Shown here piece by piece: positions 1 through 36,604 of a stretch of DNA of 36,604 bases. The notes below the pieces were generated by a model that saw only the letters and a program-made list of their open reading frames with translations, was not told the origin of the DNA and did no database searches. The stretch covers positions 1 to 36,604 of the IMG/VR virus record IMGVR_UViG_3300021518_000048, one strand, 5' to 3'. This DNA comes from a virus. Made by a program: the position numbers and the translations under genes. Every line of letters starts with the position of its first letter. Positions within the stretch are counted from its first letter, which is position 1.

Positions 1-495
1 ACCTTGTTTGAGTTCAAATTCGACTTCACAGATTTTGGCTTGATCGGTTGGAGTACGAATTTCACCATCATCTAAACAAACTTCAATCTGTGAACCTTCA
101 AACTCAAATACATGGAAACTTCGTTGTACATTGGTTTGAAACTGTAATTCTAGCTCAGCAGGCGTATCACCTAAAATTTCATGTAGCACCGTTTGAACGG
201 TTCGGTTGTGTTGATAAAGTGATAGATCGAGTTCTGGTTCTTGTTCACATTTACCCAGATAAATATCTTCTTCAATGCGTTGTAGATGGTTTTTACTGGC
301 AGCTTTAAAGGTTTGTACCCAGTGTTCACCTTCTTGGCGTAAACGGATAGCGACATAATTTTTGGCAAGTAAGCGGTCAGCTGTATCATAATATTTGGCT
401 TGGAGCTGAATTTTTTGCGCTTTTTGCTTATTCAGTGTTTGTAAAACAGTTTTTTTCTTAGATTCAGGAAGTTGAAATTTAAGCTCTATTTCCAT
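1..495 (-). CDS. CYTH domain protein (triphosphatase-like), partial
   Basis: The reading frame is open from an ATG at 495 to the left edge (165 codons), so the C-terminus is missing. The protein begins MEIELKF, the ExExK signature of the CYTH superfamily, whose members bind triphosphates and divalent metal inside a beta tunnel. Further charged strands fit the fold (AIRLRQEG near residues 49-56, TFKAA, EVEFELKQ near the edge). Bacterial relatives are inorganic triphosphatases of the YgiF type or stand-alone CYTH proteins; which one cannot be decided without the C-terminal half. It is transcribed away from the DUF962 gene, with 176 bp between them that must hold two divergent promoters. It is host chromosome, outside the prophage. 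Confidence 0.8.
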   Translation of the reverse strand, partial: MEIELKFQLPESKKKTVLQTLNKQKAQKIQLQAKYYDTADRLLAKNYVAIRLRQEGEHWVQTFKAASKNHLQRIEEDIYLGKCEQEPELDLSLYQHNRTVQTVLHEILGDTPAELELQFQTNVQRSFHVFEFEGSQIEVCLDDGEIRTPTDQAKICEVEFELKQG

Positions 496-671
496 GATGT
501 TATGACTCCTGAGCGCAAAGACTGATAAATATAAAATGAGTATAACGGGTTGATCTCAAGAATGATTGTAAAGTTGTTTTAAGTCTGGATACGATGACAC
601 CTAATGACTTTATTTTGTGCAAAAAATGAATTAACGTGTGAACAATCTTGCACGATTAGGATGATCAAGAA

Positions 672-1043
672 ATGAATGCACCAGCAAATATAACCAAGCC
701 AGTGGAATTTTCATTACCGATTAAAAATTATAATGAATTCTATTATTTCTACCTGACAGAGCATCGTAGTATCATGAGCCGCCGTTTGCATGTTGCAGGC
801 AGTTCAATTGGCTTATATTTCTTTAGTAAAGCAATTCGTCAGCGCAAAGCAAAATACTTCGCTTATGGTTTGGTTTCAGGCTATGCCTGCGCTTGGGTGG
901 GGCATTTCTTCTTTGAACACAATAAACCTGCTAGCTTTAAACAACCATTTTATAGCTTTATTTCGGATTGGCGTATGTTGTCAGACGTTGCGCGTGGGCG
1001 ATTAAGTTTGGTTGATCGTCAACTGGATAAAATTGATTCTTAA
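672..1043 (+). CDS. DUF962 / Mpo1-like membrane protein
   Basis: This 123-aa protein matches the DUF962 (Mpo1-like) pattern: YYFYLTEHRS near residues 24-33, RRLHVAGS near 37-44, a hydrophobic stretch ending AWVGHFFFEHNKP at about 74-86, then a conserved PFYSFISDWRM segment. Histidines 31, 40, 78 and 83 are the likely metal ligands. Yeast Mpo1 is an iron-dependent dioxygenase acting on 2-hydroxy fatty acids. The bacterial role is not established, and these proteins are assumed to sit in the inner membrane. The ATG is preceded by AGGATGATCAAGAA. A terminator follows at 1086-1108, so it is probably a single-gene unit. Confidence 0.8.
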   Translation: MNAPANITKPVEFSLPIKNYNEFYYFYLTEHRSIMSRRLHVAGSSIGLYFFSKAIRQRKAKYFAYGLVSGYACAWVGHFFFEHNKPASFKQPFYSFISDWRMLSDVARGRLSLVDRQLDKIDS

Positions 1044-1085
1044 AAAATATTTTTCTTTAATACGATAAACGACATCTACTGTCGC

Positions 1086-1108
1086 AAAGCTGCTTCGGCA
1101 GCTTTTTT
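1086..1108 (+). terminator. Rho-independent terminator after DUF962 gene
   Basis: AAAGCTGC (1086-1093), loop TTCG, GCAGCTTT (1098-1105), then a run of T. This is a textbook intrinsic terminator and it isolates cas1, which starts 50 bp downstream, from the upstream gene. Confidence 0.9.
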
Positions 1109-1157
1109 ATTACCAATTGTTCAAGTAAGATAAGAAAAAACAAGAGAAATCATAACA

Positions 1158-2099
1158 ATGGAACAACTTAATCCTTCCGATTTAAAAGCAATTTTACATT
1201 CTAAGCGTGCCAATCTTTATTACCTTGAACATGCACGTGTCATGCAAAAAGATGGTCGAGTTTTATATCTCACAGAAGCCAAAAATGAAAACCAATATTG
1301 GAATATTCCAATCGCCAATACCACGGTCATTTTATTGGGTACAGGCACATCCATTACCCAAGCGGCAATGCGGATGCTCGCCAGTGCAGGGGTGTTGGTC
1401 GGTTTTACAGGCGGCGGTGGAACGCCTTTATTTATGGGGAGCGAAATTGAATGGATGATGCCACAAAGTGAATATCGTCCAACAGAGTACATGCAGGGGT
1501 GGATGAGCTTTTGGTTTGATGAGGTGAAACGTTTAGAGGTCGCAAAGCAATTTCAGTTCGCGCGTATCGAATTTATCCGTAAAGTTTGGGCTAAAGATCG
1601 GGATTTACAAGCCGAAGGATTTTATCTGGATGACCAAGATATCACCCAGGCGTTAACAGGATTTGAAAAGAAAATTCCGCATCAAAGCAAAGTTGGTGAT
1701 TTGTTGCTTGCTGAAGCACAAATGACCAAGCAGCTTTATAAAATTGCGGCAACACGTTGCAAACTCAGTTTTGAACGCAATCCTGAGCAGGGGGATTTAG
1801 CCAATGATTTTTTGAATCATGGTAATTATCTCGCCTATGGTTTAGCTGCAACCACGCTTTGGGTATTAGGCATTTCTCATTCATTTGCTGTGATGCACGG
1901 TAAAACTCGACGTGGTGCTTTGGTGTTTGATGTAGCGGATTTAATTAAAGATGCTGTGGTTTTGCCTTGGGCATTTATTTGTGCCAAAGAGGGCATGAAA
2001 GAGCAGGAGTTTAGACAGCAGTTACTGCAAAAATTTACTGAATATCGCTGTTTGGATTGGATGTTTGATCAGGTGAAAGAAAAATCAATTAAATTTTAA
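1158..2099 (+). CDS. cas1: Type I-F CRISPR-associated integrase Cas1
   Basis: Cas1 is the metal-dependent nuclease/integrase that inserts new spacers, acting in type I-F with the Cas2 part of Cas2-3. The 313-aa length and sequence fit type I-F Cas1: an N-terminal beta domain (about 1-105, with VILLGTGTSITQAAMRMLA) and a helical catalytic domain. Expected active-site residues are E186 (LLLAEAQMTK), H247 (AVMHGKTRRG) and D258/D261 (LVFDVADLIKD). No frameshift or missing catalytic residue is visible. In an intact I-F operon cas2-3 follows directly on the same strand; here about 33 kb of prophage plus a small DUF2188 gene intervene. The ribosome site before the ATG (AAGAGAAATCATAACA) is weak. The promoter should lie in the 50 bp after the preceding terminator. 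Confidence 0.95.
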   Translation: MEQLNPSDLKAILHSKRANLYYLEHARVMQKDGRVLYLTEAKNENQYWNIPIANTTVILLGTGTSITQAAMRMLASAGVLVGFTGGGGTPLFMGSEIEWMMPQSEYRPTEYMQGWMSFWFDEVKRLEVAKQFQFARIEFIRKVWAKDRDLQAEGFYLDDQDITQALTGFEKKIPHQSKVGDLLLAEAQMTKQLYKIAATRCKLSFERNPEQGDLANDFLNHGNYLAYGLAATTLWVLGISHSFAVMHGKTRRGALVFDVADLIKDAVVLPWAFICAKEGMKEQEFRQQLLQKFTEYRCLDWMFDQVKEKSIKF

Positions 2100-2143
2100 A
2101 AGTAATACATTATAGGTTTAATTTTTAAGTTGGTTGTTTTATA

Positions 2144-2178
2144 CTCAAAAATAGAACAAATTCTGTTCTATTTTTGAG
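2144..2178. repeat. Perfect 15-bp inverted repeat upstream of DUF2188 gene
   Basis: CTCAAAAATAGAACA (2144-2158) and its exact reverse complement (2164-2178) flank a 5-base loop, AATTC. The repeat starts inside a possible -10 (TATACT, 2140-2145) and ends 9 bp before the DUF2188 start codon. It could be an operator for autoregulation, an mRNA 5' hairpin, or a weak terminator for cas1 transcription. The stem is AT-rich, which makes a strong terminator less likely. Confidence 0.8.
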
Positions 2179-2187
2179 AGGTCGATT

Positions 2188-2415
2188 ATGTCTACAAAAT
2201 CAACACATGTTGTACCGAATAAAGATGGTGGGTGGGATGTTAAACAAAGTGGAGGAAAACGGTCTTCAGGACATTTTGATACTAAAAAAGAGGCTATTGA
2301 TAGAGCTAGAAAGCTTAGCCAAAATCAAAATACTGAATTAGTTATTCACAATAAAGATGGCAAGATTTCACAAAAAGACAGTCATGGAAATGATACATGT
2401 CCACCTGAGGGTTAA
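2188..2415 (+). CDS. DUF2188 family small protein
   Basis: This 75-aa basic protein has the DUF2188 layout: a strand ending in HVVPNKDGGWDVKQSGG, a helix with DTKKEAIDRARKLSQ, then ELVIHNKDGKI and a polar tail. The fold resembles a small alpha/beta unit with no known enzymatic role, and the function is unknown. A good ribosome site (GAGAGG) lies 7 bp before the ATG. It is the only gene between cas1 and the prophage end and runs on the cas strand. By the terminal repeats it lies outside the prophage. Whether it is native to this CRISPR locus or came with a rearrangement is open. Confidence 0.75.
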   Translation: MSTKSTHVVPNKDGGWDVKQSGGKRSSGHFDTKKEAIDRARKLSQNQNTELVIHNKDGKISQKDSHGNDTCPPEG

Positions 2416-2446
2416 ATCTGCTTAATTTTGAAAGTAGCTTAGAAAT

Positions 2447-2473
2447 TGTAAGTTTTCGCGCAATTTTGCACTA
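2447..2473 (+). repeat. Prophage right-end terminal repeat (attR side)
   Basis: It begins TGTAAGTTTTCGCGC and carries TTTTGCACTA starting 18 bases in. A second TTTTGCACTAG copy lies 22 bp further in, at 2486-2496. The outer 27 bp share TGTRAGTT and TGCACTA at identical spacing with the opposite end, as expected for transposase-binding sites. The tail fibre gene stops about 80 bp inside. Confidence 0.75.
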
Positions 2474-2551
2474 ATTCATTTTTAATTTTGCACTAGAATT
2501 ATCAATAAGCCGTACTTCACACGACTTACCCATACTTATAACAACCCTGAG

Positions 2552-3235
2552 TTATATACCTATTACTGACCAATATACTCCATCAATGCCATCTGAATTA
2601 TTATTGCCTTGAATTGTACAAGTTTTCACAGTGATTTGAGTTCTCGTTGGATTTACAACTTGAGCAAACAAATCTGAGAGAAAACCAGTGTTTGTTGCTT
2701 TGACTATTGCGTTTGGATTAATCGCTTTGGTTGGAAATGGAATTGGTAAATCAATGACAGCATAACGCTCATCTGTACTTGTTTGACTAATGACAGTCAT
2801 ATCACTTAATGCAATATAGCCAAATTGATAGATATAACCATTTGGTAAATAGGTATGACCATTTTCCCCTGTGAGACTAGACGTTCCTAGTGTCAATTCA
2901 CCATCAACTGCTAGGTCTTTTTCAATAGTCACATCATCTGTGATTGTACCGCCAGCTTTATCAAATTTTGCATTAAGTTTAGTCTGAACCTCAGCTGCTA
3001 AGGCTTCAATATCTGTATATGTAGCTAATAGATCATACAGTTGATCCTTCTTTAAGTTATTTAAAGCTACGCCATTTTTCTCTAGTAAATTGCATAATTC
3101 TTCTTGTAAATGGTTTAAATAGTCTGGTGTTAAGTATGTTGCATCTTGACCGCTTAGATCAGCGTTATCATGAAAGCCTGCTTTACCTAACCCATTAGCA
3201 TTAGAACGAGCATTAGCGCTATCAATTCGTTTCAT
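2552..3235 (-). CDS. Tail fibre / receptor-binding protein (gp53-like C-terminus)
   Basis: This 227-aa protein is last in the late operon and lies next to the phage end, where Mu carries its fibre genes. The N-terminal part (about 1-60) resembles baseplate-attachment segments of short phage fibres. A middle stretch, GGTITDDVTIEKDLAVDGE near 95-113, looks like a trimeric beta-repeat stalk. The C-terminal 90 residues (NGYIYQFGYI to DGVYWSVIGI) resemble the gp53-like fibre tip domain, which ends in an aromatic-rich strand. It is short for a fibre and no fibre-assembly chaperone follows. Its ATG overlaps the gp48 stop region (TAAATG), so it is translationally coupled. It probably sets host range. 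Confidence 0.75.
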   Translation of the reverse strand: MKRIDSANARSNANGLGKAGFHDNADLSGQDATYLTPDYLNHLQEELCNLLEKNGVALNNLKKDQLYDLLATYTDIEALAAEVQTKLNAKFDKAGGTITDDVTIEKDLAVDGELTLGTSSLTGENGHTYLPNGYIYQFGYIALSDMTVISQTSTDERYAVIDLPIPFPTKAINPNAIVKATNTGFLSDLFAQVVNPTRTQITVKTCTIQGNNNSDGIDGVYWSVIGI

Positions 3236-3772
3236 TTAGACCTCAACAATATCGTAGCGTACAAACGCGGGTAAATAATTTGAAATGATGCAATCAATAT
3301 CAGCCAAAACTGGGCTTTGTAGCTTGAGTTTGACTTTGTATCTAAGCTGCTCAGTATTGACTGCTGAATTGCAAGGAGCTGTACATTGAAGCGGTTTATA
3401 AGTAATCAGCTCAAAATCAACATTAAAAAGCGCTAAAAGCTGCTCTAAATAATCAAGGTTAAAAACATTCTTAGTATTTTTAATCCAGTTGATCACTTGC
3501 AAACGTTCTTCAATTGTTTGAGCGACATTAGTCTGACACTTCAATGGCAAACCAAATTCTGTCTCATATTCTGTTAATAGTTCAGACGGAACTGCTTCCA
3601 ATACTTTTAATAATCGTTTGGCATTTAAGTCACATTGAGCGAGTGCTTTTGCATGCCCGTATATATCGTCTGAAACTGTTGTATTTGCGGCATTATCATA
3701 GCCGCCAACAGGTAACAACTGACGCAAAACAGAAGCATATAGCTCTGTTGTTTGCTCTAAATCTAGTTCCAT
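3236..3772 (-). CDS. Mu gp48-like baseplate protein (DUF2313/YmfQ)
   Basis: This 178-aa protein sits between baseplate J and the fibre, like Mu gp48, and is a tail-tip/baseplate component linking baseplate and fibre. Visible features include VLRQLLPVGGYD near the N-terminus and a DLNAKRLLKVLEAVPSELL helix followed by YETEFGLP, typical of the DUF2313 family. The start chosen is the ATG at 3772, which overlaps the gp47 stop as TAATG; an upstream TTG would add 13 residues but overlap gp47 by 40 bp. The product ends at a TAA directly before the fibre ATG. Confidence 0.85.
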   Translation of the reverse strand: MELDLEQTTELYASVLRQLLPVGGYDNAANTTVSDDIYGHAKALAQCDLNAKRLLKVLEAVPSELLTEYETEFGLPLKCQTNVAQTIEERLQVINWIKNTKNVFNLDYLEQLLALFNVDFELITYKPLQCTAPCNSAVNTEQLRYKVKLKLQSPVLADIDCIISNYLPAFVRYDIVEV

Positions 3773-4815
3773 TAATTTGCACTCACTGATAATACGCCCA
3801 AGCGCAGCCAATGAGTGTGCATCCAGTCCACAGTTGGCACAACATTAGACGATGGTGTCAGTGTTATATCTGTAACGTTCGGCAATGCAACAATACGACC
3901 AATTAATATAGATGCTTGAAATGTATCCGCTGGTGCTAACTCAGCAAAATAATCTCGAATCACTTGTTCAACTTGAATAATATTTGCACCAATACCCGAT
4001 ACTACAGCAGCAATATTTACATATTGCTCAGTTGGCGAATAAACTTTGCAATCAGCCCAAAATCCAGCATAACTATCTAAAGCTGCTTGGGCTGCATCAA
4101 GTAAAATCTGACTCGGTAGAGTAGGCGGATTACCAACAGCAGTGATTGCTACATCTAATGAACCAAGTCCACGACGCTTTGAATAAACATAGACATGCTG
4201 AACGCCTGTAACTCCATTCATGAAGCCAACTAAATCAGCTTCACGATCACGTGATAAACCGAGCTGCTTTCGTTCTAAAAGTCTAGCTCGCCATACCTCT
4301 AATTCTTCTTGATCTGAACCACTACCAATGGAAACGTTAGTAACGATATTACTAAGTCCAGCTTGCGGACTGATCCAATACAAAGACCCGCTAAAATTCC
4401 AGCTTGTCCCAACTTTATCAGCAATAAGATTGATCACTGATGGTAAATTTTCTGTTAATACAGCATCTGCTGAGACACCCCAATAGTGTCCTTTACCATC
4501 TGTTAATTTAGTTCCAGCACTTATCGTTATATCAACGTTAGAAATTGCATTGGCTGTTCCTGAAGCGAAATTACCGCCTAATCGCGGCAAGCTTAATTCT
4601 TCAGCATGAATATATAAATATGGTTCATCAGCCGTAGCAATAAACAATTGTTTTTGAATATAAGACTGGTGACTATATAAACCGTCTACTGCTGAAGCCG
4701 TACCATCCGCACGAATAGCAGCATCACTATCATCGGGTGCATTAATGCCTGTTAATCCTCTAATTTCTTGAAGAATCGTATTTCTGATTTGTTGAAAATT
4801 CGGAATAGTAAACAT
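3772..4815 (-). CDS. Mu gp47-like baseplate J protein
   Basis: At 347 aa this matches the baseplate J/gp47 family, a wedge component that joins around the hub and controls sheath contraction. Diagnostic stretches are IRADGTASAVDGLYSHQSY near 31-49, a LPRLGG segment near 75, AGTKLTDGKG near 99-108, and GSDQEELEVWRARLLERKQL near 170-190. It is coupled to gp46 upstream (TAAATG) and gp48 downstream (TAATG). No disruption was seen. Confidence 0.92.
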   Translation of the reverse strand: MFTIPNFQQIRNTILQEIRGLTGINAPDDSDAAIRADGTASAVDGLYSHQSYIQKQLFIATADEPYLYIHAEELSLPRLGGNFASGTANAISNVDITISAGTKLTDGKGHYWGVSADAVLTENLPSVINLIADKVGTSWNFSGSLYWISPQAGLSNIVTNVSIGSGSDQEELEVWRARLLERKQLGLSRDREADLVGFMNGVTGVQHVYVYSKRRGLGSLDVAITAVGNPPTLPSQILLDAAQAALDSYAGFWADCKVYSPTEQYVNIAAVVSGIGANIIQVEQVIRDYFAELAPADTFQASILIGRIVALPNVTDITLTPSSNVVPTVDWMHTHWLRLGVLSVSAN

Positions 4816-5178
4816 TTAGCCACCTACAGGGACGAAATAGATAATAGTTTGCTTCTGACCTGTCAAAAGCGTGACTTCAATGTGTAAGTCAAGGCGGCTA
4901 CGTTCGCTTTGACTTGCTGTAACTTCAATATCAGCAACACGACTTGGCTTTAAATTTTCAAGCGCTTCTTTAGCGTATTGAATAGCTAATAAACGTATAC
5001 GCGGTACGTCTTTAGATCGTCTCAATAAATAAAAACGGCTGCCTAGATTTGGGTTTGCCCAATACTTACCGCGATGAATTGAAAGTCTTAAAATGATTGC
5101 TTGTAATAAATCAGTACTGAAATTTTCATCAAGACTTTCGACTATGTAATCACGGGTTTTAATATCAATTCTTGCCAT
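4816..5178 (-). CDS. Mu gp46-like baseplate protein (gp25/GPW fold)
   Basis: This 120-aa protein lies between gp45 and gp47 as in Mu. GP46 proteins are baseplate wedge subunits related to T4 gp25. Visible signatures include ILRLSIHRGKYWANPNLGSR near 27-46, then LRRSKDVPRIRLLAIQYAKEAL, and a C-terminal beta strand pair. The ATG (5178) follows the gp45 stop by 12 bp. Intact. Confidence 0.9.
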   Translation of the reverse strand: MARIDIKTRDYIVESLDENFSTDLLQAIILRLSIHRGKYWANPNLGSRFYLLRRSKDVPRIRLLAIQYAKEALENLKPSRVADIEVTASQSERSRLDLHIEVTLLTGQKQTIIYFVPVGG

Positions 5179-5190
5179 GAAGCCCTCACA

Positions 5191-5670
5191 TTACATTTTT
5201 TGACTTGGGGCAGGTGTGTTGCCGTTTGAATGACTGTTATATGTATCCCGCATTGCTTGCATTGAGCTTTTCTTGTCTGATATTTCAGCTAGTGATTTAA
5301 TGTCTTTCTCAACCGTTAAACCGCCTTCGACAATTTCAACGTCACCTATCATTTTTATGCCGTTTTTATGTAGCAAAATTTGATGCCCCCATTGGTCATA
5401 AATGACGGTTTCTCCCTCATTAGCCACAACTAAAACAGGTGCTTCAGTAGAACCCACAATGACTGATCTTGATGATTTTCCAAGCATCGGAATAACTACG
5501 ACACGGCTGCCTTTAGGAATCCATGAGCTAAAACCGACCTGTTGAATAATTTCCATTTCGTCCAGTACTTCGCCATCATTGCCTGTGATTTGTGCTTTAG
5601 TTCCAGCACGAGCGATAATGCCGAAAAAAGCTTGTCTAACTTGCCCGATAGCTCTTGATATTTTGCTCAT
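5191..5670 (-). CDS. Mu gp45-like baseplate spike (gpV family)
   Basis: This 159-aa protein fits the phage baseplate assembly V / Mu gp45 family, the membrane-piercing spike at the tip of the contractile tail. It has an N-terminal OB-like domain (AQITGNDGEVLDEMEIIQQV, then GSRVVVIPMLGKSSRSVIVG), followed by beta repeats (GETVIYDQWGHQILLHKNG) leading to the trimeric needle, and a helical tail. Its ATG overlaps the gp44 stop as ATGA. Confidence 0.9.
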   Translation of the reverse strand: MSKISRAIGQVRQAFFGIIARAGTKAQITGNDGEVLDEMEIIQQVGFSSWIPKGSRVVVIPMLGKSSRSVIVGSTEAPVLVVANEGETVIYDQWGHQILLHKNGIKMIGDVEIVEGGLTVEKDIKSLAEISDKKSSMQAMRDTYNSHSNGNTPAPSQKM

Positions 5671-6797
5671 TCTGCGTCCTCGTGATATGTGCCATAGCCG
5701 TCTTCATCTAACCCAAGATCGGCATTGGTTTTTTTAGACTTTTTCGCTTTCTTTTCAGGTTCTTTATAGATCAACGGCTGTACCCAATCGCCTTTGCGTT
5801 TAAGCTTCAGCTCAGTTGTTTTGCCATTGTTACGAGAAAGTTTTAATGTGCGACCCATGACGACCCAAGTCGCATTTGCACGAATTAAGACATCAGTCTG
5901 TAGATTAATTTGACCGCCTGTTTTCCAAACCTGACCATTAATAGTCCAGTCTGGAACAACAGCAGTCAGCGTATAAGCTTCTAAATCATTGTCATGCTGT
6001 ATTTTATTGATAGCCGCTTGAGCTTCGGCTTGTGTGTCAATATCGCTCATTGTGACGATCTTAAAGCGCTTAAATGAATAAGGGGTATTTGCTGTCGTTG
6101 TTGCAGAAATAGCACCGCCTTTCTCATCTTGACTTATGATTTTAATGTCACTAAAAACGTTAGAAACATCTTCTTCATAACTCATGTTAATCACATTATT
6201 ATCAAGACCTAAGCGCATTAATTTCAGCGTTTGAATATTTTGTTCAGCAAATTTAAATGGATCACCAACTTGCAGACCTTGACTTGCATCGAACCAAACA
6301 AATTGACCAGTCACTTGAGCAGCTTTTGAAATAGCATCATAAAGCGATTCGCCTGGTTCTACTGTGACCTTATTCTTTAGCCAGCCATCATCTTGTACAC
6401 GAACTGTTTCAAAAATCGAGCTAAGATCGGCAAGTACAAATTGTTCTAACAATGTTGATAAAGTGATCTGTTTTGAGTTCTTAATTGGTACAGAACAATC
6501 AATCAATTGACCGACCATATCACGCCCTGTGATTTGCAACGCTCGACCTGATCGGCTGACTGCTTCGGTCAATCGGTCTACGATCCCAGTCAGTATCAAT
6601 TCATTACCATAATAAATTTCAGCCTTTGCCCCAGCTTTAACTTGCTTCGGTAAATTACCAACAGGTGGATTGAATAATGTCATCGACCAGCCGTCTGCTG
6701 GTACATCAATTTGACTATCAATCGTTACGTCATCCCAGTCACCGCATTCAAAGCTGTCAATCACTAGCTTGATCTCAATGCCGCTATTATCTTGCAT
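5667..6797 (-). CDS. Mu gp44-like baseplate hub protein (gpP)
   Basis: This 376-aa protein is homologous in position and pattern to Mu gp44 (gene P), the trimeric baseplate hub related to T4 gp27. Visible stretches: SFECGDWDDVTIDSQIDVPAD near 15-35, TGRDMVGQLIDCSVP near 90-104, GQFVWFDASQGLQVGDP near 165-181, and a basic Lys-rich segment near the C-terminus (EPEKKAKKSKK). The start overlaps the end of gpN by 11 bp. It is coupled to gp45 by ATGA. Confidence 0.9.
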   Translation of the reverse strand: MQDNSGIEIKLVIDSFECGDWDDVTIDSQIDVPADGWSMTLFNPPVGNLPKQVKAGAKAEIYYGNELILTGIVDRLTEAVSRSGRALQITGRDMVGQLIDCSVPIKNSKQITLSTLLEQFVLADLSSIFETVRVQDDGWLKNKVTVEPGESLYDAISKAAQVTGQFVWFDASQGLQVGDPFKFAEQNIQTLKLMRLGLDNNVINMSYEEDVSNVFSDIKIISQDEKGGAISATTTANTPYSFKRFKIVTMSDIDTQAEAQAAINKIQHDNDLEAYTLTAVVPDWTINGQVWKTGGQINLQTDVLIRANATWVVMGRTLKLSRNNGKTTELKLKRKGDWVQPLIYKEPEKKAKKSKKTNADLGLDEDGYGTYHEDAE

Positions 6798-8010
6798 AAG
6801 TAATTAACTCCATGCCCGATCTTAAAACAGCAAAATTTACGACAGTCGGATTTAAATGCTTGATTTCTTCAGCTCGACTGATATCCCCATAAAGCTGATG
6901 TGCAAGCCAATGGGCAGTACACGGCAATAAAACTGGTGTATTACGGATCGGCGGACGTGTTTCAATTAATGCTTGTATTTGCTCATGTACATCGTTTGCT
7001 AAAGTTTTGTATTGAGCGACTTGTAAAGCTGGATCAATATTTGATTGCTTTGCTTGCTCTTGTGTAATCTCACGTTCAGCATTAATTGCGGCTTGAATAT
7101 CTTTGCGCACTTGTTTACGAATGACAGCCAAGTCGCTGGGAGTCATCACAAAAGTTGATTCTTGCTGTGTTTGATTTTTAGATAGATTAGACCGAGTTTG
7201 TTTTACAATGGTCTGAACAATTGCAGCATTTGACGCTAAAGAAACAGCTCTCCAAAGTTGTTTAAATGCGGGGCTATCAAGCTGATCGTCATCGTCTTCA
7301 AAAATCTTACTGACTCGTTTGACACGATCAAACATTGAGCGCCATTTGCTAATTGCGGATATATCATTAAATTCAAAAGTAGCAAGACTGATTACATCAT
7401 CAACAAGTCCAACAGCCCATGCGGGTGGAGACAAGAAGTTATCAATCTTGGCACGTACAGTATTTAAAAACCGTCTTGCTTTTTGTAAACCGTTGCGAAT
7501 GCGATTAATGATTTTAAAGAACTTATTAGGATCAAGTTTTTTTAATTTCTCTAGTTCACTTTGAAATGCCGCCGCAGGCGTTAGAATAACGTGAGTATAT
7601 TTTAGCTCAGGCGGTAAACTACGCGGAATAAATAATGTTTTGCGCTCAGCTTTAGCAACAAGAAAGTCGACATCAATATCACAGCCGTCTACGGTTTCTG
7701 TACCATGAACAATGTTCCAGTTTTGAACATGCACACTCTTAATACCGTCGATTGGGTGAATTAATTCACCTTCACCAGCCATTGCAAACGCTGCTTTTAG
7801 GGCATCTAAATAGATAAGATAGTCAGTGCCTGAAAGGAAAATACGCATGCTGATTCTCTCAGCATCGTTCCCCATATCTTCTATTTTTGCATCGTTAGAG
7901 TAGGGTGCTTGTTGTACAGCTAAAGCTTTAGAAATGCTATTGTTTGTTGATACACAATCAAACTTCACACCTCTAAAACTTGCTTGCTGTAAATCTTCTT
8001 TCCAGCCCAT
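6787..8010 (-). CDS. Mu gpN-like DNA circularization / tail protein
   Basis: This 407-aa protein has the DNA-circularization N-terminal family pattern: WKEDLQQASFRGVKFDC at the start, then MRIFLSGTDYLIYLDALKAA near 55-74 and GELIHPIDGIKSVHV near 82-96. In Mu, gpN is a tail/baseplate protein despite the name, which comes from a Shigella phage homologue. The C-terminal half is helical and ends with HWLAHQLYGDISRAEEIKHL. It is the first gene downstream of the late-promoter dyad at 8072-8083 and starts the baseplate block N-44-45-46-47-48-fibre. Confidence 0.85.
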   Translation of the reverse strand: MGWKEDLQQASFRGVKFDCVSTNNSISKALAVQQAPYSNDAKIEDMGNDAERISMRIFLSGTDYLIYLDALKAAFAMAGEGELIHPIDGIKSVHVQNWNIVHGTETVDGCDIDVDFLVAKAERKTLFIPRSLPPELKYTHVILTPAAAFQSELEKLKKLDPNKFFKIINRIRNGLQKARRFLNTVRAKIDNFLSPPAWAVGLVDDVISLATFEFNDISAISKWRSMFDRVKRVSKIFEDDDDQLDSPAFKQLWRAVSLASNAAIVQTIVKQTRSNLSKNQTQQESTFVMTPSDLAVIRKQVRKDIQAAINAEREITQEQAKQSNIDPALQVAQYKTLANDVHEQIQALIETRPPIRNTPVLLPCTAHWLAHQLYGDISRAEEIKHLNPTVVNFAVLRSGMELITYAR

Positions 8011-8048
8011 AAATAATAGCCCAATCCAACAATAAGGCTATTATTTAA

Positions 8049-8083
8049 AATCTACGTTTAAGTGTTTAGATGGAACTAGTTCC
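8049..8083 (-). promoter_or_regulatory. Late promoter with activator dyad (upstream of gpN)
   Basis: The perfect 12-bp palindrome GGAACTAGTTCC (8072-8083) is followed on the minus strand by ATCTAAAC and, 17 bp after the dyad, by TAGATT (8054-8049), a possible -10. No good -35 hexamer is present, as expected for Mor/C-activated promoters. It lies about 60 bp before the gpN start and directly after the stop of the preceding gene. Confidence 0.7.
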
Positions 8084-8085
8084 TT

Positions 8086-8586
8086 TTAATGAGGAACAGA
8101 ACTCATATCATTATCGTATTTATATTGCTGTGTATTATTAACTAAAGGCTGTTCCAAATTTTGAGGTATATTTTTTTGAACCTCCGTTGGTTTAGCATCT
8201 TCTTTTAATTTTTGTTGAACGATCTCTTGTTGCTCTTGATTATATTTATCAATATTTTCCTGTATTTGTTTAGATGTAAGTTGTACAGCCTTACTTCCTT
8301 GCTCCTTATAACTATGTGCTGCTACGGTATTTTGATAATTATAACAAGGCACAAGTGATGTACCAATTTTGCACCAGCCACGTTTATACACATCTTTAGC
8401 AGGAACATTTATAGTTTCCACCGCGGGCACATATTTAGTTGCTTTTACAGGTGTAGAACTAAGCAGTGGTCTGTTAGTTAATATAACCCCATTACCCTGT
8501 TTATACTGATAAACAACACGATCATCTTTTGCGAAACATGGCATTACTACACAACAAGCAATTAAAGATAAAATAAATTTTTTCAT
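8086..8586 (-). CDS. Secreted DUF4124-like protein, probable lysogenic conversion gene
   Basis: The start chosen is the ATG at 8586, preceded by GGGGATTCT; it gives 166 aa beginning MKKFILSLIACCVVMPCFA, a clear Sec signal peptide ending at the AKD junction. The mature N-terminus (VVYQYKQGNGVILTNRPL) resembles the DUF4124 pattern, a periplasmic beta domain. It contains two cysteines (WCKIG, VPCYN), then a Gln/Lys-rich helical C-terminal half. It is not part of the Mu structural set and sits between tape measure and gpN, so it is an accessory gene. It lies in the late direction 31 bp after the tape measure gene. Role unknown; an exported or periplasmic function is inferred. Confidence 0.7.
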   Translation of the reverse strand: MKKFILSLIACCVVMPCFAKDDRVVYQYKQGNGVILTNRPLLSSTPVKATKYVPAVETINVPAKDVYKRGWCKIGTSLVPCYNYQNTVAAHSYKEQGSKAVQLTSKQIQENIDKYNQEQQEIVQQKLKEDAKPTEVQKNIPQNLEQPLVNNTQQYKYDNDMSSVPH

Positions 8587-8617
8587 AGAATCCCCATTAA
8601 AAAAAGAAAATACTATA

Positions 8618-10900
8618 TCAATAAGGGTTTTGAAAAACCAAAGGTTTAGTCGGAACTGCACCCTCACGATTACCAGTATTTAATCCAAAATTGCTAAAAT
8701 TGACATTGATTGCACCGCTCAGTGCGTTGGGTAATTTCTGCAACTCTTTGACTACTTGAGCAGTTTGCTTATTTTGTTCTTCAAGTAGTTTATTTTGATT
8801 TTCTAATATTCCACTTTGTTCACTAAAATATTCGCCTAACGCTTCGCCACCTTCCGATCCGCCCCAATAACCCAATGCACCGCCAATTAAACCACCAATA
8901 GCTGTGCCCACAACTGGAACAACTGAACCAGCAGCAGCCCCAACCATTGCTCCAACAATCGCACCACCAGTACCACCTACAATGCCAGCTTCTTTCACAT
9001 TTTTTTGGTACTGATTAAGTGATTTATCGTTAGCAGTTTCATATACATTATAAGCGCCAGCCCCAATTGTTAATGGTATAGCACCTCGCATGAACCATTT
9101 TTTTGCACCAGCTAAAGCACCCGCTGCACCAGCACCCCCCAAACCGCCGCCCATTCTCGCACCGACACCAGCACCTGCAAGTACAGCCAAAACACCAGCA
9201 GCAGCTAATGCTGATGCAGCAAGAGCCTGATTTGCTCTCATTGTATCTTTTAAGCCTCCTTCAAAACCACCCAAAGTATCTTTGACTTGGTCATAAATTT
9301 TAATGGTTGCTAAAATAGTTTCTTGTTCTAACGCATGGGCTTGTGCTGGTTCGATCACTGATTTCTCTTTTGCAACTCTTTCATTACTACCCACACCATT
9401 CCATGATTGTTTAGAAATTCGGTCAAAATCGCCATTGTTTAAGCCTGTGATAATTGACATTAAACCTGATAAAGATTGTTGGTTATGAAAAATCTTCCCA
9501 AACTCGCCAGCAGCAATAATATTTGCAGCTTCTTGTTTAAGACTGATAGCTTTACCTTGGTCGCCTGATTTTTCAGCCGTTGCAATTTGATTCTGTAGTT
9601 CTACAAAACGCTTATTTTTAGATAATTGTCGATTCATCAGCATGACTGTTGCAGTGACCGTATCAACGCCTTTTAATTTCTGATTTGCTAAATATGTTGT
9701 AATATCAAATCCAGTACGATTTCCTTTTAAACCAATCTTTTTGATCGGATCACCATCTTGCAATTTAATGTATTTACCAATGCTTGACGCGAAGTGGTTT
9801 TGAGAAAATAAGTTATAAAGATCACGCATATTATCAGCAGCTTGAGATGGCAATCCCGTATATTTTCGTGCTAACTGCATGTGGGTAGTGACTTGATTAA
9901 GACCTTCTTCACCGCTATAACCAGCCGTTTTAGCAAAAGGTAAAACTTCGGGTAAGAAACGAGCCATGTCTTTAAGCTCAAAACCGCCAGAGAATCCAGA
10001 CTGTGTGGCACGATCCAGTGCGACTTGGGTACGATCAGGTACAACACCAAACTGGCGAATTTGTTGCGTTAGCATAGCAACGTCTTGCTCAGAAGCACCA
10101 TTTGCAAATGCAGTTTTAGCAATTGCAAGCAGTGGAACTTTTAACTCATCTACTTTCTTATATAAACCCGATGCAGCCAAAATGCCCGCTGCGTCTCCAA
10201 TCCCTTCCACAGTGCCGTGACCTTGTCTTACGGCATCACGGGCATAACCCGATAACTGCAAATTACTAGCAACAACTTGCTGGTGAGTCATATTTGAATA
10301 ACCACCATTAATGCTTGTATTTGCATCAAATATTTTGGTTTCAAACGAGCGAGCTTTCTCCAACGGATTTCGAGTTATTGCATAAGCAGCCATTGCACCA
10401 GCAGCAATACCGCCGCCAACCCCGCCAATGATACCCATACGCCCACCGCCATTAAGACCTCTATCAGCACGTCCAGCAGCTTCAAGTTGTTGACGTAAAC
10501 GCTCAGCAGCAGCGGCTTGTTGACGCAACATATTGACTTGTAATTGATAGTCTCGATTCTGATTTCTAGTTTGTTGTGTCAGTTGAGTTGATTGTCTAAC
10601 TTGTTGCTGCAACACACGTTCTAATAATTGATTTGTGCGTAAGCTTGCTTGAGTTTGTGTAGCCGTCTGAGTAAGTGCGCTGCGTTGTTGCTGTACAAGC
10701 GTATTCATCTGTTGATATTGACGAGCTTGTATACCAGTTTGCTGAGCCTGTTGTCTTAATACACCCTCTAGATAACGATTCGTTTTAAGCAATTCAGTAG
10801 CAGAACGTTCTTGAGCTTTATTCATTTGCTCAAGCACTTGTTTTGCTTGTTGCCCGCGCAATTTTAACGTTAAGCTGACTGTTGTATTGCCGTTACTCAT
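8618..10900 (-). CDS. Tail tape measure protein
   Basis: At 760 aa this is among the longest phage genes and lies after the tail chaperone region, as expected for the tape measure, which sets tail length and is ejected during DNA entry. Residues 1-150 are a Gln-rich coiled coil with two imperfect copies of a block (TNRYLEGVLRQQ and TNQLLERVLQQQ). Residues about 155-175 are Gly-rich (GGVGGGIAAGAMAAYAI). Near 575-700 there are several Gly/Ala hydrophobic segments typical of channel-forming parts of tape measures. The ATG overlaps the end of the small ORF before it. Confidence 0.9.
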   Translation of the reverse strand: MSNGNTTVSLTLKLRGQQAKQVLEQMNKAQERSATELLKTNRYLEGVLRQQAQQTGIQARQYQQMNTLVQQQRSALTQTATQTQASLRTNQLLERVLQQQVRQSTQLTQQTRNQNRDYQLQVNMLRQQAAAAERLRQQLEAAGRADRGLNGGGRMGIIGGVGGGIAAGAMAAYAITRNPLEKARSFETKIFDANTSINGGYSNMTHQQVVASNLQLSGYARDAVRQGHGTVEGIGDAAGILAASGLYKKVDELKVPLLAIAKTAFANGASEQDVAMLTQQIRQFGVVPDRTQVALDRATQSGFSGGFELKDMARFLPEVLPFAKTAGYSGEEGLNQVTTHMQLARKYTGLPSQAADNMRDLYNLFSQNHFASSIGKYIKLQDGDPIKKIGLKGNRTGFDITTYLANQKLKGVDTVTATVMLMNRQLSKNKRFVELQNQIATAEKSGDQGKAISLKQEAANIIAAGEFGKIFHNQQSLSGLMSIITGLNNGDFDRISKQSWNGVGSNERVAKEKSVIEPAQAHALEQETILATIKIYDQVKDTLGGFEGGLKDTMRANQALAASALAAAGVLAVLAGAGVGARMGGGLGGAGAAGALAGAKKWFMRGAIPLTIGAGAYNVYETANDKSLNQYQKNVKEAGIVGGTGGAIVGAMVGAAAGSVVPVVGTAIGGLIGGALGYWGGSEGGEALGEYFSEQSGILENQNKLLEEQNKQTAQVVKELQKLPNALSGAINVNFSNFGLNTGNREGAVPTKPLVFQNPY

Positions 10901-11078
10901 TCTCTTTACTCTTACGTCTAGTTGCTACTTTACGGATGCCACCATTTGTATTTGAATGGGAATTGTTCTGCCGCCCATTTTTACTAAGTCCATTTAACAA
11001 TGCCAGTGCGAAGGGCACTGGCATTGTTAGAGCTTCGCTATATGGCACACCAACTTTAAGTAATGCACCGATTAACAT
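10893..11078 (-). CDS. Small tail-assembly ORF, possible GT-type extension
   Basis: This 61-aa ORF follows the gp41-like gene by 11 bp and overlaps the tape measure start. The first half is hydrophobic (MLIGALLKVGVPYSEALTM), the second basic and polar. In many tailed phages the tail chaperone is extended into a second frame by ribosomal frameshifting just before the tape measure. This ORF is in the -1 frame relative to gp41, but a TGA in that frame close upstream leaves only a short window and no classical slippery heptamer lies in it. Reinitiation from its own ATG is equally possible. Confidence 0.5.
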   Translation of the reverse strand: MLIGALLKVGVPYSEALTMPVPFALALLNGLSKNGRQNNSHSNTNGGIRKVATRRKSKENE

Positions 11079-11089
11079 AGCAATGCTGC

Positions 11090-11398
11090 TTAACTCTCGG
11101 CTTGTTCCTTTGCATCAAGTTCAGCTTTTTTAGTTGTTAGATAGTTTAAGTTTTGCGAACTAGATGACATAAGGGTTTCATAAGAAAGCTTATGACAATT
11201 ACCACTCTCATCAATAAGCTTTGTTTGCTCACATAGTTCAGCAATGCCTGTATATTGATCAGGTTTTAATTTTGATTGTAAATCTAACGCTTGTTGCACA
11301 GTTAAAGTAGACATTTCAAACTTCTTTAACTTTAACTCTTTATCACTAGCAATCACTCGGATAGCAACAGGTAAAGCACCCTCAACAAAAATACTCAT
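11090..11398 (-). CDS. Mu gp41-like tail assembly chaperone
   Basis: This 102-aa protein sits between tail tube and tape measure, the place of tail assembly chaperones (Mu gp41). It starts with beta-strand sequence (FVEGALPVAIRVIAS) and continues with helices (LTVQQALDLQSKLKPDQYTG; LSYETLMSSSSQNLNYLTTK), a pattern seen in this family. It is expected to coat the tape measure during tail-tube polymerisation. The ATG is 6 bp after the tube stop. A run AAAAAAG near its 3' end is in the wrong phase for a simple -1 slip. Confidence 0.7.
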   Translation of the reverse strand: MSIFVEGALPVAIRVIASDKELKLKKFEMSTLTVQQALDLQSKLKPDQYTGIAELCEQTKLIDESGNCHKLSYETLMSSSSQNLNYLTTKKAELDAKEQAES

Positions 11399-11404
11399 AT
11401 TTCA

Positions 11405-11782
11405 TTACTCAACTACATAATCTTTATAGAAACAATCAAGAGACTGAGTTGCTTCACCATCTACAACAAACTTTTTACCAACAGTTGCAACGCCAACACC
11501 GCTATACACTTCGCGATATGAACCGTCGTCTTGTGATTCAATGATCAATGTTGCACCGCTAATATTTGCCCAATCCAATGCACCAGTTTTTGGAATAAAA
11601 GCATCAATTTGAATTGAACCCTCAGAAGTCGTACTTGCAGATTTATTTGCACGACCTTTACTATTCATTGTTTTAACTAGCTTACGTCGACCTTGTTCAT
11701 TTGTACCAACAGAAGCACAATCAATTTCTTGACCATTCACGTATAAAACAATCGTACCGACTAACTCATCATCAGCAGACAT
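11405..11782 (-). CDS. Tail tube protein (Mu gpM-like)
   Basis: This 125-aa protein fits the Mu tail tube family: a small beta-rich subunit whose hexameric rings form the inner tube. Features are GTIVLYVNGQEIDCASVG at 9-26, then KLVKTMNSKGRANKSASTT and an extended C-terminal strand set (GEATQSLDCFYKDYVVE). It is the first gene after the dyad at 11861-11872 and the terminator at 11877-11901, so it begins its own late unit with gp41 and the tape measure. Confidence 0.82.
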   Translation of the reverse strand: MSADDELVGTIVLYVNGQEIDCASVGTNEQGRRKLVKTMNSKGRANKSASTTSEGSIQIDAFIPKTGALDWANISGATLIIESQDDGSYREVYSGVGVATVGKKFVVDGEATQSLDCFYKDYVVE

Positions 11783-11852
11783 TTTTAAATCCTCATTGCT
11801 TTAAAAAATAAATTTCGAATCAGGTTTTATTGTTATCTGTTTTTATGATGCT

Positions 11853-11872
11853 GTTTAGATGGAACTGCTTCC
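11853..11872 (-). promoter_or_regulatory. Late promoter activator dyad (upstream of tail tube)
   Basis: GGAAGCAGTTCC (11872-11861 on the minus strand) followed by ATCTAAAC, with ATAAAA further downstream as a weak -10. The half sites GGAA and TTCC are kept while the centre differs from the other copies. It lies about 80 bp upstream of the tube ATG. Confidence 0.65.
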
Positions 11873-11876
11873 AATA

Positions 11877-11901
11877 AAAAAGCCGCAATTAGCGGCTTTT
11901 T
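11877..11901 (-). terminator. Rho-independent terminator after the sheath genes
   Basis: AAAAAGCCGC (11877-11886), loop AATTA, GCGGCTTTTT (11892-11901). On the minus strand it lies just past the sheath stop at 11921 and directly before the next late-promoter dyad. The stem is flanked by A and T runs, so it could act in both directions. Confidence 0.88.
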
Positions 11902-11920
11902 AAAAGTTTAGCGTTAGAAT

Positions 11921-12730
11921 TTAATAAACATCTAACGTTGCTGCGATGACATGCATACCACGAACCCAATCCGACGGTATTTGTGCATTTGCACGAGTAG
12001 GGTCTGTTTTATCTTCAAGTACCTGCAATTCACTAGCACGTTCACGAACGTTTTGTAAAATTTCAGCATCATCAAGTTTAAGTAGTTCAACTAAAATTAA
12101 TGAGCGTAAGTTTTTACGTTGACGAGCCGTATTTTTACGACGACCATTTTTACGCACTGCTTGACGAACTACTTTTCGCGTATAGTCGAGAACTAACGCA
12201 CCATTAATATCAGCGACAATATCATCTGGATCGCCATTAGCTGGGTTCGCTTGATACGTTGACATCGCACGTACAATCTCAGGTACACCATCTGCACCAG
12301 TCGCAATCATACAGACACCCGCACTTAATGCAGTTTCAGTACGATCCCAAGTAAGCTTGTACTGATCATCAACAGGCTTCAATCCAGCTAAGTTATAGCC
12401 ATTAAAAGGCACAGCGGGATCATTAGAATCAGCCAAAGCTGCTGCAACAGTAGCAGCAATTTCGGGTACTTGATCAAACGCACCATGATAACAAGCAGCT
12501 ACAAAACGATAATTCGTTTTAACTGGTGCTAGAGCTGCAAATGCTTGCGCATCATCAACATTAAAAAATGGCACAATTAAAATTGCTGGTCGTTGCTCAA
12601 TAGCACCACTTACATCATTTAAATAAGTTGCCCACTCTAATGCTTTTGCTGCCATGTCAGCCCCCGTAATAGGGGCAGATAAAGCAATTATGGTATGCCC
12701 AAGTGGGGCAATTATTTCTTGAATTGACAT
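11921..12730 (-). CDS. Tail sheath, C-terminal part
   Basis: This 269-aa protein resembles the C-terminal half of Mu-type contractile tail sheath (gpL): an N-terminal alpha/beta region (EIIAPLGHTIIALSAPITGA), then NGYNLAGLKPVDDQYKLTW, a DYTRKVVRQAVRKNGRRKN basic helix and a terminal strand (DWVRGMHVIAATLDVY). It has its own ATG with GGAG 8 bp upstream and is in the same frame as the preceding ORF, separated from it by two tandem TAA codons. Sheath is normally one chain (Mu gpL is close to 500 aa). Here the three ORFs together add up to about 528 residues, so this is likely one piece of a split sheath. Confidence 0.75.
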   Translation of the reverse strand: MSIQEIIAPLGHTIIALSAPITGADMAAKALEWATYLNDVSGAIEQRPAILIVPFFNVDDAQAFAALAPVKTNYRFVAACYHGAFDQVPEIAATVAAALADSNDPAVPFNGYNLAGLKPVDDQYKLTWDRTETALSAGVCMIATGADGVPEIVRAMSTYQANPANGDPDDIVADINGALVLDYTRKVVRQAVRKNGRRKNTARQRKNLRSLILVELLKLDDAEILQNVRERASELQVLEDKTDPTRANAQIPSDWVRGMHVIAATLDVY

Positions 12731-12733
12731 TTA

Positions 12734-13222
12734 TTAGTCTCCAACCTGAGTTGAACCTGAATTGCCATAACCACAACTATGTATAACTGTTGGTGCTGAT
12801 CCATTCGGTGCTTTCAACATCGGGTATAAATCAATAGCTGGTAGTCCGTTTGAGCTAACCAACTGATCGTTTGGTGTTTCAATAAATAAGAAATCTAACG
12901 GTCTAGAATTGTTAGCCCAGTGGTAATTATTCTGATCCATTCCTGACAGTGTGTTTTCATCTACTTTTAAATCAAGCAATGAATAAATAGTAGACCAGCT
13001 ATCAACTGGATTACTTAAATACTCATAACCTGCGGCGCGGATTAATTCTGAAAAAATTGCTGCATATGTATAAATACGCTGTGTATCAGAATTAAAACTT
13101 GCAGTCTTAGTAGTAGTTACATTATTTTCAGTTACTTCAAAACTTAAATAATAAACAGCGTCAGGAACATTCGTAAAAAATTCAGGAAATGAAGTGTTTA
13201 TTGATGTTGCTAAACAATTCAA
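12734..13222 (-). CDS. Middle ORF of the split tail sheath
   Basis: The 162-residue frame has only a TTG start (13222) overlapping the stop of the ORF before it (TTGA), with a GGAG too close to serve well. The frame is open further upstream past the slippery heptamer T TTG GGA at 13249-13243. A -1 slip there would join ORF 1 to this frame (about 259 aa) and read smoothly (QILGKVATSGDLNCLATSIN). The content is beta-rich (VYYLSFEVTENNVTTTKTA), with DFLFIETPNDQ and a C-terminal VIHSCGYGNSGSTQVGD. It ends at TAA TAA followed at once by the ATG of the C-terminal sheath ORF. A single-base deletion in an originally continuous gene is the alternative reading. Confidence 0.6.
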   Translation of the reverse strand: MNCLATSINTSFPEFFTNVPDAVYYLSFEVTENNVTTTKTASFNSDTQRIYTYAAIFSELIRAAGYEYLSNPVDSWSTIYSLLDLKVDENTLSGMDQNNYHWANNSRPLDFLFIETPNDQLVSSNGLPAIDLYPMLKAPNGSAPTVIHSCGYGNSGSTQVGD

Positions 13223-13512
13223 ATCTCCACTGGTAGCGACTTTCCCAAAATTTGCACATCCACGATACGATTAGTCTTAACCGCTGCTGTGATCATTCGA
13301 CTGGCTTCGGTTGGTGCAGCAGCAGTACCGCCAAAGGTAGTATTTGCTTGTGCCTTGTCATAAATCGAAATAGGCATAGTTGTTGATTCTGGCTGAACAT
13401 CATCAGTAATAAATAAGATGTGGTGAATGTTTGCAGGCAGCCCGCTACGCTGCGCATTCAAGTTGATATCTGTGTAGATATCAGGTGTTCTAATGTTACT
13501 TGGAATACTCAT
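13219..13512 (-). CDS. Tail sheath, N-terminal part
   Basis: The 97-aa ORF has a strong ribosome site (AGGAG, 6 bp before ATG) and sheath-like N-terminal sequence: SIPSNIRTPDIYTDINLNAQ, then HHILFITDDVQPE, YDKAQANTTFGGTAAAPTEA and AVKTNRIVDVQILG. Mu-type sheaths start similarly, with an exposed N-terminal strand that links neighbouring subunits. It stops at TGA soon after a TTTTGGGAAAG run, where a -1 shift would continue into the next ORF. Position after gp37 and before tube agrees with gene L of Mu. Confidence 0.7.
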   Translation of the reverse strand: MSIPSNIRTPDIYTDINLNAQRSGLPANIHHILFITDDVQPESTTMPISIYDKAQANTTFGGTAAAPTEASRMITAAVKTNRIVDVQILGKSLPVEI

Positions 13513-13540
13513 TCCAACTCCTTTCTATGCGCGGCTTTTT

Positions 13541-14251
13541 TTACTTGGCTTGAGTTGTTAATTCAGTCGAGAAAACAGTATTCACATTTGCAAAATGCGT
13601 ACTTAACCAGATTCGTTTCAAGTCAGCTTCTGCAATCGTAACAATACGTTCTTTCAATAAATTATTGCTTAAATCAAAAACACTTAAAACAACAGTATCA
13701 ATCGCTGTGCGGTCAATTCGTGCTGTGTAAGTTGTGTTGTCTTGCAAGTCGACTTTATGTTCATCTGACCAGTCTCGGACTGCAATTAAGCGAGCTGCTA
13801 AGTTGTTTTGAAGAATAACTGCACTAAAGTCGCTATAAGAACCCGACTTAACACCGTCATCTACCGCAAAAGCTAAATATGTAATGTCAGCAGATGCGAA
13901 CTTAAAACCGACTGTTGCAGACTCACCAATTCCGAGAGATTTTTTTGCAAACAGGCCATTGTAAGTGCTACCAGTGCCTTCTTCTTCAAAAATTCCGCCA
14001 GTGTAAGTCAGCACACCATTTTCTAAAGTGGCATTTGTTAATTCCCAACCGCCTGAGTTGTTATTTCCGCCATTGTTACCGTTACCTGAACCGCCATTGT
14101 TTGAATCAGGCAAAGTAATCGTACCGCCCAAATCTTCAACCGCTTTCATCAAAGCATTTAATTTAGCAATATCTTGACCAGTGGCTTGATCTCGACCTGT
14201 GATTCGTACTGTCATATCTAAATTAACCTCTGTACTTACATCAAAATTCAT
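13541..14251 (-). CDS. Phage protein with Gly/Asn linker, possible decoration or binding domain
   Basis: I do not recognise this 236-aa protein. It has three parts: an N-terminal segment (about 1-48) with an extended strand and a helix (DIAKLNALMKAVEDLGG), a low-complexity linker of Gly and Asn (about 50-68), and a C-terminal domain rich in alternating beta strands (GVLTYTGGIFEEEGTGSTYN, ESATVGFKFASADITYLAFA, TTYTARIDRTAIDTVVLSVF) that looks like a jelly-roll or lectin-like sandwich. The linker and sandwich suggest a virion surface domain. Mu has only a small gene (gp38) here, so this is an addition. The gene lies in the I-to-sheath operon. Confidence 0.6.
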   Translation of the reverse strand: MNFDVSTEVNLDMTVRITGRDQATGQDIAKLNALMKAVEDLGGTITLPDSNNGGSGNGNNGGNNNSGGWELTNATLENGVLTYTGGIFEEEGTGSTYNGLFAKKSLGIGESATVGFKFASADITYLAFAVDDGVKSGSYSDFSAVILQNNLAARLIAVRDWSDEHKVDLQDNTTYTARIDRTAIDTVVLSVFDLSNNLLKERIVTIAEADLKRIWLSTHFANVNTVFSTELTTQAK

Positions 14252-14263
14252 TTTCTTAACTCG

Positions 14264-14875
14264 CTATTTGTCCAACAACACGAGATCTGAAGCATCTTCG
14301 TTGTCGTCTTCACTTGGTTTAAAGAAATAATCAATATTTACTTTTTGCATCCAATCTGCTTCAGGAGCGTCAATGTCATGATCTGAAGCGGATTTTTTAA
14401 TTGTGAGTGTCGTGTGCCATTGCTGAGCAAAAACGCTAATTGCTGCGCCTTGAGTGCGTTTGTCAAAAACTTTATCAATTTTGCCCATTGTGAATGGGGT
14501 GATACCGCATACCCCATACACTTTTAAATTATTGTTTAATAATGCAAGTTGCACGTCTTGCAACAACTGAAACGTTCCGATGCTGAAAGACTGCCCATCC
14601 ACTTCAACGCCATGTCTCGTTGCTTCTTCATTACGCAACGAACGTGCGCCGACCAACGTAACAAACACCAACGGTACACTAAACCTATTTGCTGACAGGT
14701 GTTCAGGCTTGCCGCTTCCTTGGAAAGTAGTCCATACGGCAGGAAAGTTCCTAACAGTTTTCGGCAAGCTATCTTCATCAAAGTCACCACCATAAGTTTC
14801 AATTGAAGCGATATACTCACGACCCAAAGCTTTAATCGCATCTTTTATTCCTTGTTCAATGATTGATAAATTCAT
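14264..14875 (-). CDS. Mu gp37-like protein (DUF1834)
   Basis: This 203-aa protein sits directly after gp36, as Mu gp37 does, and has the DUF1834 pattern: IEQGIKDAIKALGREYIASI, then FPAVWTTFQGSG and FSVPLVFVTLVGARSLRNEE. Family members are thought to act at the head-tail junction or tail terminator; this is not proven. The ATG at 14875 has GAGG upstream and follows the gp36 stop by 2 bp. The C-terminus is acidic (PSEDDNEDASD). Confidence 0.8.
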   Translation of the reverse strand: MNLSIIEQGIKDAIKALGREYIASIETYGGDFDEDSLPKTVRNFPAVWTTFQGSGKPEHLSANRFSVPLVFVTLVGARSLRNEEATRHGVEVDGQSFSIGTFQLLQDVQLALLNNNLKVYGVCGITPFTMGKIDKVFDKRTQGAAISVFAQQWHTTLTIKKSASDHDIDAPEADWMQKVNIDYFFKPSEDDNEDASDLVLLDK

Positions 14876-14877
14876 AA

Positions 14878-15303
14878 TCAATAACCTCGTCCAAAGTCAC
14901 GCCGCCCAACTGACCACATGACATTATTAGACGATGTAGGAGTAGGGCTAGATTCACCAGCCACAGAGCCACCTAAAGCAGCACCGCCTTTGGCAATATC
15001 TTTTAAGTCTTTAACGGCTTGCTCGTAACGTTCTTTTGAATCCTTGGTTAGATTTGTCCCAACAGAGCAACGGTAGTGGGCTATATCACACAGAATATCG
15101 ACTAGATACTCAGGCACTTTTTGCAATGGCATTGGATAACGACCCGCTAAAAGACCATCCGCTTGACTACTAGCTGAAGCGATTGCTTTATCAAGTTTTA
15201 CAAAATCAATCTCAATCGCGAGACCTTTCCCTTGATTTGTAATTTCGATAATTTCCCGCTCGCCATATTTGTCGATCATGTCTTGACGTGTGATATAGCT
15301 CAT
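14878..15303 (-). CDS. Mu gp36-like protein (DUF1320), head completion
   Basis: This 141-aa protein fits DUF1320: YITRQDMIDKYGEREIIEITN at the start, DKAIASASSQADGLLAGRY near 38-56, and a helix with VDILCDIAHYRCSVGTNLT. Relatives resemble head-tail connector (gp6-like adaptor) proteins, so a role joining portal and tail is inferred. It follows gene T by 5 bp. Confidence 0.85.
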   Translation of the reverse strand: MSYITRQDMIDKYGEREIIEITNQGKGLAIEIDFVKLDKAIASASSQADGLLAGRYPMPLQKVPEYLVDILCDIAHYRCSVGTNLTKDSKERYEQAVKDLKDIAKGGAALGGSVAGESSPTPTSSNNVMWSVGRRDFGRGY

Positions 15304-15308
15304 AAGAA

Positions 15309-16223
15309 TTAACCCTTACCAGTTGATCCGTAGATTAATTGCCAGAACGTAAAGCCCGCATTTCCACGCGCTTCAGCACCAAATAAAAACTCACCATCCA
15401 TAAATACACGTTCAGAAGAAAGGTCGGTTTGACTCACTAAATGTGCTTCTTCACGGTTTTGCCAAATTAGCGGTTTAATTGCTTGATCAACGTCCATTAA
15501 GAACCATGCATCAGGATCAGTAAGCGCACCAACTTCAAGAACTTCCGCAGCACCTTTATAGGGGTTTGGGTTGCCGTCTTTGAATTGGGTAGCTGTAACT
15601 AATGCACGGGCAATATCCCCTAGAGCTGGTGGAACAACCAACAAAGTTGGGTTTAAATCTAATGGATCACCGTTTTCATTAAGCAGTGAACGCATTGCAA
15701 TACGGGCAGCGCCGAAAGACTCTTGAGCAGCTTCTAGGCTTACAATTGATAATGGCTTAACGCCCTTATTACTTACGTTTTTTTTGCCAATTTTATGATT
15801 TGATGAAATCATCGGCTGACCATCAAAGCACTTGGTAACAAATGCATTGTTCAGCAATTTAAAGACTTGTTGGTTTGGTAGCTTTTTAGCTGATTTACCA
15901 GCCCCTTGCGCTTGAATTTTATAAGCCCCAAGTTGGTTATCATCTATACGATGCTTTTTAACGGCAATCGTTACTTGGAAAGCTTTGTTTTTAACTGCAT
16001 AACCGTGTTCCTCTAACTCCTGAATGGTTTTTTTACCCACCCATTCTGTCATGCTAGGGAACTCAGATACCCAACCGTAGTCGTTTTCTGAAGATGAACT
16101 TGGAACAACGGTTGCTACTTTTAAATACTGAACTTCAGTTTCTTTAAAAGCATTATTAAAGTCAGCACGTAAATTTGAATAAACTGCTTGTAATACTGCT
16201 GCTGTGACTTGCTTAATAATCAT
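15309..16223 (-). CDS. Major head protein (Mu gpT)
   Basis: The ATG at 16223 (AGGGG at a good distance, ATGA overlap with the preceding stop) gives 304 aa, close to Mu gpT. An ATG three codons upstream is too near the ribosome site. The sequence is the Mu-type major capsid protein with an HK97-like fold: VTAAVLQAVYSNLRADFNNA, then YGWVSEFPSMTEWVGKK, ELEEHGYAVKNKAFQVTIAV and a C-terminal GAEARGNAGFTFWQLIYGS. It should be the most abundant virion protein. Confidence 0.93.
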   Translation of the reverse strand: MIIKQVTAAVLQAVYSNLRADFNNAFKETEVQYLKVATVVPSSSSENDYGWVSEFPSMTEWVGKKTIQELEEHGYAVKNKAFQVTIAVKKHRIDDNQLGAYKIQAQGAGKSAKKLPNQQVFKLLNNAFVTKCFDGQPMISSNHKIGKKNVSNKGVKPLSIVSLEAAQESFGAARIAMRSLLNENGDPLDLNPTLLVVPPALGDIARALVTATQFKDGNPNPYKGAAEVLEVGALTDPDAWFLMDVDQAIKPLIWQNREEAHLVSQTDLSSERVFMDGEFLFGAEARGNAGFTFWQLIYGSTGKG

Positions 16224-16624
16224 TCTACCCATACCCCTTCATTTGAAATACCTACCACACGACCAGCTTTTGAACGTGTAGCACCGCCATCTGTTGCAGC
16301 AACCGTTTGGTTATCTTCGATAAAACAAACATCACCAAAATTCGCTTGAGTGACTGGATCGGTTGTACTGTTTTCAAATAGAAAAACTTCATTTGTACGA
16401 ACAGTGACCTCCATATCACCAGCCGCACCAGCGTTGTTGTTGGCTGTATCATCAAAACAACCCAAATAAATCAGGTTATTTGCTGTCGATCCCTCAACCG
16501 CATAGCCAGCAGCATTTACACATGCAATCAAGCCGACTTGAACCAACGTATTTGCCGCAACGGGTACTACAATTACTCCACGCCCACGACGTTTTGTATT
16601 ACGACCATCTGTAGAAGCAGTCAT
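16220..16624 (-). CDS. Mu gpJ-like head decoration / cement protein
   Basis: This 134-aa protein lies between protease I and capsid T, the place of decoration or cement proteins in Mu relatives. It is beta-rich (GVIVVPVAANTLVQVGLIA, NLIYLGCFDDTANNNAG, MEVTVRTNEVFLFEN). The N-terminus is basic (GRNTKRRGRG). Coupled to the protease (TAAATG) and to T (ATGA). The family name is inferred mainly from position and composition. Confidence 0.65.
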   Translation of the reverse strand: MTASTDGRNTKRRGRGVIVVPVAANTLVQVGLIACVNAAGYAVEGSTANNLIYLGCFDDTANNNAGAAGDMEVTVRTNEVFLFENSTTDPVTQANFGDVCFIEDNQTVAATDGGATRSKAGRVVGISNEGVWVE

Positions 16625-17179
16625 TTAACGAACTCCATTTTTTTCAATGAATTCCTTTGAATTACCAAATTGTTGGTTAATCCAATCGGCTTCATCATTG
16701 GTTTTTTGCTGTTGTTGGTGGTTAGCTGCAATCGTGTCTGTTTGCTTCCCACTTAATGCTTGGATTTTGGGAGCTGTGTTTAAGAAAGCTTTCAAAGCTT
16801 CAGGATTTGATTCGCTTAAATCTTTAGCCCAAGCTTTCATCCCATCGCCTAACAAACGACCATCACTACAAGCAGCGGTTATTAGAACTTCCATATCATT
16901 CGGCTTAGCAGCATTAAGCTTTGCGATTTCTGCCTGTAAGTCTGCTACAACACTAATAGGTACATATTTTGACAAGTCTGTTTGCTGACTATTAGCCGCT
17001 GCTCTGGTAGCAATAGCCACTCCAGTCGCTTCAAACAATGTTTGGGTTTGGGCTAAAGTTGTGCCAAAAGCACTATCAAACGATGTAAATAAGCTATTGG
17101 CTGCTGTTAAAACTTCGGCTTCTGTAGCATTTTCAGCCAGCCCAAGTTTTAGCAACATGAGTTTAATAAACTCATTCAT
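16625..17179 (-). CDS. Nested scaffold protein (Mu gpZ-like) within gene I
   Basis: In frame within the protease gene, an ATG at 17179 is preceded by GAGG with 8 bp spacing. The 184-aa product starts MNEFIKLMLLKLGLA and covers only the helical C-terminal part. Phage Mu makes its scaffold in the same way from the 3' part of I, so the nested start is inferred to be used. It shares the stop with the protease. Confidence 0.6.
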   Translation of the reverse strand: MNEFIKLMLLKLGLAENATEAEVLTAANSLFTSFDSAFGTTLAQTQTLFEATGVAIATRAAANSQQTDLSKYVPISVVADLQAEIAKLNAAKPNDMEVLITAACSDGRLLGDGMKAWAKDLSESNPEALKAFLNTAPKIQALSGKQTDTIAANHQQQQKTNDEADWINQQFGNSKEFIEKNGVR

Positions 17180-17692
17180 TGATAAATCCTCATCATTATT
17201 TTGAGCAAATAAATCCTGTGCTGCCGCTGCTAAAAGCTGTGGCAGTTCGTCAATATTCGGTGTGTTGGTTAAAGCGACACACAACAATCCAGTGACTTCA
17301 CCAGTCGTTGTATAAGTGAAAACGGGGGATAAATACTTATATTCTTCAGCATCAATAAAGCTTTGAGCTTTATCCGTCCATTTAAAATCTGTACTACATA
17401 AGCCGACTCCCTCTATATATGTGAATTCTTTTAACCATCCAGCCGCAGGCGCAGGTTGCCCACTTTCCTGTGCTTTGAGTGTCCCATGCTCATAATCAAT
17501 AACCATATCGATGCGGCGGCTATTTAAGACAGCAGCAATCTGACGACCACGATCAGGTGTTAAGAACCATGTGAAAGCTTCAACTGGACGACCATCTATC
17601 CCCTTAAAGTTGCCTTCGGGGATAATGACCAGCCGTTGCTCGGACAGGTTAAGGGCGGATGCGCATGCAGCGACTAAAAGTTTTGTTTTCAT
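16625..17692 (-). CDS. Prohead protease with scaffold tail (Mu gpI)
   Basis: At 355 aa this is the Mu I family. The N-terminal ~160 residues form the protease: TWFLTPDRGRQIAAVLNSRR near 41-60, VIDYEHGTLKAQESGQPAPA near 64-83, then YKYLSPVFTYTTTGEV and LTNTPNIDELP, all characteristic. The C-terminal half is helical scaffold that is removed during head maturation. An internal ATG at 17179 with GAGG upstream would give a free scaffold, as in Mu I/Z. The gene is first after the dyad at 17731-17742. Confidence 0.9.
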   Translation of the reverse strand: MKTKLLVAACASALNLSEQRLVIIPEGNFKGIDGRPVEAFTWFLTPDRGRQIAAVLNSRRIDMVIDYEHGTLKAQESGQPAPAAGWLKEFTYIEGVGLCSTDFKWTDKAQSFIDAEEYKYLSPVFTYTTTGEVTGLLCVALTNTPNIDELPQLLAAAAQDLFAQNNDEDLSMNEFIKLMLLKLGLAENATEAEVLTAANSLFTSFDSAFGTTLAQTQTLFEATGVAIATRAAANSQQTDLSKYVPISVVADLQAEIAKLNAAKPNDMEVLITAACSDGRLLGDGMKAWAKDLSESNPEALKAFLNTAPKIQALSGKQTDTIAANHQQQQKTNDEADWINQQFGNSKEFIEKNGVR

Positions 17693-17722
17693 GTCTCAAG
17701 AATGACAGAGACAAAAAGGGCG

Positions 17723-17742
17723 GTTTAGATGGAACTAGTTCC
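17723..17742 (-). promoter_or_regulatory. Late promoter activator dyad (upstream of protease I)
   Basis: The perfect palindrome GGAACTAGTTCC (17731-17742) is followed on the minus strand by ATCTAAAC. It lies about 40 bp upstream of the protease start. No convincing -10 is visible. Mu has a late promoter (PI) at the same gene. Confidence 0.65.
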
Positions 17743-17836
17743 AATAGTTTTTGATTTTTAAAAGCTAATAAGATGCGATTTAAGACATGAATAAATATCA
17801 AAGCTATCATTTATCATTTTTATTCTTATCAAAGTT

Positions 17837-17865
17837 TCTAACGCCTATCTAACGCAATCTAACGC
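17837..17865 (+). repeat. Three direct copies of TCTAACGC
   Basis: Copies begin at 17837, 17848 and 17858, so the spacing is 11 and 10 bp, about one helical turn. They lie in non-coding DNA between gpG and the late promoter. The core TCTAACG also occurs in the hairpin at 22340-22375 and the early leader inverted repeat near 34063. Confidence 0.7.
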
Positions 17866-17887
17866 TAGTTTTATTTGTTATGCGAGC

Positions 17888-18331
17888 TTATAAAATACTT
17901 TTTAGATATAAATCTATCGTTTCAGCGACTTCAACATAGGCTTCTTGTTGTAAATTTCCGTTTGAGTCCATCGGTAAATATGGACGAGCTTTGATTTTTA
18001 CTTTATGTCCACGACCAGCCATTCCACCGAATTGATGAATCGCTGCATAAACTTTATTAGAACCGACACCAGCATGATCTGCGCCATGAAATGCGGTTAA
18101 GCTTCCAGCAAGCTGCCCCGATACTTGCAGAATTTTTCCAGCTTTACGTTTTGCGGCATAAGCAGTGCTGAGACCAGCCCACTTGGGGCGACCCTCAGCA
18201 TTAAAATTTTCTTCAGTAACATTCAACAGCGTCATAGAAATACGCTGCATAAGCTGGGTTGTGTCGGCTAGTTTGTCGGCAGCATCTTCTAATTTTTGTT
18301 GTAAAGCAGAATCGTCGATGATGATTTGCAT
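17888..18331 (-). CDS. Virion morphogenesis protein (Mu gpG)
   Basis: This 147-aa protein has the phage virion morphogenesis / tail completion pattern: LEDAADKLADTTQLMQRISM near 12-31, ENFNAEGRPKWAGLSTAYAA near 41-60, KILQVSGQLAGSLTA near 65-79, and a C-terminal PYLPMDSNGN. Mu gpG and P2 gpS relatives act in tail completion or head-tail joining. The ATG overlaps the stop of the 97-aa gene before it (TAATG). Confidence 0.88.
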   Translation of the reverse strand: MQIIIDDSALQQKLEDAADKLADTTQLMQRISMTLLNVTEENFNAEGRPKWAGLSTAYAAKRKAGKILQVSGQLAGSLTAFHGADHAGVGSNKVYAAIHQFGGMAGRGHKVKIKARPYLPMDSNGNLQQEAYVEVAETIDLYLKSIL

Positions 18332-18624
18332 TAATAAATAACAATCTCAGAATGATCAGAATTAACAACTGGAACGGGCAATTGTTCACAGCTAAAACCC
18401 AAGAAATTAAGAACTAGGGCAAACTGGTCATTATTTTTTAAAGGTTCAGTGACAGGAAAATTCACGCCATTGATAGCATGGGCGATATAACCGTCTTCAA
18501 TTGCATATTGAGCGAGTTTAGTAATTTGACGGATGATTTCATCATCACCAGCAAGCTTGCCTGTGGCTTGATCCCATGCTAAAGAGACAACAGGAAAATC
18601 ATCATGTTTTAATTCAATATCCAT
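18331..18624 (-). CDS. Small phage protein between gpF and gpG
   Basis: This 97-aa acidic protein is not recognised. It contains VSLAWDQATGKLAGDDEII near 13-31 and a helix with ITKLAQYAIEDGYIAHA, ending in a hydrophobic strand pair. It lies between F (stop at 18634, 9 bp before this ATG at 18624) and G, to which it is coupled by TAATG. Conserved position in the head operon suggests a virion or assembly role. Confidence 0.7.
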   Translation of the reverse strand: MDIELKHDDFPVVSLAWDQATGKLAGDDEIIRQITKLAQYAIEDGYIAHAINGVNFPVTEPLKNNDQFALVLNFLGFSCEQLPVPVVNSDHSEIVIY

Positions 18625-18633
18625 ACTGCCTCC

Positions 18634-20226
18634 TTATAAACAGTGAAATAAGATACCTAAAGCTAATTCTAGCATACGCGTATCTTTTTTATACATATCA
18701 AATAACATTTTAGCATCACGTCTTTCAACACCCAAGATTGTCTGCAATGACATGGTCATAACTTCTAACGCTTCATGTCCAACCGATTGTTTATATTCTT
18801 TGCCAAAGTATGCATTCACATAACCATCGGGCTTTGCAACCTCTGACGCTGGATAGCTTTTAATGCCAGTTAGATCACTGAGTTTTTGCAACTTTTCATG
18901 CTTAGTGCGTAGTCGATGCTCTTGTTGAAATAAGTCATCAAGATCAGGACGTGCGGCTTGGATTCGGTGCGCGAACTCATGTACTGCTGTACTGATATTA
19001 CCCGCCATGATAAAGCCTTCGCCTTTTTCTGTTCTTAAAACCCCAAACTTTGGCAAACGTACTGTTTCAGCTTTTTGAGATGTATAAGCCCAACCGCGAT
19101 CATTGCTGAATTTGACATTCAGCTTGCCGTATTCATTTGCTGCTTTCACCCACGAAGCGGGGTATCCCTTTGTGGCTTCTTGCATCATATTTTTAGCTTG
19201 CGCACCGCCTTTAATTTCAGCTTTGACTGTGCCAGCCTGCCGAGTTCGCTCTAATTCTCTAACGACCCATTTTTGCACTTTTTCATGATGCTCTAAATAA
19301 TCCACTGGTGACTTAGCTGACTCTAAAATCTCTTTGATGCTTTTATTTGCTGTCGCTGGAATATTCAAAACATCATTTAAACGTTGCTGACCAAGCTTAA
19401 CAAAATCATCGACTGTGGCATTGCTAGGGCTAAAAACGGGATGCTCTGGTAACTGTTTAATAATATCGGGGGCAGTCTTTTTAATTAGTTGAGTGGTTGC
19501 ACCAGTAGACGGGGCAGCATTAAACCCCGCATCAGTTTTAAACGGAATCTCCATACTCGGCAATTTAAGCCGCGTAATATTTGCCGATTCATTATGAGCA
19601 ACGCTCACAACGTCAGTAAATAAATGTCCTTCGCTTGACTCGATTGTATAGCCGCCACGCTCAACTGATCCAGCGGTCATTGGTGAAACACGACAACGGC
19701 AATTCCAGCCACAAGGCGGAAAGATCGTATCCCATGCGGGATCATCAGCTCGCATGACGCGACCGTGCAATGCTCGATGCGCTGGACGAGTCCGATTGTC
19801 CATAATGGCAATATAACGCCAATATGGGTGCGTATCCGTTGCTTGAAGCATTTCATGCCGACGACCCGCCATGTATGCAGCTTGCAAGTTTGTACGATAA
19901 ATGGTCTCAAGCCGCCACGGATTACCCATGTCACGCCCAGTATCATCTTTACCCCACCAGCCCTTTTTTTTCAGCGTAGGCGTAATATTGTTACGCCATT
20001 CCTCTAATGTTAGACCTTTCTTCTGAGCATCAATTAACGATTGCTTAATGTCGCCCAGCAAGTCGATCCGCGCTAGGTTTGCAACTGTAAAAGCTTGGTT
20101 ATGAGCAGCGTCACGTATGTCATACCAATTTTTTGTAGGTACAAGTTGCTTATTTTCTAAGTACTGAATCGCAACATCAGGTGGCTGACCAAAAAAGCCA
20201 TGTAAGGTTTTAGAATCTAACGGCAT
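18634..20226 (-). CDS. Minor head protein (Mu gpF) with C-terminal zincin-like motif
   Basis: The ATG at 20226 overlaps the portal stop (TAATG) and gives 530 aa. The N-terminal ~210 residues are the Mu F / SPP1 gp7 head morphogenesis domain: WRLETIYRTNLQAAYMAGRR, YWRYIAIMDNRTRPAHRALH, and FPPCGWNCRCRVSPMT, the conserved Cys-rich signature. These proteins sit inside the head at the portal. The C-terminal region carries AVHEFAHRIQ (HExxH at 416-420) and, about 70 residues later, GHEALEVM, which could give the third ligand of a zinc metallopeptidase. Such C-terminal toxin-like or enzymatic domains occur on F proteins. Activity is inferred only. Confidence 0.9.
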   Translation of the reverse strand: MPLDSKTLHGFFGQPPDVAIQYLENKQLVPTKNWYDIRDAAHNQAFTVANLARIDLLGDIKQSLIDAQKKGLTLEEWRNNITPTLKKKGWWGKDDTGRDMGNPWRLETIYRTNLQAAYMAGRRHEMLQATDTHPYWRYIAIMDNRTRPAHRALHGRVMRADDPAWDTIFPPCGWNCRCRVSPMTAGSVERGGYTIESSEGHLFTDVVSVAHNESANITRLKLPSMEIPFKTDAGFNAAPSTGATTQLIKKTAPDIIKQLPEHPVFSPSNATVDDFVKLGQQRLNDVLNIPATANKSIKEILESAKSPVDYLEHHEKVQKWVVRELERTRQAGTVKAEIKGGAQAKNMMQEATKGYPASWVKAANEYGKLNVKFSNDRGWAYTSQKAETVRLPKFGVLRTEKGEGFIMAGNISTAVHEFAHRIQAARPDLDDLFQQEHRLRTKHEKLQKLSDLTGIKSYPASEVAKPDGYVNAYFGKEYKQSVGHEALEVMTMSLQTILGVERRDAKMLFDMYKKDTRMLELALGILFHCL

Positions 20227-21800
20227 TATTGCAACTCCGCTTGAGCAGAAATTGCACCCCATGCTTCAGCCGCAAATAACAAACTTGCAAGCATCTCTTG
20301 CATCTGATCCGCTGAACGATCAGGGCTGATATTCGCAAGAATGCCTAAAGCATCATCAATCGTTGTTGCCGTTTCTAATTTCTTCAGCACAGACTGAATC
20401 ATGACTTGCGCTTGAGCATTGAGCTGTCCAGCATCCAACTGATTAATTGCATCATCTAACGCGACTTGATCCTGAAATAGTTCTGTCTGAAGTTGTTGAG
20501 ACAATGCAGCTAAACGAAAGCCTTTAAATTGCTGGTTGTTTGCAGCAATGCTTTGCTGACTTGCGCGAGATAAAACCGCTGTGTTTTTATCTTTAGGCAT
20601 CGGAATGCCTAGTTTTTCATGTGCCCAATCAGCGGGGATTTGCATTCCAACGTCAACTAATTCAGGCAATGCTTTACTGTAAATCTCAATATCTTCAATG
20701 TCGTTAGTATCAAATTTAAACTTTGGATAACGATCTTTACTGATATTAGGGCGATTCAAACGCATTAAATAATCAATTAAAGAGCCATTAAACGAGCGGG
20801 CTAATTGCTTTGCATCTGATTTTGTTAATGTCTTAAAACCGTGTTCATGTGTTTTAGATTGAGCATTCGTACTTGTTTTGCCATCTGCTTGGCTAAGTAA
20901 TGTTCCACCGACAATGATTTTCGATTCAGTTTGTTCACACCACTTAATGAAACCCATGTGATTTTCGGTGTCACCGTCAGCAGCTTTCTCAAAATCAATT
21001 TTCATCCCTTGTGGGATGATACCTCCCGCATCTCGTCCAATGCTTAAAACCGCTTTTAATAGCGTCCATTTTTCTTCTTTAGTCGCACCCGCTGGATATG
21101 AACCAACACGGAGCGGCAAGCCATAAATTTCTAAAAACTCTAAAATGTCTTTAACACCGTAGTTTTTAAATAAGTACGGATAACATAAAACACGGTGTAA
21201 ACCTGAACGGGAAATATAGCCCGACTTCGCTTTATGGAAATGGTTCAGCCAGCCATAATCCCAAAACTCAGCGCCATCAACTGAGTAATCATTAAGCCTT
21301 AACTCATTCGGTTTATTTAACGGTGTTTTAAAATCACGGGCTAAGCAATGCTCAAATGAGGCGGGCAGAATTAAACTACCGACCCGTTGCCATTCGATTG
21401 TTTGGCAACTATAACCATGACCGATTGCATCCATTGCATCAAAAATTACGGTTTCGAAATCTTCAATATCATCAACCCATTCATGTACTTCAGCCGCCAA
21501 TTTTATTTCTTCTGTTGACGCATTTTTAGGCGGTATTACCGACCATTCAAGACACTTAACAGCTTGTTTTCGTTTATCTAATTCGCTGAAAATATGACCG
21601 TCACGTTCTTCCATGTCTGCACCTAAATCAGCTTGTGCAGTCAAGTCACCAGCTTCAGCAGCTCGTAACAGTTGATTTAAACGTGCAGGCGTTAGACCTA
21701 GCGCAGGGTGTTCTTGCTGATTGATCCAGCCAATGTCGGCTGTTTGCGGGGCATCCAAAGCAGCACGATTGTCTTTAGACTTTTTGTCTTTCTTAGCCAT
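20226..21800 (-). CDS. Portal protein (Mu gp29, DUF935)
   Basis: This 524-aa protein has the DUF935 pattern: WINQQEHPALGLTPARLNQL near 25-44, ADMEERDGHIFSELDKRKQA near 64-83, AMDAIGHGYSCQTIEWQ, and GLPLRVGSYPAGATKEEKW in the middle. The dodecameric portal is the DNA gate and terminase docking site. The first 20 residues are very Lys/Asp-rich. The ATG at 21800 lacks a clear Shine-Dalgarno and sits 5 bp after a 10-bp-stem hairpin (21806-21829). Confidence 0.93.
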   Translation of the reverse strand: MAKKDKKSKDNRAALDAPQTADIGWINQQEHPALGLTPARLNQLLRAAEAGDLTAQADLGADMEERDGHIFSELDKRKQAVKCLEWSVIPPKNASTEEIKLAAEVHEWVDDIEDFETVIFDAMDAIGHGYSCQTIEWQRVGSLILPASFEHCLARDFKTPLNKPNELRLNDYSVDGAEFWDYGWLNHFHKAKSGYISRSGLHRVLCYPYLFKNYGVKDILEFLEIYGLPLRVGSYPAGATKEEKWTLLKAVLSIGRDAGGIIPQGMKIDFEKAADGDTENHMGFIKWCEQTESKIIVGGTLLSQADGKTSTNAQSKTHEHGFKTLTKSDAKQLARSFNGSLIDYLMRLNRPNISKDRYPKFKFDTNDIEDIEIYSKALPELVDVGMQIPADWAHEKLGIPMPKDKNTAVLSRASQQSIAANNQQFKGFRLAALSQQLQTELFQDQVALDDAINQLDAGQLNAQAQVMIQSVLKKLETATTIDDALGILANISPDRSADQMQEMLASLLFAAEAWGAISAQAELQ

Positions 21801-21805
21801 GAAAA

Positions 21806-21829
21806 AATGCCAATATCAGTATTGGCATT
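21806..21829 (-). repeat. Hairpin in the leader of the portal gene
   Basis: AATGCCAATA (21806-21815), loop TCAG, TATTGGCATT (21820-21829), a perfect 10-bp stem. On the minus strand it is followed by TTTTTTC and then the portal ATG. It looks like a terminator yet stands between the late-promoter dyad and the gene. It may be a 5' mRNA stabiliser, or control read-through. Confidence 0.75.
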
Positions 21830-21853
21830 ATTTTTGATGGAATGGATTTTATT

Positions 21854-21873
21854 GTTTAGATGGAACGACTTCC
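21854..21873 (-). promoter_or_regulatory. Late promoter activator dyad (upstream of portal)
   Basis: GGAAGTCGTTCC on the minus strand (21873-21862) followed by ATCTAAAC. Outer half sites match the other four copies while the four central bases differ. It is about 60 bp before the portal start. No clear -10 hexamer at the usual distance. Confidence 0.6.
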
Positions 21874-21948
21874 TTTAACTTTCCAAAAAATCAGAAATAA
21901 ACTAGATTGTGTAAATCAAAACTTAACATTAATTAATTGAGTAGAAAT

Positions 21949-22323
21949 ATGAGTTCTTATTTTGTTCCTGTTTACCGTAAAGATATTGGTCGATCTGTTG
22001 AATTATTAGCATATTTAAAGCCAATGACTGCACATATCGGCTATCCTGAACTTGGTAAAATATATGATTGGTTGAAAGACCAAATAAATGATGAATTAGA
22101 TGAAAACCCAATTGAATGTCAAAGCATAGAGTTGAAAATCATATATGAAATACCACAAGCATACTTTCAACTTTGGAATAAGCAAACTAGATTGACTTTT
22201 GAAGAAAGAATATCAAATGCTGAGATGCAGCAGCTATTAGATAAACATAGAGTTTTTAATGTAAACATTACATTAAATGAATACCAAGAAGAAAATACCC
22301 CAATACCTCGCTTGTTTTGGTAA
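21949..22323 (+). CDS. Unknown accessory protein on the opposite strand (moron)
   Basis: I do not recognise this 124-aa protein. It is the only plus-strand gene between Ner and the fibre end, sitting between portal and terminase, where the Mu core has none. The start is the ATG at 21949; a TTG four codons earlier is less likely. It mixes helices (KIYDWLKDQINDELDENP) and strands (SIELKIIYEIP; FNVNITLNEY), is acidic overall and has no signal peptide or membrane segment. A 15-bp-stem hairpin follows its stop. Expression in the lysogen and a conversion or defence-related role are plausible, but nothing in the sequence proves it. Confidence 0.65.
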   Translation: MSSYFVPVYRKDIGRSVELLAYLKPMTAHIGYPELGKIYDWLKDQINDELDENPIECQSIELKIIYEIPQAYFQLWNKQTRLTFEERISNAEMQQLLDKHRVFNVNITLNEYQEENTPIPRLFW

Positions 22324-22339
22324 AAATAAGATTTAGGTT

Positions 22340-22375
22340 GGTGGCGTTAGATTGTTCCCGCAATCTAACGCCACC
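22340..22375. terminator. Long perfect hairpin between convergent genes
   Basis: GGTGGCGTTAGATTG (22340-22354), loop TTCCCG, and the exact complement (22361-22375). It lies between the plus-strand moron and the minus-strand small gene, where a bidirectional terminator is expected. No T run follows on either strand, so its terminator role is uncertain. Confidence 0.6.
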
Positions 22376-22384
22376 CCATTTCAA

Positions 22385-22663
22385 TTAAAGTAAAATAATT
22401 TGAGCTAAATCCTTTTTAGTAATTTTAGAATCGCCCATGAAATCTTTATAATCTTTAACAGTGAAAAAGACTTCTTCTTCACCAAGCTGATTGGTGTCAT
22501 CTTCACCTTTTTCAACAAAGGCTTTATTTCGAAATTTCATATAGTTGTCAAAACCTATATATTTCTCACCATTTTCATCCCAAAGAAAAACTTGCTGATC
22601 AGCAAGGTCAGGATTCTTTTCAAGAAAATTATTCAAATTTTCAACTAAGGTTTTTAAATTCAT
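22385..22663 (-). CDS. Small acidic protein downstream of terminase
   Basis: The ATG at 22663 with AGAGGA upstream gives 92 aa; an upstream start inside the terminase frame is not needed. The protein is acidic and mostly helical (LKTLVENLNNFLEKNPDLAD, then QVFLWDENGEKYIGF, EEEVFFTVKDYKDFMGD). Not recognised. It lies 16 bp after the terminase stop, is read with the late genes, and faces the plus-strand moron across a hairpin. The pair looks like an accessory insertion between terminase and portal. Confidence 0.7.
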   Translation of the reverse strand: MNLKTLVENLNNFLEKNPDLADQQVFLWDENGEKYIGFDNYMKFRNKAFVEKGEDDTNQLGEEEVFFTVKDYKDFMGDSKITKKDLAQIILL

Positions 22664-22679
22664 TTTTGTTTCCTCTTGG

Positions 22680-24230
22680 CTACATATATTTAAAATCTGA
22701 AAGTAAGCTGTCCAAATCATCACCAAACTCATCGGACTCTAGGCTTATTGAAATTGACATAAATTCAATTGGCGCTTCAGGATTGCAACTCGCAAAGTCA
22801 CAAAGCAAGTGAGCAATACCACTGTCACCATGTCGGTTTTTATCCGTATTAGATTTTCCTGCTTCAGGAATGCGGGCAACACCTTTGACTAGCACAAACG
22901 CCCGATGATCTTCTTGAATATCCCGATCCGCTGGCATATCAATAATTTCACCATCTTCTAAAGCTGATTTGAAATGTGGCGTATTCTCTCGATACCAGCC
23001 CTCATTGAGCATGACCGCTTCAATACGTTCGCCATAGACGATTTTTAAAGCTTCAGCTAAAAAGCCGCCATTACCTGTGGCATCTTGTGCGCCTTTCCGT
23101 AGGTTCGGCAACATAGCTAAAATAAGCAGCATGACTTTTTCTTGTTGTTTGTAAGGCACGTTAAACATTTCAAAAACAAACGGGCAGTAGCGTCTGCCGT
23201 CTTGCTTACGCTGATTCAGCCAAAGTGAACAAGCATTTTTCTTACGTGCAAAGTCTAAGCCGTAGTAGCTTTCTTCTTGTCGTGGCAGGGCTTCAAGTAA
23301 AGGTTTAAGGTGTTCATTAAACCATTCTTCTATCTCAATCATACGGCTGATTTCAGACGTATCTTTATACTCCCAATGCTTTGGTGCTGTGAAACGTAAA
23401 ACTGGAATATCAAAGTTTTTACGCTTATTGAGCAAAGCAACTGACAGCCATTTGCCGCCACCATTACTCGGAATAACATCCAATTCTTCAGAAGCGCCAT
23501 CGCCATAGAATGAATAGATTTCATCTACCCAGACTTTTTCTTCTTCTAAATCGTAGTCTGTACCTTTACGCATACAAACACGTTTATAAAGCCCTTGTTC
23601 AACGGCTTCATGAAAGGTGACGCGATGTACTGTACCTTTACGCTTTCCAGCTCTAATCTCTTGGATCAGTACATTAAACGGATTATCTTCACCGTCATGT
23701 GTACTAATAATCCGAACTTTACCGCCCCAAATTAAGAAAGCCATAGCCGCCTTAATTAGCTCATCTAGGTCATCATGGAATGCAGCTTCATCAAGTACCA
23801 AAATACCTTGTCGACCACGCAAGTTAGATGGTCGACTGGTGAGCGCTTCAATTCTTAAACCCGACTTCGGAAAACGAATAATAAACGTTTGAATCTGTTT
23901 ATCACCGTCCTCCCAAATACCATCCTCAATCTCAGCCGCCGCAAGGTCATAGGCTTTCGCCCACATTGCACAGGCTTGGATAAATTCGACAGTCATATCT
24001 TTGTTGTAGCCAACATAATAGATATTCTGTCCACCCGCATTGCGATCCGTTGATGCAATCAATGCAACGTCGGCAGCTTCAGCCCAAGTCAGACCAATAC
24101 GACGCGATTTTTCCGCAATTTTAAGCGGGCTTTCATCCGCGACCCATTGCTGTTGATATGGCAGTAAGACTGCTGGAACTCGGTCAAACTCAGGCAACAA
24201 GTCGGCAAGTGGGGACGGGTTCATTGTCAT
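22680..24230 (-). CDS. Terminase large subunit (Mu gp28)
   Basis: This 516-aa packaging ATPase/nuclease has an N-terminal ATPase domain with the Mu-type Walker A region (EKSRRIGLTWAEA near 39-51), Walker B (GILVLDEAAFHDDLDEL near 143-159) and coupling motif (VRIISTHDGEDNPFN near 172-186). The C-terminal nuclease domain starts near YYGLDFARKKNACSLW, whose Asp should be a metal ligand. Mu relatives package by headful from the prophage end. It overlaps the small terminase by ATGA. Confidence 0.93.
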   Translation of the reverse strand: MTMNPSPLADLLPEFDRVPAVLLPYQQQWVADESPLKIAEKSRRIGLTWAEAADVALIASTDRNAGGQNIYYVGYNKDMTVEFIQACAMWAKAYDLAAAEIEDGIWEDGDKQIQTFIIRFPKSGLRIEALTSRPSNLRGRQGILVLDEAAFHDDLDELIKAAMAFLIWGGKVRIISTHDGEDNPFNVLIQEIRAGKRKGTVHRVTFHEAVEQGLYKRVCMRKGTDYDLEEEKVWVDEIYSFYGDGASEELDVIPSNGGGKWLSVALLNKRKNFDIPVLRFTAPKHWEYKDTSEISRMIEIEEWFNEHLKPLLEALPRQEESYYGLDFARKKNACSLWLNQRKQDGRRYCPFVFEMFNVPYKQQEKVMLLILAMLPNLRKGAQDATGNGGFLAEALKIVYGERIEAVMLNEGWYRENTPHFKSALEDGEIIDMPADRDIQEDHRAFVLVKGVARIPEAGKSNTDKNRHGDSGIAHLLCDFASCNPEAPIEFMSISISLESDEFGDDLDSLLSDFKYM

Positions 24231-24775
24231 TTTTTAGCAATCCCCAAAATTTGAGATCGAATTTCAGCAGCCGATTCTTGAGACAGACCGCCTTTTTTGA
24301 CAATATTTTCAACCGCTTTGGCTGCGGCTTCAACTTTATCTTTAATCTCAAGCTCCCACTTTTTCTGATTGACAGAAGCTTTAGCAATCTCAGCAATACC
24401 TTTACCCGCTTTAGCTAACAGCATGATACGGTCTGCTGGATCAGCATCAGGGTTATCAGACTCTTGCAAAGCAAGAAGAGCATTGAACAATTCAGTTTGA
24501 ACCAAAGACAACACTGCCGAACTGCGTAAATCACCATCATCAGGTGCAGCATCTGCAATCATCATGGCTGCTTGTGTACTGGCTTGAACCGCCGCGAGTT
24601 TATTTTCAAGTTTTTGACCGTAGCGATGAATAGAAGATTTCCCAATTGAATAGCCTAACTCAGTCAGTTTATTGGCAATTTCTTCATACCCACAAAAACC
24701 CTTATCCATGAGCCAACGATCAAGTTTTTGCTTGTCTTCAGGTTTTAGCTGATCAATTGCAGATTCACGCCCCAT
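24227..24775 (-). CDS. Terminase small subunit (Mu gp27, DUF3486)
   Basis: The ATG at 24775, preceded by GGCAGGGG, gives 182 aa in the DUF3486 family. The N-terminal helix-turn-helix (KLDRWLMDKGFCGYEEIANK then LGYSIGKSSIHRYGQKLENK) binds DNA at the packaging start. The helical remainder should oligomerise and contact the large subunit. It starts 2 bp after the preceding stop and overlaps terminase by ATGA. Confidence 0.9.
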   Translation of the reverse strand: MGRESAIDQLKPEDKQKLDRWLMDKGFCGYEEIANKLTELGYSIGKSSIHRYGQKLENKLAAVQASTQAAMMIADAAPDDGDLRSSAVLSLVQTELFNALLALQESDNPDADPADRIMLLAKAGKGIAEIAKASVNQKKWELEIKDKVEAAAKAVENIVKKGGLSQESAAEIRSQILGIAKK

Positions 24776-24777
24776 AA

Positions 24778-25089
24778 TTACCCCTGCCAATACTTTGCAG
24801 GACGCGCAATACCTGCGTAGCAATCAACTGTGTATTCAACAATATCAACGCCATAATGGGTTAATTTACTATGCCAATGACCATCAGGTTGCTTTGTCAA
24901 TTCAAGTAACTTTCGATCAGCTAAGTATTCAAGCTGGGTATGTAATTCATTCACTGAGGAATCGGGATAAATTGCTTGCATCACCGATAATAACAACACA
25001 TCCATAGCACCCAATGGACGAGCTTTATTTAACGCATTCAGCAACTGCCAGCGCATACTTTCACGACGAGCTTTTGCTATATCTGTCAT
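24778..25089 (-). CDS. VpaChn25_0724-like phage protein (Mu gp26 position)
   Basis: This 103-aa protein has a winged-helix look: RWQLLNALNKARPLGAMDVL near 13-32, then LHTQLEYLADRKLLELTKQP near 55-74 and KLTHYGVDIVEYTVDCYAGI near the end. It belongs to a family found before the small terminase in Mu-like phages. A DNA-binding role is inferred from the fold. Overlaps its neighbour by ATGA. Confidence 0.8.
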   Translation of the reverse strand: MTDIAKARRESMRWQLLNALNKARPLGAMDVLLLSVMQAIYPDSSVNELHTQLEYLADRKLLELTKQPDGHWHSKLTHYGVDIVEYTVDCYAGIARPAKYWQG

Positions 25090-25430
25090 TGCTGCATTCC
25101 TTGTTTAATTTGTACATTTTCAAGCTTTTGAGCGACTGCATCTAACTTGGCTTCAATCACGGTTTGCCCTCGAATATAATCCTCACGAGCAACAAACTTA
25201 TTGGGTAGCTCAGCTTTGTGAATCAGGAACTCACGCTCTAACTGGCGAATATCGTTCTGACTTTGTTCAGCCTGACGAGATACATGCTCAAGCTTTTGAT
25301 TTGTGGTGCTGAAGTTTTGGTCTAAACTTTTTTCTATTCGTCCCCACAAGACTTTGACCGTCCCGATCACGGTGCTAAGCACCGCAATCAGGATCATGAC
25401 AAACTGATAAACTTCGAGTTGAATCGTCAT
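25086..25430 (-). CDS. DUF2730 membrane-anchored coiled-coil protein
   Basis: This 114-aa protein has one N-terminal membrane segment (FVMILIAVLSTVIGTVKVLW near 11-30) and then a long heptad-rich helix (KLEHVSRQAEQSQNDIRQLE; AKLDAVAQKLENVQIKQGMQ). DUF2730 is a regular member of the Mu lysis-to-terminase block. With the anchor inside and a periplasmic or cytoplasmic coil it may act like a spanin or a lysis regulator; not proven. Confidence 0.8.
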   Translation of the reverse strand: MTIQLEVYQFVMILIAVLSTVIGTVKVLWGRIEKSLDQNFSTTNQKLEHVSRQAEQSQNDIRQLEREFLIHKAELPNKFVAREDYIRGQTVIEAKLDAVAQKLENVQIKQGMQQ

Positions 25431-26065
25431 GCAGCCCCCTTATCATCAGCAGGGGGTAATGGTTTAGATTGATTGACAAAGCGTAGAATCCCGCCACTGA
25501 TTGCAATACCAGCGATAATTCCTAGACGAATGTGATCAGGCAAGATAGCTAGAACTTCAGGCGGAATTGGTGCTGTTGCCGCAATTGTGATCAAACCAAA
25601 AGCCCACGTAGAAATCCATTTCCAACCATGTCGCCAGTTCTCGACCAAAAACTTTTGTTGTGGTTCAAAAAATGAAGCATCTTTAGCATTAACAGAACTT
25701 AAAAAATCAATTTCATTTTTTAAAGTTGAGACACGCCCTTGATGTTTTTTAGCTTGGTCAAGTAGCTGTTGCTTCAAGTTTTCAACCTGAAGAGAGAAAT
25801 CAGCATTTTTATTCTCATAATCAGTCAGTTGTTCTTTTTGATTACGAATGATTTGTTTACTGGCTTCTTCATTGGCATAAAAAACTTCTTTGGCATCTTT
25901 AGAAGCCATCTCATAACCAGCTTTCCATGAGTAATCTAATTTATCGTTTTGATCCTCATATAAACGATCAATCACATTAGACATCTGAACTTGCTTTTTA
26001 ATATGCCGTTCAACTCTATTGAGCTGAGCCAAAGGGCGGATAGGGCGTTTTACTTTATTGGTCAT
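25427..26065 (-). CDS. Holin-like protein with long coiled-coil N-terminus
   Basis: This 212-aa protein has two parts. Residues 1-140 are charged and helical with heptads (LQVENLKQQLLDQAKKHQGR). Residues about 143-205 contain HGWKWISTWAFGLITIAATA, PEVLAILPDHIRLGIIAGIA and GGILRFVNQSK, the pattern of small phage holins with two membrane segments. Small holins lack such an N-terminal coil. Position next to the endolysin supports a lysis role. It overlaps DUF2730 by ATGA. Confidence 0.78.
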   Translation of the reverse strand: MTNKVKRPIRPLAQLNRVERHIKKQVQMSNVIDRLYEDQNDKLDYSWKAGYEMASKDAKEVFYANEEASKQIIRNQKEQLTDYENKNADFSLQVENLKQQLLDQAKKHQGRVSTLKNEIDFLSSVNAKDASFFEPQQKFLVENWRHGWKWISTWAFGLITIAATAPIPPEVLAILPDHIRLGIIAGIAISGGILRFVNQSKPLPPADDKGAA

Positions 26066-26068
26066 AAG

Positions 26069-26533
26069 TTAATTTACCCCGTTAGAATAATGGGTAACAC
26101 CGTTAACTTTTTTAGCAGTTAGGACTTGACCACGCTGTTCACCTTTTTGACTCTTATAGCCAATATGAACCCATTCATTAAATTCAAGAATGATCTGATC
26201 AAATTTGATGCCGCGCTTTGGTAATTCTTCAGCCAAAAATATTGCAACTTCTTTAGGCGTACCAAATGAGGGACAGATAAAATCAATCGCATAACCAACA
26301 CAATGTGCTGAGGTTTTACTCCCACCAACCGCATTATTGACTGCAATAGAACGATAGCCCGAACTAATCAAAACTGATTTATCAAGTGCATCACGTACAG
26401 GCTGAAATAGCTCATGGCATGCTGTGATTAAATTGGCTTGATGATCTGTTGTCGGGATATTTTTAATCCCTTTACGCACCGCAGTATTACTATGTAATAA
26501 CTCTGCTAAAGTAAAATTCTTTGTGACTTGCAT
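26069..26533 (-). CDS. Endolysin, M15 peptidase (D-Ala-D-Ala carboxypeptidase-like)
   Basis: The ATG at 26533 (GAGG 7 bp upstream) gives 154 aa. It is a peptidase M15 domain: SSGYRSIAVNNAVGGSKTSA near 57-76, HCVGYAIDF with zinc ligands H77 and D84, and WVHIGY with H123. Such phage enzymes cleave peptide cross-links of peptidoglycan at lysis. No signal peptide is present, so the holin must release it. It is the first gene after the terminator and the dyad at 26595-26606. Confidence 0.92.
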   Translation of the reverse strand: MQVTKNFTLAELLHSNTAVRKGIKNIPTTDHQANLITACHELFQPVRDALDKSVLISSGYRSIAVNNAVGGSKTSAHCVGYAIDFICPSFGTPKEVAIFLAEELPKRGIKFDQIILEFNEWVHIGYKSQKGEQRGQVLTAKKVNGVTHYSNGVN

Positions 26534-26571
26534 GAGTAACCTCATAACTTTGTTATGGGTATATTTTTATA

Positions 26572-26606
26572 TTTATAGACAGGAGAGTTTAGGGGGAACT
26601 AGTTCC
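26572..26606 (-). promoter_or_regulatory. Late promoter with activator dyad (upstream of lysis genes)
   Basis: The perfect palindrome GGAACTAGTTCC (26595-26606) is followed 17 bp later on the minus strand by TATAAA (26577-26572), a good -10. There is no -35 hexamer other than the dyad. It lies between the Mor-type gene with its terminator and the endolysin, as Plys does in Mu. Confidence 0.75.
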
Positions 26607-26637
26607 AATAAAAAATTATAATAATTATTAAAAAATT

Positions 26638-26660
26638 AAAGCCACATTAAATGTGGCTTT
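26638..26660 (-). terminator. Terminator of the early operon
   Basis: AAAGCCACAT (26638-26647), loop TAA, ATGTGGCTTT (26651-26660), then a T-rich run on the minus strand (TTTAATTTTTTAAT). It lies directly after the Mor stop and separates early from late transcription. Confidence 0.9.
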
Positions 26661-26664
26661 CTAA

Positions 26665-27081
26665 CTAGGGTTCAAACATATCAAGTTGCCGAGCATCCTT
26701 TTTCACTTCCTGAACTGCTATTTTACTTCTACGCTTTAATTCACGTACCCATCTGCTACTAATATTATATTTCTTGGCAAGTTCACGATTATTCAACTTT
26801 TCACTGTCTTGCAGTATTTTTTCATGCTTTAAAAATGCCGCATATTCATGAGCATAAGGAATATAAATATTGTCTCCATTCCAATACTGACAAAGTTGTT
26901 TAAGATTATTAAAGCCAATTAAATGTGCAAGCTCATGACGATCATTGCACATTTTAAATGTCGGCAGTTTTAATTCACTGCCGCCATATTGATTAACAAT
27001 TGCAAGTGTTGTCGTAAGATCAGTTAAACGAATCATCGTCTTTAACGTCTCAGGCAACTTATCTAAAAACTCATCATTCAT
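26665..27081 (-). CDS. Mor/C-family transcription activator
   Basis: This 138-aa protein is the Mor/C activator of Mu relatives. An N-terminal dimerisation part (TMIRLTDLTTTLAIVNQYGG near 15-34) is followed by a conserved HELAHLIGFNNLKQLCQYWN and YIPYAHEYAAFLKH, then a helix-turn-helix (NNRELAKKYNISSRWVRELK near 97-116). These dimers bind a dyad near -40 and recruit RNA polymerase to promoters lacking a -35. It is the last early gene. Since no second member is seen, it probably acts on all five dyads. Confidence 0.92.
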   Translation of the reverse strand: MNDEFLDKLPETLKTMIRLTDLTTTLAIVNQYGGSELKLPTFKMCNDRHELAHLIGFNNLKQLCQYWNGDNIYIPYAHEYAAFLKHEKILQDSEKLNNRELAKKYNISSRWVRELKRRSKIAVQEVKKDARQLDMFEP

Positions 27082-27478
27082 CTTTATTTGCCCTCCGTTT
27101 TTTGATTTCTAACGCGGCTACAATCTTCCAAAGCTCATGCTCAGTGCAAAATTCTAACGCTTCTTTGTTAAACATCTTTTTGGCAATACCGATTGCATAG
27201 TTCCAGTGTTTACCGCTATCTGCCAGTAACGCTTCAATTTTATTTATAAGCTGCTCTTTAGAAAGTCTGACTTCAGGCTTTTTCCCAAAGTCTTTCCGTT
27301 GATTAAAACCCAATGTCTCCATGTGCTGTAAAACATGAATAAGATGATCATCGCTCATATCTTTGGCAGATCGCTTGCCCGTGACATGCTCAAGTATGTC
27401 ACGGTAGGTATCATCATCAAGATTAAGCGACTTTTTGCCCATGTGAATTGCAGCAAGGCGGCTTTTTCTGCTGATCAT
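27074..27478 (-). CDS. gemA: GemA family regulator (DUF1018)
   Basis: This 134-aa protein starts ISRKSRLAAIHMGKKSLNLD, then DDTYRDILEHVTGKRSAKDM and LIHVLQHMETLGF, the GemA/DUF1018 signature. In Mu, GemA modulates host gene expression and DNA supercoiling and lies just before mor, as here. It overlaps mor by 8 bp. Confidence 0.92.
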   Translation of the reverse strand: MISRKSRLAAIHMGKKSLNLDDDTYRDILEHVTGKRSAKDMSDDHLIHVLQHMETLGFNQRKDFGKKPEVRLSKEQLINKIEALLADSGKHWNYAIGIAKKMFNKEALEFCTEHELWKIVAALEIKKRRANKDE

Positions 27479-27891
27479 GCTGGCATCTCCGTTACAAGCT
27501 CAATCGAGTCACAGACTTTGACCAAGTGATTGATTGCCGCTCGTCCAGTTGAGAAGTGAGTACCCTTATAGTGAATTTTCTCATCTAAGCTTGGGAAATT
27601 TTCATACGCTCTTTTTTTCCCAAAAGCTTTTATGATTTTTTTCTTTTTTACTGGGCTATAAACTGATTTATAGCGGTCAGGATAAAATTTACCTTCAGGG
27701 TGTAACTCTGGATGAAGTAGCCATTCGCCCTTACACCAGCTATTAACATAGACTGCAACAGCAAGTTTTAAATCTTGGATGCGTTCAAGTGACAAACGAA
27801 TTCGATAGCCGTCACAATCCAAGTCAACACAATCAAACTGGCTATCAATCTTTTTAAGAATGAAGTCCTTTTGAGCTTTAGATAGAGTCAC
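27475..27891 (-). CDS. Unknown early protein, 138 aa
   Basis: Not recognised. The start is GTG (27891) with GGAG 8 bp upstream and overlaps the stop of a 22-codon gene as GTGA. The protein has SKAQKDFILKKIDSQFDCVD at the start, a basic middle (SPVKKKKIIKAFGKKRAYEN) and helices at the end. It is coupled to gemA by ATGA. A nucleic-acid-related role is possible from charge only. Confidence 0.75.
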   Translation of the reverse strand: MTLSKAQKDFILKKIDSQFDCVDLDCDGYRIRLSLERIQDLKLAVAVYVNSWCKGEWLLHPELHPEGKFYPDRYKSVYSPVKKKKIIKAFGKKRAYENFPSLDEKIHYKGTHFSTGRAAINHLVKVCDSIELVTEMPA

Positions 27892-27956
27892 GCTACTTCT
27901 CCCAAACTTTCCACAACTTCAGGCGGTAAATTTTCTAAATCTTCGATTGCTATCAT
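27888..27956 (-). CDS. 22-aa acidic micro-gene
   Basis: The frame ATG (27956) to TGA (27888) encodes MIAIEDLENLPPEVVESLGE plus VA. The ATG overlaps the stop of the gene before it (ATGA), and its own TGA overlaps the GTG start of the gene after it (GTGA). It fills the gap between two coupled genes exactly, which supports real translation. Function unknown; it may mainly serve translational coupling. Confidence 0.55.
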   Translation of the reverse strand: MIAIEDLENLPPEVVESLGEVA

Positions 27957-28216
27957 AGGTATCCAAATCCGTAATCATTCATTTTTATAACTCGTTCGTC
28001 CGTCTCAGGATTGCACTTAACCCCTAAAGTCTCTGAACCACCTTCAGGCAATAAATTCAGTGGGCTAATAGAACCAGCAGAGTGAATGGTGCAGTCTTTA
28101 AGAACTTCTTTTTGCAAGGCATCTGCTACATCTTTATGCACCAACTTATTAGGGAAAATGACTGGTATAAGTTCAGACATATCGTTAATTTCTTTTTTAA
28201 ACATGATGTACTTCAT
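27953..28216 (-). CDS. Unknown early protein, 87 aa
   Basis: The ATG at 28216 with GAGG 5 bp upstream was chosen; a GTG at 28264 would add 16 residues but overlap a hairpin region. The protein runs MKYIMFKKEINDMSELIPVI, then FPNKLVHKDVADALQKEVLK, and ends in NDYGFGYL. Not recognised. It is coupled to the 22-aa gene by ATGA. Confidence 0.7.
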   Translation of the reverse strand: MKYIMFKKEINDMSELIPVIFPNKLVHKDVADALQKEVLKDCTIHSAGSISPLNLLPEGGSETLGVKCNPETDERVIKMNDYGFGYL

Positions 28217-28260
28217 AAAATCCTCGCTGCTCATCAGTACCAGTCCACGACGGCTGGTAG

Positions 28261-28280
28261 ACACGGGCGGTTGCCCGTGT
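28261..28280. terminator. GC-rich hairpin within the early operon
   Basis: ACACGGGC (28261-28268), loop GGTT, GCCCGTGT (28273-28280), stable and perfect. On the minus strand no T run follows; on the plus strand TTTCGCTTATTT does. In the early operon it may be an attenuator or RNA-processing site between two genes. Confidence 0.55.
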
Positions 28281-28285
28281 TTCGC

Positions 28286-28504
28286 TTATTTGAAAAGTTG
28301 AACTGCTGAATCAATCGCAAACTGAAGAACTGTATTCTTTGAAATCGTTTGATTCGCATAGTTCAAAATGTGGTATTCGAAATACCCCGAATAATTAAAT
28401 TTTTGCTCAACTCTCAAGCCTAAAGATTGCAAAATATCTTCTTGGCGGGTTCTAAGATTACGGATTAATAACTTATAATTTTGAATGGTAGGTTTTGGAT
28501 TCAT
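28286..28504 (-). CDS. Unknown early protein, 72 aa
   Basis: A 72-aa protein with a good ribosome site (AGGA, 7 bp from ATG). It has a basic helix (NYKLLIRNLRTRQEDILQSL near 9-28) and a second part with YFEYHILNYANQTISK. Not recognised. It is followed by a GC-rich hairpin. Confidence 0.65.
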   Translation of the reverse strand: MNPKPTIQNYKLLIRNLRTRQEDILQSLGLRVEQKFNYSGYFEYHILNYANQTISKNTVLQFAIDSAVQLFK

Positions 28505-28523
28505 TGGTTATTCCTTGACTCAC

Positions 28524-28646
28524 TCATTTAATTTCAGTAGCACATGAATAAGCACAAAGCAGATAAATCCCAGCCATTAGACCTGTACAGAAATAACTAC
28601 CAGCAACAAAACCGCAACATGCTATAGCTAAGGCAAAATTTCGCAT
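28524..28646 (-). CDS. 40-aa cysteine-rich membrane micro-protein
   Basis: ATG at 28646 is preceded by GAGGTG at 7 bp, a strong ribosome site. The product begins MRNFALAIACCGFVAGSYFC, continues with a hydrophobic stretch containing MAGIYLLCAYSC, and ends ATEIK. It has five cysteines in 40 residues and one or two membrane segments. The stop is 19 bp before the next gene. Function unknown. Confidence 0.6.
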   Translation of the reverse strand: MRNFALAIACCGFVAGSYFCTGLMAGIYLLCAYSCATEIK

Positions 28647-28655
28647 TTTTTCACC

Positions 28656-29273
28656 TCAAACATTCGCTAGATCAAGCGAGATCGGCTGGTATTTACCTTC
28701 CGTGTCACGCTCATAAAAGCGGATATAATCTTTGCTATCAGTAATGATGATGCTGTCGCTGATCGCTCTCATAGCATCAAGCCACTTCGGATCATCAATG
28801 TTGTGACGACGCAGCCCAAGCACACGACCAGTTGAGATTTTTCCCTCTTTATCAACTTGGAAAGCATCAAGAACCAACGTTTTTAAGTTGATATTCGAGT
28901 CAGTCGACCAAGACTGGATACACTCATCAATTAAGGCTTTTGCAGCTTGTAAGCGCTCATCAAAACGGATGTAGTCTTGAATCTGTCTAACGATCTTGAA
29001 ACGACCATCAAAGCTATGCAGCGTTACATTTCCTTTAGTACCGCCAAGCTGAACGTCATACTGTTCAGCCGAAAGTTCTACAAATGCACCTATATCGCCA
29101 AAAGCTAAGCCCTTAAAATCACGCAAACGTTCTTGCTCAGCTTTTGCGCTCTCACATAGACGTACAACTAAGTCGCTACGTTCTAAGTCCATTGGCTTAA
29201 TTTGTGACAATGGAATCAAACGACCTCTCATGTCTTGTAAATAACCTTCAGGTAATTGCATTGCTGTATTCAT
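28656..29273 (-). CDS. DUF3164 early phage protein
   Basis: The ATG at 29273 (GGAG, 7 bp upstream, ATGA overlap with the gene before) gives 205 aa. DUF3164 signatures: PEGYLQDMRGRLIPLSQIKP near 7-26, a central FDGRFKIVRQIQDYIRFDER, and IDECIQSWSTDSNINLKTLV, then RILGLRR-type and YIRFYERD at the end. It is a regular member of Mu-like early regions, often annotated as sulfate transporter by error. Molecular role unknown. Confidence 0.88.
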   Translation of the reverse strand: MNTAMQLPEGYLQDMRGRLIPLSQIKPMDLERSDLVVRLCESAKAEQERLRDFKGLAFGDIGAFVELSAEQYDVQLGGTKGNVTLHSFDGRFKIVRQIQDYIRFDERLQAAKALIDECIQSWSTDSNINLKTLVLDAFQVDKEGKISTGRVLGLRRHNIDDPKWLDAMRAISDSIIITDSKDYIRFYERDTEGKYQPISLDLANV

Positions 29274-29341
29274 AAAAATCTCCAAAAAAAAGCCACCATT
29301 ACAACTGCCCAACAAATCCATCCAACACTTTCACTATCCAT
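29270..29341 (-). CDS. 23-aa membrane micro-protein
   Basis: ATG at 29341 overlaps the stop of the preceding gene (TAATG), and its TGA overlaps the DUF3164 start (ATGA). The product is MDSESVGWICWAVVMVAFFW plus RFL, a single membrane-spanning segment with tryptophans at both ends. Double overlap argues that it is a real gene. Confidence 0.55.
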   Translation of the reverse strand: MDSESVGWICWAVVMVAFFWRFL

Positions 29342-29661
29342 TAGATTTTTCCTAAATTTTTCAAATATTTGATTCTATTACTTACTGCGATTGATGTACG
29401 CTTCAGTGAATTTGCTATCTGCTTGTGGCAGCGTTTTTCACGATACATACTGATCAATTGAGCCGTGTCCTCATCAGACCAACGCGGGTTTTTAAGCTGA
29501 ATATCTTCTAGCTCTAGACGTGTGCGAATTGCTCTATTTACCCCGTAAATTGTGCGTCCTAAAACTTCAGCAATTTCGGGAACTGACAGACCCGCTTCCC
29601 GCATTTCAATGAGCTTGTTTATTTCCCAACCCGACCATCGAGACCACTTAATAGCTGTCAT
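29341..29661 (-). CDS. Tandem Myb/SANT-like DNA-binding protein
   Basis: This 106-aa basic protein holds two similar repeats. The first runs WSGWEINKLIEMREAGLSVP then EIAEVLGRTIYGVNRAI; the second runs PRWSDEDTAQLISMYREKRC then KQIANSLKRTSIAVSNRIKY. Each has the W...ELI-loop-IA..L.R...AV..RI pattern of Myb-like helix-turn-helix modules. A regulator or DNA-bending role early in infection is inferred. ATGA overlap with the gene before. Confidence 0.75.
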   Translation of the reverse strand: MTAIKWSRWSGWEINKLIEMREAGLSVPEIAEVLGRTIYGVNRAIRTRLELEDIQLKNPRWSDEDTAQLISMYREKRCHKQIANSLKRTSIAVSNRIKYLKNLGKI

Positions 29662-29993
29662 GCTTTAGCTCCTTTACACTTACGGCATTGTCTCCAGTGC
29701 CGCATTTCGCTTGGGTTATGAGTAGGTGCTTCGCGTTCACTAAATGCAGAACACTGAGCAGTGGTGATCGACTTATCTAAATATGGACATTCAACTGTGC
29801 TAAGCACTTCAATGACACGCTTTTCAATCTTGTCTGTGCTGCCCTTATATTTGCCACGAAACGCAAGAGACAAGCTTGTACGTGCATAACCCAACTCCTG
29901 AGCTAAAGCGGTCAACGAACCGCCCGCATCAAGCTTGGCTTGAATGAGTTCTCGCCAATGATTTACATCACTTGATTGAATGATTGCGCCCAC
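29658..29993 (-). CDS. HTH protein with C-terminal Cys cluster
   Basis: This 111-aa protein starts at GTG (29993) with GGGAG 7 bp upstream. It has an HTH (GSLTALAQELGYARTSLSLA near 25-44, followed by FRGKYKG) and a C-terminal cluster (VECPYLDK, QCSAFS, RQCRKCKG) that could bind zinc. Similar proteins are common early genes of Mu relatives and are often labelled transcriptional regulators. It overlaps the preceding gene by 31 bp. Confidence 0.7.
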   Translation of the reverse strand: MGAIIQSSDVNHWRELIQAKLDAGGSLTALAQELGYARTSLSLAFRGKYKGSTDKIEKRVIEVLSTVECPYLDKSITTAQCSAFSEREAPTHNPSEMRHWRQCRKCKGAKA

Positions 29994-30184
29994 AGCACCA
30001 CTCCCATGAATGTGAATAGAAGAACCACAAGCATTACAATCACTAAACCATACATACGATTTCTAAAACGCTGATTTTCTACAGCTTGGTTGTATAAGCT
30101 TTTGTACTTGTTACGCTCTTTAAGTAAGTGCCAACGGTGTTCATCAAGAGCCTTGTTTTGTTCAATTAATTGATTTAAGTTCAT
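29963..30184 (-). CDS. Small single-span membrane protein, 73 aa
   Basis: An N-terminal charged helix (LNQLIEQNKALDEHRWHLLK) is followed by one membrane segment near 46-68 (LVIVMLVVLLFTFMGVVLW). Not recognised. Coupled upstream by ATGA and overlapping the HTH gene downstream. A membrane-located early function, for example superinfection exclusion, is possible but unsupported. Confidence 0.65.
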   Translation of the reverse strand: MNLNQLIEQNKALDEHRWHLLKERNKYKSLYNQAVENQRFRNRMYGLVIVMLVVLLFTFMGVVLWAQSFNQVM

Positions 30185-30747
30185 TTTTCTACACCCATTA
30201 ATGTATTAATGTTTGGGTCAAAAACTTGCCCGTTTTTCTTCACGGCAGGGGGCATTGATCCTGTATTCATTTTTTTTAGTAGCTGGTACTTTTGACCTGT
30301 TTTACTCAAATATCCAGCCGTATGCAGATAGGACAGATAAGTCGCTGCGCAAGCATGCGAAATTGTATGCTCAGGCGTACTAGCAAACTGTGCCAACTGC
30401 TTTGACGTAAATGCTGCATTAGTGATACGCAGAGTATTCCACATCGCTTTGTTCTTAATGTTCATTGGTGTAGGCGTACCACGTTCAGTCACTTCGGGTG
30501 CTGTATAACCAACGTCTTTGATGAGTTGGTAATGGTTAGCTACAAAACCACGATTAAGATGATTTGGCTGTTTAGAGGTCTCATGAATGAAGCCTGCACG
30601 CATTAACCCAACAATGTAAGCGCGTGTAGAGCTAGGTTTCACATTGCACGTTTTTGAAATTTGAAGAACTGTAAAATCATTAGGGCACTTGCGAATCTCA
30701 AGCCACATCAACTGACGTTGTGATTGATAAGGTTTTCCTACACTCAT
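30181..30747 (-). CDS. Winged-helix early protein, 188 aa
   Basis: The ATG at 30747 has GGGAG at good spacing; an ATG four codons earlier does not. The protein shows two HTH-like units: TVLQISKTCNVKPSSTRAYI, then VGLMRAGFIHE in the first half, and TSKQLAQFASTPEHTISHAC, then ATYLSYLHTAGYL in the second. It follows MuB and may regulate or assist transposition. Overlaps the next gene by ATGA. Confidence 0.7.
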   Translation of the reverse strand: MSVGKPYQSQRQLMWLEIRKCPNDFTVLQISKTCNVKPSSTRAYIVGLMRAGFIHETSKQPNHLNRGFVANHYQLIKDVGYTAPEVTERGTPTPMNIKNKAMWNTLRITNAAFTSKQLAQFASTPEHTISHACAATYLSYLHTAGYLSKTGQKYQLLKKMNTGSMPPAVKKNGQVFDPNINTLMGVEK

Positions 30748-30758
30748 ATAAGCTCCCA

Positions 30759-31499
30759 TTAGAAAGTCCTCGGTTTTGGGCTTTCACCAGTAACAAAGCC
30801 ATGTGGTAAAATTTCTTTCAGGTTTGCCAGCGTCACTTGACGTTTACCAGCTTCAAGAGCAAGCTCTCCCAAATTCTCAAGATTGCTCGATACACGACGG
30901 GTTGAACCACGCACTGCTGCAATCAGCATTTCAAGCACTGCATCATCAATGGCAATTTCAGGTGCATAAACTTGACGCAATAAATAACAGTCATCTAGAT
31001 CAGTTGGTAAAGCTGCACACCAGTTGAGAATTCGTCCGTGAAATCGCTCCCAACGTTCCAGTTTTTTTGGCAATAATTCCTCACCAATCACTAAAATTGT
31101 CCCTTGGCTTGCTTCATACAGATCACGAACAATTTCAACTTTTCCACTATTCACTAAGTGATCAAACTCATCAATAATCAGTGGCTTGCCCGTCTTTGCA
31201 ATCTCACTTGCTGCTGTTTCCATCATGTCATTCAATGTCCCCGCCACTGGAATAGACATCTCACGCAGTACTGCCTGTAAAAATGCTTTTTTGCTATATG
31301 TCGATTTTACTTGCACATAAAAAGCGCCAGTTTTATTCGCTACAAAATTAGCGGCAAATGACTTTCCTAGACCACTGTGCCCATAAAAACAAGCAAGCCC
31401 GCTAAGGTTCGGATTACGCTCAGAAGTACGCATCACAGTTTCATAACACTGTGCAATGTTACGAATATTCGCGATTCCGCTATTGACACTTTTTGACAT
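30759..31499 (-). CDS. Transposition target ATPase (MuB)
   Basis: The ATG at 31499 gives 246 aa; a TTG two codons earlier is possible. It is an AAA+ ATPase with Walker A FYGHSGLGKSFAAN near 36-49 and Walker B PLIIDEFDHL near 106-115, then sensor regions (TILVIGEELLPKKL) and a C-terminal helical part (STRRVSSNLENLGELALEAG). MuB forms ATP-dependent filaments on target DNA and activates MuA. At 246 aa it is shorter than Mu B (about 312) and starts close to Walker A, lacking the N-terminal HTH appendage. Confidence 0.9.
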   Translation of the reverse strand: MSKSVNSGIANIRNIAQCYETVMRTSERNPNLSGLACFYGHSGLGKSFAANFVANKTGAFYVQVKSTYSKKAFLQAVLREMSIPVAGTLNDMMETAASEIAKTGKPLIIDEFDHLVNSGKVEIVRDLYEASQGTILVIGEELLPKKLERWERFHGRILNWCAALPTDLDDCYLLRQVYAPEIAIDDAVLEMLIAAVRGSTRRVSSNLENLGELALEAGKRQVTLANLKEILPHGFVTGESPKPRTF

Positions 31500-31559
31500 A
31501 TTCAAATATCCTTTATTTGGTTTAATTGATTTATAGCCTTAGTTGATACGCCAATATCG

Positions 31560-33734
31560 CTAAAGCCCGATTGCTGATCGTAGTTGCTCAGTCTCTTTAA
31601 GATGCTGTTGCAACTGTTGATCTTCATTACATAAGCGTTTGAACTTCTTAGAAAGTTGAAATGCTCCCCAAAATTCCTTGTCACTATCATTGACAGACTC
31701 GCCCGCTAAAATCGCCTGATCTAGGCTCATCCATTTGCCAATTTGCTCATCAATTGAAACTATAGGAACAGCTTCCATTTCATCGACTGGCAAAGCATAT
31801 TTAGGTTTAAACTCTTCAACTTGTTTGACTGGTAGAGCTTCAATCTCGGCTAAAATCTCAGCATTTGAACGTAATTGACGATTAGGGAATGGAATCACTG
31901 TCTGTTGTTCAATATGTTCAATCACACGTCTAGGATTCAGTTCCTCCATGACTTCACGCTGTTTCACTGCAAGACGATCCAAACGACCCTGAGCGCGTTT
32001 TTCTCTAGCTTGTTCAATGACAGGTTTAGGAAAATAGTCACGTCTATTGGCATCCCACATTGCATGGCAAATAAATTGACCATCCAAGTTGCGAACTGTA
32101 ATTTTGTCAGCGTCATGAATGTCATAGCCGACTAAAACCGTATCGTTGTGATATTCCTCAAGTAGCTTTGAAAAATAGATATTGCTAAACAGACGGATTT
32201 CACAGCGCAGAACCTTACGTTCTTCATACGGACGAAACATATCCTCAGCATCCCAGTCCTGCACAATATGAACAGGTAACTCGCCATGCTCAGACCATGC
32301 CTCATTTGGCGTTTGATGACGCTTTTTCATCGTCATGGGGTCAGTGATACGCTTCAGAGAGCGATGAGGCTTGTTGTTGTAAAGAGCTACCACATTGGCT
32401 GCAAGTTCCATAAAATCAGACCATGAGATCAAGGCTTTAGACTCGCCAAATTCGATAATGTCCTTACGTGTGATCTTGTGGACTGTTTGGCTTGCTTCTG
32501 CATCCATGTCCTTACCAATGTAAGTAGGCAAAGTTTTGGCAGCATTGACCCATAGCGTTTTATGGCTACGTTCAATTAAACCTTTACCCTGCGAGTTATA
32601 AGGCAGAGCATGTGAGACCGTGATATTTAAGCGACTTAACACACCACGCCCTTGAGCTGTCAGTAAGTCATTCTTATAGCCAGAGCCATTATCAACATAG
32701 AAAATTGCTGGTATGCCATGTAATGTTGCACACATGCGAATTGCATCAAGCACAGCCCAAGAACTTTCAGACAATGACACTGACCAACCAACCATTTTTC
32801 GAGAAGCAACATCTAAAATTGCTGTAATTTCAGGACGAAATGGCTTTCCATGCATAGGGTGAGCTACCTCAGCATCAAAGCAGTGACCATCGGCTGTGTA
32901 GACATCTGCGGGTAATAGGTCTTTACTATCTCGACGTATAAAAGCTTTGATATTTTTAATATCACGGCTACCCATACGACCTTTTTCACGTTCAACAGCC
33001 CCAAGTTTCTGAATAAAATTGCGTGCTTGGGTGTAGCTTGGTTGCTCACCGCTGTAATAAGACGGCAAGAACTCAAGACAAGCTGCTAGAGTCGGTTTCT
33101 GTGGTCTGCGATAAAGCGTGAGTAAAGCTTCAGCCCAATCAGGAATATCCTTTTTTGCCCGTTCTTTGGGTGCAAGAACACTGATTGCGCTTATATTTTT
33201 TCCCTCAGCAAACTCAACTGAACCAAACCAGTCAAACAAGGTGCGGCGGCTAACCACACGATTGTCACCAGACTTTGCATTAGCTTTCAAAACAGCTTCT
33301 TGCAGTTCAGGTGGTAGGCTGCGGTTTGTAGCATCGGCAATCAATTGCTCAATAGTGCGTGTGATCCGCGTTCCATGATTCACTTGCTGCTGTAAAAACC
33401 GCACGATAAACAAACGGTTTTCTGCAATCTCACGTTGCCAATTACTTAGCTGGTTAGCTGACTGAATTGGTTGTGATGGGTTAGTTTCAATTAGCCCTGT
33501 TTCTAATTCCACAGTTGCAGTTAGATTTCTGCTTTTAAGAACTTTTGATATGATTAAGTTCTTAAAATTATCATTAGGTTCGTATTCTCGACGAACACCC
33601 CCTTTCCCGCGACTAGGAACTTCTTTATACTTCCAATTGTTTCGTGTTAAGAACTTGTCTAATCCTTTTTGACTTTTAGGTAAGCCATCAAGCTCTAATT
33701 CAAGTAATTCGGTTACACTGTAATGAGTTTTCAT
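31560..33734 (-). CDS. DDE transposase (MuA)
   Basis: At 724 aa this is the Mu A family transposase, which cuts and joins phage ends for integration and replication. The N-terminal Mu-type winged helix (HYSVTELLELELDGLPKSQK near 4-23, then GLDKFLTRNNWKYKEVPSRG) and the following helical domain bind the ends. The rve catalytic domain carries the DDE triad: D282 (VYTADGHCFD), D348 (FYVDNGSGYKN) and E388 (GLIERSHKTLW). The C-terminal domain ends with charged helices that in Mu contact MuB and ClpX. It starts 2 bp after the Ner stop. No lesions seen. Confidence 0.96.
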   Translation of the reverse strand: MKTHYSVTELLELELDGLPKSQKGLDKFLTRNNWKYKEVPSRGKGGVRREYEPNDNFKNLIISKVLKSRNLTATVELETGLIETNPSQPIQSANQLSNWQREIAENRLFIVRFLQQQVNHGTRITRTIEQLIADATNRSLPPELQEAVLKANAKSGDNRVVSRRTLFDWFGSVEFAEGKNISAISVLAPKERAKKDIPDWAEALLTLYRRPQKPTLAACLEFLPSYYSGEQPSYTQARNFIQKLGAVEREKGRMGSRDIKNIKAFIRRDSKDLLPADVYTADGHCFDAEVAHPMHGKPFRPEITAILDVASRKMVGWSVSLSESSWAVLDAIRMCATLHGIPAIFYVDNGSGYKNDLLTAQGRGVLSRLNITVSHALPYNSQGKGLIERSHKTLWVNAAKTLPTYIGKDMDAEASQTVHKITRKDIIEFGESKALISWSDFMELAANVVALYNNKPHRSLKRITDPMTMKKRHQTPNEAWSEHGELPVHIVQDWDAEDMFRPYEERKVLRCEIRLFSNIYFSKLLEEYHNDTVLVGYDIHDADKITVRNLDGQFICHAMWDANRRDYFPKPVIEQAREKRAQGRLDRLAVKQREVMEELNPRRVIEHIEQQTVIPFPNRQLRSNAEILAEIEALPVKQVEEFKPKYALPVDEMEAVPIVSIDEQIGKWMSLDQAILAGESVNDSDKEFWGAFQLSKKFKRLCNEDQQLQQHLKETEQLRSAIGL

Positions 33735-33736
33735 GT

Positions 33737-34003
33737 TTACACTCGCTCGCTATAACGAGGGTAAATACGCTTGTTATTGCTAGTCCATCGTTCAGGGAAA
33801 AGCACATAAAGTGGTTCTCCTAAAAATTTAGCAATAACAAGCTCTGCACTTTTGCATGGTTTTATTAAAGCACTGCGTAAAGTTGTTTCGGGCATTGCGT
33901 TATCATGAGCTAAATCAGCTAAAGTCTTACCTTTTCTGTAAATAGCTGCTTTGATTGCGTGTTTATCCCAGAACTGTTCTTTTGGGTTTTGCATACTTCC
34001 CAT
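33737..34003 (-). CDS. Ner-like early regulator
   Basis: This 88-aa basic protein has the Ner/Nlp HTH pattern: DKHAIKAAIYRKGKTLADLA near 14-33, DNAMPETTLRSALIKPCKSA near 34-53, and LGEPLYVLFPERW near 61-73. Ner damps early and repressor transcription in Mu. GGGAG precedes the ATG. It is the first early gene downstream of the promoter at 34100-34072. An inverted repeat at 34041-34068 in its leader is a candidate binding site. Confidence 0.9.
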   Translation of the reverse strand: MGSMQNPKEQFWDKHAIKAAIYRKGKTLADLAHDNAMPETTLRSALIKPCKSAELVIAKFLGEPLYVLFPERWTSNNKRIYPRYSERV

Positions 34004-34040
34004 ATTGAACTCCCAGCCTTGTTAGGCATTTTTTTGACCT

Positions 34041-34068
34041 GTTAGAATCATTGTTTAATGAATCTAAC
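34041..34068. promoter_or_regulatory. Leader inverted repeat, candidate Ner operator
   Basis: GTTAGAATCATT (34041-34052) and AATGAATCTAAC (34057-34068) are 12-bp arms with one mismatch and a 4-base centre. The repeat covers the expected transcription start of the early promoter, upstream of ner. Which regulator binds is inferred from position. Confidence 0.55.
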
Positions 34069-34071
34069 GAC

Positions 34072-34100
34072 AATATAAGTTCTTAAAAAAGAACTGTCAA
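34072..34100 (-). promoter_or_regulatory. Early promoter with repressor operator in the spacer
   Basis: On the minus strand a consensus -35 TTGACA (34100-34095) and -10 TATATT (34077-34072) are 17 bp apart. The palindrome AGTTCTT-AAAA-AAGAACT (34078-34095) fills exactly this spacer. Repressor bound here would block the ner-A-B operon directly. Confidence 0.85.
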
Positions 34101-34101
34101 T

Positions 34102-34124
34102 AGTTCTTAATTTAATTAAGAACT
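34102..34124. promoter_or_regulatory. Second repressor operator palindrome
   Basis: AGTTCTTAA (34102-34110), five bases, TTAAGAACT (34116-34124). Same half site as the operator at 34078-34095 but with the two halves 5 bp further apart. A further single half site, GGTTCTTAA, is at 34173-34181 just before the repressor gene. Together they form an operator region between divergent genes. Confidence 0.75.
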
Positions 34125-34200
34125 AATTTTTATTGGATTTTATAAAATTCAATATTATCAATAACTTATTTTGGTTCTTAAAATAAAGGAATTATGTGTT

Positions 34201-34872
34201 ATGAGTTCTAATAAAGCTAAAAGTAATTCAGAACTAGAGAATCCATTAAAAGATCGTATAAAAGTTCTTATGACACCTGATGAACTTGAAAAACCATATA
34301 GTTTTGCAACACGGGTGGGGTTATCAAAAGGTACATTTACTGGAATATGGGTAGAAGGGAGAAAATCCTTCCATCAAACTACTGTAGAAAAAATATGTAA
34401 GGCTACAGGTGCAAACCCTGGTTGGTTAGTGACGGGAATAGGAGAGCCATTTACGGATGTTGTTCCAGCAGTTCAACAAGAACAAACCACACTGGTAGAG
34501 CCACAGATCATAGAGGAAGAGGGTTTAAAGATTACAACGGCTATAGATAAAGCCATGCTACAAACCGCATTAGAAACAACAGAAAAAAAGCTTAGAGAAC
34601 AGCATCTTACTATGCAACCAAAGCCTAAAGCCGAATTCATTCTTATGCTTTATGAAATCCTGATTGACCAAGAAAAACAGTCATATAACAAGCAGTTATT
34701 GAATGATGTGATCTATGAAGTAGAAGAATGTTTAGAAAGGCTACATAAAATGATGCTAGTTGATAAAAAAACCTTATTAATAATAGCAATTTATACATTA
34801 TATAGTGTAAATTCACAGGACAAGAACGGAATTAGACAGACCGTTACAGACATTGTTAGGAAAGCTGCATAA
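34201..34872 (+). CDS. Prophage repressor (CI-like HTH, no peptidase domain)
   Basis: The ATG at 34201 gives 223 aa, divergent from the early operon. The N-terminal HTH (SFATRVGLSKGTFTGIWVEG near 36-55, then CKATGANPGWLVTGIGEPF) resembles CI-type repressors. The C-terminal half is helical (AFILMLYEILIDQ-like, ECLERLHKMMLVDKKTLLII) and has no recognisable S24/LexA Ser-Lys peptidase, so RecA-stimulated cleavage is not expected. It should keep the prophage silent by binding the AGTTCTT sites. It is read toward cas2-3. The AGGA ribosome site is 11 bp upstream, a little far. Confidence 0.85.
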   Translation: MSSNKAKSNSELENPLKDRIKVLMTPDELEKPYSFATRVGLSKGTFTGIWVEGRKSFHQTTVEKICKATGANPGWLVTGIGEPFTDVVPAVQQEQTTLVEPQIIEEEGLKITTAIDKAMLQTALETTEKKLREQHLTMQPKPKAEFILMLYEILIDQEKQSYNKQLLNDVIYEVEECLERLHKMMLVDKKTLLIIAIYTLYSVNSQDKNGIRQTVTDIVRKAA

Positions 34873-34873
34873 T

Positions 34874-35065
34874 ATGCCTGAGAGAACAAACATTTTACAA
34901 TTCTTAGACCACCACACACAGGGAGATAAGCAACCACATACTATGCTAAAATTTGAGCATAAAGGCTGTAAAATAGAACTCACGACTATGAATGGCAAAG
35001 AAAATGCTAGGGAGTTGTTAGAAACCTGTTTACAAGCTGTTTATTTAAAAAACGATGCAAAATAA
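34874..35065 (+). CDS. Small protein downstream of the repressor, 63 aa
   Basis: ATG at 34874 lies 1 bp after the repressor stop, so the two are coupled. The product starts MPERTNILQFLDHHTQGDKQ and has a strand pair (TMLKFEHKGCKIELTTMNG) and a helix (NARELLETCLQAVYL). Not recognised. Being in the repressor operon it should be made in the lysogen, which fits genes for immunity or host effects. Confidence 0.6.
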   Translation: MPERTNILQFLDHHTQGDKQPHTMLKFEHKGCKIELTTMNGKENARELLETCLQAVYLKNDAK

Positions 35066-35170
35066 AATAAAAAAACGCCTGTTTTGCTACCGATAATCCA
35101 ATTTCGGTGCAAAAAAATGGATAAAGCCATGATCCAGCCTTATCCTCTTTAAAAAATCCTCAAACCTTTA

Positions 35171-35220
35171 CGCTTCAATCATTTCATCCCGCTTCATCCC
35201 ATTTCTTCCCGTCTCATCCC
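35171..35220 (+). repeat. Five 10-bp tandem units (TTCATCCC array)
   Basis: Consecutive 10-mers CGCTTCAATC, ATTTCATCCC, GCTTCATCCC, ATTTCTTCCC, GTCTCATCCC. Consensus is NYTTCATCCC with exact 10-bp period, so each unit faces the same side of the helix. It lies 37 bp inside the phage left end. Confidence 0.85.
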
Positions 35221-35230
35221 ACGCATAGCC

Positions 35231-35257
35231 TAGTGCAGAATCAATCAGTAACTCACA
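35231..35257 (-). repeat. Prophage left-end terminal repeat (attL side)
   Basis: Read inward on the minus strand it begins TGTGAGTTACTGATTGATTC and then TGCACTAG. TGTRAGTT and TGCACTA match the opposite end with the same 12-base gap. The phage thus ends in CA at 35257, 28 bp before the cas2-3 ATG. Confidence 0.75.
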
Positions 35258-35285
35258 AATCTATATCAGATGAGGAAAAATAATA

Positions 35286-36604
35286 ATGATCGTCACTTTT
35301 ATCTCTCAGTGTGAAAAGAAAGCGATTCCTCGAACTCGCCGTGTACTTGATGCTTTTGCGGATCGAATTGGTGACAATACATGGCAAACAGTCATTACCG
35401 AAGATGGTTTGATTGCTGTTAAAAAATTGTTGAGAAAGACCGTTACTAAAAGTACGGCGGTCAGTTGCCACTGGATTCGTGGTCGTCGTAGAAGTGAGTT
35501 GCTGTGGGTCGTTGGAAATCGGAATAAGTTTAATACGCAGGGGATTGTGCCTGTGAATACCACCAAGAAAAAATTAGATCAAAATAAATGGGAAAATGAC
35601 TGGCATTATTTACCTCTGATTAAAGCGTTGGTTGCCGTGTCCGCACTACTTCACGATTGGGGCAAAGCAACGGTTTTATTTCAGCAGAAACTCCTCAGTA
35701 AAAATAACCAATTCAAAGGTGATCCTTTACGGCATGAATGGATTTCTTGTCTTTTGCTCAATGCATTGGTTCAATCATCGGGCGATATTGAAACTGATGA
35801 AGCATGGCTCAATTTATTTATCAGTCAAAGCTGGAATGAAGAAGTACTCAAACAAACGATTGTAAAAAACTCAGACCAATCTAAAGTTTTAGATCAACTT
35901 CCACCTTTAGCACAGTTGGTTGCATGGTTGATCGTGTCACACCATCGTTTACCCAATTTAAAAAGTGAAGAAGAATATAAGAAATATGGCAGTGAAGATG
36001 TTTCATATATAAATAATTTATTTGAATTGATCAAAACAGATTGGGGTTACCAAAATAAATTTGAGGAAAAAGAATACCAACAACGCCTTAAATTGTGCTT
36101 TGAGTTTAAACAAGGTTTGTTGACTCAGTCATTTGAATGGAACAAACAAATTAAAAAATGGTCAACACGTTTATTACAGGAGTCTCAAGTATCACAACAG
36201 ATATTTGCGGATGGGAGTTGGCGAGTGATTTTACATTATGCCAGATTGTGTCTTATGTTAGGTGATCACTATTATTCATCTTGTGAGGCGGATAAAACGT
36301 GGAAAACCAACTTATCACTCGTTGCAAATACTGACCCAAAAACGAAACAAGCCAAACAATTTTTAGATGAGCATTTAGTACGCGTTAGTGACAATGCGAT
36401 GCGAGTCGCTCAATCTTTAAGTCGCTTAGCCGATGATATGGAGCCTGCTTATGATATTCAAAAATTAAAAAAGAAGAGTCCGCAAGGTTTTGAATGGCAA
36501 GATCAGGCAGTGAAAGGGATACAGCAATTTATTCAAAAAAATGAGGGAGTAGAGAAACAAGGTTGGTTTATTGTCAATATGGCGAGTACGGGTAAGGGTA
36601 AAAC
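35286..36604 (+). CDS. cas3: Type I-F Cas2-Cas3 fusion nuclease-helicase, partial
   Basis: The frame is open from the ATG (35286, GAGGAAAAATAATA upstream) to the right edge, 439 codons. In type I-F, Cas2 is fused to Cas3. Residues 1-95 are the Cas2-like domain (IVTFISQCEKKAIPRTRRVL, WVVGNRNKFNTQGIVPV). The HD nuclease follows with LLHDWGK (H123, D124), DPLRHEW and SHHRLPN. The helicase begins with Walker A NMASTGKGK at the very edge. The protein degrades DNA captured by Cascade and, through Cas2, works with Cas1 in spacer uptake. Its upstream operon context is cut off by the prophage 28 bp before the start. Confidence 0.96.
   Translation, partial: MIVTFISQCEKKAIPRTRRVLDAFADRIGDNTWQTVITEDGLIAVKKLLRKTVTKSTAVSCHWIRGRRRSELLWVVGNRNKFNTQGIVPVNTTKKKLDQNKWENDWHYLPLIKALVAVSALLHDWGKATVLFQQKLLSKNNQFKGDPLRHEWISCLLLNALVQSSGDIETDEAWLNLFISQSWNEEVLKQTIVKNSDQSKVLDQLPPLAQLVAWLIVSHHRLPNLKSEEEYKKYGSEDVSYINNLFELIKTDWGYQNKFEEKEYQQRLKLCFEFKQGLLTQSFEWNKQIKKWSTRLLQESQVSQQIFADGSWRVILHYARLCLMLGDHYYSSCEADKTWKTNLSLVANTDPKTKQAKQFLDEHLVRVSDNAMRVAQSLSRLADDMEPAYDIQKLKKKSPQGFEWQDQAVKGIQQFIQKNEGVEKQGWFIVNMASTGKGK

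Follow-up and report, generated by a model that had tools for sequence, protein, structure and literature searches.

The DNA analysed here is a window of 36,604 nucleotides, an IMG/VR virus record in which a Mu-like prophage sits between type I-F cas1 and cas2-3. Just inside the left terminus of the prophage lies a short tandem array with an exact 10-bp period, and the locus raises the question of what this array is for and which protein, if any, reads it. The features used to address this question are collected in Table 1.

Table 1. Features of the window, with coordinates from its first nucleotide.
Feature	Coordinates	Strand	Basis or remark
Four-unit array YGGGA-N5, exact 10-bp period	35182..35221	-	Proposed pac/TerS-binding site, from sequence
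Fifth unit of the first-pass annotation, unconserved	35171..35181	-	Sequence and column profile of 48 ends
Phage left terminus	35257	-	TGTGAGTTAC... reading inward; relatives' blastn matches and end alignment
Putative transposase end site L1, core TCTGCACT	35232..35239	-	19 bp from terminus
Putative transposase site L2, core TTTGCACC	35106..35113	-	145 bp from terminus
Putative transposase site L3, core TTTGCATC	35054..35061	-	197 bp from terminus
Terminator-like hairpin, array-L2 interval	35114..35150		Arms 35114-35127 and 35137-35150
Right terminus, best placement	2447	+	TGTAAGTTTTCGCG...TTTTGCACT; by symmetry with left end
Putative R1 and R2 cores	2465..2494	+	22 bp apart; 19 and 41 bp from right terminus
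Small terminase TerS, Mu gp27 family	24227..24775	-	PF11985, E 1e-47; proposed array reader
516-aa ORF adjoining TerS, large terminase by position	22680..24230	-	Gene-order inference; no Pfam match
Mu-type transposase	31560..33734	-	rve, Mu-transpos_C
Cro/cI-like repressor	34171..34872	+	Transcribed toward left end
Host type I-F cas2-3	35286..36604	+	Cut by window end
Host cas1	1158..2099	+

On the minus strand, from 35221 down to 35182, the units are TGGGATGAGA, CGGGAAGAAA, TGGGATGAAG and CGGGATGAAA, each of the form YGGGA(T), and TRF reported rows at 35182-35220 (period 10) and 35180-35221 (period 20). The first-pass annotation had described five 10-bp units of consensus NYTTCATCCC; the tandem array and its exact period held at 35181-35220, but the fifth unit did not, leaving four good units. 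The segment 35171-35180 (CGCTTCAATC) agrees with that consensus at just 2-3 positions. The array edge at 35221 is 36 bp inside the left terminus, and the distances given earlier, 37 bp from edge 35220 to the terminus at 35257 and 65 bp to the cas2-3 ATG at 35286, were correct. A motif-free score, in which any 6-column word repeated four times within the first 110 bp is counted, reached 23 at a period of 10 bp in the window left end, compared to at most 17 at periods of 7-9 and 11-14 bp (P = 0.001 for the 10-bp period, 1000 shuffles). The array is real and more than chance.

The left terminus was placed by blastn of the window left end against the loci found with the transposase. Most relatives' matches begin exactly at the base equal to 35257, and the aligned ends follow a common plan with a different host flank at each locus. 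Read inward from this base on the minus strand, the phage opens with TGTGAGTTACTGATTGATTCTGCACTAGGCTATGCG, followed by the array units. The end-site cores of the window (TTYTGCACY) are distinct from the array and occur at both ends, and no GGGA array was found at the window right end. A hairpin resembling that beyond the array is visible by eye in many relatives. The 5-bp host flanks at 2442-2446 and 35258-35262 are unlike (GAAAT versus AATCT, plus strand) and no target duplication was seen; a deletion or rearrangement next to the prophage is one possible cause. The interval from cas1 to the right terminus contains a DUF2188 gene (2188-2415), and the prophage splits cas1 from cas2-3, which on an A. 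lwoffii plasmid (L177) overlap by 4 bp. A phage and plasmid nucleotide search with the left-end region matched only the cas genes. The suggestion that the array may affect cas2-3 expression is unsupported; the array is phage DNA and does not differ between phages whose insertion sites are unrelated.

The transposase query returned 69 loci, 26 in genomes and 43 viral, and 38 of these carry an array scoring at least 17/20, invariably on the transposase strand and upstream of the transposase. Shuffled loci gave one match at this threshold in 2.09 Mb, and the pattern read backwards gave zero matches in every record or genome searched. In a column profile of 48 ends, which was aligned on the motif so that conservation of the core is partly selected, units 0-3 were conserved, and units -1 and 4 and the spacers were not; across these ends the distance from the terminus to the start of the array is 32 to 44 bp. 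Five close relatives without an array (L009, L012, L034, L038 and L068) have records that extend no more than 1,424 bp beyond the transposase on its upstream side, shorter than or near the usual array-transposase distance of about 1.2-1.8 kb. The first-pass annotation had staked its case on the repeat being present and phased in close relatives, and comparison of their left ends showed that the phase is kept. Short repeats of two to four copies are common, and further weak examples were reported by TRF in the window, but a chance or low-complexity origin is refuted by this conservation; the position, the orientation and the genus-scale association described below also stand against it, and its likelihood is negligible. 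At one locus (L010:2032-2118), a tandem duplication covers the left terminus together with the first array unit, the copies being 43 bp apart. Two human faecal scaffolds, L077 (MT837653) and L078 (MT836460), from unannotated gut phage, have left-end arrays scoring 19 and 17 of 20.

The array is also present in phage Mu, with units CGGGAGGACA, TTGGATTATT, CGGGATCTGA and TGGGATTAGA at bp 32-71 and a score of 19/20, and in SfMu (19) and D108 (18), where it likewise begins at bp 32, directly after L1. The contrast drawn earlier with longer, irregularly spaced Mu left-end sites therefore fails. Groenen and van de Putte reportedly mapped Mu pac in 1985 to about bp 32-54, which we take to lie near the array stretch of the Mu left end.

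Across 39 phage records, PF11985 was found in 25 and the array (at most 3 mismatches) in 17. Both were present in 16, gp27 without an array match in nine, neither in 13 and the array only in one; array-bearing records had one cluster each, at the left end. The array-only record, W14 (Curvibacter phage TJ1), has a 3-mismatch match at 36870-36904 that was rejected as chance-like: no gp27 was found in this record, nor was the match placed at a left end. Five of the nine gp27-only records are without a left end and were retained in the counts: G010, G014 and G018 start at, or within, the gene for the repressor or ner (named by position), and in G012 (L053) and G023 (L067) the sequence ahead of the transposase match amounts to just 338 and 194 bp. 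In two others, G021 and BalMu-1, the array is built from a different word. In G020 and W15, whose left ends are unplaced, gp27 is present and no array was found in these records. Neither gp27 nor the array was found in D3112, DMS3, Ab30, SuMu, 3927AP2 or RcapMu. The transposases of D3112, DMS3 and Ab30 are 36-42% identical to that of the window, yet these phages are array-less; Mu has the array, and its transposase shares only about 25% identity with the window enzyme over half its length.

Seven further phage records were chosen for gp27. B3 and Bise matched the array at 2-3 mismatches and phiSHP3 has three CCGGAAG-type units; the records of Lsp-JY19 and Bhz63 start at base 1 of a gene, and those of PhiKM and KP12 are partial. 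A KP12 relative in E. coli, with its terminus taken as the base where host and phage matches meet, has a weak three-unit array. The TerS query returned 34 viral loci, 31 of which were scanned as records, three being already in the first set; G030 of this set corresponds to L034 of the transposase query. The array was found in five of the 31, in all five at the left end. Each of the nine near-full-length array-less records inspected starts at a point inward of where the array would lie; in five, the first base aligns with base 191 of G031, whose own array occupies 95-139. The other 17 are mostly short. Many IMG/VR prophage records (e.g. G032, G033, G043 and G044) have been cut at the stop codon of the repressor gene and are without the left-end array, and such catalogues therefore hide end signals.

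The five array-bearing records found with TerS have termini unlike that of the window, with TGATACC... in four. The three examined, Acinetobacter phages G031, G034 and G042, have a KP12-type transposase (37-38% identity), of which at most a catalytic piece of 57-58 aa matches the window transposase, while their TerS is 75-79% identical to that of the window and their array is the same. This exchange of transposase and TerS modules is the strongest evidence for assigning the array to packaging rather than to transposition. G003 (L039) has a YGGGA array despite a TerS that is just 26% identical and has a different recognition helix. Tuning of the motif score used the window together with its relatives; the gp27-found records and the genus scan serve as held-out tests. 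Because the phages are related and not independent samples, the P values overstate certainty, and the module swaps and explained exceptions weigh more.

The transposase, a MuB-like filament and a host bending protein, the binders named in the first-pass annotation, are poor candidates because the array follows the small terminase; it tracks TerS across different transposases and is absent in the tested gp27-less phages with a related transposase. As a set of transposase or MuB sites the array was rejected, since it is not at both ends and is unchanged when the transposase changes. A related proposal is that the array bends or organises the L1-L2 spacer for transposase, HU or IHF. It does fall between L1 (19 bp) and L2 (145 bp), phased sites suit bending, and HU acts in the L1-L2 spacer of Mu; however, the array also stands behind unrelated termini and with a different transposase family, is missing from D3112-type phages with a related transposase, and has a word that shifts in step with the TerS lineage. 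The position in the spacer is that of an HU or IHF site, but independence from the packaging module is not seen; the array is tied to that module, such a site was rejected, and a spacer function of this kind is unlikely. A regulatory role, with the array serving a phage regulator as operator or insulator close to the terminator of the repressor gene, would explain why a terminator-like hairpin adjoins the array and why the repressor gene reads toward it. Yet B3 keeps the array beside Mor/GemA genes instead of repressor/ner, and the repressors of array-bearing phages are 30-98% identical to that of the window. With the array kept next to other genes and widely differing repressors, the operator was rejected, and a regulatory element is highly improbable.

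The association with TerS was also assessed in 99 Acinetobacter genomes. The array (at most 1 mismatch) occurred in 10, gp27 in nine and both in eight (Fisher P = 2.3e-9); with the five seed genomes removed, the array and gp27 each occurred in five, with four in common (P = 8e-6). Seven genomes have the two on a single contig, in one orientation and separated by 10.6-12.9 kb, compared to 10.4 kb in the window. The two array-only genomes carry fusions, of transposase 1-341 to portal in G056 (L017) and of half a KP12-type transposase to tail genes in G116 (L231), and TerS was therefore lost by internal deletion. In G153, gp27 is on its own separate contig and the array was not found in that genome. 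Among the genomes of 12 array-bearing loci, gp27 was present in 10, and the other two (L011 and L024) hold internally deleted prophages, as does L015. The left end, array and a partial transposase are fused to portal or tail genes in L015, L017, L011, L024 and G116. These internally deleted prophages resemble natural mini-Mu elements and could be packaged by a helper.

The motif-free score at period 10 was 18-24 for gp27 left ends (P 0.001-0.048), compared to controls of 12-18 for left ends without gp27 and 13-19 for the right ends of 7 phages; most gp27-positive left ends reached 20, above the right-end range. Weaker arrays were those of B3 (19, P = 0.010), phiSHP3 (19, P = 0.002) and the KP12-like prophage (18, P = 0.048), and two controls were near misses, the window right end (19, P = 0.013) and the RR1-B left end (18, P = 0.019). 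The word differed, with the 10-bp phase kept, in Bise and phiSHP3 (CCGGAAG), BalMu-1 (CGTAAA) and G021 (CGAAAC). These results indicated that the 10-bp period is general for the gp27 phages tested and that the word varies. In the window, and in many relatives too, GGG recurs with a 10-bp spacing, which would also suit a structural role that needs no specific protein, as a G-quadruplex (7-nt loops) or through intrinsic curvature, but L008, L028 and L030 have single units with GAG or GTG, and the words CGTAAA and CGAAAC of other gp27 phages cannot form G-tetrads. The G-quadruplex was ruled out on these grounds, and a purely structural element has a very slim chance of being correct.

The TerS recognition helix has [HN]-R at one place in the aligned YGGGA phages and GR in G003, and both CCGGAAG phages have lost the Arg. 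A tie between word and recognition helix is suggestive only, the pattern coming from one weak alignment in which Mu, G003 and BalMu-1 are at 20-26% identity. A short second gp27-family ORF adjoins the left terminus in L122 (4025-4354; PF11985 1-53, the HTH part), and another lies near the record end in G018 (C1:36450-36680; PF11985 3-76); such an ORF is possibly a regulator or decoy using the same word.

Four YGGGA words, one per helical turn, at the left end only, in one orientation and with a gp27-type TerS, are thus the features to be explained. The array lies at the end where packaging starts and only there, and co-occurs with the small terminase across phages and genomes with exceptions such as G020, W15 and G153. 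We propose that it is the left-end packaging-initiation (pac) site of the phage, with a probability of roughly 0.8, and it most likely marks the start of packaging because it follows a packaging protein rather than the transposase. Mu packaging begins at the left end and includes about 50-150 bp of host DNA (PMC5977238; PMC2837660), and the hankyphage is packaged from the left end with 29-31 bp of host DNA (PMC12135933). TerS proteins are described as having an N-terminal HTH and forming oligomers with the HTHs outside (PMC9611059). In the proposed pac site, the array would sit just inside the packaging start point in fixed orientation, and its units would be read one helical turn apart by HTH domains of the terminase, the four words at 10 bp presenting the same face to four successive domains. 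Divergence of TerS would then change the word and leave the 10-bp phase. Terminase binding, the packaging role, the cut position and the stoichiometry are what we infer from these comparisons. The earlier idea of sites on one helix face for an oligomerising protein fits well, with the phase kept in relatives.

In the predicted gp27 structure the HTH region (about residues 11-50) has a pLDDT of about 85 and the helices behind it are of low confidence; Foldseek gave no significant match to the model (best E 0.39), and a PDB sequence search with gp27 gave no match, so that neither search supports a TerS ring. In SF6/SPP1, the TerS HTH domain on its own showed hardly any preference for the pac repeats (PMC4737164), and repeats therefore need not mean sequence-specific HTH contacts. 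The complete oligomer may be required for TerS specificity, or families may differ in this respect. A more specific form of the pac proposal is that four phased words of 5-7 bp, one per turn, are read by neighbouring HTHs of a gp27 oligomer, that this is common to most gp27 transposable phages, and that the word is predictable from the TerS recognition helix; we regard it as evenly balanced between right and wrong. If true, it would give the 'nucleosome' model of TerS-DNA recognition a sequence-specific form.

How small terminases select their own genome is a question that a short phased code, visible in Mu, would make testable. A 2022 review considers all TerS recognition models seriously weak because they leave sequence specificity unexplained (PMC9611059). 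The proposed code varies between phages together with the terminase, and Mu is a classical laboratory system. The array would also allow the left end, the packaging direction and the likely transducing ends of transposable prophages to be read from sequence alone. An open-access literature search found no published description of a 10-bp phased pac array, which is not proof of novelty.

Among known systems, the array is most directly comparable to Mu pac, sharing the left end, the same Mu stretch (array at bp 32-71), a gp27-type terminase and headful packaging from the left end; Mu pac, however, is known as a mapped stretch, whereas here a four-unit 10-bp code appears common to many phages. 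The SPP1/SF6 pac site contains three sets of direct repeats (PMC4737164) and resembles the array in having direct repeats at pac and an HTH-bearing TerS. In that system the repeats lie near the terminase gene and did not attract the isolated HTH domain, whereas the array described here repeats a single word every turn of the helix and is located at the genome end, with 10-13 kb between it and the gene for the terminase. The Mu-like transposase end sites (L1-L3, R1-R3) are also direct repeats at the same end, but they are longer and occur at both ends. The HU site of Mu lies in the same L1-L2 spacer; HU is a general bender, whereas the array is a specific word that follows TerS. The array would combine an ordinary function, that of a pac site, with a form that is unexpected and apparently new to the literature: a code of four helically phased words, present also in Mu, the transposable phage that has been studied best.
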